Positions 1 to 64,000 of a stretch of DNA of 64,000 nucleotides are shown piece by piece. The notes beneath the pieces are model-generated. The model did no database searches, was not told the origin of the DNA, and saw only the letters and a program-made list of their open reading frames with translations. Made by a program: the position numbers and the translations under genes. Within the stretch, counting starts at the first letter, position 1. Each line of letters begins with the position of its first letter. Source of the DNA: Alphaproteobacteria bacterium (GTDB lineage Bacteria > Pseudomonadota > Alphaproteobacteria > Caulobacterales > Parvularculaceae); NCBI GenBank assembly GCA_030433215.1, contig JAUIMC010000001.1, positions 62,001-126,000 on the forward strand, written 5' to 3'.

Positions 1-788
1 GGGCGCATCTTCTTGGCGCGCTCGACGAATTCGAGCGCTGGGCCCGCACCTTAAAGCCGCTCTCCGCGATGCAGAGCTTCGCCTTCAAGCTGCACAAGGG
101 CGGCTTTATCGACGTCGCGCCCGCCTTCGAGGCCTTCAAGGACTATGACAAGGCGATCGAGGATCTCGATGTGAAGTTCGGCGCCGTCGCCGCCGATCTT
201 TCCACCGGCGAGGAGGTTGAGATCACGTCCGGCTCGGTCATCGACGCGGCGCGCGCCTCAAGCGCCATTCCGGTTGTGTTCCACGCCGTCGAGAGGCGCG
301 GCAAATGGCTGGTCGACGGCGCGCTCGCCAATCCGGCGCCGGTCTCGCTCGCGCGCAAGCTCGGGGCCGAGGCCGTCATCTGCGTCGACCTCAACGCCGT
401 CCCGCGCGTGCTCGACCGTTTCGACCCGCCAGCGGAAAGACTGCCGGCGCCGATTGAGATACCCGAGCCCCATCCGGACACCATGACCGGCGCCGTGACA
501 CGGCTCATCGACGATACGCGCAAAGCCATCGACTATCAGTTCGCCATGGCGAAAGCCCGCGCCGGGGCGCGCCCGCATCTGTTCGAGACCGCCTATGCGG
601 CCGCTGACATTTTCCAGATGCATCTGGCGCGCGCGCGCGCCGTCGCCGAACCGCCTGACATACTTGTGAAGCCGGATATGCGCGACGCCATGCCCACGGC
701 CTTTGACCGCGCCGATGAATTCATCGAGGAAGGATACCGCGCCCTGATGAATGAGCGCGAGGCAATCGAGCGACTATTGAGCGGATGA
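1..788 (+). CDS. Patatin-like phospholipase, C-terminal part (5' end outside window)
   Basis: The reading frame is open from base 3 with no start codon, so the N-terminal part with the expected GxSxG nucleophile lies upstream of the window. The visible 262 residues contain the segment ending in ARASSAIPVVF and then the DGA triplet (VDGALANPAPV), which in patatin/RssA-type lipases carries the catalytic aspartate. The family hydrolyses acyl esters of membrane lipids. The stop overlaps the start of the SDR gene (ATGA), and that gene overlaps the photolyase, so the three look like one transcription unit. The substrate cannot be told from sequence. Confidence 0.85.
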   Translation, partial: AHLLGALDEFERWARTLKPLSAMQSFAFKLHKGGFIDVAPAFEAFKDYDKAIEDLDVKFGAVAADLSTGEEVEITSGSVIDAARASSAIPVVFHAVERRGKWLVDGALANPAPVSLARKLGAEAVICVDLNAVPRVLDRFDPPAERLPAPIEIPEPHPDTMTGAVTRLIDDTRKAIDYQFAMAKARAGARPHLFETAYAAADIFQMHLARARAVAEPPDILVKPDMRDAMPTAFDRADEFIEEGYRALMNEREAIERLLSG

Positions 789-1474
789 CGGAAGGCCCTT
801 TCGACGCCCTGGTGATCGGCGCATCCGGCGGCATCGGCGCCGCTGTCTCAGCGGCTTTGCGCAACGACCCGAATTGCCGGCGCCTCGTCACGCTTTCCCG
901 CCGCGAAGACGGGCTCGATCTCAGTGATGAACAAAGCGTCGCCGCAGCGTCGGAAAAGATCGACGCGGGGGAGGGCCTCGGCCTCATCTTCAACGCATCG
1001 GGCATATTGGAAACAAACGGCGCGGGGCCGGAAAAAGCCTTCAAGGAAATTGACGCCGGCGCCATGGCGCGCGCCTTCGCCGTCAACGCCGTCGGAACAG
1101 CGCTCGCTTTCAAATATTTTCTGCCCTTTCTGAAACGCGAAGGGCGCACGGCCTTCGCGACGCTGTCGGCGCGGGTCGGCTCCATTGGCGACAACCGGCT
1201 CGGCGGCTGGATGAGCTATCGCGCCTCGAAAGCCGCGCTCAACCAGATCGTCAGATGCGCCGCCATCGAGGAAACGCGGCGCAACAGGCAAAGCGTCATC
1301 GCCGCCCTGCATCCCGGCACCATCGAAACGCCGCTGACGCAAAAATATGCGCGCGGGCGCTACACTGCGACGCGCGATGAGGCGGCGCGCAACCTTCTTT
1401 CCGTCATCGCCTCCCTGACGCCGGAACAATCCGGCGGGTTTTTCGATTACGCCGGCGAGGAAATCGCCTGGTGA
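785..1474 (+). CDS. SDR-family oxidoreductase (C-factor-like)
   Basis: A 229-residue short-chain dehydrogenase/reductase. The NAD(P)-binding glycine motif (GASGGIGAA) is at about residues 12-20, an N-A-S/G segment follows near residue 70 (FNASGI), and the catalytic Tyr-Lys pair is in YRASKAA near residue 146, followed by HPGTIETPL. This arrangement is the classical SDR fold, and the sequence resembles the CsgA/C-factor-like subgroup. The start overlaps the stop of the lipase gene and the stop overlaps the photolyase GTG start, so translation is probably coupled. The substrate is unknown. Confidence 0.88.
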   Translation: MTEGPFDALVIGASGGIGAAVSAALRNDPNCRRLVTLSRREDGLDLSDEQSVAAASEKIDAGEGLGLIFNASGILETNGAGPEKAFKEIDAGAMARAFAVNAVGTALAFKYFLPFLKREGRTAFATLSARVGSIGDNRLGGWMSYRASKAALNQIVRCAAIEETRRNRQSVIAALHPGTIETPLTQKYARGRYTATRDEAARNLLSVIASLTPEQSGGFFDYAGEEIAW

Positions 1475-3015
1475 GCGGAAAACGCGCGATCCTCATCATG
1501 GGCGACCAGCTTTCGCGCGGGGTTTCGAGCCTGAAAGACGCGCGCAAGACAAAAGACGTGATCGTCATGGGCGAGCTCATGGACGAGACGACGAGCGTCA
1601 AGCACCACAAGAAGAAACTCATTCTCGTTCTGTCGGCCATGCGCCATTTCGCCGAAGAGCTGAAAAAGGACGGCTACAAGGTCGATTACCGAAAGCTCGA
1701 CGATGATGACGACATCCGTTCTTTTTCCGATCTTGCGAAAGCGGCGATTGAAAAACATGGCGCGGAAGAGCTGATCGTCACCGAGCCGAGCGAACGGCGC
1801 GTCCGGCACGAAGCCGAAGGCTGGAAGATGAGCCTTTCCGTTCCTGTCGAGATCCGTCCCGATGACCGCTTCATCGCCAGCCATGAGGAATTCGAGGCCT
1901 GGGCGGACGGGCGCAAGCAACTGCGCATGGAATATTTTTATCGCGAGATGCGCCGCAAAACCGGGCTTTTAATGGACGGCGACAAGCCCGCAGGCGGGGC
2001 GTGGAATTACGACAAGGAAAACCGCAAGCCCGCCTCCCGCGATCTCTTCATGCCGGCGCCGCCTTCATTCAAGCCGGATAAAACCACGGCAGACATCATC
2101 GCGCTCGTGGAGGAGCGTTTCGCCGATCATTTCGGCGACGCCGAGCCTTTCCATTACGCGGTAACGCGCAAAGAGGCCCTGAAAGCGCTGGGCCATTTCA
2201 TCAAGGAAGCCTTGCCGCGCTTCGGCGATTTTCAGGACGCCATGCTGACGGGCGAGCGCTTTCTCTATCACTCGGTGCTGTCCGCTTACATCAATATGGG
2301 GCTTCTTGACCCGCTCGAAGTCTGCGAACGCGCGGAGAAAGCCTATCGTGACGGCGACGCGCCTTTGAACGCCGTCGAGGGCTTCATCCGCCAAATCATC
2401 GGCTGGCGCGAATATGTGCGCGGCATGTATTGGCGCGGCGGCGAGGAGTATCTCGATCAGAATTTCTTCGACAACACGCGCAAGCTGCCGTGGTTTTACT
2501 GGTCCGGCGACACCGACATGGCCTGCATCCGCGAGACGGTGACGCAGACGAAAGAAGACGCCTACGCCCATCACATTCAGCGCCTGATGGTGACGGGTCT
2601 GTTCGCCATGCTCGCCGGGATCGACCCTTACGACGTGCATGAATGGTATCTGATCGTCTATTTCGACGCCTTCGAATGGGTCGAGGCGCCGAACGTCATC
2701 GGCATGTCGCAATATGCGGACGGCGGCGCGCTCGGCTCAAAGCCTTATGCGGCCTCCGGCGCCTACATCAACCGCATGTCCGATTACTGCAAGAACTGCC
2801 GCTACAATGTGTCGAAGAAAACCGAAGAAGACGCCTGTCCCTTCAACGCGCTTTACTGGGACTTTCTCGCGCGCAACGAAAAGAAGCTGAAAGGCAATCC
2901 GCGGCTTGGCCAGATGTACCGCACATTGGGCAAGATGGAGAAAGGTGCGAAACTTTCCTATCGGGCGCGGGCGCGGGCGATCCTGGAAAAGCTCGACGCC
3001 GGCGAGTGCATCTAA
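1471..3015 (+). CDS. phrB: Prokaryotic (6-4) photolyase / cryptochrome with Fe-S cluster (PhrB-type)
   Basis: A 514-residue protein of the FeS-BCP photolyase-cryptochrome family, which uses FAD, a lumazine-type antenna and a [4Fe-4S] cluster to repair UV (6-4) photoproducts. The four cluster cysteines are visible at residues 352, 440, 443 and 456. Their spacing is that of the Agrobacterium PhrB cysteines (350/438/441/454). The N-terminal domain starts with an ILIMGDQLS motif typical of the family. The start is GTG and overlaps the SDR stop. The gene ends 3 bp before the convergent arsC. Family assignment is firm; photoreceptor versus repair function is not decided by sequence. Confidence 0.93.
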   Translation: MSGKRAILIMGDQLSRGVSSLKDARKTKDVIVMGELMDETTSVKHHKKKLILVLSAMRHFAEELKKDGYKVDYRKLDDDDDIRSFSDLAKAAIEKHGAEELIVTEPSERRVRHEAEGWKMSLSVPVEIRPDDRFIASHEEFEAWADGRKQLRMEYFYREMRRKTGLLMDGDKPAGGAWNYDKENRKPASRDLFMPAPPSFKPDKTTADIIALVEERFADHFGDAEPFHYAVTRKEALKALGHFIKEALPRFGDFQDAMLTGERFLYHSVLSAYINMGLLDPLEVCERAEKAYRDGDAPLNAVEGFIRQIIGWREYVRGMYWRGGEEYLDQNFFDNTRKLPWFYWSGDTDMACIRETVTQTKEDAYAHHIQRLMVTGLFAMLAGIDPYDVHEWYLIVYFDAFEWVEAPNVIGMSQYADGGALGSKPYAASGAYINRMSDYCKNCRYNVSKKTEEDACPFNALYWDFLARNEKKLKGNPRLGQMYRTLGKMEKGAKLSYRARARAILEKLDAGECI

Positions 3016-3018
3016 TGT

Positions 3019-3366
3019 TTAGAGAATCTCGAGCACGCTTTCGGGCGGGCGGCCAATGGCCGCCTTATCGCCATTGACCACAATCGGCCGCTCGATGAGG
3101 ATCGGATTTTCGGCCATGGCGTCGATCAGCGCCGTTTCCGCCGTCGCGTTTTTGAGGTCGAGCTCCACATAGGGCGCTTCCTTGACGCGCATCATGTCCC
3201 GCGCGGAGTCGAAGCCAAGCTTTTTCACAAGGCCTTTCAGCGTCGCTTTCGAGGGCGGGTTCTCGAGATAGAGAACAACCTCCGGCTCGACGCCTTTGTC
3301 CTCGAGCAACGCCAGCGTCTGGCGCGATTTCGAACAACGCGGATTATGATAGATCGTAACGGTCAT
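3019..3366 (-). CDS. arsC: Arsenate reductase (glutaredoxin-type)
   Basis: A 115-residue ArsC/Spx-superfamily protein. The N terminus reads YHNPRCSKSRQTL, with the catalytic cysteine at about residue 10 and the neighbouring arginine and serine of the Grx-dependent arsenate reductases. Near residue 92 it has the IERPIVV cis-Pro segment typical of the thioredoxin fold. No ars operon genes are adjacent. In this position the gene may serve arsenate detoxification or be an orphan homologue. It converges on the photolyase gene with a 3-bp gap. Confidence 0.9.
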   Translation of the reverse strand: MTVTIYHNPRCSKSRQTLALLEDKGVEPEVVLYLENPPSKATLKGLVKKLGFDSARDMMRVKEAPYVELDLKNATAETALIDAMAENPILIERPIVVNGDKAAIGRPPESVLEIL

Positions 3367-3441
3367 TGTCTTCCTTTTAGCGGCCGCGCGCCCGAAAACA
3401 AATCGCCCAAAACCCGGGAGCTGCTTTTTGTGGGCGCGCTC

Positions 3442-4131
3442 CTAAAGAGATAGTCTGTACCCGCCGCTTTCGGTCAGGAGGATCGAGGCGTTCGACGGAT
3501 CGGGCTCGATCTTCTGGCGCAGGCGATAGACATGGGTTTCAAGCGTGTGCGTCGTGACGCCCGAATTATAGCCCCAGACCTCGTCCAGCAAGACGTCGCG
3601 CGTCACCGGCTTGCCGCCGGCGCGGTAAAGAAACTTCAGGATCGACGTTTCTTTTTCGGTGAGGCGGATCTTCTTTTCTTCAGGCGTCACCAGCATCTTC
3701 ACGGCCGGGCGAAATTCATACGGCCCCACCTTGAAGACCGCGTCCTCGCTCTGTTCGTGGCTGCGCAGATGAGCCCGCACGCGGGCGAGGAGAACGCCGA
3801 ATTTGAACGGCTTCGAGACGTAATCATTGGCGCCCGCGTCGAGCCCGAGGATCGTGTCGGCTTCGGTGTCGGCGCCGGTCAGCATGATGATCGGAGACTT
3901 GAAGCCGTTCTTGCGCATGATGCGGCAGGCCTCGCGCCCGTCCATGTCGGGCAGGCCCACATCGAGCAACATGAGATCGATATGCGCCTCATCCTTGACG
4001 CGGTCGACGGCGCCTTGTGCGGTGGAGACAGGCTCCACGGAGAATTCGTCATGCACGGAAAACTGATCGATCAGCGCCTCGCACAACAGCTCATCGTCAT
4101 CGACCAGGAGAATTTTCTTTACACGGTTCAT
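3442..4131 (-). CDS. cenR: OmpR/PhoB-type response regulator, CenR-like
   Basis: A 229-residue two-domain regulator. The receiver domain starts VKKILLVDDDE with the acidic pocket DDD, the phospho-acceptor aspartate lies in LLDVGLPDMDG, and a KPFKF lysine follows. The C-terminal winged helix (about 130-229) has the VTTHTLETHVYRLRQKIE recognition region. The whole sequence closely resembles Caulobacter CenR, the essential envelope regulator of CenKR, which is why the symbol is offered. I placed the start at the methionine of MNRVKKIL; an in-frame ATG 15 bp upstream is possible. The cognate kinase is not in the window. Confidence 0.82.
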   Translation of the reverse strand: MNRVKKILLVDDDELLCEALIDQFSVHDEFSVEPVSTAQGAVDRVKDEAHIDLMLLDVGLPDMDGREACRIMRKNGFKSPIIMLTGADTEADTILGLDAGANDYVSKPFKFGVLLARVRAHLRSHEQSEDAVFKVGPYEFRPAVKMLVTPEEKKIRLTEKETSILKFLYRAGGKPVTRDVLLDEVWGYNSGVTTHTLETHVYRLRQKIEPDPSNASILLTESGGYRLSL

Positions 4132-4219
4132 GCTTCTCTCGCCCATATCATGAATTGCAGTCCGCGGGACATAGTCCCGACTGACCCGCTTTTGAATTCT
4201 GCGCGCCTACAACTTTTCG

Positions 4220-4942
4220 TTAGGCGCCCGTGATCTCTTCTTTAACAGGCCGCGCGCCGAAAATCGCCGTCCCGATCCGCACATGGGTGGCGCCGAGCTG
4301 GGCGGCGATCCGATAATCCCCGCTCATGCCCATGGAAAGCCCGGAAAGGCTTAGGCTTTTCGCCAGCTTGGCGAGCAGGGCGAAATGCGGGGCGGGGTCG
4401 TCCTCCGCCGGCGGAATGCACATCAGCCCCTCGATCTCGAGCCCGAATTCCTCCCGGCACTGCGCCAGGAAGGCCGGAACCTCTGCGGGCGCGAGGCCCG
4501 CTTTTTGCGCTTCCTCGCCGGTATTCACCTGAATATAGAGCTTCGGACGCCGGTCCTGCTTCTCCATTTCGCTGGCGAGCATGCGGGCGAGCTTCGGCCG
4601 GTCGAGGCTCTCAATGACGTCGAAAGCCGCCACCGCCTCCTTCGCCTTGTTGGTCTGGAGGGGGCCGATCAGCCGCAATTCGATATCCGGGTATTTTTCT
4701 TTCAGGGGCGGCCATTTCTTCAGCGCCTCCTGAACCCGGTTCTCCCCGAAAACTCGGTGGCCCGCCGCGAGCACCGGCTCGATGCGGTCCGCCTCGTGAA
4801 ACTTCGAGACGGCGGTAAGGGCGACGGAGCCCGGTTCGCGGCCCGCCTCTTTCAGCGCGGTCTCGATTTCCGCCTTGATCCTTGCGAGATTGGCCGCCGG
4901 ATCGTCAGGACCGGCGCTGGGAGGGTTTTCTTGGGACGACAT
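4220..4942 (-). CDS. YggS/PLPBP-family pyridoxal-phosphate homeostasis protein
   Basis: A 240-residue PLP-binding protein of the YggS family, a single-domain alanine-racemase-like barrel that maintains PLP and amino-acid homeostasis rather than catalysing racemisation. Visible hallmarks are AVSKFHE near residue 44 (PLP-lysine segment), HRVFGENRVQEA near residue 62, LIGPLQTNK near 91, and SMGMSGDYRIAAQLGATHVRIGTAIFG at the C terminus, where the phosphate-binding loop is. The start is 13 bp from the divergent ThiE-like gene, so the two share a very short promoter region. Confidence 0.93.
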   Translation of the reverse strand: MSSQENPPSAGPDDPAANLARIKAEIETALKEAGREPGSVALTAVSKFHEADRIEPVLAAGHRVFGENRVQEALKKWPPLKEKYPDIELRLIGPLQTNKAKEAVAAFDVIESLDRPKLARMLASEMEKQDRRPKLYIQVNTGEEAQKAGLAPAEVPAFLAQCREEFGLEIEGLMCIPPAEDDPAPHFALLAKLAKSLSLSGLSMGMSGDYRIAAQLGATHVRIGTAIFGARPVKEEITGA

Positions 4943-4954
4943 GAAGGGCTCCGT

Positions 4955-5548
4955 ATGCGGGCGGCGAAGCTAGCAGCGGCCGCCGCCGCGCTCAAACGCC
5001 AATCGGCTGTTGTGCCGCCCTTTTCGCTCGCCTTCATGACCGATGCGGGCCGCGCGCCGCATCCCCTGCTCGTGGCGCGGGCCCTGCCCGAAGGCTCGGC
5101 GGTGATCCTGCGCGATTACGCGATGAAGGGACGGGCGGGGCTTGCTGCGCAATTAAAATCCGTCTGCGAACGGCGCGGCGTTAAACTCATCATCGGCGCC
5201 GATATCGGCCTGGCGCAAAGGATCGGCGCTGACGGCGTTCACCTGCCGCGCTGGTTTTCGCCGTCCGCGCCCTTGCCGGACGGCCTCATTGTCACCGCGT
5301 CTGCGCATAGCGCAGACGAGCTGGGGCGCGCGAAAGAGCGGGGCGCGGCTCTTGCGCTCCTCTCTCCAGCCTTTCCGACCGGCAGCCATCGGGGCGCCGG
5401 CAGCCTCGGCGCCGCGGCGTTCAAAAGGCTCGCCGCCGCGGCGCCCATCCCGGTGCTGGCGCTGGGCGGCGCCGATGAAAAAAACGCAGGCGCTCTCGCC
5501 GGTCCCAATGTCGCGGGGCTCGCCGCCATCGGCGCGTTTCTAGGGTGA
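4955..5548 (+). CDS. Thiamine-phosphate synthase/TenI-like protein
   Basis: A 197-residue TIM-barrel protein of the ThiE/TenI superfamily. It has the IGADIGLAQRIGADGVHLP segment near residue 90, a SAHSADEL stretch, and LLSPAFPTGSHRGA near 150, followed by PVLALGGADEKN. ThiE joins HMP-pyrophosphate and thiazole phosphate. The order GADGVHL ... SPxFPTxSHxGA resembles alphaproteobacterial thiamine phosphate synthase-like proteins, but no other thi gene is adjacent, so a degenerate TenI-like role is possible. The start is the ATG just inside the intergenic gap with yggS; the frame is open further upstream only as antisense of yggS. Confidence 0.78.
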   Translation: MRAAKLAAAAAALKRQSAVVPPFSLAFMTDAGRAPHPLLVARALPEGSAVILRDYAMKGRAGLAAQLKSVCERRGVKLIIGADIGLAQRIGADGVHLPRWFSPSAPLPDGLIVTASAHSADELGRAKERGAALALLSPAFPTGSHRGAGSLGAAAFKRLAAAAPIPVLALGGADEKNAGALAGPNVAGLAAIGAFLG

Positions 5549-5899
5549 TTACTCGCTCGCGACCGGCGTCCACACGGCGAGCACATTGCCGGCCGTATCG
5601 CGGAAATGAAACCGCCGACCGCCTGGAAACTCGTGACGCTCGGTAATCTCGCCGCCCGCATCGACGACGCTTTTTTCCGTCGCTTCAAGATCGTCTGCAT
5701 AAAGAATGACGAGGGTCGATCCCGCAACCGGCTTTTCACCGCCGCGAATGCCGCCGTCGAGACCGGCGTTTTCGAAGGCGGCGTAGGTCTCGCCCCAATC
5801 CTGGAAGGTCCAACCAAAGGCGCGTGCGTAAAACGCTTTCGCGACGGAAAGGTCTTCCGCCGCAAGCTCCACATAGTCGATGCGATTGTTCTTAGACAT
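5549..5899 (-). CDS. VOC-family (glyoxalase/bleomycin-resistance fold) protein
   Basis: A 116-residue single-domain vicinal-oxygen-chelate protein. The opening IDYVELAAEDLSVAKAFY, the GWTFQDWG turn and the closing FRDTAGNVLAVW are the usual marks of the fold. These proteins bind a metal or small hydrophobic ligand; the reaction cannot be named from sequence. The start was set at MSKNNRIDYVEL, because the upstream in-frame extension (about 28 codons) has no family similarity. It abuts the ThiE-like gene tail to tail. Confidence 0.82.
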   Translation of the reverse strand: MSKNNRIDYVELAAEDLSVAKAFYARAFGWTFQDWGETYAAFENAGLDGGIRGGEKPVAGSTLVILYADDLEATEKSVVDAGGEITERHEFPGGRRFHFRDTAGNVLAVWTPVASE

Positions 5900-6030
5900 C
5901 AAGGCGTCTCCACGATAATCGGCATGCGCACTGTTTTTCAGATGCGCTGCATGACGCCGCCAACGCCGCGAGCATAACAGCAAAAGAGAACGCCGCGCAG
6001 CATGATTTCTCCCCGCAAAAGCAAAATAAA

Positions 6031-6064
6031 AAACAGGGCGGCCTTAAAAAGGACCGCCCTGTTT
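6031..6064 (-). terminator. Strong intrinsic terminator of the porin gene
   Basis: A near-perfect hairpin: AAACAGGGCGG(CC) and its complement GG(AC)CGCCCTGTTT around a short TTAAAAA loop. It is followed on the minus strand by a T-rich tract (the plus strand reads gcaaaataaaaa at 6021-6033). It lies about 36 bp beyond the porin stop and so fits rho-independent termination of the leftward porin transcript. Confidence 0.88.
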
Positions 6065-6099
6065 CATATCCCCTCTAAGCAGCTAGGCGCTTAGAAACT

Positions 6100-7320
6100 T
6101 TAGAATTTGATCGAGCTTTCGATCACCACCGTGGCGGCCTCTTCCGGGCCCCCTGCGGCGACAGGCTTCTTGGATTCCACATACTGGGCGGCTGCGCCGA
6201 CCGTGATGCCGCGTCCGAGAACATAGGTCACGCCCGCCTGAGCGGAGCGCGTATCGCGGAAAAGCGCAGGGTCCAACGGGTTCGCGGCGAGCGCGTTCGC
6301 TTCCGACTGGCCGACGCCAACCATGAAGGCGACGTCGCCTTCGTCCTCGCCGGTGCGGAAAGTCAGCCCCGCATCGAAGGCGAGATAGCCGTCATCTTCG
6401 AAAGAGGCGAGGCCGGCGTTGGTCGACTTGACCGAACCGCCGAGCGTGATGCCGCGGAAGGCGAGATTGAGCCCGATGGAGTAGGCTTCGTAATCATTAT
6501 AGATCGAAGGCGGGGCGAGCGTGTCTTCGTCCGCCGTCACGAAGCTCGCGCCGACGCCGAGATAAAGCCGATCCTTGCTCGAAAGCCGGATGCCGCGCTC
6601 ATAGTAAAGCGCCGCCTCGATCGCATCGTCCCAATGGCTTTCGCTGGTGAGCGTGACGCCTTCGGGTGAAATCAGGAACCCGCCCTGCGGCGCGCAGATG
6701 AGATCGCCGCAATTGCGCAAGGCCGGCGAATAGGAAACCCCGAGCTGCAACCCGCCGAGAACGCCGCCGAGAAAATTCGCGGGCGGCATATAGGTGAACT
6801 TGGTGGAATAGCCGGTGAAATCGTTCAGCGTATGAATGTCGTTGAGGCCGGAAAGATCCGTCTGCCAGTTGCTGACATTCACCGACGTGAAAATCGTCGG
6901 CGAGGAGACCGCGAGCATCCGCGCCACGCCTTTTTCACGGCCGACGATCAGCTGGCCGAAAGAGCCGCGCGCATAACCGTAAGCGCCCTGAAGGTAAGCG
7001 TCGCTGTCGGACGGCGCGATCCCGCGCGGGCCGCCGATAAGAAGGCTAGAATAGCGCCCGCCGGCGAAAAGCTGGCGCGGCTGCTGGCCGTCGAGGCGGG
7101 CGGAAAGCCCGGCGCCGATTTCAAGGCCGTTATCGAGGATGGTCGATCCCTTGACGTTGATCTCGGCATTGGCGTCGCCTTTGGCGTCGCCGTCGACAAG
7201 GCCCGCCGCTGCGCTCGCCTCGCCGTCGATCTCAATCTCGACCGGATCGGCGGCATAGGCCGCGCCGGCGGTGATCACCGCCGCGCCTGCGCCTAGCAAC
7301 ACTCTCCGAAGACCGGTCAT
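6100..7320 (-). CDS. Outer-membrane porin (beta-barrel)
   Basis: A 406-residue protein with a cleavable signal peptide ending AGAAYAA at about residue 23. The mature part is glycine- and aromatic-rich with alternating hydrophobic strands and ends in a phenylalanine (ESSIKF), the beta-barrel outer-membrane signature. Segments such as FGQLIVGREKGVARML and YSTKFTYMPP resemble Gram-negative porins of the 16-stranded trimeric type found in Alphaproteobacteria. It would form an outer-membrane diffusion channel. It is a single-gene unit, bounded downstream by a strong terminator and upstream by a long non-coding stretch. Confidence 0.85.
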   Translation of the reverse strand: MTGLRRVLLGAGAAVITAGAAYAADPVEIEIDGEASAAAGLVDGDAKGDANAEINVKGSTILDNGLEIGAGLSARLDGQQPRQLFAGGRYSSLLIGGPRGIAPSDSDAYLQGAYGYARGSFGQLIVGREKGVARMLAVSSPTIFTSVNVSNWQTDLSGLNDIHTLNDFTGYSTKFTYMPPANFLGGVLGGLQLGVSYSPALRNCGDLICAPQGGFLISPEGVTLTSESHWDDAIEAALYYERGIRLSSKDRLYLGVGASFVTADEDTLAPPSIYNDYEAYSIGLNLAFRGITLGGSVKSTNAGLASFEDDGYLAFDAGLTFRTGEDEGDVAFMVGVGQSEANALAANPLDPALFRDTRSAQAGVTYVLGRGITVGAAAQYVESKKPVAAGGPEEAATVVIESSIKF

Positions 7321-7774
7321 TCCTTGCTCAACCCGCTGTTCTTACGTCTACTCAACGTCTTCGCGCTTCTACCGTCAGTGCGCCCCGATGCAATGCCGGG
7401 ACATCATCTTCTTTCTGTCTTCGTTCCGCCCGACCCGGCCCCCGCCGTCCCGAACGCCGCCGGCGAACCGGCTTCCCCTCACGCAACAGACCCCTGACGC
7501 TGCAAGCCCTGCCGCCAATCAATCCCGCTTTCGGCCGCCCCCGCGGCTTTTGCGTTCAATTTCCGCGCCATGGCAAGTGCTAAAAAGGCGCGCAAAAAGA
7601 TTAACGACATAAAGTTAACAGCTTTATGACCTTGGCTTATAATGGCCCACCGCCTTGGGGCGTTCAAGCGAGCCGGCGCTTTGACGTTGTGTAATTGCCG
7701 GTTTGTGGTAGGAAAGCCACTCTCCGGCGTCGGGGGATGCTCCGGAGCAGCTCACAGGAATGGGACGATACTAC
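7321..7774. other. Non-coding stretch between porin and DUF3576 gene
   Basis: About 450 bp with no convincing coding capacity. It should hold the leftward porin promoter and leader. It also contains a good plus-strand promoter at 7615-7643 (listed separately), which leaves a leader of roughly 130 nt before the DUF3576 lipoprotein. The leader has some GC-rich self-complementary segments near the start codon, but I recognise no riboswitch. Confidence 0.6.
7615..7643 (+). promoter_or_regulatory. Sigma-70-type promoter upstream of DUF3576 gene
   Basis: TTAACA (7615-7620), a 17-bp spacer and TATAAT (7638-7643). The hexamers are close to the housekeeping consensus, which is unusual in GC-rich DNA. 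It points rightward at the DUF3576-leuS-lptE-holA run. Confidence 0.55.
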
Positions 7775-8242
7775 ATGAAGCCCGAAAAAGTTAGCATGTT
7801 CAAAGTCTTGGCTTTGGCAAGCGCGAGCGCGGCGCTGGCCGCCTGCGGCGGCAATTCAAGCGCCAGCGGCACCCGCAACGAGACTCTGGCCAATTACAAG
7901 TCCGGCCACGCCCAGGCGACCACGGTGAACCGCTATCTCTGGGCGGCGTCGCTGGAAACCCTTGATTTCCTGCCGGTTTTCTCCGCCGACCCGATCGCCG
8001 GGCTGATTATCACCGATTGGTATGTGAATCCCGAGATCCCGGGCGAGCGTTTCAAGACCAATGTCTACATCCTCGATTCCTCGCTGCGCGCCGACGCGCT
8101 GCGCGTTTCGGTGTTCCGCCAGGTGCAGGGCGAGGACGGCGTCTGGAACGACGCCACGGTTAATCCGGCGACAGGCCGCGAGATCGAGAACGCGATCCTC
8201 ACCCGCGCGCGCCAGCTTCGCCTAAACCAGATCGAAGGCTAA
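7775..8242 (+). CDS. DUF3576-family lipoprotein
   Basis: A 155-residue putative lipoprotein. The N terminus is basic, followed by a hydrophobic stretch and the lipobox-like LAAC at about residues 21-24. The body (NRYLWAASLETLDFLP ... DWYVNPEIPGERFKTNVYIL) matches the DUF3576 family, which in Alphaproteobacteria commonly sits just upstream of leuS, as here. The function is unknown; an envelope role is inferred from lipidation. Three methionines (7760, 7775, 7796) are possible starts; I chose 7775 because it keeps a normal signal length with a gggacg-like ribosome site upstream. Confidence 0.8.
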   Translation: MKPEKVSMFKVLALASASAALAACGGNSSASGTRNETLANYKSGHAQATTVNRYLWAASLETLDFLPVFSADPIAGLIITDWYVNPEIPGERFKTNVYILDSSLRADALRVSVFRQVQGEDGVWNDATVNPATGREIENAILTRARQLRLNQIEG

Positions 8243-8247
8243 AGAGC

Positions 8248-8348
8248 AGGGACTAGGTTTTCGGGATTAGGGATTGGGAATGCGCTTGGATTGTTCTAAG
8301 CCATCCGCCAGTCCGTCTAATCCCTATTCCCTAATCCCCAGTCCCTGA
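8248..8348. repeat. Inverted GGATTAGGGATT-type repeat between DUF3576 gene and leuS
   Basis: The left part (agggactaggttttcgggattagggattgggaat) is imperfectly complementary to the right part (ctaatccctattccctaatccccagtccct), so the 100-bp gap folds into a long imperfect hairpin. The low-complexity GGATTAGGGA units look like a dispersed intergenic repeat rather than a classical terminator, because no T tract follows. Confidence 0.55.
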
Positions 8349-8351
8349 ATC

Positions 8352-10931
8352 ATGTCCCGCTACAACCCGAAAGAAGCCGAGCCGAAATGGCAGGAGCGCT
8401 GGACCGAGGCCAAAGCCTTTGAAACCAGCGCCGACAAGGCGAAGCCGAAATATTACGTCCTCGAGATGTTCCCCTATCCCTCGGGTCGCATCCATATCGG
8501 CCATGTGCGCAATTACGCCATGGGCGACGTCATCGCGCGCTACAAAAAGGCCCTCGGGTTCAACGTTCTTCATCCCATGGGTTGGGACGCCTTCGGCATG
8601 CCGGCGGAAAACGCCGCGATGCAGACCGGCTCGCATCCGGCGAAATGGACTTACGGCAATATCGACATCATGCGCGGGCAGCTCAAACAGATGGGTCTTT
8701 CCATCGACTGGTCCCGCGAATTCGCCACCTGCGACCCGGAATATTACGAACACCAGCAGCGCATGTTTCTGGAGTTCTGGAAGGCGGGCCTCGCCTACCG
8801 CAAGGAAAGCCTCGTCAACTGGGACCCGGTGGACCAGACCGTGCTCGCCAATGAGCAGGTGATCGACGGCAAGGGCTGGCGCTCGGGCGCGCCCGTTGAG
8901 CGGCGCAAGCTCTCCCAGTGGTTCCTGAAGATCACCGACTATGCGGAAGATCTCTTGGCGGCGCTTGATGACGGGCGTTTGTCCGGCTGGCCGGACAATG
9001 TCCGCCTGATGCAGAAGAACTGGATCGGCAAGTCAAAAGGCTTGCAGATGAAGTTCCGTTTTGCAGACGGAACGAATGCGCCCGCGGGCTATGAGGAGGG
9101 GATCGAGGTCTTCACCACGCGCCCCGACACCCTCTACGGCGCGAGCTTCATCGCGATCTCGCCGGACCACCCGCTGGCCGTCGAGCTGGCGCAAACGGAC
9201 AAGGGCCTCAAAGACTTCATCGCCGAATGCCAGAGCGCGGGCACCTCCGAAGAAGCCATCGAGAAAGCCGAAAAGCGCGGCTACAAGACGGCGCTCGAAA
9301 CCGGCCATCCGTTCGACGGCCGGACCCTGCCGGTCTATGTCGCGAATTTCGTGTTGATGGGCTACGGCACGGGCGCGATCTTCGGCTGTCCGGCCCATGA
9401 CCAGCGCGACTATGATTTCGCGACCAAATACGATCTCGCCATCCCGCCCGTGGTGCTGCCCGAGGGTGCAGACGCCGCAAGCTACGCACTCGACGGCGAG
9501 CCCTATATCGGGCCGGGAACGATCTTCAATTCGGATTTCCTGAACGGGCTTTCCGTCGAAGAGGCGATCGCGACGGCGATCAAGAAGATCGAGGAGATGG
9601 GGTTAGGGAAGGGCGTCACGCAGTTCCGCCTCAGAGACTGGGGCGTTTCGCGCCAGCGCTATTGGGGCTGTCCGATCCCGGCGATCCATTGCGAAAAATG
9701 CGGCGTCGTCGCAGTCCCCGAAAAGGACCTGCCGGTGAAGCTGCCCGAGGAGGCCGACTTCTCAGAGCCCGGCAACCCCCTCGACCGGCACCCGACCTGG
9801 AAGCATGCGGACTGCCCGCAATGCGGCGGCAAGGGAAGGCGCGAGACCGACACCTTCGACACCTTTGTCGACTCGTCCTGGTATTTCGCGCGCTTCGCCT
9901 CGCAGCCCGAAGACAAACCCGTCGATAAAGACACGGCCGATTACTGGCTGCCTGTGGACCAATATATCGGCGGCATCGAACACGCTATTTTGCACCTTCT
10001 TTATGCGCGCTTTTTCACCCGCGCCATGAAGAAAGTCGGGCATTTGTCCGTAGACGAACCGTTCGCCAATCTCTTTACGCAAGGCATGGTCGTGCACGCG
10101 ACTTATCGCGATGAAGACACGAAAGAATGGCTGTTGCCGGAAGACGTGATTGTCGAGAAGGGCGGGGCGAAACGCGCCGACAACGGCAAGCCGGTAAAGA
10201 CCGGCCCCATCGAAAAGATGTCGAAGTCGAAAAAGAACGTGGTCTCGCCGGAGAAGATCGCGGAGACTTACGGCGCCGATGCGGCGCGCTGGTTCATGCT
10301 CTCCGACTCGCCGCCGGAACGCGACGTCGAATGGACCGACTCGGGCGTTGAGGGCGCGTGGAAACTGATCAACCGCATCTGGGACGCAGTGCAGGCGGCG
10401 CCCGGCGCCTTGAAAACCGCAGACCTGTCGAAACCGGAAGCGAGCGACGCCGACAAGCCCTTGCGCCAGGCGACCCACGCCGCCATCGCCGGCGTCACCG
10501 ACGACATTGACCATTTCCGCTTCAACAAGGCGATCGCGCGCATCTATGAATTCCTGAACGCGCTCAAGAAAGAAAGCGCCGCCTCATCATGGGCCCGCGC
10601 CGAAGCCCTGTCGGCGCTCGCCCGCCTGATCGCGCCCTTCACGCCGCATCTTGCGGAAGAGGCGTGGGAAGCCCTCGGCGGAGACGGGATGGTCTGCGAC
10701 GCGCCCTGGCCGAAGGCCGATCCGGCGCTGCTCGCCAAGGACGAAGTCGTCCTTGGCCTTCAGGTCAACGGCAAGCGCCGCGGCGAGCTCGCCATTGCGG
10801 CGGACGCCGACAAGGAAACTGTGGAACAAGCGGCCTTGTCCGACGAGGCCGTAAAGCGGCATATTGAGGGCAAGACCGTCCGCAAGGTCGTCGTGGTGCC
10901 CGGACGGATCGTCAATATCGTCGCCAATTAA
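8352..10931 (+). CDS. leuS: Leucyl-tRNA synthetase
   Basis: An 859-residue class I synthetase that charges tRNA-Leu. The HIGH motif is at residues 48-51 ([13 protein letters not shown]) and the KMSKS motif at 622-626 ([11 protein letters not shown]). A CP1 editing domain lies between them ([12 protein letters not shown] near residue 255), and the C-terminal anticodon-binding and LeuS-specific domains follow. Length and architecture are normal for bacterial LeuS. It is followed by lptE and holA with short gaps, the usual alphaproteobacterial order. Confidence 0.98.
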
Positions 10932-10965
10932 TCGCCGGTTCGACGCGGCGGAAAGGAACAGGCCG

Positions 10966-11619
10966 ATGAAACGCAGCGCCGCATTCGCCGCCCTTATTTC
11001 CGGCGCGCTTCTTGTTTCCGGCTGCGGATTCCAGCCGCTTTACGCAACGCCCGAGGGCGGCACGGCGGTCAGCCGGCTTGTCTCGGTGCGCACCGTTTCC
11101 GCGCCCGAAACCGTCGCGCCTTATATCGCCGAGGCGCTCGGCGGACGCATGGGCGCGGTCGACGGCGAAACCCCGCGCTATAACCTTTTCGTTCAGGCGA
11201 ACGAGCGCGCCGAACGGCTCGCCGTTCAGATCGACGCCACCGTGACGCGCTATAATTACCGCCTGTCGGCGCGCTATCAGGTCGTCGACACGCAAACCGG
11301 CGAGCGCTTCAACGGCGTCGCCCGCGCGGTGACCTCCTACAACATTGTCAGCTCGCAATATTCGACGCTGTTCGCCGAAAGAACGGCCATCGAAAAAGCC
11401 GCGCGGCTTCTCGCCGAAGAGATCGAACGCGACCTCCTCATCCAGTTCAACCAGACGCCGGAAGAACGCGCCAAGTCAGACGGACGGGATTTCGAGACCG
11501 ATCTCGACCCGTCGGAGATCCTCAACGAGCCGAGCCGCGGCGGGGTCGTGGAGCCGATTATCGGAAGCGAAGGCTTCGACGCGCCGCTCGTCATTGAAAA
11601 CAAAGAAGACGAAGAATAG
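10966..11619 (+). CDS. lptE: LPS-assembly lipoprotein LptE
   Basis: A 217-residue outer-membrane lipoprotein. The signal peptide ends LVSGCGFQPLY, where the cysteine is lipidated and the CGFxPLY sequence is the LptE family hallmark. LptE plugs and assembles the LptD translocon that places LPS on the cell surface. The C terminus is extended and acidic (about residues 165-217), longer than in enterobacterial LptE but common in Alphaproteobacteria. It lies between leuS and holA, a conserved position. Confidence 0.9.
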   Translation: MKRSAAFAALISGALLVSGCGFQPLYATPEGGTAVSRLVSVRTVSAPETVAPYIAEALGGRMGAVDGETPRYNLFVQANERAERLAVQIDATVTRYNYRLSARYQVVDTQTGERFNGVARAVTSYNIVSSQYSTLFAERTAIEKAARLLAEEIERDLLIQFNQTPEERAKSDGRDFETDLDPSEILNEPSRGGVVEPIIGSEGFDAPLVIENKEDEE

Positions 11620-11622
11620 GCC

Positions 11623-12678
11623 ATGGTCGCGCTGAAGGGCCGCGCCATCAAAAGTTTTCTCGCTGCGCGCGACAAGGATGTCGCCGCCGTCCTGATCTAC
11701 GGACCGGATTCAGGCCTCGCCCTCGAGCGCGCGCTACATATCGCATCACGCGTCGTCGACGATCTGAAAGACCCGTTCAACGCGCTCGAACTTTCCGACG
11801 CCGACCTCAAGGACGAACCCGGCCGGCTCGCCGATGAAATCACCGCCCTTTCCTTCGCCGGCGGCGAGCGCGTCGTCCGCCTCAGAACCGGCGGGGAGGC
11901 CGCGGTGAAAGCCGTCCAGACGCTGCTCGAAGGGCTCGACAGCGGCCATCTGAAACCAAACGGCGTCGTCATCATCGAGGCCGGAGAGCTTTCCCCGCGA
12001 TCGGGCCTCAGAAAAGCCTTCGAGAAATCGAAACGCGGCGCCGCGCTGCCCTGTTACGCAGACGGGCCGGCGGATGTGCGCGCCATGGCGCAGGAGGCCG
12101 CCGCCGCCGAAGATTTACGCTTCGAGAGCGACGCGCTCGATCTTCTGGTCGCGATCCTCGGCGAGGATCATGGACTTTCCCGCGCCGAGATCGACAAGCT
12201 GATCCTCTATAAGGGCCCCGCGGCGCTGCGCGACGGCCCGGCGAGCATCTCCCTTGAAGACGTCAGGGGCTCGCTGGTGGACGGGCTCGGCGACGCCATG
12301 GACGACACCGCGTCGGCCGCCGCCGACGGCGCGCCGAAAAGACTGGCCGCCGCCCTGCACAAGGCGTCGGCGGCGGGGGCGAGCCCCATCGGCCTGTTGC
12401 GCGCCCTGCAACGCCAGTTTGCGCGCCTTAAGACCGCCCAGGATTTCATGGATTCCGGCGAGAGCGCTTCCTCGGCCATGAAAAAGCTGCGCCCCCCGGT
12501 CTTCTTCGCAGAGGAACGGGCCTTTGAAAACCGGCTTTACAAATGGCGGGGCCCGAAACTCGAACGAGCGCTCCGTATGCTGATCGATGCCGAACTTGAC
12601 GCCAAATCCACCGGCGCGCCGCAGCGCGAAATCGTCGAACGCGCCGCGCTGGCGCTGGCGGTGATGGGCGCGCGCTGA
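11623..12678 (+). CDS. holA: DNA polymerase III delta subunit
   Basis: A 351-residue clamp-loader subunit. It has the expected start (KGRAIKSFLAAR...AAVLIYGPDSGLALERA) with a degenerate nucleotide-binding fold, and the helical C-terminal collar domain (ALQRQFARLKTAQ). Delta opens the beta clamp during loading. It lies 3 bp after lptE in the leuS-lptE-holA unit. Length is normal. Confidence 0.93.
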   Translation: MVALKGRAIKSFLAARDKDVAAVLIYGPDSGLALERALHIASRVVDDLKDPFNALELSDADLKDEPGRLADEITALSFAGGERVVRLRTGGEAAVKAVQTLLEGLDSGHLKPNGVVIIEAGELSPRSGLRKAFEKSKRGAALPCYADGPADVRAMAQEAAAAEDLRFESDALDLLVAILGEDHGLSRAEIDKLILYKGPAALRDGPASISLEDVRGSLVDGLGDAMDDTASAAADGAPKRLAAALHKASAAGASPIGLLRALQRQFARLKTAQDFMDSGESASSAMKKLRPPVFFAEERAFENRLYKWRGPKLERALRMLIDAELDAKSTGAPQREIVERAALALAVMGAR

Positions 12679-12688
12679 AGCAGAGGAC

Positions 12689-14137
12689 ATGAAAATGCTG
12701 AGCCGGCCCTTCCTGGCGCTCGGGTTTTTATTATGCGGCTTGTCCTTCGTGGAGCTGATCTTCACGGCTGCGGACGCCACGATCAGCGATGAAAACTGGC
12801 AAGGGTTTCTGCTCGCCGCCGTGATCTCCGGCCTCTTCGGCGGCGGTCTTGTGGGCGCGTTCTGGAACGCGGCCAGCGAGAAACGCTTCGATCTCAGGAG
12901 CGGATTTATTTTGACCGCCCTTTGCTGGACCGTGTTTCCGCTGATGGCCGCGTTGCCCTTCCTGTTCAGCAATCTCGGGATGAGTTTCACCGACGCGCTT
13001 TTTGAAACCATTTCCGGGATCACCACCACCGGCTCCACCGTTCTGACGGGCCTCGATCATCTCGATCCGATGCTGCTTCTATGGCGCTCCGTCCTGCAAT
13101 GGATCGGCGGCGTCGGCATCATCCTGATGGCGATCATCATGATGCCTTTCCTGCGCATCGGCGGCATGCAGCTCTTCCAGCTCGAAAGCTCGACGCGCTC
13201 CGAAACCAGCCTGCATGCGCGGCCGATCGCGCTGATCAATTCCATCGCCGCGCTCTATCTTGTCCTGACGCTGCTCTGCGCCGGCGCCTACGCCATGGCC
13301 GGCATGTCCGCGTTCGATGCGATCAATCACGCCATGACGACCCTGTCGACGGGCGGCTACTCGACCCATGACGCTTCGCTCGGCCATTTCGACAGCGCGG
13401 CGATCTCCTGGACCGCGGTCCTGTTCATGACCGCAGGGGCGCTGCCTTTCATGGCCTATCTGAAATCCTTTTCCGGCGAGCCCCGCGCGTTTCTGCAAGA
13501 CCCGCAGGCGCTCCCTTTTCTGGGTTTTCTCGCAGTCATTTCAGCCGCCGGGGCGGTGATGCTGGCCGGCATGGATGACGGCGGCGACGCGCTGACGCGG
13601 GTCGCGCTGCATGTGGTCTCCATCGTCACCACCACGGGCTTTGCAGGCGAGGATTATCAACTCTGGGGCGCCGGTTTTATCGGGCTTTTCTTCGCCCTCA
13701 CGTTCATCGGCGGCTGCGCGGGCTCGACCAGCGGCGCCATCAAGGTCTACCGCTTCCAGCTTCTGGGGATCTATGCCGGCGCGCATCTTCGCCGGCTTCA
13801 CTCGCCCTCCATCGTCCAGGCGAATGCCTATGGCGGGGTCAAGCTCGACAGCGAGATCGGGCTTTCGGTGCTGGCTTTCCTGGCGCTTTTCGTGGGCGCG
13901 TTCAGCGTCGGCGGCTTCGCCCTGTCGCTCACGGGGCTCGACTTCGTCACCGCCATGTCGGCGTCCGCGACGGCGCTGTGCAATGTCGGCCCCGGGCTCG
14001 GCGAGATCATCGGACCCGCCGGAAATTTCTCCTCGCTGCCCGACATGGCGAAATGGATTCTGACCGGTCTGATGCTTCTCGGCAGGCTTGAGCTCTTTGC
14101 GCTCCTCGTCTTGTTCGATCCGTATTTCTGGCGATAA
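12689..14137 (+). CDS. trkH: TrkH-family potassium uptake protein
   Basis: A 482-residue polytopic membrane protein of the TrkH/KtrB superfamily, the K+-translocating subunit of Trk uptake systems. Pore-loop-like glycine segments are visible (ETISGITTTGSTVLTG, TLSTGGYSTHDAS, VTTTGFAGEDY, NVGPGLG), one per M-P-M repeat, together with the conserved VGIILMAIIMMPFLRIGGMQLFQ stretch. No trkA gene is adjacent, so the regulatory NAD-binding partner must lie elsewhere. It begins 10 bp after holA. Confidence 0.93.
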   Translation: MKMLSRPFLALGFLLCGLSFVELIFTAADATISDENWQGFLLAAVISGLFGGGLVGAFWNAASEKRFDLRSGFILTALCWTVFPLMAALPFLFSNLGMSFTDALFETISGITTTGSTVLTGLDHLDPMLLLWRSVLQWIGGVGIILMAIIMMPFLRIGGMQLFQLESSTRSETSLHARPIALINSIAALYLVLTLLCAGAYAMAGMSAFDAINHAMTTLSTGGYSTHDASLGHFDSAAISWTAVLFMTAGALPFMAYLKSFSGEPRAFLQDPQALPFLGFLAVISAAGAVMLAGMDDGGDALTRVALHVVSIVTTTGFAGEDYQLWGAGFIGLFFALTFIGGCAGSTSGAIKVYRFQLLGIYAGAHLRRLHSPSIVQANAYGGVKLDSEIGLSVLAFLALFVGAFSVGGFALSLTGLDFVTAMSASATALCNVGPGLGEIIGPAGNFSSLPDMAKWILTGLMLLGRLELFALLVLFDPYFWR

Positions 14138-14171
14138 GATTTGCAGCGTAGAACGCTACGGGAGGGCTGCG

Positions 14172-14660
14172 GTGAGCCAATCCGCCGCTATACAACAAGA
14201 CGTTCAAGAGGCTTTCGCCGTCCGCTCGGACCGCCTCTTTTACCGCGCGAACGGGCAAGTCTACGCCATTGTCGGCGTCAATCCCGCGAAGAGCCTGGTC
14301 TCCGACGTATGGTTCGACCGGTTCGACGATCAGACCGAGTTCAAGGCCGTTCTCAACCATATCCGCGAACAGTTCGAGACAGGGCGCTACCGCTACTGGC
14401 TTGCGGATTTGCGATTCCTCAACACCGATTTCTCCGGCTCGGAAAACTGGCTCGTCAAAGAGCTGATGCCGGCCGTCATCGACGCCGGGCTGGAGCGCGA
14501 GGCGGTGGTGCTGCCCCCGACGGCGGTGATGAGCGAGGGGGCGGACGCTTTCGAGACAGCCTCGCGCGCGCTGCGCGACATCGCCGACGGAAGGGTGCGC
14601 GGCTTCACCGACATCGCCCTCGCCAAGCGCTGGCTGTTCGAGGGCGACTTGCCGGAATAG
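14172..14660 (+). CDS. STAS/SpoIIAA-like domain protein (tentative)
   Basis: A 162-residue soluble protein of uncertain family. I chose the GTG start because a strong GGAGGG ribosome site precedes it and upstream codons overlap trkH. The pattern TEFKAVLNHI ... RYRYWLADLR ... GLEREAVVLP ... ALAKRWLF resembles STAS/SpoIIAA-like domains, where a hydrophobic strand is followed by D-L-R and a late W-L segment. This is my reading of the pattern, not a confirmed match. Function unknown; it lies between trkH and the convergent parB. Confidence 0.6.
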   Translation: MSQSAAIQQDVQEAFAVRSDRLFYRANGQVYAIVGVNPAKSLVSDVWFDRFDDQTEFKAVLNHIREQFETGRYRYWLADLRFLNTDFSGSENWLVKELMPAVIDAGLEREAVVLPPTAVMSEGADAFETASRALRDIADGRVRGFTDIALAKRWLFEGDLPE

Positions 14661-14683
14661 CCCGCCTACGGACGAATAAAAGA

Positions 14684-15646
14684 CTAAACGTTGGCGCCCA
14701 TGAGGCGCCGGCACAGATCGTCGAGCTGGTCGAGGGTGAGATAGTTGACGGTCACCGAGCCCGAGCCCTTTTTCGAATGGTCGATGGCGACCTCGAGCCC
14801 CAGAATATTCGACAGATCGCGCTCGAGGGCGCGCGTGTCGGCGTCTTTGGGTCCGCTCGAAGCCTTTGATTTTTCTGCACTTTTTCCGCCCGCACCGCCG
14901 GATTTGCCAGCGCCGGCCCCGCCCTTGATCTCCGCTTCCGCCTCGCGGATATGGGCTTCGGTTTCGCGCACGGAAAGCCCGCCTTTGAGGACAATGTCGA
15001 GCATCTGTTTGGGCGCCGAAGAGCCCAGAAGCGCGCGCGCATGGCCCATGGTGATCTCGTTGGCGGACAGCGCATCGAGGGCTTTTTTCGGCAGGTTCAA
15101 GAGCCGCATGATGTTCGCCACATGGCTGCGCGACTTGCCCACGGCCTTGGCGATGTCTTCCTGGGTGCGCCCGAAAACGTCTGCGAGGCGCGCATAGGCG
15201 GCGGCCTCTTCGACGGGATTGAGGTCCACGCGCTGGACGTTTTCGATGAGGGCGATTTCCGCCGTCTCCTCATCCGTCAGTTCACGGATGATGACCGGGA
15301 CTTTATGGAGCTGGGCTTTCTGGGCCGCGCGCCAGCGCCGTTCGCCGGCGACGATCTCGTAATTGTCTTCGCCTTTCGGGCGAACGAGGATCGGTTGCAG
15401 CATGCCCTTCGCGCCGATGGAGTTCGCCAGCTCCTCGATCGCATCCTTGTCGAAGATGCGGCGCGGCTGGTCGGCGTTAGGTTTCAATTGCTCGATAGGG
15501 AGCTCGCGCTTCGGGCCGGAGGAGGCCGGGGCCTCGCGGGAGGGCGAGCCCGGAACCGGCTTCGTCGCCGACACGTCGCCGAGAAGCGCGTCGAGGCCGC
15601 GCCCCAATCCTTTCATGCCGCTTTTCTTTTTCTCCGCCGCCGCCAT
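14684..15646 (-). CDS. parB: Chromosome-partitioning protein ParB
   Basis: A 320-residue CTPase and parS-binding protein. The N-terminal domain has ELPIEQLKPNADQPRR, and the CTP-binding GERRWRAAQ box is at about residues 101-109. A helix-turn-helix (TQEDIAKAVGKSRSHVANIMRLL) follows, with a C-terminal dimerisation helix (SVTVNYLTLDQLDDLCRRL). A low-complexity AGKSGGAGGKSAEKSK linker separates the last two. ParB loads at the parS sites 2-6 kb to the right. It is transcribed with parA (15-bp gap) and probably rsmG. Confidence 0.96.
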   Translation of the reverse strand: MAAAEKKKSGMKGLGRGLDALLGDVSATKPVPGSPSREAPASSGPKRELPIEQLKPNADQPRRIFDKDAIEELANSIGAKGMLQPILVRPKGEDNYEIVAGERRWRAAQKAQLHKVPVIIRELTDEETAEIALIENVQRVDLNPVEEAAAYARLADVFGRTQEDIAKAVGKSRSHVANIMRLLNLPKKALDALSANEITMGHARALLGSSAPKQMLDIVLKGGLSVRETEAHIREAEAEIKGGAGAGKSGGAGGKSAEKSKASSGPKDADTRALERDLSNILGLEVAIDHSKKGSGSVTVNYLTLDQLDDLCRRLMGANV

Positions 15647-15661
15647 GACGTCGCTTCCCTT

Positions 15662-16492
15662 CTACGCCGCTTGCGGACGCGCGCGTTCGCGCTGAATGAC
15701 TTCCGAGGCGAGCTGGATATAGGCCTGGCTGCCCGGACATTTGAGATCGTAAAGAAGCGCTGGCTTGCCGTGGGAGGGCGCTTCGGAAATGCGCACATTG
15801 CGCGGGATCACGGTGTTATAGACCTTGTCGCCGAAGTGGCCGCGCACATCGTCCTCGACCTGGTTGGTGAGGTTGTTGCGCCGGTCATGCATGGTGAGGA
15901 CGACCCCTTGCAGCTCCAGCGCCGGGTTGATCCGGGTGCGGACCGTTTCGATCGTGCGCATGATCTGCGACAGGCCCTCGAGCGCGAAGAACTCGCATTG
16001 CAAGGGGATGATCACCGCATGGGCTGCGGAGAGGGCGTTCACCGTCAACAGGCTCAAAGAGGGCGGGCAATCGATCAGGATGTAGCTGACGCCCTGGCCG
16101 GCGTCAGACGCCGCATATTCCTCGATGGCGTCGGCGAGGCGGAAATGGCGCCGCTCAGCGTCGATAAGCTCGATTTCCGCGCCGGCGAGATCGACTCCGG
16201 CAGGGGCGAGGAGGAGGCCCGGAATGTCGCTTTCGGTCACTGCGGCCTCGAGGCGGTAATCGCCGGAGAGAACCTCATAAGTGGTGACGCCCCGGGCGGC
16301 GGCCGAAATGCCGAGCCCCGTGGAGGCGTTGCCCTGCGGATCGAGATCGATGAGGAGGACCTTTTCGCCCACCGCCGCGAGGGCCGTGGCGAGGTTGATC
16401 GCGGTCGTCGTCTTGCCGACGCCGCCCTTCTGGTTGGCGATAGCCAGAATGCGGGGGGCGAGTATCCGCGGAGGGGCGCTGTTACCGGACAC
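15662..16492 (-). CDS. parA: Chromosome-partitioning ATPase ParA
   Basis: A 276-residue deviant-Walker ATPase (Soj/ParA). The Walker A is NQKGGVGKTTTAI with the signature lysine, the switch segment is LIDLDPQGNASTGLG, and the A'-like motif is ILIDCPPSLSLLTVNAL. ParA forms the nucleoid-bound gradient that pulls ParB-parS complexes. The start (MSGNSAPP) overlaps the 3' end of rsmG by 11 bp; an internal methionine is not available before the Walker box. Family assignment is secure. Confidence 0.96.
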   Translation of the reverse strand: MSGNSAPPRILAPRILAIANQKGGVGKTTTAINLATALAAVGEKVLLIDLDPQGNASTGLGISAAARGVTTYEVLSGDYRLEAAVTESDIPGLLLAPAGVDLAGAEIELIDAERRHFRLADAIEEYAASDAGQGVSYILIDCPPSLSLLTVNALSAAHAVIIPLQCEFFALEGLSQIMRTIETVRTRINPALELQGVVLTMHDRRNNLTNQVEDDVRGHFGDKVYNTVIPRNVRISEAPSHGKPALLYDLKCPGSQAYIQLASEVIQRERARPQAA

Positions 16493-17105
16493 GGGCGAGA
16501 TTTCCGATTTCTAAAATGGCGGCGCGCGGGTCTGTGCGGCTCGGGTGCTTTATGACGTCCATATGCCAATATTTAGCGGCCTCGGTCAATTCACCCTCTA
16601 CATCTTGTCCTTTGAGAAAGTAATACTTCGTCTTTTTGCCAGCCAATCCAGCGCTATAGCCTAGCAATTTGTCAAGGCGGGCGAGGGCGCGCGCCGTGAC
16701 GATATCGGGCTTGAAGCCAAGTCGTACCTGCTCGATTCGCTCCGGTATGACTTTCAGATTTTTTATCCCCATGGCGGCGCCCGCCTCAGCGAGAAAGGCG
16801 CACTTTTTCTGCGTCGATTCGATCAGCGTCAGCTCTACGCCCCTCGGCTCGAGCATGGCGGCGAGAACGAGACCCGGAAACCCGGCGCCGGCGCCGAGAT
16901 CGGCGATGGTTTTCGCGCCCTCGGGCAAGAGCGGGACAAGCTGCGCGGAATCGAGGAAATGCCGATGCCATCGGTCTTTTATGGTCGAGCGCGCCACGAG
17001 ATTATGGCGCTCCGACCAATCCATCAGCACACGGTCCATCTTAAGAAGGCGTTCGAATGTTTCACGTGGAACATTCGTTTCAGCCAGGAACTCCTCAGGG
17101 GTCAT
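16482..17105 (-). CDS. rsmG: 16S rRNA (guanine527-N7)-methyltransferase RsmG
   Basis: A 207-residue SAM-dependent methyltransferase (GidB). The SAM-binding motif I is IADLGAGAGFPGLVLA near residue 68, followed by LIESTQKKCAFL, and IVTARALARLDKLL carries the later conserved arginine. I set the start at MTPEEFLAE; the in-frame extension upstream is translated palindromic repeat DNA and has no family similarity. Codons 10-15 (NVPRET) are written by a parS site (17058-17073), so the partition signal and the protein N terminus share sequence. Confidence 0.95.
   Translation of the reverse strand: MTPEEFLAETNVPRETFERLLKMDRVLMDWSERHNLVARSTIKDRWHRHFLDSAQLVPLLPEGAKTIADLGAGAGFPGLVLAAMLEPRGVELTLIESTQKKCAFLAEAGAAMGIKNLKVIPERIEQVRLGFKPDIVTARALARLDKLLGYSAGLAGKKTKYYFLKGQDVEGELTEAAKYWHMDVIKHPSRTDPRAAILEIGNLARVR
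17058..17073. promoter_or_regulatory. parS: parS site 1 (inside rsmG)
   Basis: TGTTTCACGTGGAACA, one base off a perfect palindrome and close to the bacterial parS consensus. It lies within the 5' end of rsmG. Confidence 0.88.
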
Positions 17106-17130
17106 CAGCGCACTACCTTTCCGTATGCGC

Positions 17131-17262
17131 CTTTCTTCCCCCGCTTGCGGGGGAAGTGGCCCGAAGGGCCGATGGGGGTCTGATCCCATCCGCCCGCTGC
17201 GCAGCCCCCTTCGACCCGCGCCTGCGGCGCGGCCCACTTCCCCCGTAAACGGGGGAAGAAAA
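17131..17262. repeat. Paired palindromic repeat between rsmG and mnmG
   Basis: Two facing hairpins, CTTCCCCC-GCTT-GCGGGGGAAG near 17134-17156 and ACTTCCCCC-GTAAAC-GGGGGAAG near 17236-17258, bracket a GC-rich core with smaller palindromes. The same hairpin units recur inside mnmG (18811-18903). This looks like a dispersed extragenic palindromic element occupying most of the rsmG-mnmG gap. Confidence 0.75.
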
Positions 17263-17277
17263 GAGCGCTACAGCAAA

Positions 17278-19305
17278 TCATCCCGCCGCCTTTGACTGCT
17301 TCTTCACCCAGGCCAGCAGCAGCGCCAGGGCCGCCGGGGTCACCCCTTCGATGCGCCCGGCCTGACCGAGGGTCGCCGGCTGCGCATCGATGAGCTTCTG
17401 GCGCACCTCATTGGAGAGGCCGGAGATCGCCGCATAGTCGAGATCGGCGGGCAGGGCGAGGCTTTCGTCCTTTTTGAAGGCGACGATGTCCGCCTCCTGC
17501 CGGTGGAGATAACCGGCATAGAGCGCATCGAAAGCCAATTGTTCCGCAACCGCATCGGGCATCTCGCCAAGTTCCGGCCAGATCGCGGAAAGCGCCGCCA
17601 GATCGACGCCGGGCAGGGCCAAAAGGTCGGTCACCGAGCGCCGGCGGCCATCCTTGTTGAGCTTCAGCCCGTATTTTTCGGCCTCATTGGGGGTGAGGGT
17701 AGTCTCCCGCGCCCAGATCCGCGCGGCGTCGAGCGCCGATTGTTTCACGTGAAACATACCGGCTCTACGCTCGCCCACGATCCCCGCCGCAACGCCCACC
17801 GGCGTCAGGCGCTGGTCGGCATTGTCGGCGCGCAGCGTCAGGCGGTATTCCGCGCGGCTCGTGAACATGCGGTAGGGTTCTGTAACTCCGTTGGTCACAA
17901 GGTCATCGATCATCACGCCGATATAGGCCTGCGCCCGATCTAGGGTGAACGGCTCGCCCCCGGTCGCGACCCTGGCGGCGTTGACCCCGGCCATCAGCCC
18001 CTGCGCCGCCGCTTCTTCATAGCCGGTGGTGCCGTTGATCTGGCCGGCCAGGAAAAGCCCGGGCAGGGCGCGCGTCTCCAGCGTCCGGGTCAGCGAGCGC
18101 GGATCCACATAGTCATATTCGATGGCGTAGCCGTAGCGGATCACCTCGGCGCGCTCGAGACCGGGGATGGTCTTCAGGAACGCGGCCTGCACGTCTTCGG
18201 GCAGGGAGGTCGAAATCCCGTTCGGGTAGACCGTGTGGTCGTCCAACCCCTCCGGTTCGAGGAAAATCTGGTGGCTTTCGCGCTCGGCGAAGCGCACCAC
18301 CTTGTCCTCGATGGAGGGGCAATAGCGCGGGCCCCGGCCCGAGACGGCGCCCCCATAGACCGCGGATTTACTGAGGTTCGCCTCGATGATCGCGTGGGTC
18401 TCGGCGCTCGTATAGGTGATCCCGCAGGCGATCTGCGGCACCTCGATGCGCTCGGTCAAGAAAGAGAAAGGAACGGGGCGCTCGTCCGCCGGCTGCATCT
18501 CCAGCCGGTCCCAGTCGATGGTCCGTCCGTCGAGCCGCGCCGGGGTCCCGGTCTTGAGGCGGCCCATTTTGAGCCCCAGCCCGTAGAGCCGGTCGGAAAG
18601 GCCGACCGCCGGCGCCTCAACCCCGCCGCCCCACTCCTTGTTGGCGGCGCGGGCATTCGCGCGGCCCGCCGGAATGCGCTTGTCGCCGATATGGATGACG
18701 CCCTTGAGGAAGGTCCCGGTGGTCAGCACCACCGCCTTCGCCCGGATCTCGGCGCCGTCGGCGGTAATAACGCCCTGGACGTGCTGCCTCACCCCCATCC
18801 CCGGCTTCGCCGGGACTTCCCCCGCCAGCGGGGGAAGAGGGTCATTGTGGCAGGCTTCCTCCCCCGCTTGCGGGGGAGGTGTCCGCGTAGCGGACGGAGG
18901 GGGTGTTCCACGTGGAACATCCTCGACGATCAGATCCTCCACCGCGGCTTCCAGAATATCGAGGCCGGGATAGGCGGAGAGGATCTCCTGCATGGTCTCG
19001 CGATAGAGCCTGCGGTCGGCCTGGGCGCGCGGGCCCCGTACCGCCGGCCCCTTGGAGCGGTTCAGCATCCGGAACTGGATGCCGGCCTTGTCGATTACCC
19101 GGCCCATGAGGCCGTCGAGGGCGTCGACCTCGCGCACCAGATGGCCCTTGCCGAGCCCGCCGATGGCCGGATTGCAGGACATCTCGCCGATCGTGTCGCG
19201 CCGGTGGGTCGCGAGGAGCGTGCGCGCGCCGGCCCGCGCCGCCGCCGCAGCAGCCTCGCATCCGGCGTGTCCGCCTCCGATCACGATGACGTCGTAGTCG
19301 CTCAT
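17278..19305 (-). CDS. mnmG: tRNA uridine-5-carboxymethylaminomethyl modification enzyme MnmG
   Basis: A 675-residue FAD enzyme (GidA) that, with MnmE, modifies U34 of tRNAs. The FAD-binding loop is [14 protein letters not shown] at residues 7-20, followed by [16 protein letters not shown] and [12 protein letters not shown]. The C-terminal domain ends with the usual helical region. The start was set at MSDYDVIV. About 45 residues (roughly 129-176) of proline- and glycine-rich sequence, including [10 protein letters not shown] and [12 protein letters not shown], interrupt the region after EDLIVED. They are the translation of a palindromic repeat, which explains the excess over the usual ~630 residues. 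Two parS sites lie inside the gene. Confidence 0.96.
17741..17756. promoter_or_regulatory. parS: parS site 2 (inside mnmG)
   Basis: TGTTTCACGTGAAACA, a perfect 16-bp palindrome matching the canonical parS. It encodes the MFHVKQ segment of MnmG. Confidence 0.93.
18783..18903. repeat. Palindromic repeat element inserted in frame in mnmG
   Basis: Hairpins ACTTCCCCCGCC-A-GCGGGGGAAG (near 18814-18838) and CCTCCCCCGCTT-GCGGGGGAGG (near 18856-18879), plus GTCCGC-GTA-GCGGAC (18880-18895), lie inside the mnmG frame and are translated as proline/glycine-rich residues. The hairpin units are the same family as in the rsmG-mnmG gap. The length is compatible with the frame, and flanking MnmG homology resumes on both sides. 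Confidence 0.8.
18904..18919. promoter_or_regulatory. parS: parS site 3 (inside mnmG)
   Basis: TGTTCCACGTGGAACA, a perfect palindrome, one symmetrical step from the canonical site. It directly abuts the repeat element in mnmG and encodes DVPRGT. Confidence 0.85.
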
Positions 19306-19380
19306 AGGTCTCCTCAGGGCGCGGGATATAGGCCCGCGCCACGGCAAATGCACCATCTTTCCGGGACCGAAGCCCCGGAA

Positions 19381-19396
19381 TGTTTCACGTGAAACA
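19381..19396. promoter_or_regulatory. parS: parS site 4 (intergenic)
   Basis: TGTTTCACGTGAAACA, a perfect canonical site between mnmG and the small membrane protein gene, 4 bp beyond the latter's stop. Confidence 0.93.
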
Positions 19397-19399
19397 GCC

Positions 19400-19624
19400 C
19401 TAGAGGACGCAGGCCCGGGCCATGACGAAAACGATGAACAGCCAAAGGCCGTTCACGGTCAGGGCCGGGAAGTGGTCCACGAGCGCCTGGGCCCAGTCTT
19501 CCTTGCGCCGGGCGGCGGCGAACTGCCTCACCAGCCGCCGGGCGGTCAGCACGCAGAGCGCGCTCCACCCGAGGAGCATGAAAAGACCGATCCAGAAAAG
19601 CTGGCTGTCAGGACCAACACACAT
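19400..19624 (-). CDS. Small two-helix membrane protein, unknown function
   Basis: A 74-residue protein with hydrophobic segments at about residues 8-26 ([18 protein letters not shown]) and 58-72 ([15 protein letters not shown]), separated by a basic loop ([13 protein letters not shown]). I do not recognise a family. A GTG 21 bp upstream (19645) is an alternative start; neither has a well-spaced ribosome site. It lies between parS sites 4 and 5 in the same orientation as mnmG and mnmE. Confidence 0.55.
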
Positions 19625-19656
19625 GGGGCCATTATAGGCCTCCACGCTTTCCAGAC

Positions 19657-19672
19657 TGTTTCACGTGGAACA
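19657..19672. promoter_or_regulatory. parS: parS site 5 (intergenic)
   Basis: TGTTTCACGTGGAACA, same variant as sites 1 and 7, just upstream of the small membrane protein gene. Confidence 0.88.
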
Positions 19673-19861
19673 GCCTAAGGCCTCCCCGGAAGGCGGGGAT
19701 AGATTTGAAGGTCACGAATTGTTGCGGGTTTGCCGGTCCCCAAGGCTTCCAGGCCCCCAAGTTTACAAATCGGAAAGCATAAGGCGAAAGCCCCGTTTCG
19801 GGCATGGGCGGTGCAACGGCCCCTGCGCTTGTACGCAACAACCAACATGAAGGGGTGCGAT

Positions 19862-20110
19862 ATGGCGCGGTCAGTTACTTTGCGTTCAAGGGGGAAACCG
19901 CTTTTCGGGGAGGGTGTCGCGCCCGGCCCGAAAGGCACGGCGTCGCTGGCGGATGAGCTCAACCGGCGGCTCAAGGAGAAATACCGCAATTACGAGCGGG
20001 CGGCGCTGCGGCTGGAACTTCGGGGCGACTATGATTCCGCCCAGGTGTTGAGGCGGGCCGCAAGCCGGGCAAGGCTTCTGAGGAACCGGCCCGCCAACGA
20101 CGAGAGCTAA
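19862..20110 (+). CDS. Small basic protein, unknown function
   Basis: An 82-residue, Arg-rich protein, preceded by AAGGGG six bases before its ATG, which decides the start over an ATG 15 bp upstream. The C-terminal half (ADELNRRLKEKYRNYERAALRLELRG) is predicted helical, with heptad-like leucine spacing. It is the only rightward gene in the mnmG-mnmE interval. No family recognised. Confidence 0.55.
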   Translation: MARSVTLRSRGKPLFGEGVAPGPKGTASLADELNRRLKEKYRNYERAALRLELRGDYDSAQVLRRAASRARLLRNRPANDES

Positions 20111-20118
20111 GGCCGGGC

Positions 20119-21501
20119 CTACTTCCCGATACAAAAACTCGAGAAAATCTCGCCGAGGACGTCCTCGACGCCCACCGCGCCGGTAATCTTGCCGAGCGCC
20201 CGGGCGGCGAGGCGCGCGTCCTCGGCGGCGAGCTCCGGCGCGCGCTCGATCAGGCTTTCGGCGCGGGCCAGCGCCTCCAGCGCTTCGGCCACGGCGGCCA
20301 CATGCCGGGCGCGGGTGAGGGCGGGGCCGTCGGATGCGCCTTCAGCGGCCTTCTGCGTCAGCGCATTGAGAAGCGCGGCCATACCTTTTCCGGTCTTGGC
20401 CGAGACCGAGAGCTCCGTGAAAGGCGATTGCGCCATTTCAGGACCGTTTCCGGCCTCGTTTGCGATGTCAGCCTTGTTCCAGACGACAATGTCGCCGGGC
20501 TTCAAGAGGGCCAATGTTTCACGTGAAACACTCGTCGTTTCGCCCTCAAGAATTGTTTCACGTGGAACATTTTCCGACGCGTCGAGAACGAGGACGCGGA
20601 TATCCGCAGCCTCCGCTTTTCGGCGCGCGCGCTTTATCCCTTCCTCTTCAATGACATCCCCGGCCATACCGCGAAGCCCCGCGGTGTCGGCGACGCTCGC
20701 CGCCATGCCGCCCAGATCGAGCCGCGCTTCGACCACATCCCGGGTGGTCCCGGCGATGTCGGAGACGATGGCGACCTCGGAGCCGGCGAGGGCATTCATC
20801 AGGGATGACTTGCCGGCGTTGGGCGGCCCGATGATGGCGATCGAGACCCCTTCGCGGATCTTCCGTGCACGGACAGACTGGTTAAGAAACTCGGTTAACG
20901 AGTCTTTAAGGCTTTTGATGGCAGGCCCGGCCCGGGCCGCAACGGCGGCCGGAACGTCGCCCTCATCGGGGAAATCGATGTCAGCTTCGAGGGGCGCCAG
21001 GACGTCCAGGATCTGCTGGCGCCAGCCTTCCGCAGCCTCGGAAAGCCGCCCGTCGAGCTGACCCAAAGCCTGCATTCTCTGTAGGGTCGTTTCGGAATCG
21101 ATAAGGTCTGCAAGGGCCTCCACCTGGGCCAAATCGAGCTTGCCGTTTTTGAGGGCGCGCAAGGTGAATTCGCCTGCCTCGGCGGGCCGGGCGCCGGCCT
21201 GGGCGAGGGCTTCATAGAGAGCGCTTTCGACCGCGCGGGACCCATGAAGATGCAGCTCGGCGACGTCCTCGCCGGTGAAGCTCGCCGGTCCCTCGAAAAG
21301 TATGGCCAGACCGCGGTCGATGACGGCGCGGGTCTCTGGGTCGCGCACGCTCACATAGGCGGCGGCGCGGTTAGCAATCCGTTTACCAACCAAGTCATTG
21401 AAAATCCTGTGGGCGTCAGGCCCGGACAGGCGAAACACCGCAACCCCGGCCTTCCCGGCCCCTGAGGCGCGGGCGAAAATCGTATCGCTCCGCTCTGACA
21501 T
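20119..21501 (-). CDS. mnmE: tRNA modification GTPase MnmE
   Basis: A 460-residue GTPase (TrmE) that acts with MnmG. The N-terminal THF-binding domain starts DTIFARASGAGKAGVAVFRLSG. The G domain has GPPNAGKSSLMNAL (P-loop), SDIAGTTRD (switch I), DTAGLR (G3) and NKAD (G4). The C-terminal motif is CIGK, with the essential cysteine. The start was set at MSERSDTIFA, because upstream codons come from a palindromic repeat. Two parS sites lie within the G domain, encoding NVPRET and SVSRET between LDASE and LALLKPGD. Confidence 0.97.
   Translation of the reverse strand: MSERSDTIFARASGAGKAGVAVFRLSGPDAHRIFNDLVGKRIANRAAAYVSVRDPETRAVIDRGLAILFEGPASFTGEDVAELHLHGSRAVESALYEALAQAGARPAEAGEFTLRALKNGKLDLAQVEALADLIDSETTLQRMQALGQLDGRLSEAAEGWRQQILDVLAPLEADIDFPDEGDVPAAVAARAGPAIKSLKDSLTEFLNQSVRARKIREGVSIAIIGPPNAGKSSLMNALAGSEVAIVSDIAGTTRDVVEARLDLGGMAASVADTAGLRGMAGDVIEEEGIKRARRKAEAADIRVLVLDASENVPRETILEGETTSVSRETLALLKPGDIVVWNKADIANEAGNGPEMAQSPFTELSVSAKTGKGMAALLNALTQKAAEGASDGPALTRARHVAAVAEALEALARAESLIERAPELAAEDARLAARALGKITGAVGVEDVLGEIFSSFCIGK
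20515..20530. promoter_or_regulatory. parS: parS site 6 (inside mnmE)
   Basis: TGTTTCACGTGAAACA, a perfect canonical site in the mnmE G-domain coding sequence. Confidence 0.93.
20554..20569. promoter_or_regulatory. parS: parS site 7 (inside mnmE)
   Basis: TGTTTCACGTGGAACA, 39 bp from site 6, also in mnmE. Confidence 0.88.
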
Positions 21502-21511
21502 CCACTCTCCG

Positions 21512-21618
21512 ATCATCCCCGCGCAGGCGGGGATCCAGTTAACCGTCTCTGGGTCCCCGCTGGAGTTTATCATCGGGCCAGCCTTAGCTGGACCCTGGGG
21601 GGGACGAGCGGGAAGTAG
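21512..21618. repeat. Palindromic repeat (CCCCGC-GGCGGGGAT family) upstream of mnmE
   Basis: ATCCCCGC-GCA-GGCGGGGAT (about 21515-21534), a spacer, then further complementary segments (gggtccccgctgga ... ggccagccttagctggacc). This resembles the dispersed repeats that translate as IPAQAGIQ or WIPACAGM in many alphaproteobacterial genomes. It lies just upstream of the mnmE start, and its in-frame reading would add a spurious N-terminal extension. Confidence 0.7.
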
Positions 21619-21634
21619 TTAGCACAAAGAAAAC

Positions 21635-21865
21635 CTATTTCTTCGAGCCCATGCCCATCATGTTCTGGAACTGCTCGAAGCTCTTGCCGGACATGGTCAG
21701 CCATTGCGCCACCAGCTTTTCCGGATCGGCGAGGGTGTCCATGTTCTCCTTGGCCCGCCTGGTCATCTCGTCGATGATCATCTTGTTCATGGGCTCGAGA
21801 TCGGGCTGGCCGAAAAAGGCGCGGGCCTCCGCAGGCGTGCAGTCGATATTGACGGTGAGTTTCAT
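21635..21865 (-). CDS. DUF6489-like small protein
   Basis: A 76-residue protein starting MKLTVNIDCTPAEAR, with ARAFFGQPDLEPMN and a methionine-rich tail (QNMMGMGSKK). The pattern matches the small alphaproteobacterial DUF6489 family as I recall it; the function is unknown. The upstream methionine (6 codons earlier) is less likely because MKLTVNID is the conserved start. Preceded by GGAGCGGTCCC-type sequence. Confidence 0.72.
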   Translation of the reverse strand: MKLTVNIDCTPAEARAFFGQPDLEPMNKMIIDEMTRRAKENMDTLADPEKLVAQWLTMSGKSFEQFQNMMGMGSKK

Positions 21866-21949
21866 GGGACCGCTCCTTCGCATCTCAAGGCCACAAGGCC
21901 TTAACGTAATTGGCGCTCAGGGAACAGTCTCGCAAGGGCGCAATCGTCG

Positions 21950-22948
21950 CTACCGCCCGGCAGGGGCGGGCGCAGCGACGCAGGCGAGCCCTTCATACCC
22001 TCCGTCCGGTCCGAAATAGACCGTAAAACGCCCGGCCGGGCGGCGGGAGGCGCGCCCGGTTTCCGGGTCGGAAGGATAGACTTCATAGCGCTGAAGCGCA
22101 CCGTTCACGCCCGCCGTCCGGCGGTCCACAAAACGCGCCTCGCCCGGCCCGGCCGCACAGACGCCGCCGGTTTCCCTGTCGATCAGCCTGGCGCCGGGGA
22201 CAATTTCACAGCGCGGGGCAAATCGCGCCTGATCATCCGTACAGAAGTCAATACCCTCATCGGCCCTGGCGAACTCGTACGCCTCGCGCAACAGGGCGTG
22301 AATGGATGCGAACTCCCGGCTCTGCGCCCAGCCGGGCGAGGAGTCGATGATCCGCCGCAGCGCTTCGTCGGCGCGCCCAAGCTCATAAAGGCGCTCATCG
22401 ACCTGGCGCTCGGCGTAAGGCAGGCTGTCGCGCGCATCCCTTATGTCCTCGCGGGCGCGGGCGATCTCCTTGTCCGTGGACTCCTCGTCCCGCAAGACCC
22501 GGCGCGCCCGGCGGATATCCGAGCGATAGCTGTCGACGCTGTAGACCGCGCTGTTATAGGCGCTCTCGGCGCGGCTGCGCACGAGTTCCGCTTCATGAAC
22601 GCGCCGGCCCTGGAGATAACCGCTCAAAAAGCCCGGCTCGTCCTCGGCCGCACAGACGCCGAGATAGGCCTTGCCCGCGCGCCCGAACGCATAGCCGCCG
22701 CCTTCGGTGCACAGTCGCCCGAGCGCCAGATCGCGGCCTTCCCAATAGGGGCCGGCGTCGGCCGGCGCGCCATAGCTTTGGCACAGGGCGACCCTTTCGT
22801 CATAGGCGCGGGGGAGGCGGCCTTCGGCGCCGTCTTCAAGTCCCGCCCCATACCAGTCGCCGACGAGGCATTCCTCCTCGGTCATCAGCTCCGTGGCGCA
22901 GCCGGACAGAAAAGCCGCCGCCAGAAAAACGCCGAACAAAGTCCGCAT
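21950..22948 (-). CDS. DUF2799-type lipoprotein
   Basis: A 332-residue lipoprotein with signal MRTLFGVFLAAAFLSGC; the cysteine at residue 17 fits the lipobox LSGC. The front half has the repeated W-x2-G-x2-D-G and C-x-G/Y pattern (CLVGDWYGAGLEDGAEG, YWEGRDLALGRLC, FLSGYLQGRR) characteristic of DUF2799 proteins. The middle (about 120-215) is a long charged helix with E/R/D heptads, probably coiled coil. Likely periplasmic or inner face of the outer membrane; function unknown. Confidence 0.8.
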   Translation of the reverse strand: MRTLFGVFLAAAFLSGCATELMTEEECLVGDWYGAGLEDGAEGRLPRAYDERVALCQSYGAPADAGPYWEGRDLALGRLCTEGGGYAFGRAGKAYLGVCAAEDEPGFLSGYLQGRRVHEAELVRSRAESAYNSAVYSVDSYRSDIRRARRVLRDEESTDKEIARAREDIRDARDSLPYAERQVDERLYELGRADEALRRIIDSSPGWAQSREFASIHALLREAYEFARADEGIDFCTDDQARFAPRCEIVPGARLIDRETGGVCAAGPGEARFVDRRTAGVNGALQRYEVYPSDPETGRASRRPAGRFTVYFGPDGGYEGLACVAAPAPAGR

Positions 22949-23059
22949 GAAACTGTCCCCCTATTTCCCCGAGGCGCAGCTTCCCTTCTGGCGGCGCGGC
23001 GGTCAACAACAAGCCGTGAGCCGCTTGTCGGCGGGGCGGCGACAGGATACGGGAGTCTC

Positions 23060-24031
23060 ATGAGCAAAGCGGTTTTTCTCGACGAACATGGCGGGCCCGA
23101 GCGTTTCGAGCTTCGCGAGCAGACGCTGTCCGCCCCCGATCCCGGCGAAATCCGGGTGCGCCACAAGGCGGTTGGCCTAAATTTCATCGATATCTATCAG
23201 CGAAAAGGCCTCTATCCGGTCTCTTTGCCGGGGGTTCTCGGATCGGAAGCCGCCGGCGTTGTCGAGGAGGTCGGCGAGGGCGTCGACGAGTTCAAGCCGG
23301 GCGACCGGGTCGCCTGTCTTTACGGGGCCGGCGCCTATGCGGAGGAGGGGACGGCCCCCGCCGCCATGGCCGCGAAAATTCCTGACGGGGTTTCCGACGA
23401 CGCCGCGGCGGCGATCTTCCTCAAAGGCCTCACCGCCGAAATGCTGCTGCGCCAGGTCTATCCCTTAAAGGCCGGCGACACCTGTCTCATCCACGCGGCG
23501 GCCGGCGGCGTCGGCAGCCTCCTGTGCCAATGGGCGAAACATATCGGCGCGCGCGTCATCGCCATTGTCGGCTCTGCCGAAAAGGAAGCGATCGCCCGCG
23601 AGAACGGCGCCGACGAGGTCATCATCCGTACCCAGACGGAAAATCTCGCCAGCGAAGTGCGCCGCCTGACAGGCGGCGCCGGGGTCGAGGTCGTCTACGA
23701 CTCCATTGGCGAGGCCACCTTCGAGGCCTCGCTCGACAGCCTCGCCCTGCGCGGCCACATGGTCACCTATGGCAATGCGTCGGGCCCCGTCCCGGCGGTC
23801 TCCCCGCTGGAGCTCATGCGGCGCGGCTCCCTCACCCTCACCCGGCCTTCGCTTTTCCACTATGCGACGCCCGACCGCCTGCCGGCCATGGCCGCCGCGC
23901 TGTTCGAGATGGTGGCGAGCGGCGCGGTGAAGCCGAAGATCGCGCATCGCCTGCCCTTGTCCGAGATCGCCGAAGCCCACCGCCTCCTGGAAAGCGGCAA
24001 GACCACGGGCGCGATCATCCTCGCGCCGTGA
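23060..24031 (+). CDS. Quinone oxidoreductase (zinc-free MDR family, QOR)
   Basis: A 323-residue medium-chain dehydrogenase. The N-terminal GroES-like domain has the HKAVGLNFIDIYQRKGLYP and GSEAAGVVEEVGEGV motifs, and the Rossmann motif is AAAGGVGSLLCQWAKHIGARVI near residue 147. Zinc-ligand cysteines of alcohol dehydrogenases are absent, as in NADPH:quinone reductases. The start is preceded by GGGAG. It reduces quinones with NADPH, probably one or two electrons at a time. Confidence 0.9.
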   Translation: MSKAVFLDEHGGPERFELREQTLSAPDPGEIRVRHKAVGLNFIDIYQRKGLYPVSLPGVLGSEAAGVVEEVGEGVDEFKPGDRVACLYGAGAYAEEGTAPAAMAAKIPDGVSDDAAAAIFLKGLTAEMLLRQVYPLKAGDTCLIHAAAGGVGSLLCQWAKHIGARVIAIVGSAEKEAIARENGADEVIIRTQTENLASEVRRLTGGAGVEVVYDSIGEATFEASLDSLALRGHMVTYGNASGPVPAVSPLELMRRGSLTLTRPSLFHYATPDRLPAMAAALFEMVASGAVKPKIAHRLPLSEIAEAHRLLESGKTTGAIILAP

Positions 24032-24047
24032 ACCCGAGTAGTTTCAT

Positions 24048-25013
24048 ATGCTTAGATGGTTAAGCGCCGTTAGTCTTTTCGCCCTCGCGGCCTGCGGCGA
24101 CTCTGATACCGACACAGTCACACAAAAAGCCGCGACCCCGCCCGGCGCCTGGTCGATCGCCCCTGACGGCGATCTCAACGCCTTTTTCGACTGCCTCAAG
24201 GCTTCCGACGCCGCGCTCGTCTCGGCCCATCGCGGCGGGGCCTATCCCGGCTATCCGGAAAACGCCCTCGAGACCATGCAAGCGCTGATGGCGGACGTTC
24301 CGGCGATCATGGAAATCGACGTCGCGACCTCATCCGACGGGGTTCTCTATCTCCATCATGACGACACGCTGGGGCGCACCACCAATGGCGAGGGCGAGAG
24401 CGACGCGCTCGCCTGGACCGAGATCGAGGCCCTGAAGCTCGAAGACAATGACGGCGAAGAGACATCCTTCTCGCCGACCCGGTTTTCGGACGCCCTGCGC
24501 TGGGCCGGCGGGCGCACCATTCTTCAAGTCGATTTCAAGAGGACGACCCGTTACGAGGACGTCGTTGCCGAGATAAAACGTCAGCAAGCGGAAGATCGCG
24601 TGATCCTGATCGCCTATTCCAGAGCCGCCGCGCGCAAGCTCCACGGCCTTCTCCCCGGCGCGATGATCTCGCTTTCTCTCGACACCCAGTCGGCGCTCAA
24701 CGCCGCCGTCGCGGCCGGCGTTCCCGACGATCGCATTCTCGGCTTCACCGGCACGGAAGATCCGCGCCCGCGCCTGTTCTCCATTCTCAATGGCCGCGAC
24801 GTCGAAGTGATTTTCGGCACGCTCGGGGGCGGCGATTCCATCGACAACGACATCGCGCGCTCCGGCTATGAAGCGCTTTACGCCGACATCGCCGCCCAAG
24901 GCGCCGACATCATCGCCACCGACCGGCCGCGCGAGGCTTACGCCGCCCTCAAAGAAGCGGGACGCGCGCCCGAAGCCGGGGAATGCGGCATCACAAAAGG
25001 GGTTTCCTCTTGA
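24048..25013 (+). CDS. Glycerophosphodiester phosphodiesterase, lipoprotein
   Basis: A 321-residue exported enzyme with lipobox LAAC (cysteine near residue 17). The GDPD signature is clear: AHRGGAYPGYPENALETM carries the first catalytic histidine and the metal-binding E, EIDVATSSDGVLYLHHDDTLGRTTNGEG carries the metal-binding E-x-D and the second histidine, and DFKR follows. It would hydrolyse glycerophosphodiesters released by phospholipid turnover in the periplasm. The following gene overlaps its stop. Confidence 0.9.
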   Translation: MLRWLSAVSLFALAACGDSDTDTVTQKAATPPGAWSIAPDGDLNAFFDCLKASDAALVSAHRGGAYPGYPENALETMQALMADVPAIMEIDVATSSDGVLYLHHDDTLGRTTNGEGESDALAWTEIEALKLEDNDGEETSFSPTRFSDALRWAGGRTILQVDFKRTTRYEDVVAEIKRQQAEDRVILIAYSRAAARKLHGLLPGAMISLSLDTQSALNAAVAAGVPDDRILGFTGTEDPRPRLFSILNGRDVEVIFGTLGGGDSIDNDIARSGYEALYADIAAQGADIIATDRPREAYAALKEAGRAPEAGECGITKGVSS

Positions 25014-25681
25014 ATATCAGATACTTGCCGGGCATCTGCCTGGTCGCTCTTGCCGCCTGCGCCGGCCCCGCTGACGACACCGTCTCGGACGCAACCGCGC
25101 CGCAAGAGATCACCGCGCCCGCCGGGGAATACCGTCTCGACAAGACCCATGCGAGCCTTGTCTTCCGCGTCGATCATCTCGGCTTCTCCATGTATACGGG
25201 CCAGTTCGCCGATTACGACGCGACGCTCCAATTCGATCCAGAGGCGCCCGAAACCATGAGCGTCGAAGCAACGGTGACGGTTCCCTCCCTGACGATCCCG
25301 TCGCCGCCGGAAGGCTTCCTCGATGAATTGCTGGGCCCCGACTGGTTTGAGGCGGACGCGCATCCGCGCATCACATTTCGGTCGACGAAAGTAACGCAAA
25401 CGGGTCCGCGCAGCGCGACCGTGGAAGGCGAGCTAGAGATGCTCGGCGTCACGGCGCCGGTTACGATGGAGGCGGAATTCATCGGCGGCTATCAGGGCTA
25501 TCCGCCTTACGATCCCAATGCGCGGATCGGTTTTTCCGCACACGGAACATTGAACCGCTCCGATTTCGGCTTCACGCAAGGCCTGCCGCCGGAAGGCTCA
25601 AGCATGGGCGTCGGCGATGCGGTCTCGTTCCGGATCGACGCCGAATTCAGCGGCCCGCCTGCCCCGGAGGCGATCGAATAA
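25010..25681 (+). CDS. YceI-family lipoprotein
   Basis: A 223-residue YceI (polyisoprenoid-binding lipocalin-like) protein: YRLDKTHASLVFRVDHLGFS near the start, later FRSTKVTQTG and GFSAHGTLNRSDFGF. The start is uncertain. A TTG at 25010 overlaps the GDPD stop (TTGA), has AAGGGG about 8 bp upstream and gives a normal lipoprotein signal (LPGICLVALAAC). An ATG at 24983 would add nine polar residues. Probably translationally coupled to the GDPD gene and lipid-anchored at the envelope. Confidence 0.85.
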   Translation: MNIRYLPGICLVALAACAGPADDTVSDATAPQEITAPAGEYRLDKTHASLVFRVDHLGFSMYTGQFADYDATLQFDPEAPETMSVEATVTVPSLTIPSPPEGFLDELLGPDWFEADAHPRITFRSTKVTQTGPRSATVEGELEMLGVTAPVTMEAEFIGGYQGYPPYDPNARIGFSAHGTLNRSDFGFTQGLPPEGSSMGVGDAVSFRIDAEFSGPPAPEAIE

Positions 25682-25707
25682 GCCAAACCATATCAGGGAG
25701 TTAGCAC

Positions 25708-26361
25708 ATGATCGCCGTCACCACCGTCGACTGGGTTCCGCCTTTCGCCCATGGCCTGCTGCGCGATTTGCGCCTGCGCTGGGCGCTCGAGGAAGCGGGG
25801 CTCCCTTACGAAATGCGCTTCGTGCCCCTGAACGGCCGCGACGAGCCCGCCTATCGCGCGCGCCAGCCCTTCGGCCAGATCCCCCTCTATGAGGAGGACG
25901 GCAAGGAGATGTTCGAGACCGGCGCCATCCTTCTGCATCTCGCCGAGAAATCGGATGCGCTCGCGCCGCCGGCGCCCGCCGACAGGATCGATATGACGGT
26001 CTGGCTCTTCGCCGCGCTCAGCACCATCGAGCCGCATCTGCAACAGATCGTCATGCTCGACCTCTTCCACAAGGGCAAGGACTGGCAGGCCGGCGCCCGC
26101 GCGGAGACCGAAGCCATGGCGAGGAAGCGTCTCGGCGAACTGGCCGCCGCCATGGGAGGCCGCGACTTTCTCGCCGGCGGGCGCTTCAGCGTCGCGGATA
26201 TCGCCATGACCACGGTCTTGCGCATTGTCGGCCACACCGATTTCCTCACGGGCCTTCCAGCGCTCGGCGTCTATAAGGCGGCTTGCGAGGCGCGGCCGGC
26301 CTTTCAGAAAGCGCTCGCCGGACAGCTTGCCGATATCGAGCGCCACGCCCCGAAAGAGTAG
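25708..26361 (+). CDS. Glutathione S-transferase-family protein
   Basis: A 217-residue two-domain GST. The thioredoxin-like N-terminal domain ends FGQIPLYEEDGKEMFETGAILLHLAE, where the cis-proline of QIP and the E-T/S glutathione contact are visible, followed by an all-helical C-terminal domain (GGRFSVADIAMTTVLRI, the N-capping box). The substrate is unknown. It has its own ribosome site (agggag) after YceI. Confidence 0.88.
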   Translation: MIAVTTVDWVPPFAHGLLRDLRLRWALEEAGLPYEMRFVPLNGRDEPAYRARQPFGQIPLYEEDGKEMFETGAILLHLAEKSDALAPPAPADRIDMTVWLFAALSTIEPHLQQIVMLDLFHKGKDWQAGARAETEAMARKRLGELAAAMGGRDFLAGGRFSVADIAMTTVLRIVGHTDFLTGLPALGVYKAACEARPAFQKALAGQLADIERHAPKE

Positions 26362-26381
26362 ATAATCCGGGCTTTCGGGCC

Positions 26382-26852
26382 CTATCGAACCGCGTCGAGA
26401 ACAATGCGCAGCCGCGTCAGCTCGGCCAGGATCTTTTCCCAGTCCGCCCCCGGCGTTCCGTCTTTCAGATAGGCGAGCTCCGGCGCCATGGCTTTCACGG
26501 CCTTGTCGCGAATGGTCCGACCTGCGCGCGTCACCTTCACGCGCTTGACGCGGCGGTCCTCCGGATCCGGAACGAATTGCGCATAGCCTTTTTCCACCAG
26601 TCGCTTCACCGTCGACGACATGGTCGGCTGCGCCACCTGCATCGCGTCGGCGATCTCGCCGATGGTCTGCTGGGCTTTGAGGCGCAAGAGATGATTGAGC
26701 ACGCCGAACTGCGCGACCGTAAGACCGCCCGGCATGCGCCGCTCAAACTCGCGATTGCCGATATTGGCGATGATCGAGATTTCCGTCATCACCTTGAACA
26801 GCGCCGGGTCGCCGGGAAGCCCGGCATCGGCCTTGCCGGAATCTTTAGCCAT
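26382..26852 (-). CDS. MarR-family transcriptional regulator
   Basis: A 156-residue winged-helix regulator. The DNA-binding core reads LTVAQFGVLNHLL ... QTIGEIADAMQVAQPTMSSTVKRLVEKGYAQFVPDPEDRRVKRVKVT, with the recognition helix and the D-x-R wing of MarR proteins. The start is MAKDSGKADAG and overlaps the upstream nitroreductase by 8 bp, so the two form one operon. It probably regulates that operon from the tandem palindromes at 28059-28085. Confidence 0.9.
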   Translation of the reverse strand: MAKDSGKADAGLPGDPALFKVMTEISIIANIGNREFERRMPGGLTVAQFGVLNHLLRLKAQQTIGEIADAMQVAQPTMSSTVKRLVEKGYAQFVPDPEDRRVKRVKVTRAGRTIRDKAVKAMAPELAYLKDGTPGADWEKILAELTRLRIVLDAVR

Positions 26853-28011
26853 CTGCGCGGACGAGCCTCGTTTCCAGCGGCCAGCGGGGCGCGGGCGGCT
26901 CGCCCTTGCCATACCCGAAGCGGAAAAGCCCCTGCATGCGGGCGGGCGCGCGAAGCCCGGCAAACTCTTGAGTTTCCTCGAGAATTTCCGCCATTTCGGG
27001 ATATTCCTCAAGCGCCTGGCTGAAAGGCTGCATGGAAAGGCCGATCCCCGCCGCGGCCTGCTGCAAGCGCACCCAGCCGGCGCCGGCGCGCAATTGATCC
27101 TGACGCGTATTATCCTCCGTCGTCAGCCAGCCAAACGCCATCGCCGTGTCGATATTCTTTTCGTAGAACTTGATCGTCTCGGCGTAAGCGGTCGAGGCGG
27201 GGTCGTTCATGGCGTCCTGCGTTAAAATCCCGAAAGCGCCCATGGCTTCCATGACGGGCCCCGAAAGGGAAATCCCGTCGGGATTTGCGTTGATCTGCTT
27301 TTCGCCGATGCGCGTATAGAGCGCGGACTCCGCGCGCGGGCCCGGCGTTTCCATCTCCGTGCGCCACGCCCTGCGGCAAATGCTTTTCAGCGCCGCAAGG
27401 TTTGTCTCGTCATTCGCCCATTCAAACTCGCCGTCTTCCGCGCGCAACGCGCCATCGAGTGCGGTCATTATTTCCGCCGTCACCGGCCTTGACTGGTCGA
27501 AAGGCGCGCGCGCCGTGCGGCGCTTCAAAAGCTCGGCAAATAAAGGGTCTTTCGGGGCGCCGCTGTCTTTCACGAAACGGATAAAAGCGACCGGGTGCTC
27601 GTCCAGAACCGGAAAGGGCTCGCCCTCAGGAAAGACCTCCATGGCGAGCGCATAACCCTGTTCCGCTGCCGCCTGGCGCAACAACTCCAGAAAGGCGCCG
27701 AGCGCGATGACGGTCTGGCGGTCCTCGGGGTCCGTATGGGGCAGGCGGCGATCCAGATCGCAATAGAGCGTCAGGCTGTCGGGGTCATCGGGGCCGTCGA
27801 GACCGACAAGCCAGGGCTGAAGATTGTGCGGGCTCGGCGCCAGCACCGCATAAGAGAGCGCGTCGAGGCGCGGATCGTCATAACCTTCGCCCGCTTCAAA
27901 CCACGGCTTTCGCGCCGGGCCGAGATTGGAATGCAGCCTCAAGGCGGCGGCCGCGCCGATTATGGCCGCCCCCGCGCCGCCGGTGATCAGCATCATGCGT
28001 CTTGAAACCAT
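26845..28011 (-). CDS. Nitroreductase-family (Acg-like) flavoprotein with Tat-type signal
   Basis: A 388-residue flavoprotein. The N terminus MVSRRMMLITGGAGAAII has a twin-arginine-like SRRxxL start and a hydrophobic h-region. The body has the nitroreductase-like segments LSYAVLAPSPHNLQPWLV (FMN phosphate contact) and RLQQAAAGIGLSMQPFSQ. Such Acg-type proteins bind FMN and their substrates are mostly unknown. It is the promoter-proximal gene of a two-gene unit with a MarR regulator. Confidence 0.82.
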   Translation of the reverse strand: MVSRRMMLITGGAGAAIIGAAAALRLHSNLGPARKPWFEAGEGYDDPRLDALSYAVLAPSPHNLQPWLVGLDGPDDPDSLTLYCDLDRRLPHTDPEDRQTVIALGAFLELLRQAAAEQGYALAMEVFPEGEPFPVLDEHPVAFIRFVKDSGAPKDPLFAELLKRRTARAPFDQSRPVTAEIMTALDGALRAEDGEFEWANDETNLAALKSICRRAWRTEMETPGPRAESALYTRIGEKQINANPDGISLSGPVMEAMGAFGILTQDAMNDPASTAYAETIKFYEKNIDTAMAFGWLTTEDNTRQDQLRAGAGWVRLQQAAAGIGLSMQPFSQALEEYPEMAEILEETQEFAGLRAPARMQGLFRFGYGKGEPPAPRWPLETRLVRADG

Positions 28012-28058
28012 GAACCCCCTCCCTCAAAGACTGGCCCTCAAGGACTGCCTGAAATAAT

Positions 28059-28085
28059 ATAGATACCTATATAATAGATGTCTAT
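28059..28085. promoter_or_regulatory. Tandem MarR-type operators
   Basis: ATAGATACCTAT (28059-28070) and ATAGATGTCTAT (28074-28085), each an ATAG/CTAT palindrome, 15 bp apart start to start in an AT-rich patch (tatataatagatgtctatatag) otherwise foreign to the GC-rich surroundings. They sit just upstream of the nitroreductase-marR operon, and their symmetry fits MarR dimers. Confidence 0.65.
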
Positions 28086-28129
28086 ATAGATTTCGTGACA
28101 GAGCGAAAAGGCGTGTTTTCTTCAGGAAA

Positions 28130-28747
28130 TCAGGGCTGTAAAGCGCTGGCCCGGGTCCAGGCTTCGCGCCCGCGCAAGCGGTCGAAATAGGCGGCGACGC
28201 GATCGCCCATGAGCTTGCCATTGCGCGAGACCTTCAAAAGGAAAAGGACATAGCCGACCGAAATATCGGCGAGCGAAAACTCGTCCAGAAGGTAGTCGCG
28301 CTCGCCAAGCTCGGTCTCGAGAAAGGCGAGGCAGTTCTTCATCTCGTCGCTCGCCCAGTGCAGCATGGAGGCGACCCGGTGCTCTTCCGGCAACAGGAAA
28401 GAGTGGCCGAGGATCTGGTTCACATATCCGCCCATGCCCGCCTCGCCGAACTGCATCCATTGCAGGTAATCGCCATAATCCGCATGGGAAGCATTTCGCG
28501 ACAGGGCGCCGCCGGCATATTTGTTGGCGAGATATTCGATGATCGCGACGGACTCGATCATGCGCTTGCCGTCATCGAAAAACACCGGCGTTTTGCCGAG
28601 CGGGTTGAGCTTCAGATAATCCGGCTCTTTCAGTTTCGGCCGGTCAAAGGCGCGCGTTTCGATCTCCGCATCGACGCCCAACTCGTATATGGCCCAGGCG
28701 ACCCGCAAAGAACGTGTCATCGGAAAATGGATGAGCTTTAAGGTCAT
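28130..28747 (-). CDS. Glutathione S-transferase-family protein
   Basis: A 205-residue GST. The N-terminal domain reads LIHFPMTRSLRVAWAIYELG ... LNPLGKTPVFFDDGKRMIESVAIIEYLANKY, with the GKTPV cis-proline and the ESVAI glutathione contact, and the C-terminal helix region has EFSLADISVGYVLF. Family assignment is firm; substrate unknown. The start was set at MTLKLIHF, as sequence further upstream has no GST similarity. Confidence 0.88.
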   Translation of the reverse strand: MTLKLIHFPMTRSLRVAWAIYELGVDAEIETRAFDRPKLKEPDYLKLNPLGKTPVFFDDGKRMIESVAIIEYLANKYAGGALSRNASHADYGDYLQWMQFGEAGMGGYVNQILGHSFLLPEEHRVASMLHWASDEMKNCLAFLETELGERDYLLDEFSLADISVGYVLFLLKVSRNGKLMGDRVAAYFDRLRGREAWTRASALQP

Positions 28748-29012
28748 GATCGCCTCCGCGCCGTTGATCCTTGGTCCCGCCCATAAAGACGGTAAAGCGG
28801 CGGCCCGGCAAACCCTTTGCGCAGCCGCCGCTGTGGAAGGGAAATGGCGCGGCGAGGGCCGCTTATCTCCCACCTCAGCGGGGAAAGGCCTGCGGTCACA
28901 AGAAAGCGGTGTCCGTCTTCTTCCCTCTGACCTGGAGGCCCTCAAAAAGCTAATGCGAAAATAAGTCTCTCTAATTCCTTGGCTTTTCAACGCCCAGCGC
29001 TGGGGATTAATT

Positions 29013-29027
29013 TGCGAATGACTCGCA
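29013..29027. promoter_or_regulatory. Fur-type box, distal
   Basis: TGCGAATGACTCGCA, a 7-1-7 inverted repeat with one mismatch, the geometry of Fur boxes. Confidence 0.6.
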
Positions 29028-29064
29028 TTTGCTATTGACTCGCGCCGCCGGCGCGCCCAGAACC

Positions 29065-29079
29065 TGCGAATTATTCGCA
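29065..29079. promoter_or_regulatory. Fur-type box, proximal
   Basis: TGCGAATTATTCGCA, a perfect 7-1-7 palindrome about 30 bp before the receptor's start codon, well placed to repress under iron sufficiency. Confidence 0.68.
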
Positions 29080-29110
29080 TTTGCAGCAACCAGGATCGGG
29101 GATTTGGGCG

Positions 29111-31315
29111 ATGACAGTAGAGAGTGAACAACGCAGCGCACGCGGAAAAACCGCAGCGTTTTACGGAACGGCCATGGCGCTTTTTGCAGCCGCCGGCGGC
29201 GCAGAGGCGCAGGAAACGCGACTGGCTTTCGCCGACGTCGCTGACGAGATTTTCGTCGAAGGCAAGAACTCCTCCTACAAGCTGGAAGCCGACTCCCCGA
29301 AATACACCGCCGATCTCATCGACACGCCGCGCGCCATTACGGTGATCGGCGAAGACGTTATTCGCGACATGGCCGCGTCCTCCCTCACCGACGCCTTGCG
29401 CACCGTGCCGGGCATCACCATGGCCATGGGCGAAGGCGGCCAGCCCTTCTCCGACCGGCCGTTCATTCGCGGCAGCGAGTCGACCTCCGGCCTGCTCGTC
29501 GACGGCCTTCGCGATTCCAGCGCACAGTCGCGCGACGTCTATAATCTCGAACAGATCGAAGTCGCCAAGGGACCGAACGGCGCCTTCGCCGGCCGGGGCG
29601 CGCCCGGCGGCTCGATCAATCTCGTCACCAAGAAAGCCAATGCCGAAACCGCAATCAGCGGGCTATTGCGCGGCGGCAACGCCGATCAAAAACGCGGCGA
29701 AGCGGACTTGAACTACGCCGTCACGGACAACTTCGCCGTCCGGCTTAACGGCATGTGGCAAGAGTCCGAAATTCCCGGCCGCGACGCGGTTTTCGACGAC
29801 CGTTGGGGCATTGCGCCCTCCGTCACCTGGGGGCTTTCCGGCCCGACGCGGATCACCGCCAGCTATGAACATTATGAAGGCGACGGCCTGATTGACTACG
29901 GCCATCCGCTCGATCCCGTCACGGGCGAACCCATCGACGATATCGATCCCGATAATTTTTACGGCCTCGTCGCGCGCGATTTCAACAGGACCGAACTCGA
30001 CTCCGGCCTGCTGACCATCTCGCATCAGTTGCGCGATAATATCATGATACGGAATATAACCCGCTACGCGGAATCCTCTACGGATTACATCGCGTCGAAC
30101 CCCGACGACAGCCAGGGCAATGTCGTCAACGGCCTCGTCGTGCGTAATGTCAAAAGCAACAACTCGAACAACGAAACCTTCGTCAACCAGACCGACCTGA
30201 CGGCGCAGTTCCAGACCGGCGGCATCGAACACTCGATCGCCATGGGCTTCGAGGTCGCTAATGAAAAAACCGTCCGTGCAACTTACAGCGTGGAACAGGT
30301 CGACGCCGACGGCGACCCCATCCCCCGCGGCGGCTGCGATCTCGTGGGCGCCGGCGCGCCGAGCGGTTATAACTGCACAGACTTGTATAATCCGGACCCT
30401 TACGACCCCTGGGTCGGCGCGATCAGCCTCAACGATCCCACCACGACGGAAGCCGACACGCTGGGCGCCTATATTTTCGACACCATCACGGTGACGGAAC
30501 GGCTCCTCATCAATCTCGGCCTGCGCTGGGACAAGTTCGACACCGAGACCTCGACCGGGCTCGCCAACAAGGACGATTTCCTGACCTATCAGGCGGGCCT
30601 CGTTTACAAGCCGACGGAAAATTCGAGCCTTTACGCGTCTTACGGCACCTCGACGAGCCCGTCCGGCGTCACCGCCGGCGATGGCGGCGAGAACATCAAT
30701 ACGCGCAACGAAGATCTCGAGCCTGAAAAGGGACGCAACTACGAAATCGGCGCCAAGGCCGAATTCTTCGAAAAGCGTCTCGCCCTGAACGCCGCCCTCT
30801 TCCGTACGGAGATTGTTGACGACCATGTGGCGACCGCCGCCGGGCGCGGCGCGCCCCAGGAAGCGATCGGCAAGACCCGGGTCCAGGGCCTCGAAGTCAG
30901 CGCGACCGGCCAGATCCTCGCGACCTGGAATGTCTTCGCGGGCTACAGCTATCTCGACAGCGAGATCATCGACGCCGGCCCCGTCAATACGGCGAGCGAA
31001 GGCAACAAGCTGCCCAACACGCCGGAACACAGCTTCAGCCTGTGGACGACCTATCAACCGGTGGAAAGGTTCTCCTTGGGCGGCGGCGCCAATTACGTTT
31101 CCGAACGCTTCGGCAATACGGACAACACCAAGCGTGTCGACGGCTATGTCCGCTTCGACGCCATGGCGGCCTATGCCGTCACAGACAACATCGCGCTTCA
31201 GCTCAACGTCCAGAACCTCACGGACAAACGCTATTACGAACGCGTTTATACAACCCACATGGCGACGGTCGCGCCGGGCCGCTCCATCACCGGAACCTTG
31301 CGTTTCAGTTTCTAG
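29111..31315 (+). CDS. TonB-dependent siderophore receptor
   Basis: A 734-residue outer-membrane receptor. A signal peptide ends near AAGGAEAQ; the plug domain includes DTPRAITVIGEDVIRDM, LRTVPGITM and QIEVAKGPNGAFAGRGAPGGSINLVTKKA. The barrel ends with a phenylalanine (GTLRFSF). It imports ferric siderophores using TonB energy. Upstream Fur boxes and the downstream PiuC-type dioxygenase place it in the PiuA/Fiu-like group that takes up catecholate iron complexes; the ligand is inferred only. The start was set at MTVESEQRS, next to the proximal Fur box. Confidence 0.92.
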   Translation: MTVESEQRSARGKTAAFYGTAMALFAAAGGAEAQETRLAFADVADEIFVEGKNSSYKLEADSPKYTADLIDTPRAITVIGEDVIRDMAASSLTDALRTVPGITMAMGEGGQPFSDRPFIRGSESTSGLLVDGLRDSSAQSRDVYNLEQIEVAKGPNGAFAGRGAPGGSINLVTKKANAETAISGLLRGGNADQKRGEADLNYAVTDNFAVRLNGMWQESEIPGRDAVFDDRWGIAPSVTWGLSGPTRITASYEHYEGDGLIDYGHPLDPVTGEPIDDIDPDNFYGLVARDFNRTELDSGLLTISHQLRDNIMIRNITRYAESSTDYIASNPDDSQGNVVNGLVVRNVKSNNSNNETFVNQTDLTAQFQTGGIEHSIAMGFEVANEKTVRATYSVEQVDADGDPIPRGGCDLVGAGAPSGYNCTDLYNPDPYDPWVGAISLNDPTTTEADTLGAYIFDTITVTERLLINLGLRWDKFDTETSTGLANKDDFLTYQAGLVYKPTENSSLYASYGTSTSPSGVTAGDGGENINTRNEDLEPEKGRNYEIGAKAEFFEKRLALNAALFRTEIVDDHVATAAGRGAPQEAIGKTRVQGLEVSATGQILATWNVFAGYSYLDSEIIDAGPVNTASEGNKLPNTPEHSFSLWTTYQPVERFSLGGGANYVSERFGNTDNTKRVDGYVRFDAMAAYAVTDNIALQLNVQNLTDKRYYERVYTTHMATVAPGRSITGTLRFSF

Positions 31316-31333
31316 CCCTCCCTGCTAGACTTG

Positions 31334-31370
31334 GCGGCTTCCTGCTTTTACCGGCGGGAAGCCGCTTTTT
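31334..31370 (+). terminator. Intrinsic terminator between receptor and piuC
   Basis: GCGGCTTCC (31334-31342) pairs perfectly with GGAAGCCGC (31357-31365), followed by TTTTT. It lies between the TonB receptor stop and the piuC start 12 bp later, so piuC expression would need read-through or its own promoter. Confidence 0.75.
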
Positions 31371-31381
31371 GGATCTTACCG

Positions 31382-32062
31382 ATGCTTGTCAAAATTCCAG
31401 ACGTCCTCGCTCCCGACCGGCTCGAAGAAATTCGCGCCCTCCTTGACGCGGCCGAATGGGTCGACGGCAATGTCACCTCGGGCGCGCAGGCCGCGCGCGC
31501 CAAACGCAACGACCAGCTTGCGCCCGGCTCCCCGCAGGGAAAAAAAGCCGGGGACATGGTGCTCGACGCGCTTCAGACCAACCCGACTTTTATTTCTGCG
31601 GCGCTGCCCCACAGGGTCTATCCGCCGCTTTTCAACCGCTATGCCGGCGGCCAGACTTTCGGCAATCACGTCGACAACGCCATCCGTCCGCTGCCCGGTT
31701 CCGACCAGCGCATCCGCACCGATGTTTCAACAACGCTGTTTCTCAGCGACCCGGATGAGTATGACGGCGGCGAATTATTGATCGACGACACCTACGGCAC
31801 ACATTCGGTGAAGCTGCCGGCGGGACATATGGTCGTTTACCCGTCGTCAAGCCTCCATCACGTATCGCCGGTGACGCGCGGCGCGCGCATCGCCTCGTTC
31901 TTCTGGTCGCAAAGCATGGTCCGCGACGACGGCGAGCGCACGCTTCTTTTCGAACTCGATCAGTCGATCCAGTCGCTCTATCAAACGCAGCCGGAAAGCC
32001 CGGAAATCGTGCGTTTGACGGGCGTCTATCACAATCTCATCCGGCGCTGGTCGCAGGTCTAA
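31382..32062 (+). CDS. piuC: Fe(II)/2-oxoglutarate PKHD-type hydroxylase (PiuC/YbiX-like)
   Basis: A 226-residue Fe(II)- and 2-oxoglutarate-dependent oxygenase. The facial triad is visible as H-x-D in [10 protein letters not shown] and the later H in [13 protein letters not shown], whose arginine binds 2-oxoglutarate. The C-terminal LDQSIQSL ... [12 protein letters not shown] is typical of PiuC/PKHD proteins. These are co-regulated with siderophore receptors and the substrate is not established. The start was set at MLVKIPDVL. Confidence 0.92.
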
Positions 32063-32149
32063 ACTCACCATCGCGAGCCGGCGAACTTGTTCTCCCGATA
32101 GACGCATGCGACCCTTCCTGTCCTGAATGACATAAGACGGGAGGCTCTC

Positions 32150-33934
32150 ATGAAGGCTTCGACACGCTGCGCCGGCCTTTTCTCCATCATTGCCCTGGTT
32201 CTGGCGCCGCTCGGCGCGGCAAACGCGCAAGAGCCGGCGCTCGGCGCCGGCGGGCGGCCCGTGGACGCGGACTGGTCGCGCAGCCCCGTCTATGCTCAGC
32301 ACGGCATGGCGGCGACGGCGCATCCGCTCGCAAGCCAGATCGCCATCGACATCCTGAAACAAGGCGGCACCGCCGCGGACGCGGCCATCGCCGTCAACGC
32401 CGCGCTGGGATTGATGGAGCCCACGGGCTGCGGGCTTGGCGGCGATCTCTTCGCCATCGTCTGGGACCCGAAAACCGGCAAGCTCCATGGTCTCAACGCC
32501 TCGGGCCGCGCGCCCATGAGCCGCACGCTCGAGGAAACCAAAGCCAAATCCGCGGCTGTCATGGGCGAGGGCGAAGGCATTCCGCCCTTCGGTCATCTGC
32601 CGGTCTCCGTGCCGGGCGCGGCCAGCGGCTGGTTCGCGCTGCATGAGAAATTCGGAAAGCTCCCCATGCGGACAATCTTGGAGCCCGCCATCGGTTACGC
32701 CGAAGACGGCTTTCCCGTCTCGCCGGTGATCGCGGAATATTTCCGGATGAATCTCGCGCGGTTCGAAGAGTATGAAGCGATGATCGACGAGTTCGACAAC
32801 GCCCGCGCCATCTGGTTCGCCGACGGCCCGCCGCAAGCCGGCGAGATCTTCAAAAATCCGGACCTCGCTGAGACCTATAAACTCCTCGCCAAAAAGGGCC
32901 GGAAAGCCTTTTACGAAGGGGAAATCGCGAAGACCATCGACGCTTATATGAAGCGCATCGGCGGCGATCTCAGATATGAGGATTTCGCCGCCCATGAGGC
33001 CGACTGGGTGGAGCCGGGCTGCGTCGAATACAAGGGTTACGATCTGTGCGAACTGCCGCCCAACGGACAGGGCTTTGCGGCGCTGCAAATGCTCAACATC
33101 CTGAAGAATGTCGATCTGACGCAATGGCCGCGCGCCTCTGCTGAAGTCTTTCATTACATGGTGGAGGCGAAACGCCTCGCCTTTGAGGATCTTGCGAAGT
33201 TCTACGCCGACCCCGATTTCGCAGAGATCCCGCTCGATTGGCTGCTTTCAGAGGAATACGGCGCGGAACGCTTTGCGCTGATCGATCCCGAGAAAGCCAT
33301 GACCGATCCGGCGCCCGGAACGCCGCCGGCGAGCATCGACGGCGAAGGCGACACCACCTATTTCACCGTCGCCGACAAAGATGGCATGATGGTCTCGCTC
33401 ATCCAGTCGAATTATCGCGGCATGGGCTCCGGGCTGTCGCCGGACGGGCTCGGTTTCATCCTCCAGAACCGCGGCGAGCTGTTCTCTTTCGATCCCGGCC
33501 ATGCGAACGCCTATGCCCCGGGCAAGCGGCCCTTTCACACCATCATTCCGGCCTTCGTGATGAAGGACGGCGCGCCCTTCATGTCGTTCGGGCTGATGGG
33601 CGGCGGCATGCAGCCCCAGGGCCATGTCCAGGTGCTGGTCAACATGATCGATTACGGCATGAACGTGCAGGAAGCCGGCGACGCCGCGCGCTTCCATCAT
33701 TCAGGCGGGCGCAGCCCCACAGGCCTTCACGGCGATCCCGTCGGCGCGCTCGATCTTGAGCCGGGCGTTCCCGCCGACACCGTGAGCCGTCTCGAAGAAA
33801 TGGGCCACAAGGTCACGATCGCCGATAACGGCATCGTCTTCGGCGGCTATCAGGCGATCGTCCGCGACCCCGAAACCGGCGTTTATTCGGGCGGTACGGA
33901 AATGCGGAAAGATGGAACCGTAACGGGGTATTAG
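32150..33934 (+). CDS. ggt: Gamma-glutamyltransferase (periplasmic)
   Basis: A 594-residue Ntn-hydrolase precursor with signal peptide ending NAQEPA. The large subunit has MAATAHPLASQIAID and GGTAADAAIAVNAALGLMEPTGCGLGGDLFAI. The autoprocessing nucleophile threonine is expected in GDTTYFTVADKDG near residue 400, and the small subunit follows with SNYRGMGSG and MGGGMQPQGHVQVL. It cleaves gamma-glutamyl bonds of glutathione in the periplasm. SD GGGAGG. It converges on rho, with stops 5 bp apart. Confidence 0.92.
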   Translation: MKASTRCAGLFSIIALVLAPLGAANAQEPALGAGGRPVDADWSRSPVYAQHGMAATAHPLASQIAIDILKQGGTAADAAIAVNAALGLMEPTGCGLGGDLFAIVWDPKTGKLHGLNASGRAPMSRTLEETKAKSAAVMGEGEGIPPFGHLPVSVPGAASGWFALHEKFGKLPMRTILEPAIGYAEDGFPVSPVIAEYFRMNLARFEEYEAMIDEFDNARAIWFADGPPQAGEIFKNPDLAETYKLLAKKGRKAFYEGEIAKTIDAYMKRIGGDLRYEDFAAHEADWVEPGCVEYKGYDLCELPPNGQGFAALQMLNILKNVDLTQWPRASAEVFHYMVEAKRLAFEDLAKFYADPDFAEIPLDWLLSEEYGAERFALIDPEKAMTDPAPGTPPASIDGEGDTTYFTVADKDGMMVSLIQSNYRGMGSGLSPDGLGFILQNRGELFSFDPGHANAYAPGKRPFHTIIPAFVMKDGAPFMSFGLMGGGMQPQGHVQVLVNMIDYGMNVQEAGDAARFHHSGGRSPTGLHGDPVGALDLEPGVPADTVSRLEEMGHKVTIADNGIVFGGYQAIVRDPETGVYSGGTEMRKDGTVTGY

Positions 33935-33944
33935 ACCCGTTACG
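33919..33944. terminator. Stem-loop over the convergent ggt/rho stops
   Basis: CGTAACGGG (33919-33927) and CCCGTTACG (33936-33944) form a 9-bp perfect stem spanning both stop codons. No T tract follows on either side, so it may be an anti-read-through or mRNA 3'-end hairpin rather than a classical intrinsic terminator. Confidence 0.5.
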
Positions 33945-35211
33945 TATTCATCGAGTCGAAGAAGTCCTGGTTGGTCTTCGTCTGTTTTAATTTGTCGATG
34001 AGGAACTCGATCGAATCCGACGTGCCCATAGGCGCGAGGATGCGGCGCAGGACGAAAATCTTCTGCATCGCCCCCTTGTCGGTGATGAGGTCTTCCTTGC
34101 GGGTGCCGGACTTGGCGATGTCGATCGCCGGATAGGTGCGCTTGTCCGCGACCTTGCGGTCGAGGATCAGCTCGGAGTTGCCGGTGCCCTTGAATTCTTC
34201 GAAGATCACCTCGTCCATTTTCGAGCCGGTCTCGATCAGCGCCGTCGCGATAATGGTCAGCGAGCCGCCTTCCTCGATATTGCGCGCCGCGCCGAAAAAC
34301 CGCTTCGGGCGTTGCAGGGCGTTGGCGTCGACGCCGCCCGTCAGCACCTTGCCCGAAGACGGCACCACGGTGTTGTAGGCGCGGCCGAGACGGGTGATCG
34401 AGTCGAGGAGGATGACGACGTCGCGGCCGTGTTCGACCAGGCGCTTGGCTTTTTCGATGACCATTTCCGCGACCGCAACGTGCCGCGTCGCCGGCTCATC
34501 AAAGGTTGAGGAAACGACCTCGCCCTTCACCGAGCGCTGCATGTCGGTCACCTCTTCCGGGCGCTCGTCGATCAGAAGCACGATCAGATAGGCTTCCGGG
34601 TGATTGACCGCGATGGAATGGGCGATGTTCTGAAGAATGACGGTTTTACCCGTGCGCGGCGGCGCGGTGATCAGCCCGCGCTGGCCCTTGCCCAGCGGCG
34701 CCACGAGATCGATGACACGGGCCGTGAGGTCCTTGGTCTTCTCGTCCTCGATTTCCATTTTCAGCCGCTCGTCGGGATAGAGCGGCGTCAAATTGTCGAA
34801 GTGAACCTTGTGGCGGGTTTTCTCCGGCTCCTCGAAATTGATGGTGTGGACCTTGAGGAGCGCAAAATACCGCTCGCCTTCTTTCGGGCTGCGGATTTCG
34901 CCTTTCACCGTGTCGCCGGTGCGCAGTGCGAAACGGCGGATCTGGTTCGGCGAAACGTAAATGTCGTCGGGACCGGCGAGATAGTTCGCCTCGGGCGAGC
35001 GCAGGAAGCCGAACCCGTCGGGAAGCACCTCGAGGACGCCGCCGCCGTGGATTTCCACATCGTGGTCGGCGAGCTCCTTCAGGATCGCAAAGAGCATGTC
35101 CTGCTTGCGCATGGTCGAGGCGTTTTCGACCTCGAGCTCTTCGGCGAAGGCGAGAAGGTCCGCCGGGGTTCTTTCTTTCAGCTCTTCGAGCGTGATGGTT
35201 TCAGGCAGCAT
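33940..35211 (-). CDS. rho: Transcription termination factor Rho
   Basis: A 423-residue hexameric RNA helicase. The N-terminal helix bundle starts [26 protein letters not shown], the primary RNA-binding cold-shock-like domain has [23 protein letters not shown], and the Walker A is [16 protein letters not shown] near residue 175, followed by [12 protein letters not shown] and the [12 protein letters not shown] box. Normal length and motifs. It lies at its conserved position between mnmE and hemE. Confidence 0.98.
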
Positions 35212-35464
35212 GGAAGGCCTCGAAATTACAGGGATTTTCCCGCGCCGGACAGGCGGGATAGGGAGGAAGCCGGCGGTGAAAGTGCGGGGCGCGCGGGAAA
35301 CCGGTTTGGGGGCCGGGCGGCGCTCAAAAGGAAAGTTAGCCTAGATATAGGCTGAAAGGTCCCGGCGTCAATGGTTTTACATCCATGATTCGGGCGGCGC
35401 GGCGCCCCCTTGTTCAGCGGGTTTTTACGCTTTGGCCTTACCCTTTTCCCCAAGGGAGGCTTTC

Positions 35465-35992
35465 ATGCCCGCCAGAGCCTATCGCGTCCTTGCCGGATTG
35501 TCCCTCGCCCTCGCCGCCGCCTGCGGCGAGAAGCCCGAAGCGCGCACGCTCCTCGACGCGGCGGAAATCTACGCTGAGCATGAGATGCTTTTCGAGTCGA
35601 TACGCGGCGCCTATCCCGGCCCCTATGAAACCTTCACGCGCATCCCGCCCCGGGACCCCGCCGATGAAACACGCGAGAGCCGCGAATTCATGAAGGCGTT
35701 GGAGAAATCGATCCCGGTCGACTATGTGGATTTCTTCCCCATCGGCGAGGACATGGGCGACGAGCTCGACGTCGTCCTGAACCGGTATGGCGAGGGCGAT
35801 GAATGGCGCACCATAAGCATCATCTATTTCAGCGCGCCCATGGACTTCGTCGACAGCCATCCAAATGTCCGGATGTTCGAGACATGCGATCAACGCGCCC
35901 TGGACTGGCTTGAGGGCGCTCACGAGCCCGGTCCTTACGCAGCCTTCTGCCGGATCAACGAGTCCTGGCACGCTTACCAGCGGGTCGACTAG
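35465..35992 (+). CDS. Putative lipoprotein, unknown function
   Basis: A 175-residue protein whose N terminus MPARAYRVLAGLSLALAAAC fits a lipoprotein signal with the lipid cysteine near residue 20. The mature part is acidic, with aromatic segments (FTRIPPRDPADETR, DFFPIGEDMGDELDVVLNRYG). I recognise no domain. SD GGGAGG before the ATG. It is divergent from rho and converges on hemJ, with a 6-bp gap. Confidence 0.7.
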   Translation: MPARAYRVLAGLSLALAAACGEKPEARTLLDAAEIYAEHEMLFESIRGAYPGPYETFTRIPPRDPADETRESREFMKALEKSIPVDYVDFFPIGEDMGDELDVVLNRYGEGDEWRTISIIYFSAPMDFVDSHPNVRMFETCDQRALDWLEGAHEPGPYAAFCRINESWHAYQRVD

Positions 35993-35998
35993 AGCCCC

Positions 35999-36445
35999 TC
36001 AGAAGGGTTTGACGATCACCATGACGACGATGACGGTCATGGCGAGGAAGGGAACCTCGTTCATGATGCGCCAGAACTTCTCGCTGCGCGGCCGCTCGCC
36101 CTTTTCGAATTTCCGGCGCGATGAAGAGTAAAACCCGTGGATGGCCGAAACCGCGACCAAGAGCGCGAGTTTCACATGGAACCATCCCTGGCTCAGGATC
36201 GCGGGATTGGCGACCAGCATCAAAATGCCGAGGACCCAGACAAGGACCATCGAAGGATTGATGATCCCCTTCAACAGCCGGCGCTGCATCTGGATGAAAT
36301 AGCGCTCCGCCTCGCCGCCCTTTTCCGACTGGTGCTGGTACACGAACAGCCGCGGCAGATACATCATGCCGGCCATCCAGGCGATCACCATGATCAGGTG
36401 GACCGACTTCAGCCACAGATAAATCCCGGACAGAAATTCCGCCAT
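35999..36445 (-). CDS. hemJ: Protoporphyrinogen oxidase HemJ
   Basis: A 148-residue four-helix membrane protein of the HemJ family, the oxygen-independent protoporphyrinogen IX oxidase of many Alphaproteobacteria. The conserved start has LWLKSVHLIMVIAWMAGMMYLPRLFVYQ, with the invariant histidine in KSVHL, then QMQRRLLKGIINPSM and FHVKLALL. It overlaps the hemE stop by one base and is co-transcribed with it. Confidence 0.95.
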   Translation of the reverse strand: MAEFLSGIYLWLKSVHLIMVIAWMAGMMYLPRLFVYQHQSEKGGEAERYFIQMQRRLLKGIINPSMVLVWVLGILMLVANPAILSQGWFHVKLALLVAVSAIHGFYSSSRRKFEKGERPRSEKFWRIMNEVPFLAMTVIVVMVIVKPF

Positions 36446-37479
36446 CAGCCGTTCCTACGCACGAATTCCACAAGCCGCGCCACATTCTCAGGCGGCGTTT
36501 GCGGCGTGAACCCATGCCCCAGATTGAAAATATAGGGAACGTCGTGAAAGAGCTTCAGATAGACATCCGCCGCCTCTTCCATGGGTTTGCCGCCCGGTAT
36601 GACCAGCAACGGATCGAGCCCGCCCTGCACAACGACGCGCTCGCCGAGATTGCCGCGCGCCCAGCCGGGATCCATGGCGTAGTCGATGCCGACGCCGTCG
36701 CAGCCCTGTAACAGCGCATATTCCGTCGCCTTCTCGCCGACCCCTTTGGGGAAAAGGATCACCGGCACGCCGGGCCGTTCTTTTTTGATCGCCCGGGAAA
36801 TCCTGTCGAGCGGTCTTACCGACACCGCATCGAGCACCGGCCAGGGCAGACCGCTCGCCCAGGTGTCGAAAAGCTGCACCGCATCCGCGCCCGCATCGAT
36901 CTGCGCGATCAGATAGTCGATGGTCTTGTCCGCAAGCACGTCGATGAGCCCGGTCACAAAGTCCGGCTCCTCGTAAAGGCGCTGACGCAAGACGCCGGGA
37001 TCCTTCATGGGCCCGCCCGCCATCATGTAGGTCGCCACCGTCCACGGCGCGCCGGCGAAACCGATCAGCGCCTTGTCGTCGGAAAGCGCCGCTTTGGTTT
37101 TCGCGACAGTCTCGAACACGGGCGCCAGCGTCCCCAGAACATCTTGGTCCCGAAAGCGTTTAACATCCTCAAGGGTTATAAGGGGGTCCAGCTTCGGTCC
37201 TTCATTCTCAACAAAAGCGAGATTCTGTCCGAGCGCATGGGGGATCAACAGAATATCGGCGAACAGGATCGCCGCGTCGAGGTCGAAACGGCGCACCGGT
37301 TGCAAGGTCACTTCGCTCGCCAGCGCCGGATCGAAACACAGATCGAGAAAGGATCCGGCTTTCGCTCTCAGCTCGCGATATTCGGGAAGGTAGCGTCCTG
37401 CCTGACGCATGAACCAGATCGGGGGAGAGGAGAAGACTTCTCCTTCAAAGACCCTTTTGAATTTCGAAGAGGTGGTCAT
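36445..37479 (-). CDS. hemE: Uroporphyrinogen decarboxylase
   Basis: A 344-residue decarboxylase converting uroporphyrinogen III to coproporphyrinogen III. Hallmarks are PPIWFMRQAGRYLPEYR (conserved MRQAGR), AAILFADILLIPHALGQ, GFAGAPWTVATYM (G-x-P-W-T) and FNLGHGFTPQTPP at the C terminus. It runs away from the origin; its promoter region overlaps the origin in this lineage, as in Caulobacter. Confidence 0.97.
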   Translation of the reverse strand: MTTSSKFKRVFEGEVFSSPPIWFMRQAGRYLPEYRELRAKAGSFLDLCFDPALASEVTLQPVRRFDLDAAILFADILLIPHALGQNLAFVENEGPKLDPLITLEDVKRFRDQDVLGTLAPVFETVAKTKAALSDDKALIGFAGAPWTVATYMMAGGPMKDPGVLRQRLYEEPDFVTGLIDVLADKTIDYLIAQIDAGADAVQLFDTWASGLPWPVLDAVSVRPLDRISRAIKKERPGVPVILFPKGVGEKATEYALLQGCDGVGIDYAMDPGWARGNLGERVVVQGGLDPLLVIPGGKPMEEAADVYLKLFHDVPYIFNLGHGFTPQTPPENVARLVEFVRRNG

Positions 37480-37880
37480 GAGACGTCCAAAGGGTCCTTC
37501 TTAATCTTCTATAAAGGATTCTTAATAAAGGGTTAATATGAAGAGTCAGGCGGGAAGCCGGGGAAAAAGGCGAGGCGGGGAGTCATCCTTCATGTTTGCG
37601 GGAAACCCCCACAGGAATTTCCCAAAAACTATCCGGGGGAATAAAACGTCCGGCGCATGTTGAAAAGCCCTCGAACCCGGCTAATCCCCGCCGGAGATTT
37701 TCACATGGGACTCCTCAAAACCGGATTTTTCCCGGAAGGCGCTCCGATCCGGGGATGAGAGTATGACCAGACGACTTTTTCAGGTAGGGCTGGGCGCCGA
37801 ACCGGTATGACTCGGAGGTTTTGCGGAGGGAGAAAAACGGGGTCGGCAAATGCCCGGACTTTCCCCTATAATTCCACAGG
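37480..37880. other. oriC: Predicted chromosomal replication origin
   Basis: The 400-bp gap between hemE and the DUF299/PPSR-type gene is the known origin site in Caulobacter (Cori) and Rickettsia. Directly visible are a TTAA-N7-TTAA CtrA box, five GANTC sites (37517, 37543, 37580, 37709 and 37809), an AT-rich hemE-proximal strip (37501-37545) and repeated ATCCGGGG(G)A units (37631, 37747). No perfect TTATCCACA DnaA box is present; the nearest is a relaxed one, ATTTTCACA at 37697-37705, and AATTCCACA at 37870-37878. The gap has no credible gene. Confidence 0.78.
37522..37536. promoter_or_regulatory. CtrA-binding box in the origin
   Basis: TTAATAAAGGGTTAA, an exact TTAA-N7-TTAA full CtrA site, 43 bp upstream of the hemE start codon. 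In Caulobacter such sites silence the origin and control hemE. Confidence 0.75.
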
Positions 37881-38759
37881 ATGAGCGAGCTTAAGGCGCA
37901 TAACGACGAAGAGGCGGGGACGGCGAGAAAACGCATGCCCCTCGCCACCTATTTTCACGTGCATCTCGTCTCGGATTCCACAGGCGAGACCTTGAACGCC
38001 ATGCTCAAGGCCACGGCTTCTCAGTTCGCCGCCGCGAAACCGCTTGAACATATCTATGCGCTGATCCGTTCGCGCGCGCAGATGGAGAAAACCCTCGCTG
38101 AGATCGAGGCTTCGCCCGGCCTCGTCCTTTATACGGTGATCAATCCGGAGCTACGCCGGCTCTTGGAAATCCGCTGCAGCGAACTTCAGACTCCGGCGAT
38201 CTCGGTGCTGGACCCGCTCCTGAACGCCTTCACCGATTATCTCGGGCTTGAACAGTCCCTGCGGCCCGGCGCCCAGCACGAGCTTAACGACGCCTATTTC
38301 AAACGCATCGCAGCGCTCGACTATACGCTGTCCCATGATGACGGGCAGATGGTGTGGGATCTCGAACCCGCCGACGTGGTGCTGGTCGGGGTCAGCCGCA
38401 CCTCGAAAACCCCGACCTGCATGTATCTGGCGAACCGCGGGGTGAAGGCGGCGAATGTGCCGCTGGTCCCGACCTCCGACCCGCCGCCGGAACTTTTCAA
38501 CCTTCGAAAGCCGCTGGTCGTCGGCCTGGTGGCGAGCCCGGAACGGCTGGCGCAGATCCGCCAGTCGCGCATCGGCGGCATGAACGCCGAAGGCGCGGCC
38601 GAGGAATATTCCGATCTCGATCTCATCCGGCAGGAAGTCCTCAAGGCCAAGCGCATGTTTGCGAAACATCGCTGGCCGATGATCGACGTCACGCGCAAAT
38701 CGGTGGAGGAAACCGCCGCGGCGATTCTCACGAAACTTTCCGCCCGCCAAAACCAATAG
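37881..38759 (+). CDS. ppsR: Pyruvate,phosphate dikinase regulatory protein (PPSR/PDRP, DUF299)
   Basis: A 292-residue bifunctional kinase/pyrophosphorylase of the DUF299 family that reversibly modifies PEP synthase or pyruvate,phosphate dikinase. Motifs are FHVHLVSDSTGETLNAM near the N terminus, LVGVSRTSKTPTCMYLANRGVKAANVPLVP (P-loop-like GVSRTSKTP) and VTRKSVEETAAAIL at the end. It is the RP001-type neighbour that defines the right side of the origin. A shorter start is possible, as the first ~20 residues are polar. Confidence 0.92.
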   Translation: MSELKAHNDEEAGTARKRMPLATYFHVHLVSDSTGETLNAMLKATASQFAAAKPLEHIYALIRSRAQMEKTLAEIEASPGLVLYTVINPELRRLLEIRCSELQTPAISVLDPLLNAFTDYLGLEQSLRPGAQHELNDAYFKRIAALDYTLSHDDGQMVWDLEPADVVLVGVSRTSKTPTCMYLANRGVKAANVPLVPTSDPPPELFNLRKPLVVGLVASPERLAQIRQSRIGGMNAEGAAEEYSDLDLIRQEVLKAKRMFAKHRWPMIDVTRKSVEETAAAILTKLSARQNQ

Positions 38760-38791
38760 CCAGAACCAGTAAAAGAACCGGTAGAGACTTC

Positions 38792-39394
38792 ATGGCATTG
38801 CCCCCGCGCATTATCCTCGCTTCCGGCAGCGTCATCCGCCGCGACATCCTGACCGGCGCGGGCGTCCCCTTCGAGGTGGTGAAGCCCGATGTCGACGAAG
38901 GCGTCATCAAGGAAGAAGGCGCGCGCGAAGGGCTTGATCTCGAAACCCTCGCCATGCGGTTGGCGGAAGCGAAATGCCTCGACATCGCCGCGAAGACCGA
39001 CGCGATCGTGATCGGCTCCGACCAGATCATGGAGTTTCAGGGCCGCGCCTATGACAAGCCGGCGAGCATGGAAGAAGCGCGCGGCCGCCTCCTCGCCATA
39101 AAAGACGCGGCGCATACCCTCATCAACGCCGTCGCGGTCGCCCGGGACGGCCGGATCATCTGGCGCAATCTCGACCGCCCGAAACTGTTCATGCGGAACT
39201 ACAGCGCCGACGAACTCGACGCCTATCTCGCCGTCGCGGGCCCGGAAATTCTCCATTCCGTCGGCGCCTATCAGATCGAAAAGCTGGGCGCGCGCCTTTT
39301 CGAGCGGATCGAGGGCGACCATTACGCCGTGCTCGGCCTGTCGCTGTTTCCGCTGCTCGATCTTCTGCGCCGGGAAGGAGCGCTGCCCTTCTGA
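38792..39394 (+). CDS. maf: Maf-family nucleoside triphosphate pyrophosphatase
   Basis: A 200-residue Maf/YceF-type NTP pyrophosphatase that removes modified nucleotides. The signature is IILASGSVIRRDILTGAGVPF; the family usually has S-x-R-R, which is seen here as SVIRR. DAIVIGSDQIMEFQGRAYDKP carries the catalytic aspartate, and SVGAYQIEKLGARLFERIEGD is typical of the YceF-like group. It overlaps aroE by one base (TGATG). Confidence 0.93.
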   Translation: MALPPRIILASGSVIRRDILTGAGVPFEVVKPDVDEGVIKEEGAREGLDLETLAMRLAEAKCLDIAAKTDAIVIGSDQIMEFQGRAYDKPASMEEARGRLLAIKDAAHTLINAVAVARDGRIIWRNLDRPKLFMRNYSADELDAYLAVAGPEILHSVGAYQIEKLGARLFERIEGDHYAVLGLSLFPLLDLLRREGALPF

Positions 39395-40245
39395 TGGCTG
39401 AAGACAACCATAAAGCCCCCACCCTTGCCGGCGTTGTCGGCTGGCCGGTCGCCCATTCCCTGTCGCCGTTCATTCACAACACATGGGCGAAGCGCGCGGG
39501 CGTCAACGGCTATTATGTGCCGATTCCTGTCGCGCCGGATTATAATGATTTCGCTGTCGCCATGGACGCGCTGAAGACGCTGGGTTTTGCGGGCGTCAAT
39601 GTCACGATCCCGCATAAGGAACATGCGCTGCGTTACGCCAGCCAGGCGAGCGACGCCGCACGCAAGGCGGGCGCGGCGAACATGCTGACTTTCGGCGAGA
39701 AAAGTTTCGCGGACAATTCCGACATCACAGGCTTCGCCGAAGCCGTAGGGGCGCGTTCTTCCGCTCCCGGTAAAACCGCCCTTGTGCTCGGGGCCGGCGG
39801 CGCGGCGCGCGGGATCGTGCTGGCGCTCCAGCATCTCGGCGTGAAAGAGATCGCCGTCGCCAACCGCACCCGCGCAAAGTCCGAGGCGCTGGCGAAAGCC
39901 TTCGGCCTTACGGTCGCCGACTGGGAAGACCGCGGCAAAGCCCTTGAAAAGATTGACCTTCTCGTCAACACGACAAGTCTCGGCATGACCGGCCAGCCGC
40001 CGCTGGAGATCGACCTTGCGGGGCTTAAAGCCTCAGCGCTCGTCGCCGACATTGTCTATGCGCCGCTGGAAACGCCGCTTTTGAAGGCCGCCAAAGCAAA
40101 AGGCCATGACACGGTCGACGGTCTCGCCATGCTGATGCATCAGGCTGTTCCCGGGTTCAAAACATGGTTCGGGGCGGACGCCGCGGTGGATGCAGATTTG
40201 CGCGCGGTTCTCCTTGAGGAACTGAAAAGAAGGGGCGGCGCATGA
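39394..40245 (+). CDS. aroE: Shikimate 5-dehydrogenase
   Basis: A 283-residue NADP-dependent enzyme of aromatic amino-acid synthesis. The substrate domain has VAHSLSPFIHNTWAKRAG and GFAGVNVTIPHKEHAL with the catalytic lysine in PHKE. The Rossmann loop is VLGAGGAARGIVLAL near residue 128, followed by NRTRAKSEALA, and DGLAMLMHQAVPGFKTWFG near the end. Overlaps maf and coaE by a few bases, so the four genes from ppsR look operonic. Confidence 0.96.
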   Translation: MAEDNHKAPTLAGVVGWPVAHSLSPFIHNTWAKRAGVNGYYVPIPVAPDYNDFAVAMDALKTLGFAGVNVTIPHKEHALRYASQASDAARKAGAANMLTFGEKSFADNSDITGFAEAVGARSSAPGKTALVLGAGGAARGIVLALQHLGVKEIAVANRTRAKSEALAKAFGLTVADWEDRGKALEKIDLLVNTTSLGMTGQPPLEIDLAGLKASALVADIVYAPLETPLLKAAKAKGHDTVDGLAMLMHQAVPGFKTWFGADAAVDADLRAVLLEELKRRGGA

Positions 40246-40844
40246 TCCGCATCGGGCTTACCGGCTCCATCGGCATGGGCAAGTCCACCGTGCTCGAGAT
40301 GTTCGCCGACTTCGGCGCCGCGACCTGGAACGCCGACGATGCGGTGCACCGCCTATATGAACAAGGCGGCGCCGCCGTCCCGTTTATCGAAAAGGAATTT
40401 CCGGACGCGGTCAAAGACGGCGCGGTCGATCGCGCGGCGCTTGCAAAACTTGTTCTTGGCGATGACGGCGCGGTCAAAAAACTCGAAGCCATCGTTCATC
40501 CGCTGGTCGGCGAAGACCGCGAAGCGTTTTTGGCCGCCGCGGAAAAGGCCGGCGTCGATCTCGCCGTGCTCGACATTCCCCTGCTTTATGAAAACGGCGC
40601 GGAAAAGTTTTTCGACGCGACCATCGTCGTCAGCACGCCTGCGGACGTGCAGAAGAAACGCGTCCTCGGTCGCCCCGGTATGTCGGAAGAAAAATTTGAG
40701 GCGATCCTGAAGCTGCAAATGCCGGATGCGGAAAAACGTCAGCGGGCGGACTATATCATCGACACCGGTCTCCCGCTCGATGGAACAAGGGGCCAGGTCG
40801 ACGCCGCCTACGCTGACATTCTCAGAAAGTTTTCAAAGGCTTAG
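40242..40844 (+). CDS. coaE: Dephospho-CoA kinase
   Basis: A 200-residue P-loop kinase for the last step of CoA synthesis. GLTGSIGMGKSTV is the Walker A, NADDAVHRLYEQGG the acceptor site, DIPLLYENGAEKFFD the conserved DxPLL[YF]E motif, and RADYIIDTG the C-terminal motif. In Caulobacter dnaQ follows; here a leftward sugar/nucleoside kinase gene follows instead, overlapping by 4 bp. Confidence 0.95.
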   Translation: MIRIGLTGSIGMGKSTVLEMFADFGAATWNADDAVHRLYEQGGAAVPFIEKEFPDAVKDGAVDRAALAKLVLGDDGAVKKLEAIVHPLVGEDREAFLAAAEKAGVDLAVLDIPLLYENGAEKFFDATIVVSTPADVQKKRVLGRPGMSEEKFEAILKLQMPDAEKRQRADYIIDTGLPLDGTRGQVDAAYADILRKFSKA

Positions 40845-41842
40845 AGCAGGCCCGCCTTTTGCGCGAGGGCTTTCAGCGGCTGTTCGGGGCGCGCGCCCAC
40901 ATGGCTGATCACTTCGCTCGCCGCGATGGAGCCGAGCCCGCCGGCGCGGGCGAGATCGTAGCCCTGGGCAAGCCCGTAGAGCAGGCCTGCTGCATAAGCA
41001 TCGCCGGCGCCGGTCGTGTCTTCGAGCTGCGGCGGCGTCACGGCCGAGACCTCGACAATGTCGCCGTCGCGCGGGATCAGGACCGAGCCCTTTTCCGACA
41101 TGGTGACGGCGGTCAGCGCGCACATGCCGCGCGCCTTGTCGGCGATGACCTTGATGTCGTCAGAACCGAACAGCGCCTTCGCCTCGTCGTCATTGGCGAG
41201 CAGGATGTCGATATGATCGGGGATGAATTTCTGCAGCGTGTCGAACTGGCGCTCGACGCAGCTAGCATCGGAAAGCGTCAGCGCAGAGCGCTTGCCCTCG
41301 CGTTTGGCGATCGCGCAGGCGCGCGCAAAAGCTTCTCGCGCATCGGGCTGTTCGAAGAGATAGCCCTCGAAAAATGTGATGGCGGCGCGGGCGACCTGGC
41401 TTTCGTCGATATCGTCGGCGCAGATAAGCCCCGCCGACCCGAGAAAGGTCATCATGGAGCGCTGGGCGTCCGGCGTCACATTGACGAGGCAGCGGCCGGT
41501 GCCGGGCCCGTCGCCTTCAAGCGGCTTGGTGTCGAACTCGACGCCGAGCGCGCGCAGGTCGTGGCGGAAAATATCGCCGAGCGCGTCCGCGGAGACCTTG
41601 CCCACGAAGCCGCCCTTGCCGCCGAGCGAGGCGATGCAGGCGATGGAGTTCGCCGCCGAGCCGCCGGAGACTTCGACGCCCGCGGCCATGTCTTCGTAAA
41701 TCGCTTTCGCCTGGGCCTCGTCGATGAGGAGCATGCCGCCTTTCGGGATGTCGTGGGTTTTCAAAAAGGCGTCGTCGGCTTTGGCGAGAACGTCGACAAT
41801 GGCGTTGCCGACGCCGATTACGTCGAGTGCGGCGTCTGTCAT
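40841..41842 (-). CDS. PfkB-family (adenosine kinase-like) carbohydrate kinase
   Basis: A 333-residue ribokinase-like kinase. The N-terminal VIGVGNAIVDVLAK opening is that of adenosine kinase-like members, SGGSAANSIACIASLGGKGGFVGKV is PfkB signature 1, and DTTGAGDAYAAGLLYGL is signature 2, with the catalytic aspartate. LLANDDEAKALFG supports a nucleoside or sugar substrate. Alphaproteobacterial homologues are usually annotated adenosine kinase; the substrate is not proven by sequence. Confidence 0.9.
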   Translation of the reverse strand: MTDAALDVIGVGNAIVDVLAKADDAFLKTHDIPKGGMLLIDEAQAKAIYEDMAAGVEVSGGSAANSIACIASLGGKGGFVGKVSADALGDIFRHDLRALGVEFDTKPLEGDGPGTGRCLVNVTPDAQRSMMTFLGSAGLICADDIDESQVARAAITFFEGYLFEQPDAREAFARACAIAKREGKRSALTLSDASCVERQFDTLQKFIPDHIDILLANDDEAKALFGSDDIKVIADKARGMCALTAVTMSEKGSVLIPRDGDIVEVSAVTPPQLEDTTGAGDAYAAGLLYGLAQGYDLARAGGLGSIAASEVISHVGARPEQPLKALAQKAGLL

Positions 41843-42021
41843 TTGCTATCCTTCGTGGTCAGCTTCGGCTCAAAAATTCATGAAAGGGGAGGCTTATAGG
41901 AAGGGCGCGGGGGAGAAGCAAGGCGAGGCGGCTTTTCGCTTTATTAATCTGCTCGCGCTTGAGTTGAATTCCCGGCGCCTCTAACGTCCGGCGCCTGTTT
42001 ATAGAGGATTTACGGGGTCTT

Positions 42022-42381
42022 ATGCGCTTCGCCCATTACGCTCTTTTCGGCCTTCTTTCGCTTGCTGCGGCCTGCGCCACGACGCCGGAAAGCGCCGAGG
42101 CGCCGCCTGCGCCCGCGCCGCAACCGGCGGCGCCGGTTTACGTGCTCGCCGACATTCTGGGCGCGCGCGCGGCAAGTGTTGACGATATGTTCGGGGCGCC
42201 GGCGCTGACGCGAAAAGAAGGCGCGGGCGAATATCGCCGCTATGCGCTGACCACCTGCACCCTCATTCTTATTCTGTACCCGGATGAAACCGGCGTGTCG
42301 AAAGTCGCCCATGTGGATGCGACCGCGACCCATTCCGAAGGCGAAAAGCCCGACCTCGAAGCGTGCCTCGCGGCGGGTTAA
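42022..42381 (+). CDS. Small lipoprotein, unknown function
   Basis: A 119-residue protein with signal FALFGLLSLAAAC-type sequence (lipobox LAAAC, cysteine near 18), followed by a Pro/Ala linker (about 22-40) and a compact domain (YVLADILGARAASVDDMFG, TTCTLILILYPDE). Unrecognised family. It overlaps the 3' end of the AmpG-like gene by 4 bp. SD GAGG-like sequence upstream is weak. Confidence 0.7.
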   Translation: MRFAHYALFGLLSLAAACATTPESAEAPPAPAPQPAAPVYVLADILGARAASVDDMFGAPALTRKEGAGEYRRYALTTCTLILILYPDETGVSKVAHVDATATHSEGEKPDLEACLAAG

Positions 42382-43757
42382 TCGGCGGCTTCGAGCTCGG
42401 CGGAGGCCTGTTTGCGGTCGAGGGTAAAGCGTTCTTCGGAATATTTCAGGAAGAAGACGAGGATCGCCGCCGGGATCCCGATAATCGCCGTCACCGCGAA
42501 GAACCAGGCGAAGCCGAGCCCCTCCACCATGAAGCCTGAAAACCCGCCGACGAATTTGCCGGGCAGGGCGTAGAACGAACTGAAAAGCGCATATTGCGTG
42601 GCCGTGAAGGCGGTGTTCGTCAGGCTTGACATATAGGCGATGAGGATCGTGCCCGCGGCGCCATAGGCGATGTTGTCGATGACCACCGCAAAAGCGAGCC
42701 CGCCCGTCGTCGCGTCGGAAAGCGCCAGCCAGCTATAGATAAGATTGGTCAGCGACTGCGCGAGAACGCCGATCAGCAAGCTCCATTTGAAAGGCAGGCG
42801 CGCCACCACAAGCCCGCCGACAAAGACGCCGCCCAGCGTTGCAAACAGCCCGATGCCGGAGCGGATCGCGCCGATCGTCGTCTTGTCATAGCCAAGCTCG
42901 ATATAAAGCGGACCCGTCATGTAGCCCATCAGGAAGTCCGGCACCCGGAAAAGCGCGATGAAGAGCAGAATGACGAGCGCGTGAACGCCATAGCGCTCGA
43001 AGAAGTCGCGAAACGGGCCGATAACCGATTTGGAAATCGTCTCGCCCAGCGGCGCGCTTTCCGGCGGGACGTATTCGCGCACTTCGACCTTCGGGGCGAA
43101 GATCGCGGTTAAAAAACCGACGCCCATAAGCAGCGCCATGAACTGGTAGGCGGCGGACCAGTTCACATAATCGGCGACGATGAGCGCGCCGGCGCCCGCC
43201 ACCATGATCGCGACGCGATAGCCATATTGATACATCGCCGCCATGACGCCCTGCTCCTCGTCGGTCGCGGCTTCGATGCGCCAGGCGTCGATGGCGATGT
43301 CTTGCGTCGCTGCGGCGAAGGCGAGCCCCACGGCGATGGCCGCGACGACGAGAAGATTGCCTTGCGGGTCGGCGGCGGACATGGCGATCAGCGCCACGGC
43401 GACGCCGATCTGCGCCGCCGCCATCCAGGCGCGCCGGCGGCCGACGAATTTTTCGAGCAGCGGCACAGGCGCGCGATCGACCACCGGCGCCCAGAGGAAT
43501 TTCAGGGTGAAGGCGAAGCCGGTCCACGCGAACAGCCCGATCTCTCCCTTTTCCACCCCGGCTTCGGCGAGCCAGAGCGAAAGGTTCTGATAGATCATGT
43601 AGAACGGCAGGCCCGACGAAAAACCGAGCAGCAGCATGACGATGCTGCGTGCGCGCAAATAGGCGGAAAGCGAACCGAGCAGGGTTTTGCTCCCGCTTTT
43701 CGAGTCCGGGGACGGGTCGGTTTGCTCGGCGGCGTTGGGGGGCGCGTCTTGTGTCAT
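42378..43757 (-). CDS. AmpG-like MFS transporter
   Basis: A 459-residue membrane protein with about 12-13 hydrophobic helices. LLGFSSGLPFYMIYQNLSLWLAEAGV, FLWAPVVDRAPVP and AATQDIAIDAWRIE are the characteristic conserved segments of the AmpG family, which imports anhydromuropeptides for peptidoglycan recycling. Acetyl-CoA transporters share the fold, but the DxAxDxW segment fits AmpG-like proteins. No beta-lactamase gene is nearby. Confidence 0.88.
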   Translation of the reverse strand: MTQDAPPNAAEQTDPSPDSKSGSKTLLGSLSAYLRARSIVMLLLGFSSGLPFYMIYQNLSLWLAEAGVEKGEIGLFAWTGFAFTLKFLWAPVVDRAPVPLLEKFVGRRRAWMAAAQIGVAVALIAMSAADPQGNLLVVAAIAVGLAFAAATQDIAIDAWRIEAATDEEQGVMAAMYQYGYRVAIMVAGAGALIVADYVNWSAAYQFMALLMGVGFLTAIFAPKVEVREYVPPESAPLGETISKSVIGPFRDFFERYGVHALVILLFIALFRVPDFLMGYMTGPLYIELGYDKTTIGAIRSGIGLFATLGGVFVGGLVVARLPFKWSLLIGVLAQSLTNLIYSWLALSDATTGGLAFAVVIDNIAYGAAGTILIAYMSSLTNTAFTATQYALFSSFYALPGKFVGGFSGFMVEGLGFAWFFAVTAIIGIPAAILVFFLKYSEERFTLDRKQASAELEAAD

Positions 43758-43812
43758 GGGCGCGGACGCTAGTCGCGTTTTCCGGCTAAAGAAAGGCGAG
43801 GGACCTGCACGG

Positions 43813-45741
43813 TTAAGAGGCTTCGCTCCACTCGCTTTCGCTCTCGCCCCATTTGGCGAGGAGCTTTGTCAGGTCCTGAGGCTCGAACGGTTTGGAGAGG
43901 AAGTCGTCCATGCCGGCGGCGATGCATTTCTGCCGGTCGGCGGCCATGGCGTTGGCGGTGAGCGCGATGATCGGCGCGCGGCGCATGGGGCCGTCAAGGC
44001 GACGGATCCGGCGCGTCGCTTCAAGCCCGTCCATTTCCGGCATGTGCATGTCCATCAGGATGACGTGATATTCGCCGGTCTTCGCCGCTTCGATGGCGGC
44101 GCGTCCGTTGGGCGCGACATCGACCTGGTGACCGGCGCGGCGGATGATGGTGGTGGCGAGGACGGCGTTGATCTGGTTGTCCTCGGCGAGAAGCACGCGA
44201 TAGCTTTTTTCTTTGGGTTTCGCGTCGGCGGGCTTTTCTTCTTCGGGGGCGGGCGTTTCCTCTGCGTCCTCGGTTAATTGTTTGTGTAAGGACAATTGCC
44301 GGATCGGCTTGATGAAATAGCCGTCAAAACCGGCCTCGCGCAATTCGTTGATGCGTCCGCGGGCAAGCGGCGAGAGGAGGACATAGGACCGCGCGGCTTT
44401 CTTCGAAAGCGGCTGGGCGCTCTCTCCGGCGATATAGATGTCGCACAGAAGAACAGCGCCTGGATGCGCGTCGATGGCCTCCAGGGCGGCGGCGGGGGTC
44501 GTGACGGCGATGACGGTTTCGGCGCCGATGGCGTCGAGCTGCAATTCGAGGCTTCGGGCCAGCACCGAAGACCGGGTCGCGACAATGACCGGAGTCGTGA
44601 AGGGCGCGGGACTGCTTTGGGCGTTGGCCATGCAATCAAGGGTGACGGTGAAGGTGAAGGCGCTGCCTTCGCCCAGCGTGCTCTCAAGGCTGATCTCGCC
44701 GCCCATGGCGCGCACGATCTTGCGCGCAATTGCGAGCCCGAGGCCGGCGCCTTCACGCTTGCCGGATGAATCGCCTTGCGTGAATTCGTCGAAAATAGCG
44801 GTCTGCTTGTCTTCGGGAATGCCGATGCCGGTGTCGCGAATGGAAAAAGCCAGCTCTGCGACATTGTCCGTCCGGCTGACCAGCCGCGCCTCGATGCCGA
44901 CGCCGCCCCTGTCCGTGAATTTGAGGCCATTGCCAACGAGGTTGATGAGCACCTGGCGCAGCCGCGCTTCGTCGCCATAGAGTTCGGCCGGCACTGTGCT
45001 GTCCACAAAAGCGGTGATTTCAATGCCCTTGTCCGCGGCCTTGGGCGACAACAGCTCCGCGATCGATTGCACAAGCGCCTGGGGACTGAAGGGCGCGCGG
45101 CCGATATTGAGGCGTCCCGCCTCGATTTTCGAATAGTCGAGCAGGTCGTTGATGAGCGCGAGAAGGGATACGCCGGATTCGCGCACCGATTCCGCATAGG
45201 CGCGCTGGTTCGGCTCGAGCGCGGTGTCGAGAAGAAGCGAGGTCATGCCGAGAATGCCGTTCAACGGCGTTCTCATTTCGTGACTCATGGTCGCCAGCAA
45301 TTGCAGTTTCGGGTCGGGTTCCGGCTCGCCAGCAGTTTCGGCGGCCGGGCTGGCGCCGGAAGACGCGGGCGCGGCCGTTTCGGCGTCTTCGCCGTCGCGC
45401 GCAACAGCGCGCGCGGCGGATTGGGGCGCGCCGACATAAAGACGTTCGCCGCCGGCAAGCACGGTCTCGGTCCAGTCCACGATGAAGGCGCGGTCGCCGG
45501 CGCGCGCTTCGGTGCGATAACGGGCGGGCTGTCCCGGCGCCGCCGCGTTGTCGCCGGGCGAAAAGGCGCGGCCGTGCCAGCTTTCTGTGGAGGCGCCGAA
45601 AAAACACGCGAAACTTTGCGACACGAAACGGATGACGCCGGCGCTGTCGCACACGACGATCAGTTCCCGGACGATGTCGGATGAGGCGCCTGCCTGACGC
45701 ATTGTTTTGAAAATCCCCGATGACGCAACCGGGGCCATCAT
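43813..45741 (-). CDS. Hybrid sensor histidine kinase / response regulator
   Basis: A 642-residue cytoplasmic protein. Order: N-terminal PAS-like sensor (about 20-110), an acidic linker, HisKA with H154 in [20 protein letters not shown], HATPase_c ([34 protein letters not shown]), a degenerate receiver (about 375-480, LLCDIYI), then a canonical receiver ([12 protein letters not shown] ... [12 protein letters not shown]). No membrane segments, so a soluble signal is sensed. The partner is unknown. The start has no strong ribosome site that I can see. Confidence 0.93.
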
Positions 45742-45792
45742 CGGCGCGCCGCCTTGAAAATTGGTTGACAGTCTTGGTTAACAAGAACGGCT

Positions 45793-46474
45793 TCAGGGGG
45801 CTCTGCGCGCGAGAGGCGCGGCGTTGCCGGCCGCCGGGCCTGCGCCGGTCTTAACCGGCCCGGCCTTTTCGCGCCGGCGGAAGCTCACGGCCTCGGCGAT
45901 GTGGCGGCGCCTGACGCCGTCCCCGCCGTCGAGATCGGCGAGGGTGCGCGCGACCCGCAAGATGCGCATATAGGCGCGGGCGGAAAGTCCGAGGCTTTCG
46001 GCGGCGCGGGACAGGAGCGAGGCGCCTTCCGCGTCCGGTTCGGCGACGGCGGCAAGGTCGGCGTCCGCGAGGGCCGCGTTGGTGACGCCGTCCTTGCCGC
46101 CGGGTCCCCCCGACGGTCTGGCCCGTTCATATTGCGCCTCACGCGCCGCGGCGACGCGCGAAGCGACCTCCGCGGTCGTTTCCCCCAGTCCGGGCGCGGC
46201 GAGGTCGGCGGGCGTGACGGCGGGGAGTTCGATAGCGAGGTCCATGCGGTCGATCAGCGGGCCGGAAATCCGCGACTGATAGATCTCCTCGCAATTGGGG
46301 CCCTTGCCGCAGGCGCGGCCCGAGGCCCGGCCATAACCGCAACGGCAGGGATTCATGGCGGCCACGAGCTGGAACCGGGCCGGATAGCGCACATGGAAAT
46401 TCGCCCGGGCGATGAGGACGTCGCCGGTTTCGAGCGGCTGGCGCAGGCAGTCCAGCACCGGCGCGGAAAATTCC
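45793..46474 (-). pseudogene. comM: comM (yifB) 3' fragment, C-terminal half
   Basis: The C-terminal half of the ComM/YifB AAA+ helicase: FSAPVLDCLRQPLETGDVLIAR (continuing the Walker-B strand of the other half), MNPCRCGYG (zinc-binding cysteines), RISGPLIDRMDLAIELP (sensor/arginine region) and the C-terminal winged domain ending VSFRRREKAG. It lacks a start; codons upstream of 46474 are inserted DNA. The other half lies at 51776-52699. ComM normally drives branch migration during natural transformation. The fragment is unlikely to be functional alone. Confidence 0.92.
46465..46474. repeat. Target-site direct repeat, left copy
   Basis: GGAAAATTCC immediately outside the left terminal inverted repeat; the same 10 bases lie at 51776-51785. 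Because the repeat begins GG and ends CC, an 8-bp duplication (GAAAATTC) with a 25-bp inverted repeat reads equally well. Confidence 0.85.
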
Positions 46475-46498
46475 GGCCTTATGTAGCAAGCGCACCAA
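46475..46498 (+). repeat. Left terminal inverted repeat (24 bp)
   Basis: Begins GGCCTTATGTAGCAAG and ends CGCACCAA; an exact reverse complement of 51752-51775. Confidence 0.93.
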
Positions 46499-46521
46499 GC
46501 CCACGGCGGAGTGATTAAGCC

Positions 46522-46848
46522 GTGGGAAATCAAGGCCTTACAGAATACGACCCAATCCCGCCCGGCGAGCTTCAGCTTGACGCTGGAATCCGCCGCTACG
46601 TCCTCATTTTGCGCTCGGCTGGTGTCGAGACCTTCGAGTCCTGCGAAGGCGGTGAAGGTCATTCGATGCCGGAGCCCACCATCCGGTTTTACGGAAACCC
46701 ATGGGAAGGGTTTAGGGCCTACGCCGCGGCCATGACCCATGGGCTGCCGGTGTTCTCCCTTCGCCGCGTCTATGACCTAAACGACGGCGAGCTGCATGGG
46801 CCTTGGTGGGAACTCACGTTCCGCACCAAGGATGTGACGCCATGTTAG
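46522..46848 (+). CDS. Passenger gene: 108-aa protein of unknown function
   Basis: A GTG-started 108-residue protein close to the left end of the element. Conserved-looking motifs are TFESCEGGEGHSMPEP (Cys, His), IRFYGNPWEGFRAYAAAM and GPWWELTFR. Proteins with this FESCxGGxGH pattern occur as unassigned genes on mobile DNA of Alphaproteobacteria, to my recollection. No enzyme family can be named. A GGCGGAG-like ribosome site lies about 12 bp upstream; its 3' end overlaps the convergent 51-aa gene by 4 bp. Confidence 0.65.
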   Translation: MGNQGLTEYDPIPPGELQLDAGIRRYVLILRSAGVETFESCEGGEGHSMPEPTIRFYGNPWEGFRAYAAAMTHGLPVFSLRRVYDLNDGELHGPWWELTFRTKDVTPC

Positions 46849-47000
46849 CTGAGGCGCTTGCAATGGTCGCACTTAGGGTGACCGCCTGTACCCGCCTTGC
46901 GGTTATGGGTCTCGATATTGTTGCCTTCGGTGCACTTCGTGTTGTCGTGATAAACGCGGGTGCCCGGCAGTTTCGAGTGAAACGGCGCAACTTTAGCCAT
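46845..47000 (-). CDS. Passenger gene: 51-aa CxxC small protein
   Basis: A short gene reading MAKVAPFHSKLPGTRVYHDN, then KCTEGNNIETHNR and finally HPKCDHCKRLS. Three cysteines and several histidines (C23, H31, C44, H46, C47) suggest a small zinc-binding knuckle. A GGAGAA ribosome site sits 5-6 bp before its ATG. The ordered composition and good ribosome site make it a credible gene. Function unknown; a host-DNA or RNA-binding role would be guesswork. Confidence 0.7.
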   Translation of the reverse strand: MAKVAPFHSKLPGTRVYHDNTKCTEGNNIETHNRKAGTGGHPKCDHCKRLS

Positions 47001-47042
47001 TGTCTTCTCCATTCAATTGAGTTGAACGCAAACAATCGAAGC

Positions 47043-47060
47043 GGACTCGAAGTAGAGTCC
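47043..47060. repeat. Inverted repeat in leader of the 51-aa gene
   Basis: GGACTC (47043-47048) and GAGTCC (47055-47060) around a 6-base loop, about 43 bp upstream of the leftward start codon; a candidate operator or leader hairpin. Confidence 0.4.
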
Positions 47061-47163
47061 AAGTCGGAGTCAAGAAAAAGTTTTGCCCTAATTTTCTGGC
47101 GTTTGCGCCATAAAGCCCCTGAAGTTAGCGAGGCCCTAGGTGCTTGATGCGCTTGCCGCCGCG

Positions 47164-48096
47164 CTAATAGCGATGCAAATCTTCCTTGCGGGCGAGGGTG
47201 TTGCCCCAAGGGTTCCGGTACATCTCTTTGAAATCGTGAGCTTCAATGCTCGTTTGTGTGTTGAAAGCGAAAAGGTAGGCGTTTCGCAACCGCGAGACAC
47301 CAGTCCACGAAACTGCACCCCAGACCTTCAGCCACTTTCGGAAGGGAAGCGCTTTTGCAATTGCTGCTTGGTCCCTGTCCGAATGGTACACGGTAGCCCA
47401 CTCAGAATCGCCGGGGGCCAAGGCCTTGAGGGTAAAGCTTGGCCAAACAAAATCATTAACCCCAATCAGCCCATGCGAGCCTTCTTCAATTTTGCAGATG
47501 GCGCCGTAGCGAACGTTATAAACAGGGGTATCTCCAATATTTTCGACTTTGACTTCAAAATGTATGCTCTCGTCCCCGACGTCATATTTCACACGAGCCT
47601 CTTGGGCGACAAGCATCCCGCCAAATTGAGTTTTGGCGACGTCAAGGGCGATTTCATTGGAATCGAATGCAGCGCGGGTGGTTTTTTTCGCCTCCCGCAG
47701 CGTTTCTTCTGTGTGCTTAGCGGCCGTCTCGGTTTCGCTGAGGGTCTTACGCAAAACCCGCAAACCAAGCCAGGTAAAGCCAACAATCGCGAGCGTGGCG
47801 CCCGCCATTGTCCATTGTGCGATAAGATCGAGAACATCGGTCCAATTCGGTTTATTGGCGTTCTCGCCTATATCTTCGCCTTTATCCCCATCGGCGTCAG
47901 CGTAGCTTGGAGAGGCTGGAACATCGCTGGCAGAGACTATCGGCGCGGAATGCGCATCCTTTTTTTGGGCCTGTTCTTGAGCATATCCGGAGGCCTTACC
48001 GCTCCAATACTCATTGCCGTATTGTAGCGCCGCACTGAGCGCGATCAGCCCAATTACTCCAAATGCAGGGTGTTTGATCCAATCGCGCTTAGACAT
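47164..48096 (-). CDS. Passenger gene: two-helix membrane protein, unknown function
   Basis: A 310-residue protein. A first hydrophobic helix lies at about 11-26 (AFGVIGLIALSAALQY). A polar, acidic linker (30-85) follows, then a second helix at about 92-115 (LIAQWTMAGATLAIVGFTWLGLRV), a heptad-like stretch (117-140) and a C-terminal globular domain with NIGDTPVYNVRYGAI and FTLKALAPGDSEWATV, beta-rich like an immunoglobulin-type or DUF-type fold. Its start overlaps the DUF6471 gene by 43 bp, so the pair is translationally linked. No family assigned. Confidence 0.75.
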   Translation of the reverse strand: MSKRDWIKHPAFGVIGLIALSAALQYGNEYWSGKASGYAQEQAQKKDAHSAPIVSASDVPASPSYADADGDKGEDIGENANKPNWTDVLDLIAQWTMAGATLAIVGFTWLGLRVLRKTLSETETAAKHTEETLREAKKTTRAAFDSNEIALDVAKTQFGGMLVAQEARVKYDVGDESIHFEVKVENIGDTPVYNVRYGAICKIEEGSHGLIGVNDFVWPSFTLKALAPGDSEWATVYHSDRDQAAIAKALPFRKWLKVWGAVSWTGVSRLRNAYLFAFNTQTSIEAHDFKEMYRNPWGNTLARKEDLHRY

Positions 48097-48275
48097 TGCA
48101 GAAGAAACACCGCCGAGAATTTGCCCCTAGAGAGCTTATTCTTGATGTTTGCTTCCTTTTCTTCAACGCCTATTTCCGCCAGCTTTTGAACAAGCCCGGC
48201 ATAGGTGACGCCTTTTCGCTTTAGCTCAGCTTTCAGGAGGTTGCTGACCCTCTTTTCCCAGTCTGTTTCGCTCAT
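48054..48275 (-). CDS. Passenger gene: DUF6471-like small HTH-type protein
   Basis: A 73-residue protein: WEKRVSNLLKAELKRKGVTY, AGLVQKLAEIGVEEKEANIK, then NKLSRGKFSAVFLLQCL. The pattern (helix, GVTYAGLVQKL, N-x-K-L-S-R-G-K-F) matches the DUF6471 family, which looks like a minimal helix-turn-helix. It heads the leftward operon and faces the transposase across a palindrome-rich gap, so it could repress both promoters; that is inference. Confidence 0.78.
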   Translation of the reverse strand: MSETDWEKRVSNLLKAELKRKGVTYAGLVQKLAEIGVEEKEANIKNKLSRGKFSAVFLLQCLSAIGSNTLHLE

Positions 48276-48283
48276 TTAGGTAC

Positions 48284-48380
48284 CGTTTATGTGACTTTTT
48301 TCACCATAAACGACACCTAGGGTATTGTAAACAGTACTCTATGGTACTATATACGATGCGTAAGACATCGGAAACAGTAC
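48284..48380. promoter_or_regulatory. Divergent control region of DUF6471 gene and transposase
   Basis: Contains CGTTTATGTGA ... TCACCATAAACG (48284-48312, inverted with one bulge), AGTAC-TCTATG-GTACT (48333-48348), and a direct repeat AAACAGTAC at 48329-48337 and 48372-48380, the second touching the transposase start codon. An AT-rich TACTATATACGAT (48345-48357) could be its -10 region. The symmetry suggests dimeric repressor sites. Confidence 0.55.
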
Positions 48381-48381
48381 C

Positions 48382-49335
48382 ATGACACAGCATTTTCTCC
48401 TCTCAGCAGCCTCCAGAACCTTGAAACTCAAGGACATTTACAAGGCTGGCGAGGAAGCCGCTTACCGCAAATTCTGCGAGCTGCGCTGGCCGGAAACGGA
48501 TGGCGAGGCGATCTGCCCGCGTTGCGGCTGCTGCGAGACCTATGACATTTCCACCCGCCGCAAATTCAAGTGCAAGGCGTGTTCGCACCAGTTTTCGGTC
48601 ACGTCAGGGACCATCTTTGCGAGCCGCAAAATGGACTTCACGGATCTGCTGGCCGCGATCTGCATCATTGCGAACGCCGCGAAAGGCGTCTCTGCGATCC
48701 AGCTTAGCCGCGACGTGGGCTGCCAGTACAAAACGGCTTTCGTTCTGGCTCACAAAATCCGCGAAGCCCTCGCCGATGAAACTGAAAACGCCAAGCTCTC
48801 CGGCACGGTTGAAATCGACGGCGCCTATTTCGGCGGCCACGTTCGCCCGGCCAATGAAGAAAAGAACCGCGTTGACCGCCGTTTGAAGCGTCACCAGACA
48901 GGCAAGCGCCGCGTCGTCGTCGCGCTGCGCCAGCGCTCGGGCCGTACGCTTTCTTTCGTTCGCAAGTCAGAAGCCGAAGGCGTCGAGATTGCCCGCCAGC
49001 GCGTCGCTACGGGGTCTGAAATCCATGCTGACGAGGCTTCGCATTGGGATACGCTGGACGCCTTCTTCCCGGTTGGCCGCATCAATCACTCGGAAGCCTA
49101 CAGCGCGAACGGTATCTGCACGAACCAAGTTGAGAGCTATTTCTCGCGCCTTCGCCGCATGGTTGGCGGACAGCATCACCACGTTTCTGGCAAGTACCTG
49201 CACCAGTACGCGGCCCATGCCGCTTGGCTGGAAGATCACCGCCGGGAGAGCAACGGCGCTCTGGCCTCGCGGATAGTCGCTGGCGCAATGGCCGCGCCGG
49301 TTAGCCGTGAATGGAAGGGTTACTGGCAGCGTTAG
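48382..49335 (+). CDS. IS1595-family (ISXO2-like) transposase
   Basis: A 317-residue transposase. An N-terminal zinc ribbon has cysteines at 45, 48, 64 and 67 (CPRCGCC ... CKAC), followed by TSGTIFASRKMDF. The ISXO2-like catalytic domain has D146 (VEIDGAYFGG), D217 (IHADEASHW) and the NQVESYFSRLRR segment (N248, E251), then HHHVSGKYLHQYAAHAAW. It is intact and would move the whole 5.3-kb element using the 24-bp ends. Its 3' end overlaps the convergent 343-aa gene by 4 bp. Confidence 0.95.
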   Translation: MTQHFLLSAASRTLKLKDIYKAGEEAAYRKFCELRWPETDGEAICPRCGCCETYDISTRRKFKCKACSHQFSVTSGTIFASRKMDFTDLLAAICIIANAAKGVSAIQLSRDVGCQYKTAFVLAHKIREALADETENAKLSGTVEIDGAYFGGHVRPANEEKNRVDRRLKRHQTGKRRVVVALRQRSGRTLSFVRKSEAEGVEIARQRVATGSEIHADEASHWDTLDAFFPVGRINHSEAYSANGICTNQVESYFSRLRRMVGGQHHHVSGKYLHQYAAHAAWLEDHRRESNGALASRIVAGAMAAPVSREWKGYWQR

Positions 49336-50363
49336 GAAGAGTCTGCCTTTTGAACGCGCCCTTCTGCATAAAACTCATGAAGTTCAAGAGCACGGCGACA
49401 GATTGATAAAACAAGTTTGGAAAACAAAATAGGGTTATTGCTACATGCGGCCCTGATTTTTCCAACAGCCTCCAACCCAATTTCGGTGGCCAGGTCAAGT
49501 GACTTGTCCATGGCTAATTGTTGTATTCGTTCTGAAGAAAATCTTGCGTTTGGCTCAGCAGATAACAGCTTGTCCTTTTTCAGGAGTACGTAAAGTTCTC
49601 TATACAGAGTTTTGACCTTATCGCGATTTGCATTAAACAAATCGATTACATCTGATATGTCGGATAGCGCCTTATTGTTTCCGCGTAAGGCAATCTCGCC
49701 GGGAGAAGCGTATTTAATCCTCGCGACTTCCAACCTCTCCACTTCAAGATTATCGTTTCTGGCTTCAAGGTCCCCATAAAAGCCAACGTAGCTTCCACCA
49801 CCTCTCCAAAGCCGTGTTTGAATTGCTTGGCGAATGAAGGCTTGCTCACTTCGTACATTACCTTCGTCAAGCCGGTCTAAAACAGCATAAAGGGCGTGTA
49901 GTTGGGATACGCGATTGTGAAATGATGAAAAGTCATCGGATGTCCATTTTCCATCGATCTTAAAAACCTTGATGGCATTTGAGGCGCCGCCGCGCCCGTA
50001 ATCGCTTGTATGATCGCGAGAAAAAAAACCGATACTTGGCCAGTAACTTTGATTTTCGGCTTCTTTTTCAGAAAGGACTTCTAGACTAATTGTTTCCTCT
50101 TCATCCGTACCAAGGTCAAACATATAATAAGAATTGCTGAGTGCATTTTTATAAACATAATGAAGGTCCGCCGTACCCTCGAAATATTTTTCTGATGTCT
50201 TCTTGCGAACTTCGCAGCAAAAAAACGCAGAGTCGAAACCCTCCCTCTCTACAGCAACACCAAACATCGGAAGGTTGCGGCTAGACTTGAGAAGCAACAA
50301 CTGTGGTCCGTCATATTCAACGAGAGCTTCCACAACTTTTGCGGTTTTCGGGCGTATCGTCAT
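49332..50363 (-). CDS. Passenger gene: 343-aa protein, unknown function
   Basis: A 343-residue soluble protein in low-G+C DNA. The N-terminal 120 residues (VEALVEYDGPQLLLLKSS, FCCEVRKKTSEKYFEGTADL, HYVYKN) have the look of a small beta domain; a DUF6575-like start is possible but not confirmed. The rest is helical, with KTLYRELYVLLKKDKLLS and LELHEFYAEGR. Codon use is clearly unlike host genes (many AAA, ATA, TTA). It overlaps its upstream partner by 4 bp, forming a two-gene operon. Confidence 0.72.
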   Translation of the reverse strand: MTIRPKTAKVVEALVEYDGPQLLLLKSSRNLPMFGVAVEREGFDSAFFCCEVRKKTSEKYFEGTADLHYVYKNALSNSYYMFDLGTDEEETISLEVLSEKEAENQSYWPSIGFFSRDHTSDYGRGGASNAIKVFKIDGKWTSDDFSSFHNRVSQLHALYAVLDRLDEGNVRSEQAFIRQAIQTRLWRGGGSYVGFYGDLEARNDNLEVERLEVARIKYASPGEIALRGNNKALSDISDVIDLFNANRDKVKTLYRELYVLLKKDKLLSAEPNARFSSERIQQLAMDKSLDLATEIGLEAVGKIRAACSNNPILFSKLVLSICRRALELHEFYAEGRVQKADSS

Positions 50364-50846
50364 AAGGCTTCAACCTTCACGACGGCGGCGGTGGGATTGA
50401 ATGTTTTATATAACCACACGCTAACGTGCTTATCGTTTGACGATTGATCGTGGGGTTTTACTTTCCCCGCGTTTTCAGTGACCTTGATATGAGCGATGAA
50501 GGTCTTATCACGAAGATTTGGTAGTTTCGTCATAGCCTCTAGCCTTGATCGCGGGGTGTCTTCCAAAAAAAATGAACAGCCGAGCCAGCGGCATTCATCA
50601 ACCCTTTTGGGTTTCGTCTTTCCCTCACATGCGCATGACAAAAAATGAGCATCTGAAGGATTCTCATTCGAGATAAGCCGGAGCAGAGTGGCGTCTTGAA
50701 GCGGTGAGGCGTCTGACGGTGGACAGCCATCCGGAAGAGGCCCGCCCCTGTACTTGGTCTCTACTTTCGCTTTCGTATCGGTTTTTTTCGAGTTCAGACC
50801 CCGCCCCCAAATTTATATTTCTGTAATGGGGCAAAATCTTTGGCAT
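50360..50846 (-). pseudogene. Passenger gene partner of the 343-aa gene, apparently frameshifted
   Basis: Two overlapping frames join at a run of seven A (plus strand T7, 50782-50788). The upstream frame starts at ATG 50846 (MPKILPHYRNINLGAGSELE). The downstream frame continues plausibly as TDTKAKVETKYRGGPLPDG, then CPSDASPLQDATLLRLIS and CACEGKTKPKRVDECRWLG to the stop at 50360. The downstream frame lacks an ATG/GTG over its first half. One A too many (or two too few) would explain it, by mutation, sequencing error or slippage. Rejoined, the protein would be about 160 residues with a Cys-rich middle. A shorter version from TTG 50641 (93 aa) is the fallback. Confidence 0.5.
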
Positions 50847-50910
50847 ATGCTGCTGCGTCTATTCAAGCTTCAGGACGAATTTAAACCGATCTGCTCACTT
50901 TATCGGGGTT

Positions 50911-51150
50911 TCATGGGTTGTGCGAATATTCCTGCAAGCCGTTGTAAACCTTACACCAAATGTAGTTTCGAACACCTGAATCTCTCTTTGAAGTTGCCAC
51001 GAGATGTTCGCGGCAGCGGGAGAGAGCCTCTCCCCGGTCGCCATACTTCTCCATCAGATAGGCCGCCCAGCGATCCGCCATGGCGTATATCCGGCGACGG
51101 CGTTTGACTCGCGCGCGTGGGTCCAGGTGGCGGAGAAAATAGGTAAGCAT
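50911..51150 (-). CDS. Passenger gene: small protein, unknown function
   Basis: A 79-residue, basic protein; the likely core starts at a second ATG (51081): MADRWAAYLMEKYGDRGEAL, then SRCREHLVATSKRDSGVR. It looks helical and well composed, and resembles small unassigned genes on alphaproteobacterial mobile DNA. No good ribosome site is seen for either start, so the call is cautious. Confidence 0.5.
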   Translation of the reverse strand: MLTYFLRHLDPRARVKRRRRIYAMADRWAAYLMEKYGDRGEALSRCREHLVATSKRDSGVRNYIWCKVYNGLQEYSHNP

Positions 51151-51257
51151 CAGCGCTATTATGGCGCAAACGCCTGAAAATGTGTTAGGCTTTCGGTAGA
51201 CGCGGGTGCCAGCTCCGTTTGCCTCGGGTTCCGCCCTCGGCCTTGGACTTAGGACAG

Positions 51258-51281
51258 AAACGGACCCTTCGGGGTCCGTTT
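51258..51281. terminator. Intrinsic terminator with TTCG tetraloop
   Basis: AAACGGACCC (51258-51267), TTCG loop, GGGTCCGTTT (51272-51281): a perfect 10-bp stem with a T-rich end on both strands. It lies 4 bp beyond the stop of the leftward 140-aa gene and would end its transcript. Confidence 0.82.
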
Positions 51282-51284
51282 TGC

Positions 51285-51707
51285 TTATCCGGCCAGATTC
51301 CAGCCCTTATAGAGCCCTTCCTGCGGAACCGGGCGGATGGTCCCCTGATGCTTCAAGCTATTCAGGCAGGCCCCCACGCGCTTCCTGAGAAGCACGGCGG
51401 TCTCGTCGCTGGCCTCCAAGCCCCGCGCCTTCATATAGGCTTCGGCTATGTCCAGCGACGTAAGCGGCCCCTTGGCCTCCCTGAGGCACCTCAGGACGTG
51501 GCGGATCATCTCGCCCCGCCCGGCTCTGTGGGCCACAGAACGGCTTGGCAGCCGCCTAGGCGCGTCCTCAGTGAATAGCCGGATTGCGGCGTCCAAATGG
51601 TCTAGGTCTATCCTGATATTGCGGGCGGCCTTCTCTGCCGCCTTTAACTCCGCCTGCAACTGGCGGCGCTTCTCCATCAACCCGGCTACTGTGTTCGGCC
51701 TCTCCAT
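51285..51707 (-). CDS. Passenger gene: coiled-coil plus winged-helix-like protein
   Basis: A 140-residue protein next to the right end of the element, starting MERPNTVAGLMEKRRQLQAE. The first ~45 residues form a heptad-rich helix (ELKAAEKAARNIRIDLDHLD). The rest (GEMIRHVLRCLREAKGPLTS, LDIAEAYMKARGL, VLLRKRVGACLNSLKHQGTI) has the spacing of a winged helix-turn-helix. Similar short genes accompany transposons and could regulate them; this is inference. A GTG 21 bp upstream is an alternative start. It has a clear downstream terminator. Confidence 0.65.
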   Translation of the reverse strand: MERPNTVAGLMEKRRQLQAELKAAEKAARNIRIDLDHLDAAIRLFTEDAPRRLPSRSVAHRAGRGEMIRHVLRCLREAKGPLTSLDIAEAYMKARGLEASDETAVLLRKRVGACLNSLKHQGTIRPVPQEGLYKGWNLAG

Positions 51708-51751
51708 GGGGGAAAGGTTAGGATTCACAGGGGCTTAAAACCAGCTTAGAG

Positions 51752-51775
51752 TTGGTGCGCTTGCTACATAAGGCC
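51752..51775 (-). repeat. Right terminal inverted repeat (24 bp)
   Basis: Reads TTGGTGCGCTTGCTACATAA then GGCC on the plus strand; an exact complement of the left end. Confidence 0.93.
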
Positions 51776-51785
51776 GGAAAATTCC
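51776..51785. repeat. Target-site direct repeat, right copy
   Basis: GGAAAATTCC, identical to 46465-46474, immediately outside the right inverted repeat. Both copies encode the same comM codons (Glu-Phe-Ser) in the same phase. Confidence 0.85.
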
Positions 51786-52699
51786 GGCAGCTCGTCGAGA
51801 AAGAGGACGCCGTGATGGGCAAGCGACGCTTCGCCGGGCTTGGCGCGAACCCCGCCGCCAATCATCGCCGCCATGGACGCCGAATGGTGCGGCGCCCGGA
51901 AGGGCCGCGCCCGCGACAGCCGCCCGCCTTCGAGGAGGCCCGCGAGCGACTGGACCATGGAGATCTCGAGCATCTCCCTGGGCGTCAGCGGCGGCAGGAG
52001 CCCGGGCAGGCGCGCGGCGAGCATGGATTTTCCCGCCCCCGGGGGGCCGACCATCAGGAGATTGTGCGCGCCCGCCGCCGCGACCTCGAGGGCGCGTTTG
52101 GCGGTCTCCTGGCCTTTGACGTCGGATAGGTCCGGTATGGCCGCCGCGGTTTCGAGCGCGCCGGGCGCCGGCGCCGACAAAACCTGCGTTCCCTTGAGAT
52201 GGTTGACGAGCTGGATCAGTGATTTCGGCGCCAAAATCGCCGCGTCGCCGCCGGCCCATGCGGCCTCCGCGCCGCTCGCGGCGGGACAGATGAGACCGAG
52301 CCCCAGCGCGTTGGCGGCGACCGCGGCAGGCAGGGCCCCGGCGCAAGGGGCGATCGAGCCGTCCAGGCCGAGCTCGCCCATCACGGCGAACCCGGCGGCC
52401 GCATCGGCCGGCGCGGCGCCCATTTCGATGAGCAGGCCGAGGGCGATGGCGAGATCGAAATGACTGCCCTCCTTGGGCAGGTCAGCCGGGGCGAGATTGA
52501 CGGTGATGCGTTTGACGGGAAGGCCCAGACCCACGGCGGAGAGCGCCGCGCGCACCCTTTCGCGCGCTTCGGAGACCGCCTTGTCGGGAAGGCCCACAAT
52601 GGTGATGGCGTTATTGCCGCCATTAACCAGCTGCACCTGGACCGTCACCGGCCGCGCATCGACCCCGTGAAAGGCGAAAGTGGTGATCTGCGCGACCAT
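51776..52699 (-). pseudogene. comM: comM (yifB) 5' fragment, N-terminal half
   Basis: The N-terminal 308 codons of the ComM/YifB AAA+ protein: [18 protein letters not shown], the Lon-like substrate domain ([38 protein letters not shown]), the Walker [35 protein letters not shown] and the Walker B region LFLDELPEF. The reading frame then runs into the transposon and stops at 51764 after three foreign residues. The C-terminal half lies 5.3 kb away. The original start codon and promoter side are intact, so a truncated product could be made. Confidence 0.93.
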
Positions 52700-52928
52700 G
52701 CTTTCTCTCCCGCAAGCCTCTCCAGCAAGCGGGGCGAACATAACAGGAACAAAAACAGATGAAAAGCCCGGCGCGCCCTCTGTTTTCCCCAGCCGGGCGG
52801 CGGCTTTTCTTGCCAAAGTTTTAAGAAAAGCTTCTCGGGGGCAATCCCGATTCGCCTTAAAAGAGCAGGCTTGGGAAAGCCTTCAGCGCTTTGGCGAAAA
52901 GGCTCGTCACGCAGCAGAAACATTAACC

Positions 52929-54809
52929 ATGACCTCCGTATCGATCATTCATGCGCCGCGCGATGAGGCGCTGGGAGAAAAAATCGCCGCCGCGCTGGCG
53001 AGCGCCGGTCATGCGAGCCGCCGCGTCAGCCCCGACCCCAATCTCGGCGATTTGCAGTTCGAGGCGGAGACGATCGTCGAGGATGCGGACGGCGCCGCGA
53101 TCGTCGTATGGACGGAAGCGGCGGCGAAGCTGGCGCGCCTCCACCAGCAGGCCGGCCAGGCCATGGCCCGGGGCGCGCTCATCCCGGTGGCGGTGGGCGG
53201 GGTGCGTCCGCCCGGCGGTTTTGAAGAATTGACCCCGGTGGACCTGTCGGGCTGGACCGGCGCCCCGGACGATCCGCGCTGGCGCTTCGTGCTGGAGGAA
53301 ATCCAGCTCGCCAAGGAGCGCATGCTGGTTCACGACGGCGAGGTCTGGGCCGAGCCCGACAATGATCCGGGCGAGCCGGCCGGTGAAGAGCCCGTCCTTT
53401 ACGCCCGGCCCTATATCCAAGGCGATGACGAGCCTGAAACCCTGGACGCGCCGCCCGCTTTTCTGGCGCGCCCGCAGCGGTCGGGCCTCGGGCGCCGGTT
53501 CAGCGCGCGCGAGGTGGCGGTCGGCGCCACCGCCGGCCTTGTCGTGATGACCCTCGCAACGGCGTTTTTGGCGCCCTTCGTTCTGCCGGGGGTGGAGCGC
53601 CGGATTTCGAACGTCATCGATACGCAATCCGAGCCCATTGAAATCGCGCCGACCCGAACCGCGGCGGCGCCGTCTCTGACGCAGACGCCGGAGGAAACTG
53701 CAAGCCAAGCGGCGAGCGCAAGCGATCCGTCCCCGGACGAACCGGCGACGCTTGCCTCGGTGCGGCCCGTGGAGGCGGGTGATCCTTCCCTTGCAGAGGC
53801 CGACATAACCGTGACGGCCGAACCGCGGGGAGAAGACGCCATCGCCGCGCTTATCGCCAGCGAGGCGACGGGTGGAGACAGCGCGCCCGTTGAGGTGGCG
53901 AGCGCAGATACTGGCGCCGTTGGCGACCTCCCTGAAGAAGCCGCCGCACAAAGCGGTGAAGCGACCCTCGACAGTGAAGGCATGGATCAACTGATCGCCT
54001 CGCTCAGCGCCGAGGGCGAAGAAGCCGTGGCGACGGATGCGCCGGCGGATTCTGCCGCCACGGAGACCGGCGGAGACGGTTATTTCCGCGACTGTGTTGA
54101 TTGCCCGCAAATGGCGCGGCTCCCGGCGGGGACGTTCCGCATGGGCGCCGGGGCGAATGCGCGCGACGACGCCGAAGGTCCTGCGCGCATGGTGACCATT
54201 GCGGAACCGTTCGCCATCGCCGCCCATGAGGTGACTTACGAAGATTGGGCGCCTTGCGTCGAAGCCGGGGCCTGTCCGGCCGTGACCGATCACGGCTGGG
54301 GCGGCGGGAAACATCCGGTGGTGAGCGTCTCCTATGAAGACGCGCAGAAATATGTCGGCTGGCTTTCGACGGTTACCGGCGAGACCTATCGCCTGCCCAC
54401 GGAAGCGGAATGGGAATATGCAGCGCGGGCGGGCGGCGACAGCGCGTTTTCCTTCGGGCCGACGATCTCCGTCGAGCAGGCGAATTTCAACGGCCAGTAT
54501 CCTTATGGCGGGGCCAAAGGAATCTTCCGTGAACAGACGACCGAAGTCGAGAGCTTCCCGCCCAACGCCTTCGGCCTTTACGACATGCACGGGAACGCCT
54601 GGGAATGGACGGCCGATTGCTGGAAGCCGACCCATGCCGGCGCGCCGGCGGATGGGTCTGCGGTCGCCGGCGGCGATTGTTCGAAGCATGTCCTGAAAGG
54701 CGGCGCCTGGAACACCGGCGGCTGGCGCCTTCGGTCCGCGCACCGCATCGGCAAACCGGCCTCGAAACGCGAATTCGACAATGGCTTCCGCATCGCCCGC
54801 GATCTTTGA
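52929..54809 (+). CDS. TIR-like / transmembrane / SUMF1 protein, copy 1
   Basis: A 626-residue three-part protein. Residues 1-125 resemble a TIR domain (SVSIIHAPRDEALGEKIAAAL, DADGAAIVVWTEAAAKLARL, GALIPVAVGG). One membrane helix is at about 195-222 (VAVGATAGLVVMTLATAFLA). A long acidic, Pro/Thr-rich linker follows (about 225-383), then a SUMF1/formylglycine-enzyme-like domain at 384-626 (RLPAGTFRMGAGA, YRLPTEAEWEYAARAG, YDMHGNAWEWTADCW, VLKGGAWNTGG). The canonical FGE cysteine pair is not evident and GGA replaces GGS, so an enzymatic role is doubtful. The SUMF1 domain is probably periplasmic. Confidence 0.85.
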   Translation: MTSVSIIHAPRDEALGEKIAAALASAGHASRRVSPDPNLGDLQFEAETIVEDADGAAIVVWTEAAAKLARLHQQAGQAMARGALIPVAVGGVRPPGGFEELTPVDLSGWTGAPDDPRWRFVLEEIQLAKERMLVHDGEVWAEPDNDPGEPAGEEPVLYARPYIQGDDEPETLDAPPAFLARPQRSGLGRRFSAREVAVGATAGLVVMTLATAFLAPFVLPGVERRISNVIDTQSEPIEIAPTRTAAAPSLTQTPEETASQAASASDPSPDEPATLASVRPVEAGDPSLAEADITVTAEPRGEDAIAALIASEATGGDSAPVEVASADTGAVGDLPEEAAAQSGEATLDSEGMDQLIASLSAEGEEAVATDAPADSAATETGGDGYFRDCVDCPQMARLPAGTFRMGAGANARDDAEGPARMVTIAEPFAIAAHEVTYEDWAPCVEAGACPAVTDHGWGGGKHPVVSVSYEDAQKYVGWLSTVTGETYRLPTEAEWEYAARAGGDSAFSFGPTISVEQANFNGQYPYGGAKGIFREQTTEVESFPPNAFGLYDMHGNAWEWTADCWKPTHAGAPADGSAVAGGDCSKHVLKGGAWNTGGWRLRSAHRIGKPASKREFDNGFRIARDL

Positions 54810-54932
54810 TCTTTTGCGCTTTTCCTGAATCCGGTCACGGCGCCCTGGCTTGAGTCCCGGCCGCCTCATTTTCGCCTGAATGTCCCCCGCTTAATGCCGG
54901 CGGGCTGGGCGAGGAGAGAGGGGCTTGTCATC

Positions 54933-55331
54933 ATGATGATGAAGCATGTCTTCGCCTGCGCCGCAGCGCAGCTTGTGTTTGTATCGGTCGGCGGTTTTGC
55001 GCCCGCGTCGGCGCAGCAATTGTCGAACGGCGATTACGAAATGTGCAGCGTTTACGACCAGGACGGCGATTTCGCCGGCTATGACAGCGTCTGCCTGGAG
55101 CGCAAACGCGCGCAGCTTCGCCGCTATCAGAAAAACGCCGCCAGCACCTATACGGCCTATTCCGGCGCGTATTATTGCCCGTCATGGGCCAATAACGGCA
55201 GCGGCTATATCGGCACGGTCTATTCGGACGGCCGTCCGGTATCGGTTGATCCTTACGGAACCTTTGACCGCCCGGTCGACGGCGTCAGATGTCTTCCGCG
55301 TCCCAATTATTACGGCACGGGCTATTACTGA
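54933..55331 (+). CDS. Secreted Cys/Tyr-rich small protein, unknown function
   Basis: A 132-residue protein with signal peptide ending ASAQQ (cleavage near residue 27). The mature part has four cysteines (CSVYDQDGDF, VCLERKR, YYCPSW, VRCLPRP), probably two disulfides, and is rich in Tyr and Gly, ending NYYGTGYY. Several consecutive ATGs are possible starts; GAGAGAGGGG upstream is a strong ribosome site. No family recognised. Confidence 0.7.
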   Translation: MMMKHVFACAAAQLVFVSVGGFAPASAQQLSNGDYEMCSVYDQDGDFAGYDSVCLERKRAQLRRYQKNAASTYTAYSGAYYCPSWANNGSGYIGTVYSDGRPVSVDPYGTFDRPVDGVRCLPRPNYYGTGYY

Positions 55332-55334
55332 GGA

Positions 55335-55355
55335 AAGGCGGCGCTACGCCGCCTT
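55335..55355. terminator. Stem-loop between convergent genes
   Basis: AAGGCGGCG-CTA-CGCCGCCTT, a perfect 9-bp stem with a 3-base loop, overlapping the end of the CGNR gene. It is followed on plus by TCGTCTTCC, a weak T-rich tail. Confidence 0.62.
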
Positions 55356-55970
55356 CGTCTTCCGCTTACGGAATTTCTTTACCTTCGCCTCATTGCCGCA
55401 GGTGGCCATGTCGCACCAGCGCCGCCGCCCGTTCTTTGAGGTGTCGATAAACAGCCAGTCGCAGGTTTCCCCGCCGCATAGGTGAAGGCGGTCGAGCCGT
55501 CCGTTGAGGAGGAGGTCTTCGGCTTCCTCGACGATCATGCGCATGGCCCGCTCAAGCGCCGGCGCCTCGTCGCGGCACCGCCGCCGGAAGCCGGTCTCGT
55601 CGCGCACGAGGCGGCAATGACCCGCCGCGCGCAGCTTGCTCCGGTCCAGCAATTCAAGATCCGCGTCCGCGACGTCGCCGTCCCGGACGATGGCGCTGAA
55701 AATCCGCCACAAGGTCGCGCGCAAAGCCTGCGCATCCTCAAACGCCGCCTCGGCGGTGGCCGGGTCTTCGGCGATTTCCTTTTCCAGAAGGGCGAGATCC
55801 TCCTCGCCCAAGAGGCCTGCAAGGGCGGCCCATTTTCCGAGGCCCTCGGGACCGCCGAGACGGTCCTCGGGGTCGCCTGAGTCCCAATAGGCGGCGGTGT
55901 TGACGAAATCGAGGGCCGGGTTGCCGCCGATCATGTCCTTCTCGGACCAGGCATAAGGAGAAAATCTCAT
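55344..55970 (-). CDS. CGNR zinc-finger / ABATE-domain regulator
   Basis: A 208-residue protein. The N-terminal ABATE (stress-induced) domain starts with GGNPALDFVNTAAYW, and the C-terminal CGNR finger (about 163-205) has LHLCGGETCDWLFIDTSKNG, RRRWCDMATCGNEAKVKKFR, with the four cysteines and the CGN signature. Such proteins are putative DNA-binding regulators. It faces a promoter region with three TTGAACGGTTAC-type sites, likely its own operators. Confidence 0.9.
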   Translation of the reverse strand: MRFSPYAWSEKDMIGGNPALDFVNTAAYWDSGDPEDRLGGPEGLGKWAALAGLLGEEDLALLEKEIAEDPATAEAAFEDAQALRATLWRIFSAIVRDGDVADADLELLDRSKLRAAGHCRLVRDETGFRRRCRDEAPALERAMRMIVEEAEDLLLNGRLDRLHLCGGETCDWLFIDTSKNGRRRWCDMATCGNEAKVKKFRKRKTKAA

Positions 55971-55991
55971 ACTATAACCAGTAAAAATCGC

Positions 55992-56050
55992 TTGAACGGT
56001 TACAATATAGGCGCTAATTCGTAACCGTCAATAAGGCGTTGAACAGTTAC
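55992..56050. promoter_or_regulatory. Triple operator between CGNR gene and twin small peptides
   Basis: TTGAACGGTTAC (55992-56003, plus), its complement-type TTGACGGTTACG on the minus strand (56020-56031), and TTGAACAGTTAC (56039-56050, plus). Spacing of 28 and 19 bp start to start suggests cooperative binding. It also includes an AT-rich TACAATATAGG that could be a -10 element. Confidence 0.58.
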
Positions 56051-56107
56051 GGCGCCGAGGGCTAACCGCCGCAAGCCGGGAGGCCCGCTTCCAAAGGAGA
56101 GCCTTCC

Positions 56108-56197
56108 ATGCCGAACACCGTTGTTTTTTCCCTGCTCGTCGTCGCGCTGGTCGTTGGACTGGCGCTGCTCGAAAACGCGCTCAACAGCGCCCTTTAA
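56108..56197 (+). CDS. 29-aa membrane peptide, copy A
   Basis: A short gene of 29 codons: MPNTVVFSLLVVALVVGLAL then LENALNSAL. One hydrophobic helix fills most of it. AAGGAG stands at 56092-56099 region ahead of the ATG with normal spacing, and the next short gene also begins after an AAGGAG 12 bp downstream. Size, ribosome site and pairing make it a credible small membrane protein; function unknown. Confidence 0.6.
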   Translation: MPNTVVFSLLVVALVVGLALLENALNSAL

Positions 56198-56209
56198 GGA
56201 GAGATTCCC

Positions 56210-56299
56210 ATGTGCACTTCGTTTGTTTTCGTCTTTCAGGCCGCCGTTTTTGTTTTCGTTCTGGGCCTGATCAGCCAGACCGTGGGCGTCGCCGTTTGA
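56210..56299 (+). CDS. 29-aa membrane peptide, copy B
   Basis: A second 29-codon gene: MCTSFVFVFQAAVFVFVLGL then ISQTVGVAV, a single hydrophobic helix. AAGGAGAG lies 6 bases before its ATG, overlapping the previous stop. It has the same length as copy A but unrelated sequence. Likely co-translated with it. Confidence 0.62.
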   Translation: MCTSFVFVFQAAVFVFVLGLISQTVGVAV

Positions 56300-56474
56300 C
56301 GGCGTTTCACAAGGACAAAGGCTCGACGCCGGATGGCGGCTCCCGCCCCGCCACCCGGCGGTTTTGCTTACCTCAACGTAATGTTGGGCTGCCGCCCCTC
56401 GACGGTCTTGCAGTCCGGTTCCATGTTCGCTAGGCGCGACAGACCCGGCTCCTGGCCGGAAACTGGTGGGGAAG

Positions 56475-58460
56475 ATGGCTCAACAAGAAACAGAAGCCGG
56501 CGCGAAAGGCGTCGTTCAGCTTCTTGCTGCGAAAGCCAACAAGAATTTCGCCGACAAGATTGCGGCGGCCCTTGCGCGCGCAGGCTACAGGATTGCCGAC
56601 GGCGCCTTCGATCCGAACCGCATCGATGCGGTTCTGGTTTTGTGGACGGGCGTCGCCCTCGACGACGCCGACCTGATCGCAAAGGCGCGCGACGCCTGGC
56701 GGGCGCGCCGTCTTGCGCCGGTCAGCATCGGCCGCGTGGAGCCGCCCTTCGGGGCGCGCGAAATGACGCCCATGGATCTCGCCGGCTGGCGCGGCGACGA
56801 TGAAGACCCGCGCTGGGGGTTCGTGCTCACAGACATTGAAGAACTGAAACTGCGCGCGCGCATTCGTCCGCCTGCGGAAGAGAGCGCGGTCTCGGCGCCG
56901 CTGCAAAAAACTGCGCCGCCGTCACCGAAGAGCCAGCCTGCGCCGGCGAAGACCCCGGACGCATCTCCCAGGGTCGAGGCTGAAAAGGCCGAACAATCGA
57001 AACCCGAACACCCGAAAGCCGAACCAAAGACCCCGCCGCAACCGCGGCAAGCCCGGATTTCACCGGTCCTGAAAGCGCCGCGGCGCTCTGTTCAGCAGAC
57101 GGAGCAATTGTCAGCGACCCTGCATCCCGCGCGGCATGCCTGGCGGTATCATATCCTGCCCGCCGCGCCCGCGGCGGCCGGCGTTCTGGCGCTGCTCGTT
57201 CTCGTCGCGGGGGGCGCCTATTTCGCCGCCGGCCTGCGCCCCGCCGTGGAGCCGGCGCCGGAAAGAACCGCCGCGCCGTCGGCATCCGAAGAAGAGCCTT
57301 CAGAAGAAAAGCCCGAGCCCGGCGCCTCCCTGTCGCTGGTGCGCCTCGCGCCCGGCGCAAAAGCCCCCGAGACGGCGGCGGATAGAACCTCGCAACAGGC
57401 CCTGAAAGACGGCCCGTTTCCCCCCGTATATGAGGCGCCGCAGGAAGAGGGCCCGTCTGTTACAGTCACCGCGCAGATCCGCGAGGGCGCCATCACTCCC
57501 CCCGCCGAGGTTATGGACGGCCTGGCCGCAGAAGCCGAAACGCAAGAGCCCGAAGCGATGCAATACGCCGCCCTCGCGGCGCCGCGGCTGAAACCGGTCC
57601 CTCTCGAGGGCGGAAGACCAGAAGAGCTTGCGCCTGAAGCGCCTGACGCCGGCGAAGTCCCGGCGGAAGAGTTCAATCAGGCGGCCCTCGCGGAACTCGC
57701 CTCAGCGGTGGAGGCGGCGCGCGCGAAAGACCGCCAGGCCTATCGCGGCGATTTTTTCAGCGACTGCGCCGGTTGTCCGGACATGGCCGCGCTCGAGGGC
57801 GGGCCATTTACGATGGGCGCGCCGCGCGAGGAAGCAGGCCGTCAGTCTACGGATGGACCGCAAAGGCGCGTCGACATCGGCTATCGTTTCGCCATCGCCA
57901 CGCGCGAGACGACTTTCGACCAGTGGGCGCTCTGCGTTGAGGAGGGCGGCTGCCGTGCTTATGTTCCCGCCGACGAAGGCTGGGGCCGCGCCGACCGGCC
58001 GGTGATCAATGTCTCCTATGAAGACGCCGCCGCCTATGCGCGCTGGCTGTCTGCGAAGACAGGGCGTCATTACCGCCTGCCGAGCGAGGCGGAATGGGAA
58101 TATGCGGCGCGCGCGGGAACCGGGGGCGCCTATTCCTCCGGCGAGGCGATCTCTGCGGAGGAAGCCAATTTCGACGCCAGCGAGACCGCGCCGGTCACCG
58201 CGTTCCGGCACAATGCGTTCGGTCTTTTCGGCATGCACGGCAATGTTCAGGAATGGACCCTCGATTGCTGGGCGCCGAGCCACAATGGCGGCCCGTCGAC
58301 GGGCGCGGCCCGCATCGACGGGGATTGTTCGCGCCGGGTCGTGAAGGGCGGCGCCTGGAACGCCTCGGGCTCGAGCGTGCGGTCTGCGGCGCGGCGCCCG
58401 GCGGACACCGAAAGACGGGCCTCCGATACCGGCTTCAGGGTGGTGCGCGTGCTTGATTGA
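56475..58460 (+). CDS. TIR-like / transmembrane / SUMF1 protein, copy 2
   Basis: A 661-residue paralogue of the protein at 52929. Residues 1-125 hold a TIR-like domain (VVQLLAAKANKNFADKIAAAL, RIDAVLVLWTGVALDDADLI, RRLAPVSIGR). A Pro/Ala/Glu-rich linker follows (130-220), then a membrane helix at about 227-253 (AAAGVLALLVLVAGGAYFAA), another acidic linker, and the SUMF1 domain at 424-661 (ALEGGPFTMGAPREE, YRLPSEAEWEYAARAG, FGMHGNVQEWTLDCW, VVKGGAWNASG). A GTG 9 bp upstream is an alternative start. Order of domains is the same as in copy 1. Confidence 0.85.
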   Translation: MAQQETEAGAKGVVQLLAAKANKNFADKIAAALARAGYRIADGAFDPNRIDAVLVLWTGVALDDADLIAKARDAWRARRLAPVSIGRVEPPFGAREMTPMDLAGWRGDDEDPRWGFVLTDIEELKLRARIRPPAEESAVSAPLQKTAPPSPKSQPAPAKTPDASPRVEAEKAEQSKPEHPKAEPKTPPQPRQARISPVLKAPRRSVQQTEQLSATLHPARHAWRYHILPAAPAAAGVLALLVLVAGGAYFAAGLRPAVEPAPERTAAPSASEEEPSEEKPEPGASLSLVRLAPGAKAPETAADRTSQQALKDGPFPPVYEAPQEEGPSVTVTAQIREGAITPPAEVMDGLAAEAETQEPEAMQYAALAAPRLKPVPLEGGRPEELAPEAPDAGEVPAEEFNQAALAELASAVEAARAKDRQAYRGDFFSDCAGCPDMAALEGGPFTMGAPREEAGRQSTDGPQRRVDIGYRFAIATRETTFDQWALCVEEGGCRAYVPADEGWGRADRPVINVSYEDAAAYARWLSAKTGRHYRLPSEAEWEYAARAGTGGAYSSGEAISAEEANFDASETAPVTAFRHNAFGLFGMHGNVQEWTLDCWAPSHNGGPSTGAARIDGDCSRRVVKGGAWNASGSSVRSAARRPADTERRASDTGFRVVRVLD

Positions 58461-58558
58461 CGCGGCTTTTCGCGCCGCGCGCGCCAAGCCTTGCCAAAGC
58501 GTAAAGAAGACTCTTCCCCTCATGGGGTATTTTTTGCGGCGCCCGCATGGGGCATGGG

Positions 58559-58587
58559 TTGCGGGGCCGAACGCCCCTACTTATATC
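58559..58587 (+). promoter_or_regulatory. Candidate promoter upstream of dnaK
   Basis: TTGCGG (58559-58564), 17-bp spacer, TATATC (58582-58587), about 160 bp before dnaK. It is a fair housekeeping-type match. A convincing heat-shock (CTTG...CCCCAT) promoter with correct spacing was not found. Confidence 0.35.
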
Positions 58588-58746
58588 CCGCTCGAACGCG
58601 AGGCGCGGCCGGTTCCCGGCTTTCGTCCCGCATCTGTCAACAGTCACCCCAAGGGGCGTTCCGCTTCCGGCGCTTTACGGCGCCAAAAGGGCCGATATGA
58701 AGGCCGGAACTAAAGGGACCGCTCGCTGCAACGGAGAGAAGACAAA

Positions 58747-60684
<1,938 letters not shown>

Positions 60685-60759
60685 GGGCGATAGCATGGCG
60701 GATGGACGATTAGGGGATTTCGATAACCCCGGCGTCCATTCGCCTGTTTTCTATCGCCC
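60685..60759 (+). other. Long stem-loop between dnaK and dnaJ
   Basis: Outer arms GGGCGATAG (60685-60693) and CTATCGCCC (60751-60759). Inner arms GGCGGATGGACG (60697-60708) and CGTCCATTCGCC (60733-60744), with one G-T pair, and an apical GGGG/CCCC. It fills the gap between the dnaK stop and the dnaJ ribosome site. It may attenuate transcription or protect the dnaK 3' end, lowering DnaJ relative to DnaK. Confidence 0.75.
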
Positions 60760-60780
60760 CTGAGGGGCGCGTGAAGTTTT

Positions 60781-61965
60781 ATGGCGCAGACTTGTTATTA
60801 CGAGGTCCTGGGTATCGAGCGCACGGCGGATGCGGGCGCGATCAAGTCCGCATTCCGCAAGCGCGCCATGCAATATCACCCCGACCGCAACAAGGACGAC
60901 CCGGAAGCCGAGCAGAAATTCAAGGAGCTCGGCGAGGCCTACGAAGTCCTCTCCGACGACCAGAAACGCGCGGCCTATGACCGCTTCGGCCACGCCGCAT
61001 TCCAGAATGGCGGCATGGGCGGCGGCGGGTTTGCGCGCGGCGGCATGGGGGGGATGGGCGGCGGCGGCGCAGCCGGCTTTTCCGACATTTTCGATGAGAT
61101 TTTCGGCGAGTTTATGGGCGGGCGCGGCGGCGGGCGCCGGTCGGGTCCGGGCCGCGGCGCCGATCTCAAATACAATCTCGAAATCACCCTCGAAGACGCC
61201 TTTCACGGCAAGAAAGCCGAGCTCAAGGTGCCGGGCTCCGTCGCCTGCGAAACCTGCGACGGCTCGGGCGCGAAGCCGGGCTCAGGGCCGGTCGAATGCG
61301 GCACCTGCAAGGGCGTCGGGCGCGTGCGCGTGCAGCAGGGCTTTTTCACCATTGAACGCTCCTGCCCGCACTGCAATGGCGAGGGCCGGACGATCTCCGA
61401 TCCGTGTACGGATTGCGGCGGCCAGGGCCGGGTGCGGCGCGAGCGGGTGTTGTCCGTCGACGTGCCGCCGGGCATCGAGGACGGCACGCGCATCCGCCTT
61501 TCCGGCGAGGGCGAGGCGGGTCCGCGCGGCGGGCCGGAAGGCGATCTCTATATCTTCATCCATGTTGCGGACAACGACTTGTTCGAGCGCGACGGGCCCG
61601 ATCTGTTCTGCATCATGCCGATCCCGATGACGACGGCGGCCCTCGGCGGCGAATTTGAAACGCCGACCATCGACGGCGGGCGTGTTAAAATTTCCGTGCC
61701 CGAAGGATCGCAGACCGGCCGGCGCTTTCGGGTGCGCGGCAAGGGCATGACCCAGCTCGACGCGTCGGGCCGGGGCGACATCCGCCGCCGCGGCGATCTT
61801 TATGTGGAGATCCAGGTGGAAACGCCGACCAATCTCAACGCCGAGCAGAAAGAGCTCTTGCAGCAGTTCTGCGAAGCCGGGGGCGGCGAAGCGGCCTGTC
61901 CTCAGCACAAGGGCTTTTTCGACAAGGCCAAGACCTTCTGGGAAAACGTCACGGACGGGCGATAG
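60781..61965 (+). CDS. dnaJ: Chaperone protein DnaJ
   Basis: A 394-residue type I Hsp40. J domain (1-70) with QYHPDRNKD carrying the HPD motif; a glycine-rich stretch (about 75-130); then the zinc-binding domain with four CxxCxGxG repeats ([32 protein letters not shown]) and the C-terminal substrate domains ([20 protein letters not shown]). It stimulates the DnaK ATPase. The 3' end overlaps the convergent MFS gene by 17 bp. Confidence 0.98.
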
Positions 61966-63235
61966 CTTCCGGCTCGTTTTTCACTTCCGCGTCCACCTCT
62001 TCAAACCGATCCGCCCGCGACAGCGTCGGGAACAGTTTCAGCCAGGACGCCGCGCACAGGAGCGAGACGACTCCGCCTAAAATCACGGCATTGATCGGCC
62101 CCAAAAACCGCGCCGCGACGCCGCTTTCGAATTCGCCGAGCTGGTTCGAGGCGGAGATGAAGATGAACGAAACGGAGGAGACGCGCCCGCGCATATTGTC
62201 GGGTGTAGCGTGCTGGATGATCGACTGGCGGATAAACATCGACACCATGTCCGCCGCCCCGCCGATGGCCAGCATCACCATCGACAGCCAGAAGATTTTC
62301 GAAAAGCCGAAGCCGAGCATCGAAAGTCCGTAAATCACGATGGAGCCGAGCAGCCAGGGACCGACCTTGCGTCCCAGCGGATTGGCGGCGAGGGCGAAGG
62401 CGACAACCGCCGCGCCCACCGCCGGCGCGGCGCGAAGAAGACCCAGCCCCTCCGAGCCCACCATCAGGATATCGCGTGCAAAGACCGGCAGCAGCGCCGT
62501 GACGCTGCCGAAAAAGACAACCACGAGATCAAGCGTGATCGAGCCTAGGACGAGCTTGTTGTTGAAGACATATTTGACGCCGTCGATAATCATCGACCAG
62601 CCGCGCACATTGTGAACCGGTTCGTGGGGCGGCGTCTCGGCCGTTGCGAACATGACGACCGCAATGGCGGTCAACATCGCGCCGGCGCCGTAGACCACAT
62701 GCGCGCCGCCGATGAACAGGAAACCGCCGATGGCGGGGCCCAGCATCGCCGCGCCTTGCATCCCCAGCGAGTTCCACGCAATCGCGAGGGGCAATTCGTC
62801 CCGCGGCACCAGGCGCGGATAAAGCGAGCTCGACGCTGAGGGCGTGAAGGCGCTGACCGCGCCATTGCCGAAGGCCGCGCAGAAGATCGCCGGGATCGCG
62901 ATATGGGCGGGCATGAAGCTTGCCGCGACCAGTGAGGAAATGACGAAAAACCGGACGATGTTCGAATAGACGAGGATCTTTTTGCGGTCGAAGCGGTCCG
63001 CCGCCTGTCCGCCGGGCAGGGACAGAAGCAGCACCGGCACGAACTGCGTCAGGCCCACAAGGCCAAGCATGAAGGCCGACTCCTCAATGGAGCGGGTGAG
63101 CCGCGACAGGTCGTAAATCTGCCAGCCAATGGCGATCGCCACCATCTGCCGCTCGGCGCTGATCAGCTGCCGCGCGATCCAGTAATGGCGATAGCCCTGA
63201 TGGCGAAAAATCGAAAAGGACGGAACGGAACGCAT
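61949..63235 (-). CDS. MFS transporter (EntS/DHA3-like exporter)
   Basis: A 428-residue protein with about 12 membrane helices. The opening [26 protein letters not shown] and the loop [21 protein letters not shown] (cytoplasmic G-x3-D-R-x-D-R-K) are those of the DHA3/EntS-type exporters, as is [20 protein letters not shown]. The C-terminal half has [25 protein letters not shown]. Likely a proton-driven exporter with unknown substrate. The start was set at MRSVPSF; a methionine 5 codons upstream is possible. Confidence 0.85.
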
Positions 63236-63353
63236 GTGCGCGGCGGACAATAGGCCTCATTCGAAAAGGCGCAACCGCAAAAAGGTGTTATCGCCTATCT
63301 TGCCAATCCGCCGCAGGCCCGCCTAGCTTGCCGGCCAATGATGGAGAGAGATG

Positions 63354-64000
63354 ATGGCGTTAAAAGTGATTGGCGCGGGCTTCGGGCGCACCGGAACAAG
63401 CTCCCTCAAAGTGGCGCTCGAACGGATCGGTTTCGGGCCCTGCTACCACATGACCGAAGTGCTGCTCTATCCGGGCCGCATTGGCCAATGGGAAGAGGCG
63501 GCTAGGGGCGCGGCCGACTGGCACGCGATCTATGACGGCTACGCCTCGGCGGTGGACTGGCCCACGGCGACATACTGGCGCGAACTGGCGGATCATTATC
63601 CCAACGCCAAAGTGATCCTCTCGACGCGCGATCCGGAGAAATGGTTCGAGTCGACGCAGGAAACCATTCTCTCGCCGGGCATGTGGGAGATGATGAAAGA
63701 CACGGCCTTCGGCGCCATGACGAAAAAAACCATCAACGCCCTCTTCGACGGCAAGATCCACGATCGCGAGACGCTGCTCCGGGTCTTCAAAGAGAACGAA
63801 GCCGCCGTGAAAGCGGCGATCCCGGCGGAGCGCCTCCTGGTTTTTGAAGCCAGGGAGGGCTGGGCGCCGCTATGCGAGTTTCTGGGCGTCGCGGTTCCCG
63901 ACGAGCCCTATCCGCGCGTCAATTCCAAAGAAGAGATGAAAAACTTCAACGATATGGCGAATTCGGAGGTCGGCCGCGCCATGATGGAAGGCGACGGCAT
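63354..64000 (+). CDS. Sulfotransferase-family protein (3' end outside window)
   Basis: The first ~215 codons of a P-loop sulfotransferase-like protein. The 5'-phosphosulfate-binding loop is VIGAGFGRTGTSSLKVALERIGFGPCYHM at residues 5-33, and VILSTRDPEKWFEST (about 85-99) is the 3'-phosphate-binding segment typical of the family. The frame stays open to the end of the window. GGAGAGAG ribosome site; an ATG three bases upstream is equally possible. The acceptor is unknown. Confidence 0.88.
   Translation, partial: MALKVIGAGFGRTGTSSLKVALERIGFGPCYHMTEVLLYPGRIGQWEEAARGAADWHAIYDGYASAVDWPTATYWRELADHYPNAKVILSTRDPEKWFESTQETILSPGMWEMMKDTAFGAMTKKTINALFDGKIHDRETLLRVFKENEAAVKAAIPAERLLVFEAREGWAPLCEFLGVAVPDEPYPRVNSKEEMKNFNDMANSEVGRAMMEGDG

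Follow-up and report, generated by a model that had tools for sequence, protein, structure and literature searches.

For most insertion sequences, the choice of target is regarded as a loose preference. In Tn7, a separate protein, TnsD, chooses a conserved coding target and the element occupies its attachment site in a fixed orientation; we take the AbaR islands to be Tn7-like as well. The elements of the ISNha5 group are about 3.45-7.9 kb in size and have ends beginning with CGG. In the excerpts of the literature considered here, the IS1595 family is characterized by a transposase with a DDE domain and a zinc ribbon and by an 8-bp target duplication (PMC8101967), members of this family that carry cargo (transporter IS, ISNha5) form an established kind (PMC11891212, PMC3129680), and the passengers of ISNha5 include a transcription regulator (PMC11891212).

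The element analyzed here, located in the window (the whole examined stretch of 64,000 nucleotides of alphaproteobacterial DNA), resembles the ISNha5 group in its DDE/zinc-ribbon transposase, 8-bp duplication and passengers inside one pair of ends, but it also has a third core gene that is fixed, cargo in two slots and exact targets that are reused, none of which appears in the excerpted descriptions of that group with which it was compared. The original prediction presented this transposon as previously unrecognized, while noting that a few IS1595 members carry passengers. As a kind, IS1595 elements with cargo are already published as transporter IS, as the same excerpts indicate (PMC11891212, PMC3129680); new is the anatomy of the element. 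Judging from sequence comparison, the locus is an IS1595-family, ISNha5-like cargo transposon in which c1, a 147-aa protein encoded at the right end, is most likely a swappable target-selection protein.

As in Tn7-like systems, a separate protein (TnsD there, putatively c1 here) would pick a conserved coding target. Unlike in those systems, the element has a single DDE transposase, which belongs to another family, the candidate selector is a winged-helix protein of ~150 aa without a Pfam family, and insertion splits the target gene, with mixed orientation. We infer that c1 may be an analog of TnsD/TniQ, with no relation detected: TniQ was neither among the best 25 of the 28 Pfam families matched by the selector candidates (57 proteins) nor found in a Pfam scan of the nine element ORFs of the window.

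Delimitation of the element

The element spans positions 46474-51776 (5303 bp), with ends that are identical in 25 of 25 positions (left terminal inverted repeat, 46474..46498, plus strand; right repeat, 51752..51776, minus strand) and flanked by the 8-bp target duplication GAAAATTC (46466..46473 and 51777..51784); duplications are present in the relatives as well. The perfect repeats and the flanking duplication that were seen originally are real, and of the two readings then offered, 25-bp ends with an 8-bp duplication are preferred over 24 bp with 10 bp because the duplications of the relatives fit 8 bp. Both ends are present at 71 loci; when the ends are taken to start with CGG, the duplicated bases match in 7 or 8 positions at 65 of these (8/8 in 64), and in the remaining six (L024, L030, L036, L039, L041, and L071) the duplication matches in 1 to 6 bases. 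The 24-mer end (46475-46498 and 51752-51775) has no other copy in the window when up to three mismatches are allowed, and 100 shuffles of the sequence gave 0 matches. The proposed search for the same ends around the same cargo succeeded in part: ends of this kind occur at other loci, but no other locus had the complete cargo set.

The notion of a single, non-composite IS1595 transposition unit inserted in comM was borne out. A nested or composite transposon was considered and rejected: the internal inverted pair at 47091..47122 and 51150..51181 represents an alternative end type, that of divergent members, faces inward and is taken as a relic, and a by-eye comparison of its flanks revealed no matching duplication. 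A solo end-like stretch within the toxin gene (49438-49452) was taken for chance. The lower G+C content of the passenger regions was also confirmed, at 0.44-0.54 compared to about 0.60-0.73 outside the element; the transposase gene and both element ends are at about 0.6.

Core genes

The window element was compared with 125 relatives, which were gathered by similarity to its transposase and do not constitute a random sample; all 126 delimited elements were selected for at least 7 of 8 duplicated bases, and 125 have 8/8. The genes common to these elements, the core, are three, namely those for the transposase, a DUF6471 protein (119/126) and c1 (126/126), so that the latter two, originally listed as passengers, belong rather to the core.

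The 317-aa transposase (48382..49335, plus strand) is, as predicted, an intact enzyme of the IS1595 type, with a match to DDE_Tnp_IS1595 (1.4e-37), an N-terminal zinc ribbon (Zn_ribbon_IS1595, 4.6e-12, over the curated cut-off) and the catalytic residues D146, D217, and E251, which are kept in all 126 transposases. Together with the inverted repeats and the 8-bp duplication, these features place the element in the IS1595 family. The DUF6471 protein (48054..48275, minus strand; Pfam 3e-31), for which an Xre-like helix-turn-helix is modeled, is probably an Xre-type repressor whose gene is divergent from the transposase gene.

The c1 protein (51285..51728, minus strand; ~150 aa across the element set) is predicted to consist of a helix (residues 11-52), assigned as a coiled coil, and a winged helix (residues 73-145; pLDDT 87.5, pTM 0.61). 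Among solved folds, those nearest to the model are winged-helix proteins, Fur being one example, with a best E of 0.01 and none at 0.001; querying PDB sequences with the profile of c1 yielded nothing useful (best E 0.65), and c1 has no family in Pfam.

Interruption of comM and recurrent targets

The element splits comM/YifB into a 3' part (45793..46473, minus strand) and a 5' part (51785..52816, minus strand; an ORF with the true start inside it). The match to TIGR00368 (2.3e-93) scores under the whole-protein cut-off, as expected for an ORF (51764-52816) that is only part of comM. When the flanks are joined with one copy of the duplication, the product is 92.9% identical to an uninterrupted comM of the same genus over 537 residues. 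The occurrence of uninterrupted comM in relatives had been set beforehand as a test, and 17 of 19 family loci are uninterrupted at this site, the other two (L181 and L193) carrying an element there. A single, vertically inherited comM insertion was rejected because the orientations and the host families differ and because of these 17 uninterrupted loci. The insertion costs the host comM and, with it, probably efficient natural transformation. AbaR islands likewise disrupt comM and lower transformation, according to the excerpted report (PMC7508600).

The landing site in the window is itself a recurrent exact target, a feature beyond the reach of a single-sequence view. Elements recur at each of five different DNA sites, which are located in two genes: codon 341 (n = 16) and codon 277 (n = 7) of comM and three sites in one glycosyltransferase gene (MshEN+GT2; 8 + 8 + 4, n = 20), with both orientations represented at each of the five (7 and 9 at comM codon 341). 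A Rhodobacterales motif, a class defined after the first tests, is a reused target as well (n = 22), and 51 of the 126 elements are at sites not seen twice. Read as addresses, these targets would be the comM Walker B, the comM E-M-L codon, the three MshEN-glycosyltransferase sites, or an intergenic motif.

Relationship between c1 and the target

The first set comprised 31 elements from six sites. Their nearest neighbor occupied the same site in 30 cases by c1, 20 by transposase and 10 by DUF6471, so the transposase also predicts well once close relatives are allowed; with neighbors of transposase identity <0.65, the respective counts were 23, 5, and 4 of 31, compared to a permutation mean of about 6.3. 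Also in the first set, the c1 of L007 resembles that of comM277 elements (up to 0.60) and the c1 of L075 is LGGT-like (0.77 to L084), but both elements are at other targets. Among 47 held-out elements, 15 were at predefined sites, and the right site was assigned by c1 to 14 of these and by transposase to 7; of the 32 outside such sites, 10 received a wrong label by c1 and 13 by transposase. The 10 mislabeled by c1 consist of six failures at c1 identity of at least 0.40 (L254, L250, L262, L249, L257, and L248, from the 20 held-out elements with a site-labeled nearest first-set c1 at this level) and all four labeled elements under 0.40 (L264, L230, L268, and L272).

For pairs at the same site, the AUC is 0.953 for c1, 0.721 for transposase, 0.614 for DUF6471 and 0.683 for the left end, and without the pairs of the Rhodobacterales motif, 0.955, 0.487, 0.384, and 0.484, respectively. 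Mapped on trees, nine site classes (Rhodobacterales motif excluded) require 8 target changes for c1, the minimum, as opposed to 23 for transposase and 30 for DUF6471. Taxonomic confounding is not supported by the comparison of host families, which gave 0.312 for c1 and 0.749 for transposase in 145 pairs from the same family with different targets, and 0.455 and 0.634 in 96 pairs from different families with the same target. Natural swaps occur: L077 and L091/L092/L095 have 94% identical transposases, c1 proteins of 41-43% identity and different targets, and the window element shares its target with L011 at 59% transposase and 68% c1 identity. More generally, c1 is more alike than the transposase in 22 same-site pairs vs. 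0 different-site pairs. These observations suggest that the small carried protein c1 tells the element where in the genome to land.

The location could instead determine the c1 type, if c1 were a passenger or regulator and elements at the same site recombined and shared their right ends. We consider this improbable, even though 117 of the 126 elements have their c1 ORF no more than 200 bp from the right end: one site is hit in both orientations and in many host families, the left end does not track the target when the Rhodobacterales pairs are left out, and the arrival of different transposases at the same codon would go unexplained. Furthermore, c1 is encoded on the plus strand, opposite to its usual strand, in six elements. 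In two of these, L252 and L253, it also lies away from the right end, and the target nevertheless fits; L249 and L272 are failed predictions (at an identity of at least 0.40 and below it, respectively), and L167 and L263 have no labeled target. Still less probable is a transposase preference for a loose, palindromic, AT-centered target that comM and the glycosyltransferase gene match by chance and tolerate, the link to c1 being phylogenetic noise; the symmetrized target does have an A/T middle and a G/C rim, but reuse extends to each of five distinct sites in the two genes, and transposase similarity fails to predict them. That this is no more than an ordinary transporter IS whose passengers are random, a kind in print for the IS1595 family according to the excerpted reports (PMC11891212, PMC3129680), was already disfavored and is very unlikely in view of the three core genes and recurrent targets.

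Accordance of target and c1 points to c1-directed insertion as the likely arrangement, in which many alphaproteobacterial IS1595-type cargo transposons would be addressed elements, with c1 guiding the transposase and exchange of the c1 gene re-addressing the element. The sequence shows that the DDE transposase works at the 25-bp ends and leaves the 8-bp duplication, and DUF6471 would repress as an Xre-type regulator. The winged helix of c1 would recognize a particular conserved segment of the host genome, which in the window would be the Walker B codons LPE|FS of comM, and the coiled coil would recruit the transposase; the target co-varies with both halves of c1, so this does not point to the winged helix in particular as the recognizer. 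The c1 gene would pass between elements, and therefore related transposases would end up at different sites and distant ones at a shared site. The remaining genes are cargo; the element of the window brings a PD-T4-10-like pair and costs its host comM. The small accessory protein c1, present in all 126 delimited elements, follows the exact codon of insertion in different host families and does so independently of the transposase. If c1 indeed acts in this manner, this is a simple targeted insertion system in which protein-directed target choice becomes testable. It would also be a route that brings toxin-antitoxin and anti-phage genes to predictable places in the genome, repeatedly with loss of the competence gene comM.

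Cargo genes

The non-core genes are cargo in two slots and are partly toxin-antitoxin or anti-phage genes. Near the left end, a 108-aa ORF (46522..46848, plus strand), either cargo or spurious, and a 55-aa ORF with a GTRVY motif (46845..47012, minus strand) have no family match. Slot A holds a 310-aa protein (47164..48096, minus strand) of membrane/coiled-coil character by eye, and 28 of 65 elements, one of them a duplicate, have a member of its cluster.

Of the cargo set, which was originally not recognized, the 343-aa protein of slot B (49332..50363, minus strand) matches the PADLOC profile PD-T4-10_B (2.9e-24, residues 11-342) and looks like a homolog of the anti-phage toxin PD-T4-10B, its function being predicted by homology. 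PD-T4-10 comprises toxin B and antitoxin A in the excerpted description (PMC9519451). The pair in the window is likewise an overlapping two-gene operon in which the second gene matches the toxin profile; it differs in that the partner has no match among the PADLOC profiles and in being carried by an IS1595 element. This partner frame (50360..50803, minus strand), which overlaps the toxin gene by 4 bp, is a probable PD-T4-10_A-type antitoxin, and a 34% homolog of it adjoins a homolog of the toxin in L173; its first listed start is a TTG at 50641, with no usual start near the conserved N-terminus. A search for a phage origin of the toxin gene gave no phage match, and a plasmid origin was rejected, with only one weak plasmid match (E 0.001). 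The same cargo slot is occupied by ShosTA, absent from the window, in L029, which is inserted at comM341 and has a transposase of 79% identity, and the 79-aa ORF of the window (50911..51150, minus strand) has a homolog in L029.

Delimitation of the element and its insertion into comM

The element that splits comM/YifB in the window spans positions 46474-51776 (5303 bp), with 25 of 25 end bases matching and the target duplication GAAAATTC on both sides. The 24-bp ends of the original prediction, which occur twice in the window and in none of 100 shuffles, are borne out, as are the intact transposase, which matches the IS1595 family profile, and the low-G+C cargo region. Of the two readings offered, 24-bp ends with a 10-bp repeat and 25-bp ends with an 8-bp duplication, the second stands and the first does not, because ends starting with CGG in the relatives give matching 8-bp duplications (7 or 8 of 8 duplicated bases in 65 of the 71 loci having both ends, the ends being taken as beginning with CGG). 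The same kind of ends delimits elements at other loci, and the element as a whole is real and is a member of the IS1595 family. The genome that contains the window also encodes another, only distantly related IS1595 transposase (L004, 34% identity; G000 contig C1:115594-116433).

When joined through one copy of the duplication, the flanks match, at 92.9% over 537 residues, a comM that is uninterrupted in a genome from the same genus. A comM match is present in 35 of the 41 family genomes searched (own included), and the empty alleles that had been named as a possible confirmation do occur: the insertion site is uninterrupted in 17 of the 19 family loci displayed and occupied by an element in the other two (L181 and L193). 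By analogy with AbaR, which likewise disrupts comM with inserted DNA and thereby lowers transformation in Acinetobacter (PMC7508600), loss of comM probably lowers transformation here.

Relatives and core genes

At E 1e-40, transposase matches were detected in 17 of 385 genomes of the class and 35 of 200 genomes of the order (own included), the latter carrying one match in 30 genomes and two in 5; in other orders, searched at E 1e-60 or 1e-70 in genome samples that overlap in part, matches were found in 35/390, 2/15, 8/43, 24/297 and 11/196 genomes. A transposase search of genome contigs yielded 80 loci (the best 80 of 239 were kept), and an element was accepted only if its two ends were both present and 7 or all 8 of the duplicated bases matched. 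The first set comprises 79 elements (87 minus 8 duplicates), and the held-out second set 47 (from 80 regions, with 16 duplicates and 17 not delimited), including four loci met in the earlier search and delimited only later (L229, L230, L232 and L250). Element size is 2346-7610 bp, with a median of 3604; three exceed the element of the window.

Three core genes were found by comparing 65 elements (one a duplicate), followed by profile searches. The transposase residues D146, D217 and E251 are present in all 126 elements. The DUF6471 gene, divergent from and adjoining the transposase gene, is found in 119 of the 126 (79/79 in the first set, 40/47 in the second); the DUF6471/membrane-protein pair had been predicted as passengers, and its presence within the element is correct, but DUF6471 belongs to the core. 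Its predicted model has a four-helix Xre-like fold, nearest to restriction-modification controller proteins and HipB (best E 0.09), a likeness that in the model holds at the fold level only.

The third core gene, c1 (51285-51728, minus strand), was detected in 126 of 126 elements (E <=7.7e-8, with a profile built from first-set members), lies at most 200 bp from the right end in 117 and is on the minus strand in 120. In the predicted model (pLDDT 87.5), a winged helix comes after a long helix, and the nearest solved folds in Foldseek are DNA-binding winged helices, Fur and related (best E 0.01); the first row is 2mh2, which we take to be a Hop2 domain. Among 57 c1 members scanned against Pfam, winged-helix matches were only weak and confined to some members, with none for the c1 of the window.

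Landing sites

Mapping of the insertions through the element flanks showed that exact sites are reused. Residues 341-343 of comM (Walker B) are the target of 16 elements, that of the window included, and residues 277-279, 192 bp away, of 7; these 23 of 126 compare with about 0.05 expected for random insertion (our own arithmetic, for a 1.5-kb gene in a 4-Mb genome). A single MshEN-plus-GT2 (glycosyltransferase) gene is hit at three positions by 8, 8 and 4 elements, with L264 elsewhere in the same gene, and both orientations occur at each of these five comM and glycosyltransferase-gene sites. An intergenic Rhodobacterales motif harbors 22 elements (e.g., L044, L077 and L207), four smaller classes contain 3, 3, 2 and 2, and 51 of the 126 elements are at non-recurrent sites. 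The Rhodobacterales motif has the form CTTCTT..GCC.AAATATCCCCGCCGGAGG, its intergenic status being judged by eye. The elements L081 and L220 interrupt the final codons of a gene resembling glutathione S-transferase genes; L081 also has a comM match close by.

The target follows c1

In the first set, where 31 elements occupy six recurrent sites, c1 identity is 0.483 for same-site pairs vs 0.282 for different-site pairs, the respective values being 0.647 and 0.616 for the transposase and 0.484 and 0.508 for DUF6471. The nearest neighbor is at the same site for 30 of 31 elements by c1, 20 by the transposase and 10 by DUF6471; with neighbors restricted to transposase identity below 0.65, these counts are 23, 5 and 4, with a permutation mean of about 6.3.

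Among the held-out elements, 15 of 47 occupy predefined sites, of which five of the six are represented, and the nearest first-set protein names the right site in 14 of 15 cases by c1 (the miss being L269), 7 of 15 by the transposase and 3 of 14 by DUF6471, which 14 of the 15 possess. A labeled nearest c1 at identity of at least 0.40 exists for 20 of the 47, with 14 predictions right and 6 elements at other places (L254, L250, L262, L249, L257 and L248); below 0.40, all four labels are wrong. The 32 held-out elements away from predefined sites receive a wrong label from the transposase in 13 cases and from c1 in 10. The failed c1 predictions, along with L007 and L075, are counterexamples in which a c1 of a known class accompanies another target.

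Target changes counted on quick-built protein trees number 10 for c1 (75 elements, 10 classes, minimum 9, shuffled mean 47.2), 27 for the transposase (75 elements, shuffled mean 47.3) and 35 for DUF6471 (73 elements, shuffled mean 45.8). Once the Rhodobacterales class is removed, 53 elements in 9 classes remain (minimum 8), and the counts are 8 for c1 and 23 for the transposase (shuffled means 33.6 and 33.8), and 30 for DUF6471 (51 elements, 31.9); when the Rhodobacterales c1 proteins are included, new9, a class of two members, falls at scattered places among them. The pair AUC for a shared site is 0.953 for c1, 0.721 for the transposase, 0.614 for DUF6471 and 0.683 for the left end over all pairs, and 0.955, 0.487, 0.384 and 0.484 without Rhodobacterales-motif pairs. 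Host relatedness as the cause of the link is not supported: same-family pairs with different targets have identities of 0.312 for c1 and 0.749 for the transposase (145 pairs), and different-family pairs with the same target 0.455 and 0.634 (96 pairs); these figures exclude pairs at the Rhodobacterales motif and those with unmatchable family labels. Natural exchanges of c1 vs transposase run both ways, and in L252 and L253, where c1 is on the opposite strand, the target still fits c1. We infer that c1 would contact the DNA of the target and bring the transposase to that place.

The element had been called a previously unrecognised cargo transposon, a claim that has to be narrowed, given that cargo-carrying IS1595 elements are known as a kind, the transporter IS (PMC3129680 and PMC11891212). 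Among the titles listed in a literature search on IS1595, ISNha5, transporter IS and DUF6471, none concerned a target-selecting third gene. Because transporter IS are known and the titles listed include no such gene, we regard the proposed targeting system as the new part of an IS1595 member; judging from sequence, it would be a new form of accessory-protein target selection, an already known kind of system.

Cargo

Two cargo slots, A and B, lie between the core genes. Slot A often encodes proteins that look membrane-bound (judged by eye); 28 of the 65 elements compared contain cluster c3 of these. Of the ORFs in slot A, 76 of the 79 called were scanned, with Pfam matches to Panacea (3), two transposase domains (1 each) and FlaC_arch (1), and PADLOC matches to PDC-S42 (2). 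Slot B often carries toxin-antitoxin or defense-like genes. Among its 84 scanned ORFs (of 117 called; at least 70 aa, minus one transposase piece), 25 Pfam families were matched, including Peptidase_M78 (3), SocA/Panacea (3), BRO-N (2), ParE, Phd/YefM, GNAT and NYN (1 each); PADLOC matches among those listed (the first 25 of 71 families) include RmrA (4), capP (3), BstA (3) and others. ShosT and ShosA are found in L029, a close relative of the window element that is also in comM, and a 79-aa ORF (50911-51150) is common to the two (9228-9563 in L029).

The 343-aa protein, predicted to have a partner, matches PADLOC PD-T4-10_B (2.9e-24). As described, PD-T4-10 consists of two overlapping toxin-antitoxin genes, of which B is the toxin, that provide abortive defense and protect against T-even phages (PMC9519451). 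The partner frame lies upstream of the toxin gene with a 4-bp overlap and had no family match in Pfam/PADLOC-type profile scans; in L173, a 34% homolog of the partner is next to a 29% homolog of the toxin. Close to the conserved N-terminus of this antitoxin-like frame (50360-50803) there is no ATG, GTG or TTG codon, and the frame may have an unusual start or be decayed. The toxin type is rare, being found in 3 of 385 genomes of the class, the window's own included (E 1e-8), with one weak match in plasmids and none in the phages searched.

A small GTRVY-type ORF is located at the left (46845-47012), and a short direct-repeat remnant of this ORF at the right (51197-51210). Divergent family members (e.g., L160-L162) are bounded by another type of end, CGGTATTATGGCGCAAACGCCA. 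Copies of it that face inward are present at 47091-47122 and 51150-51181, which suggests an older element, or an exchange, inside the element of the window.
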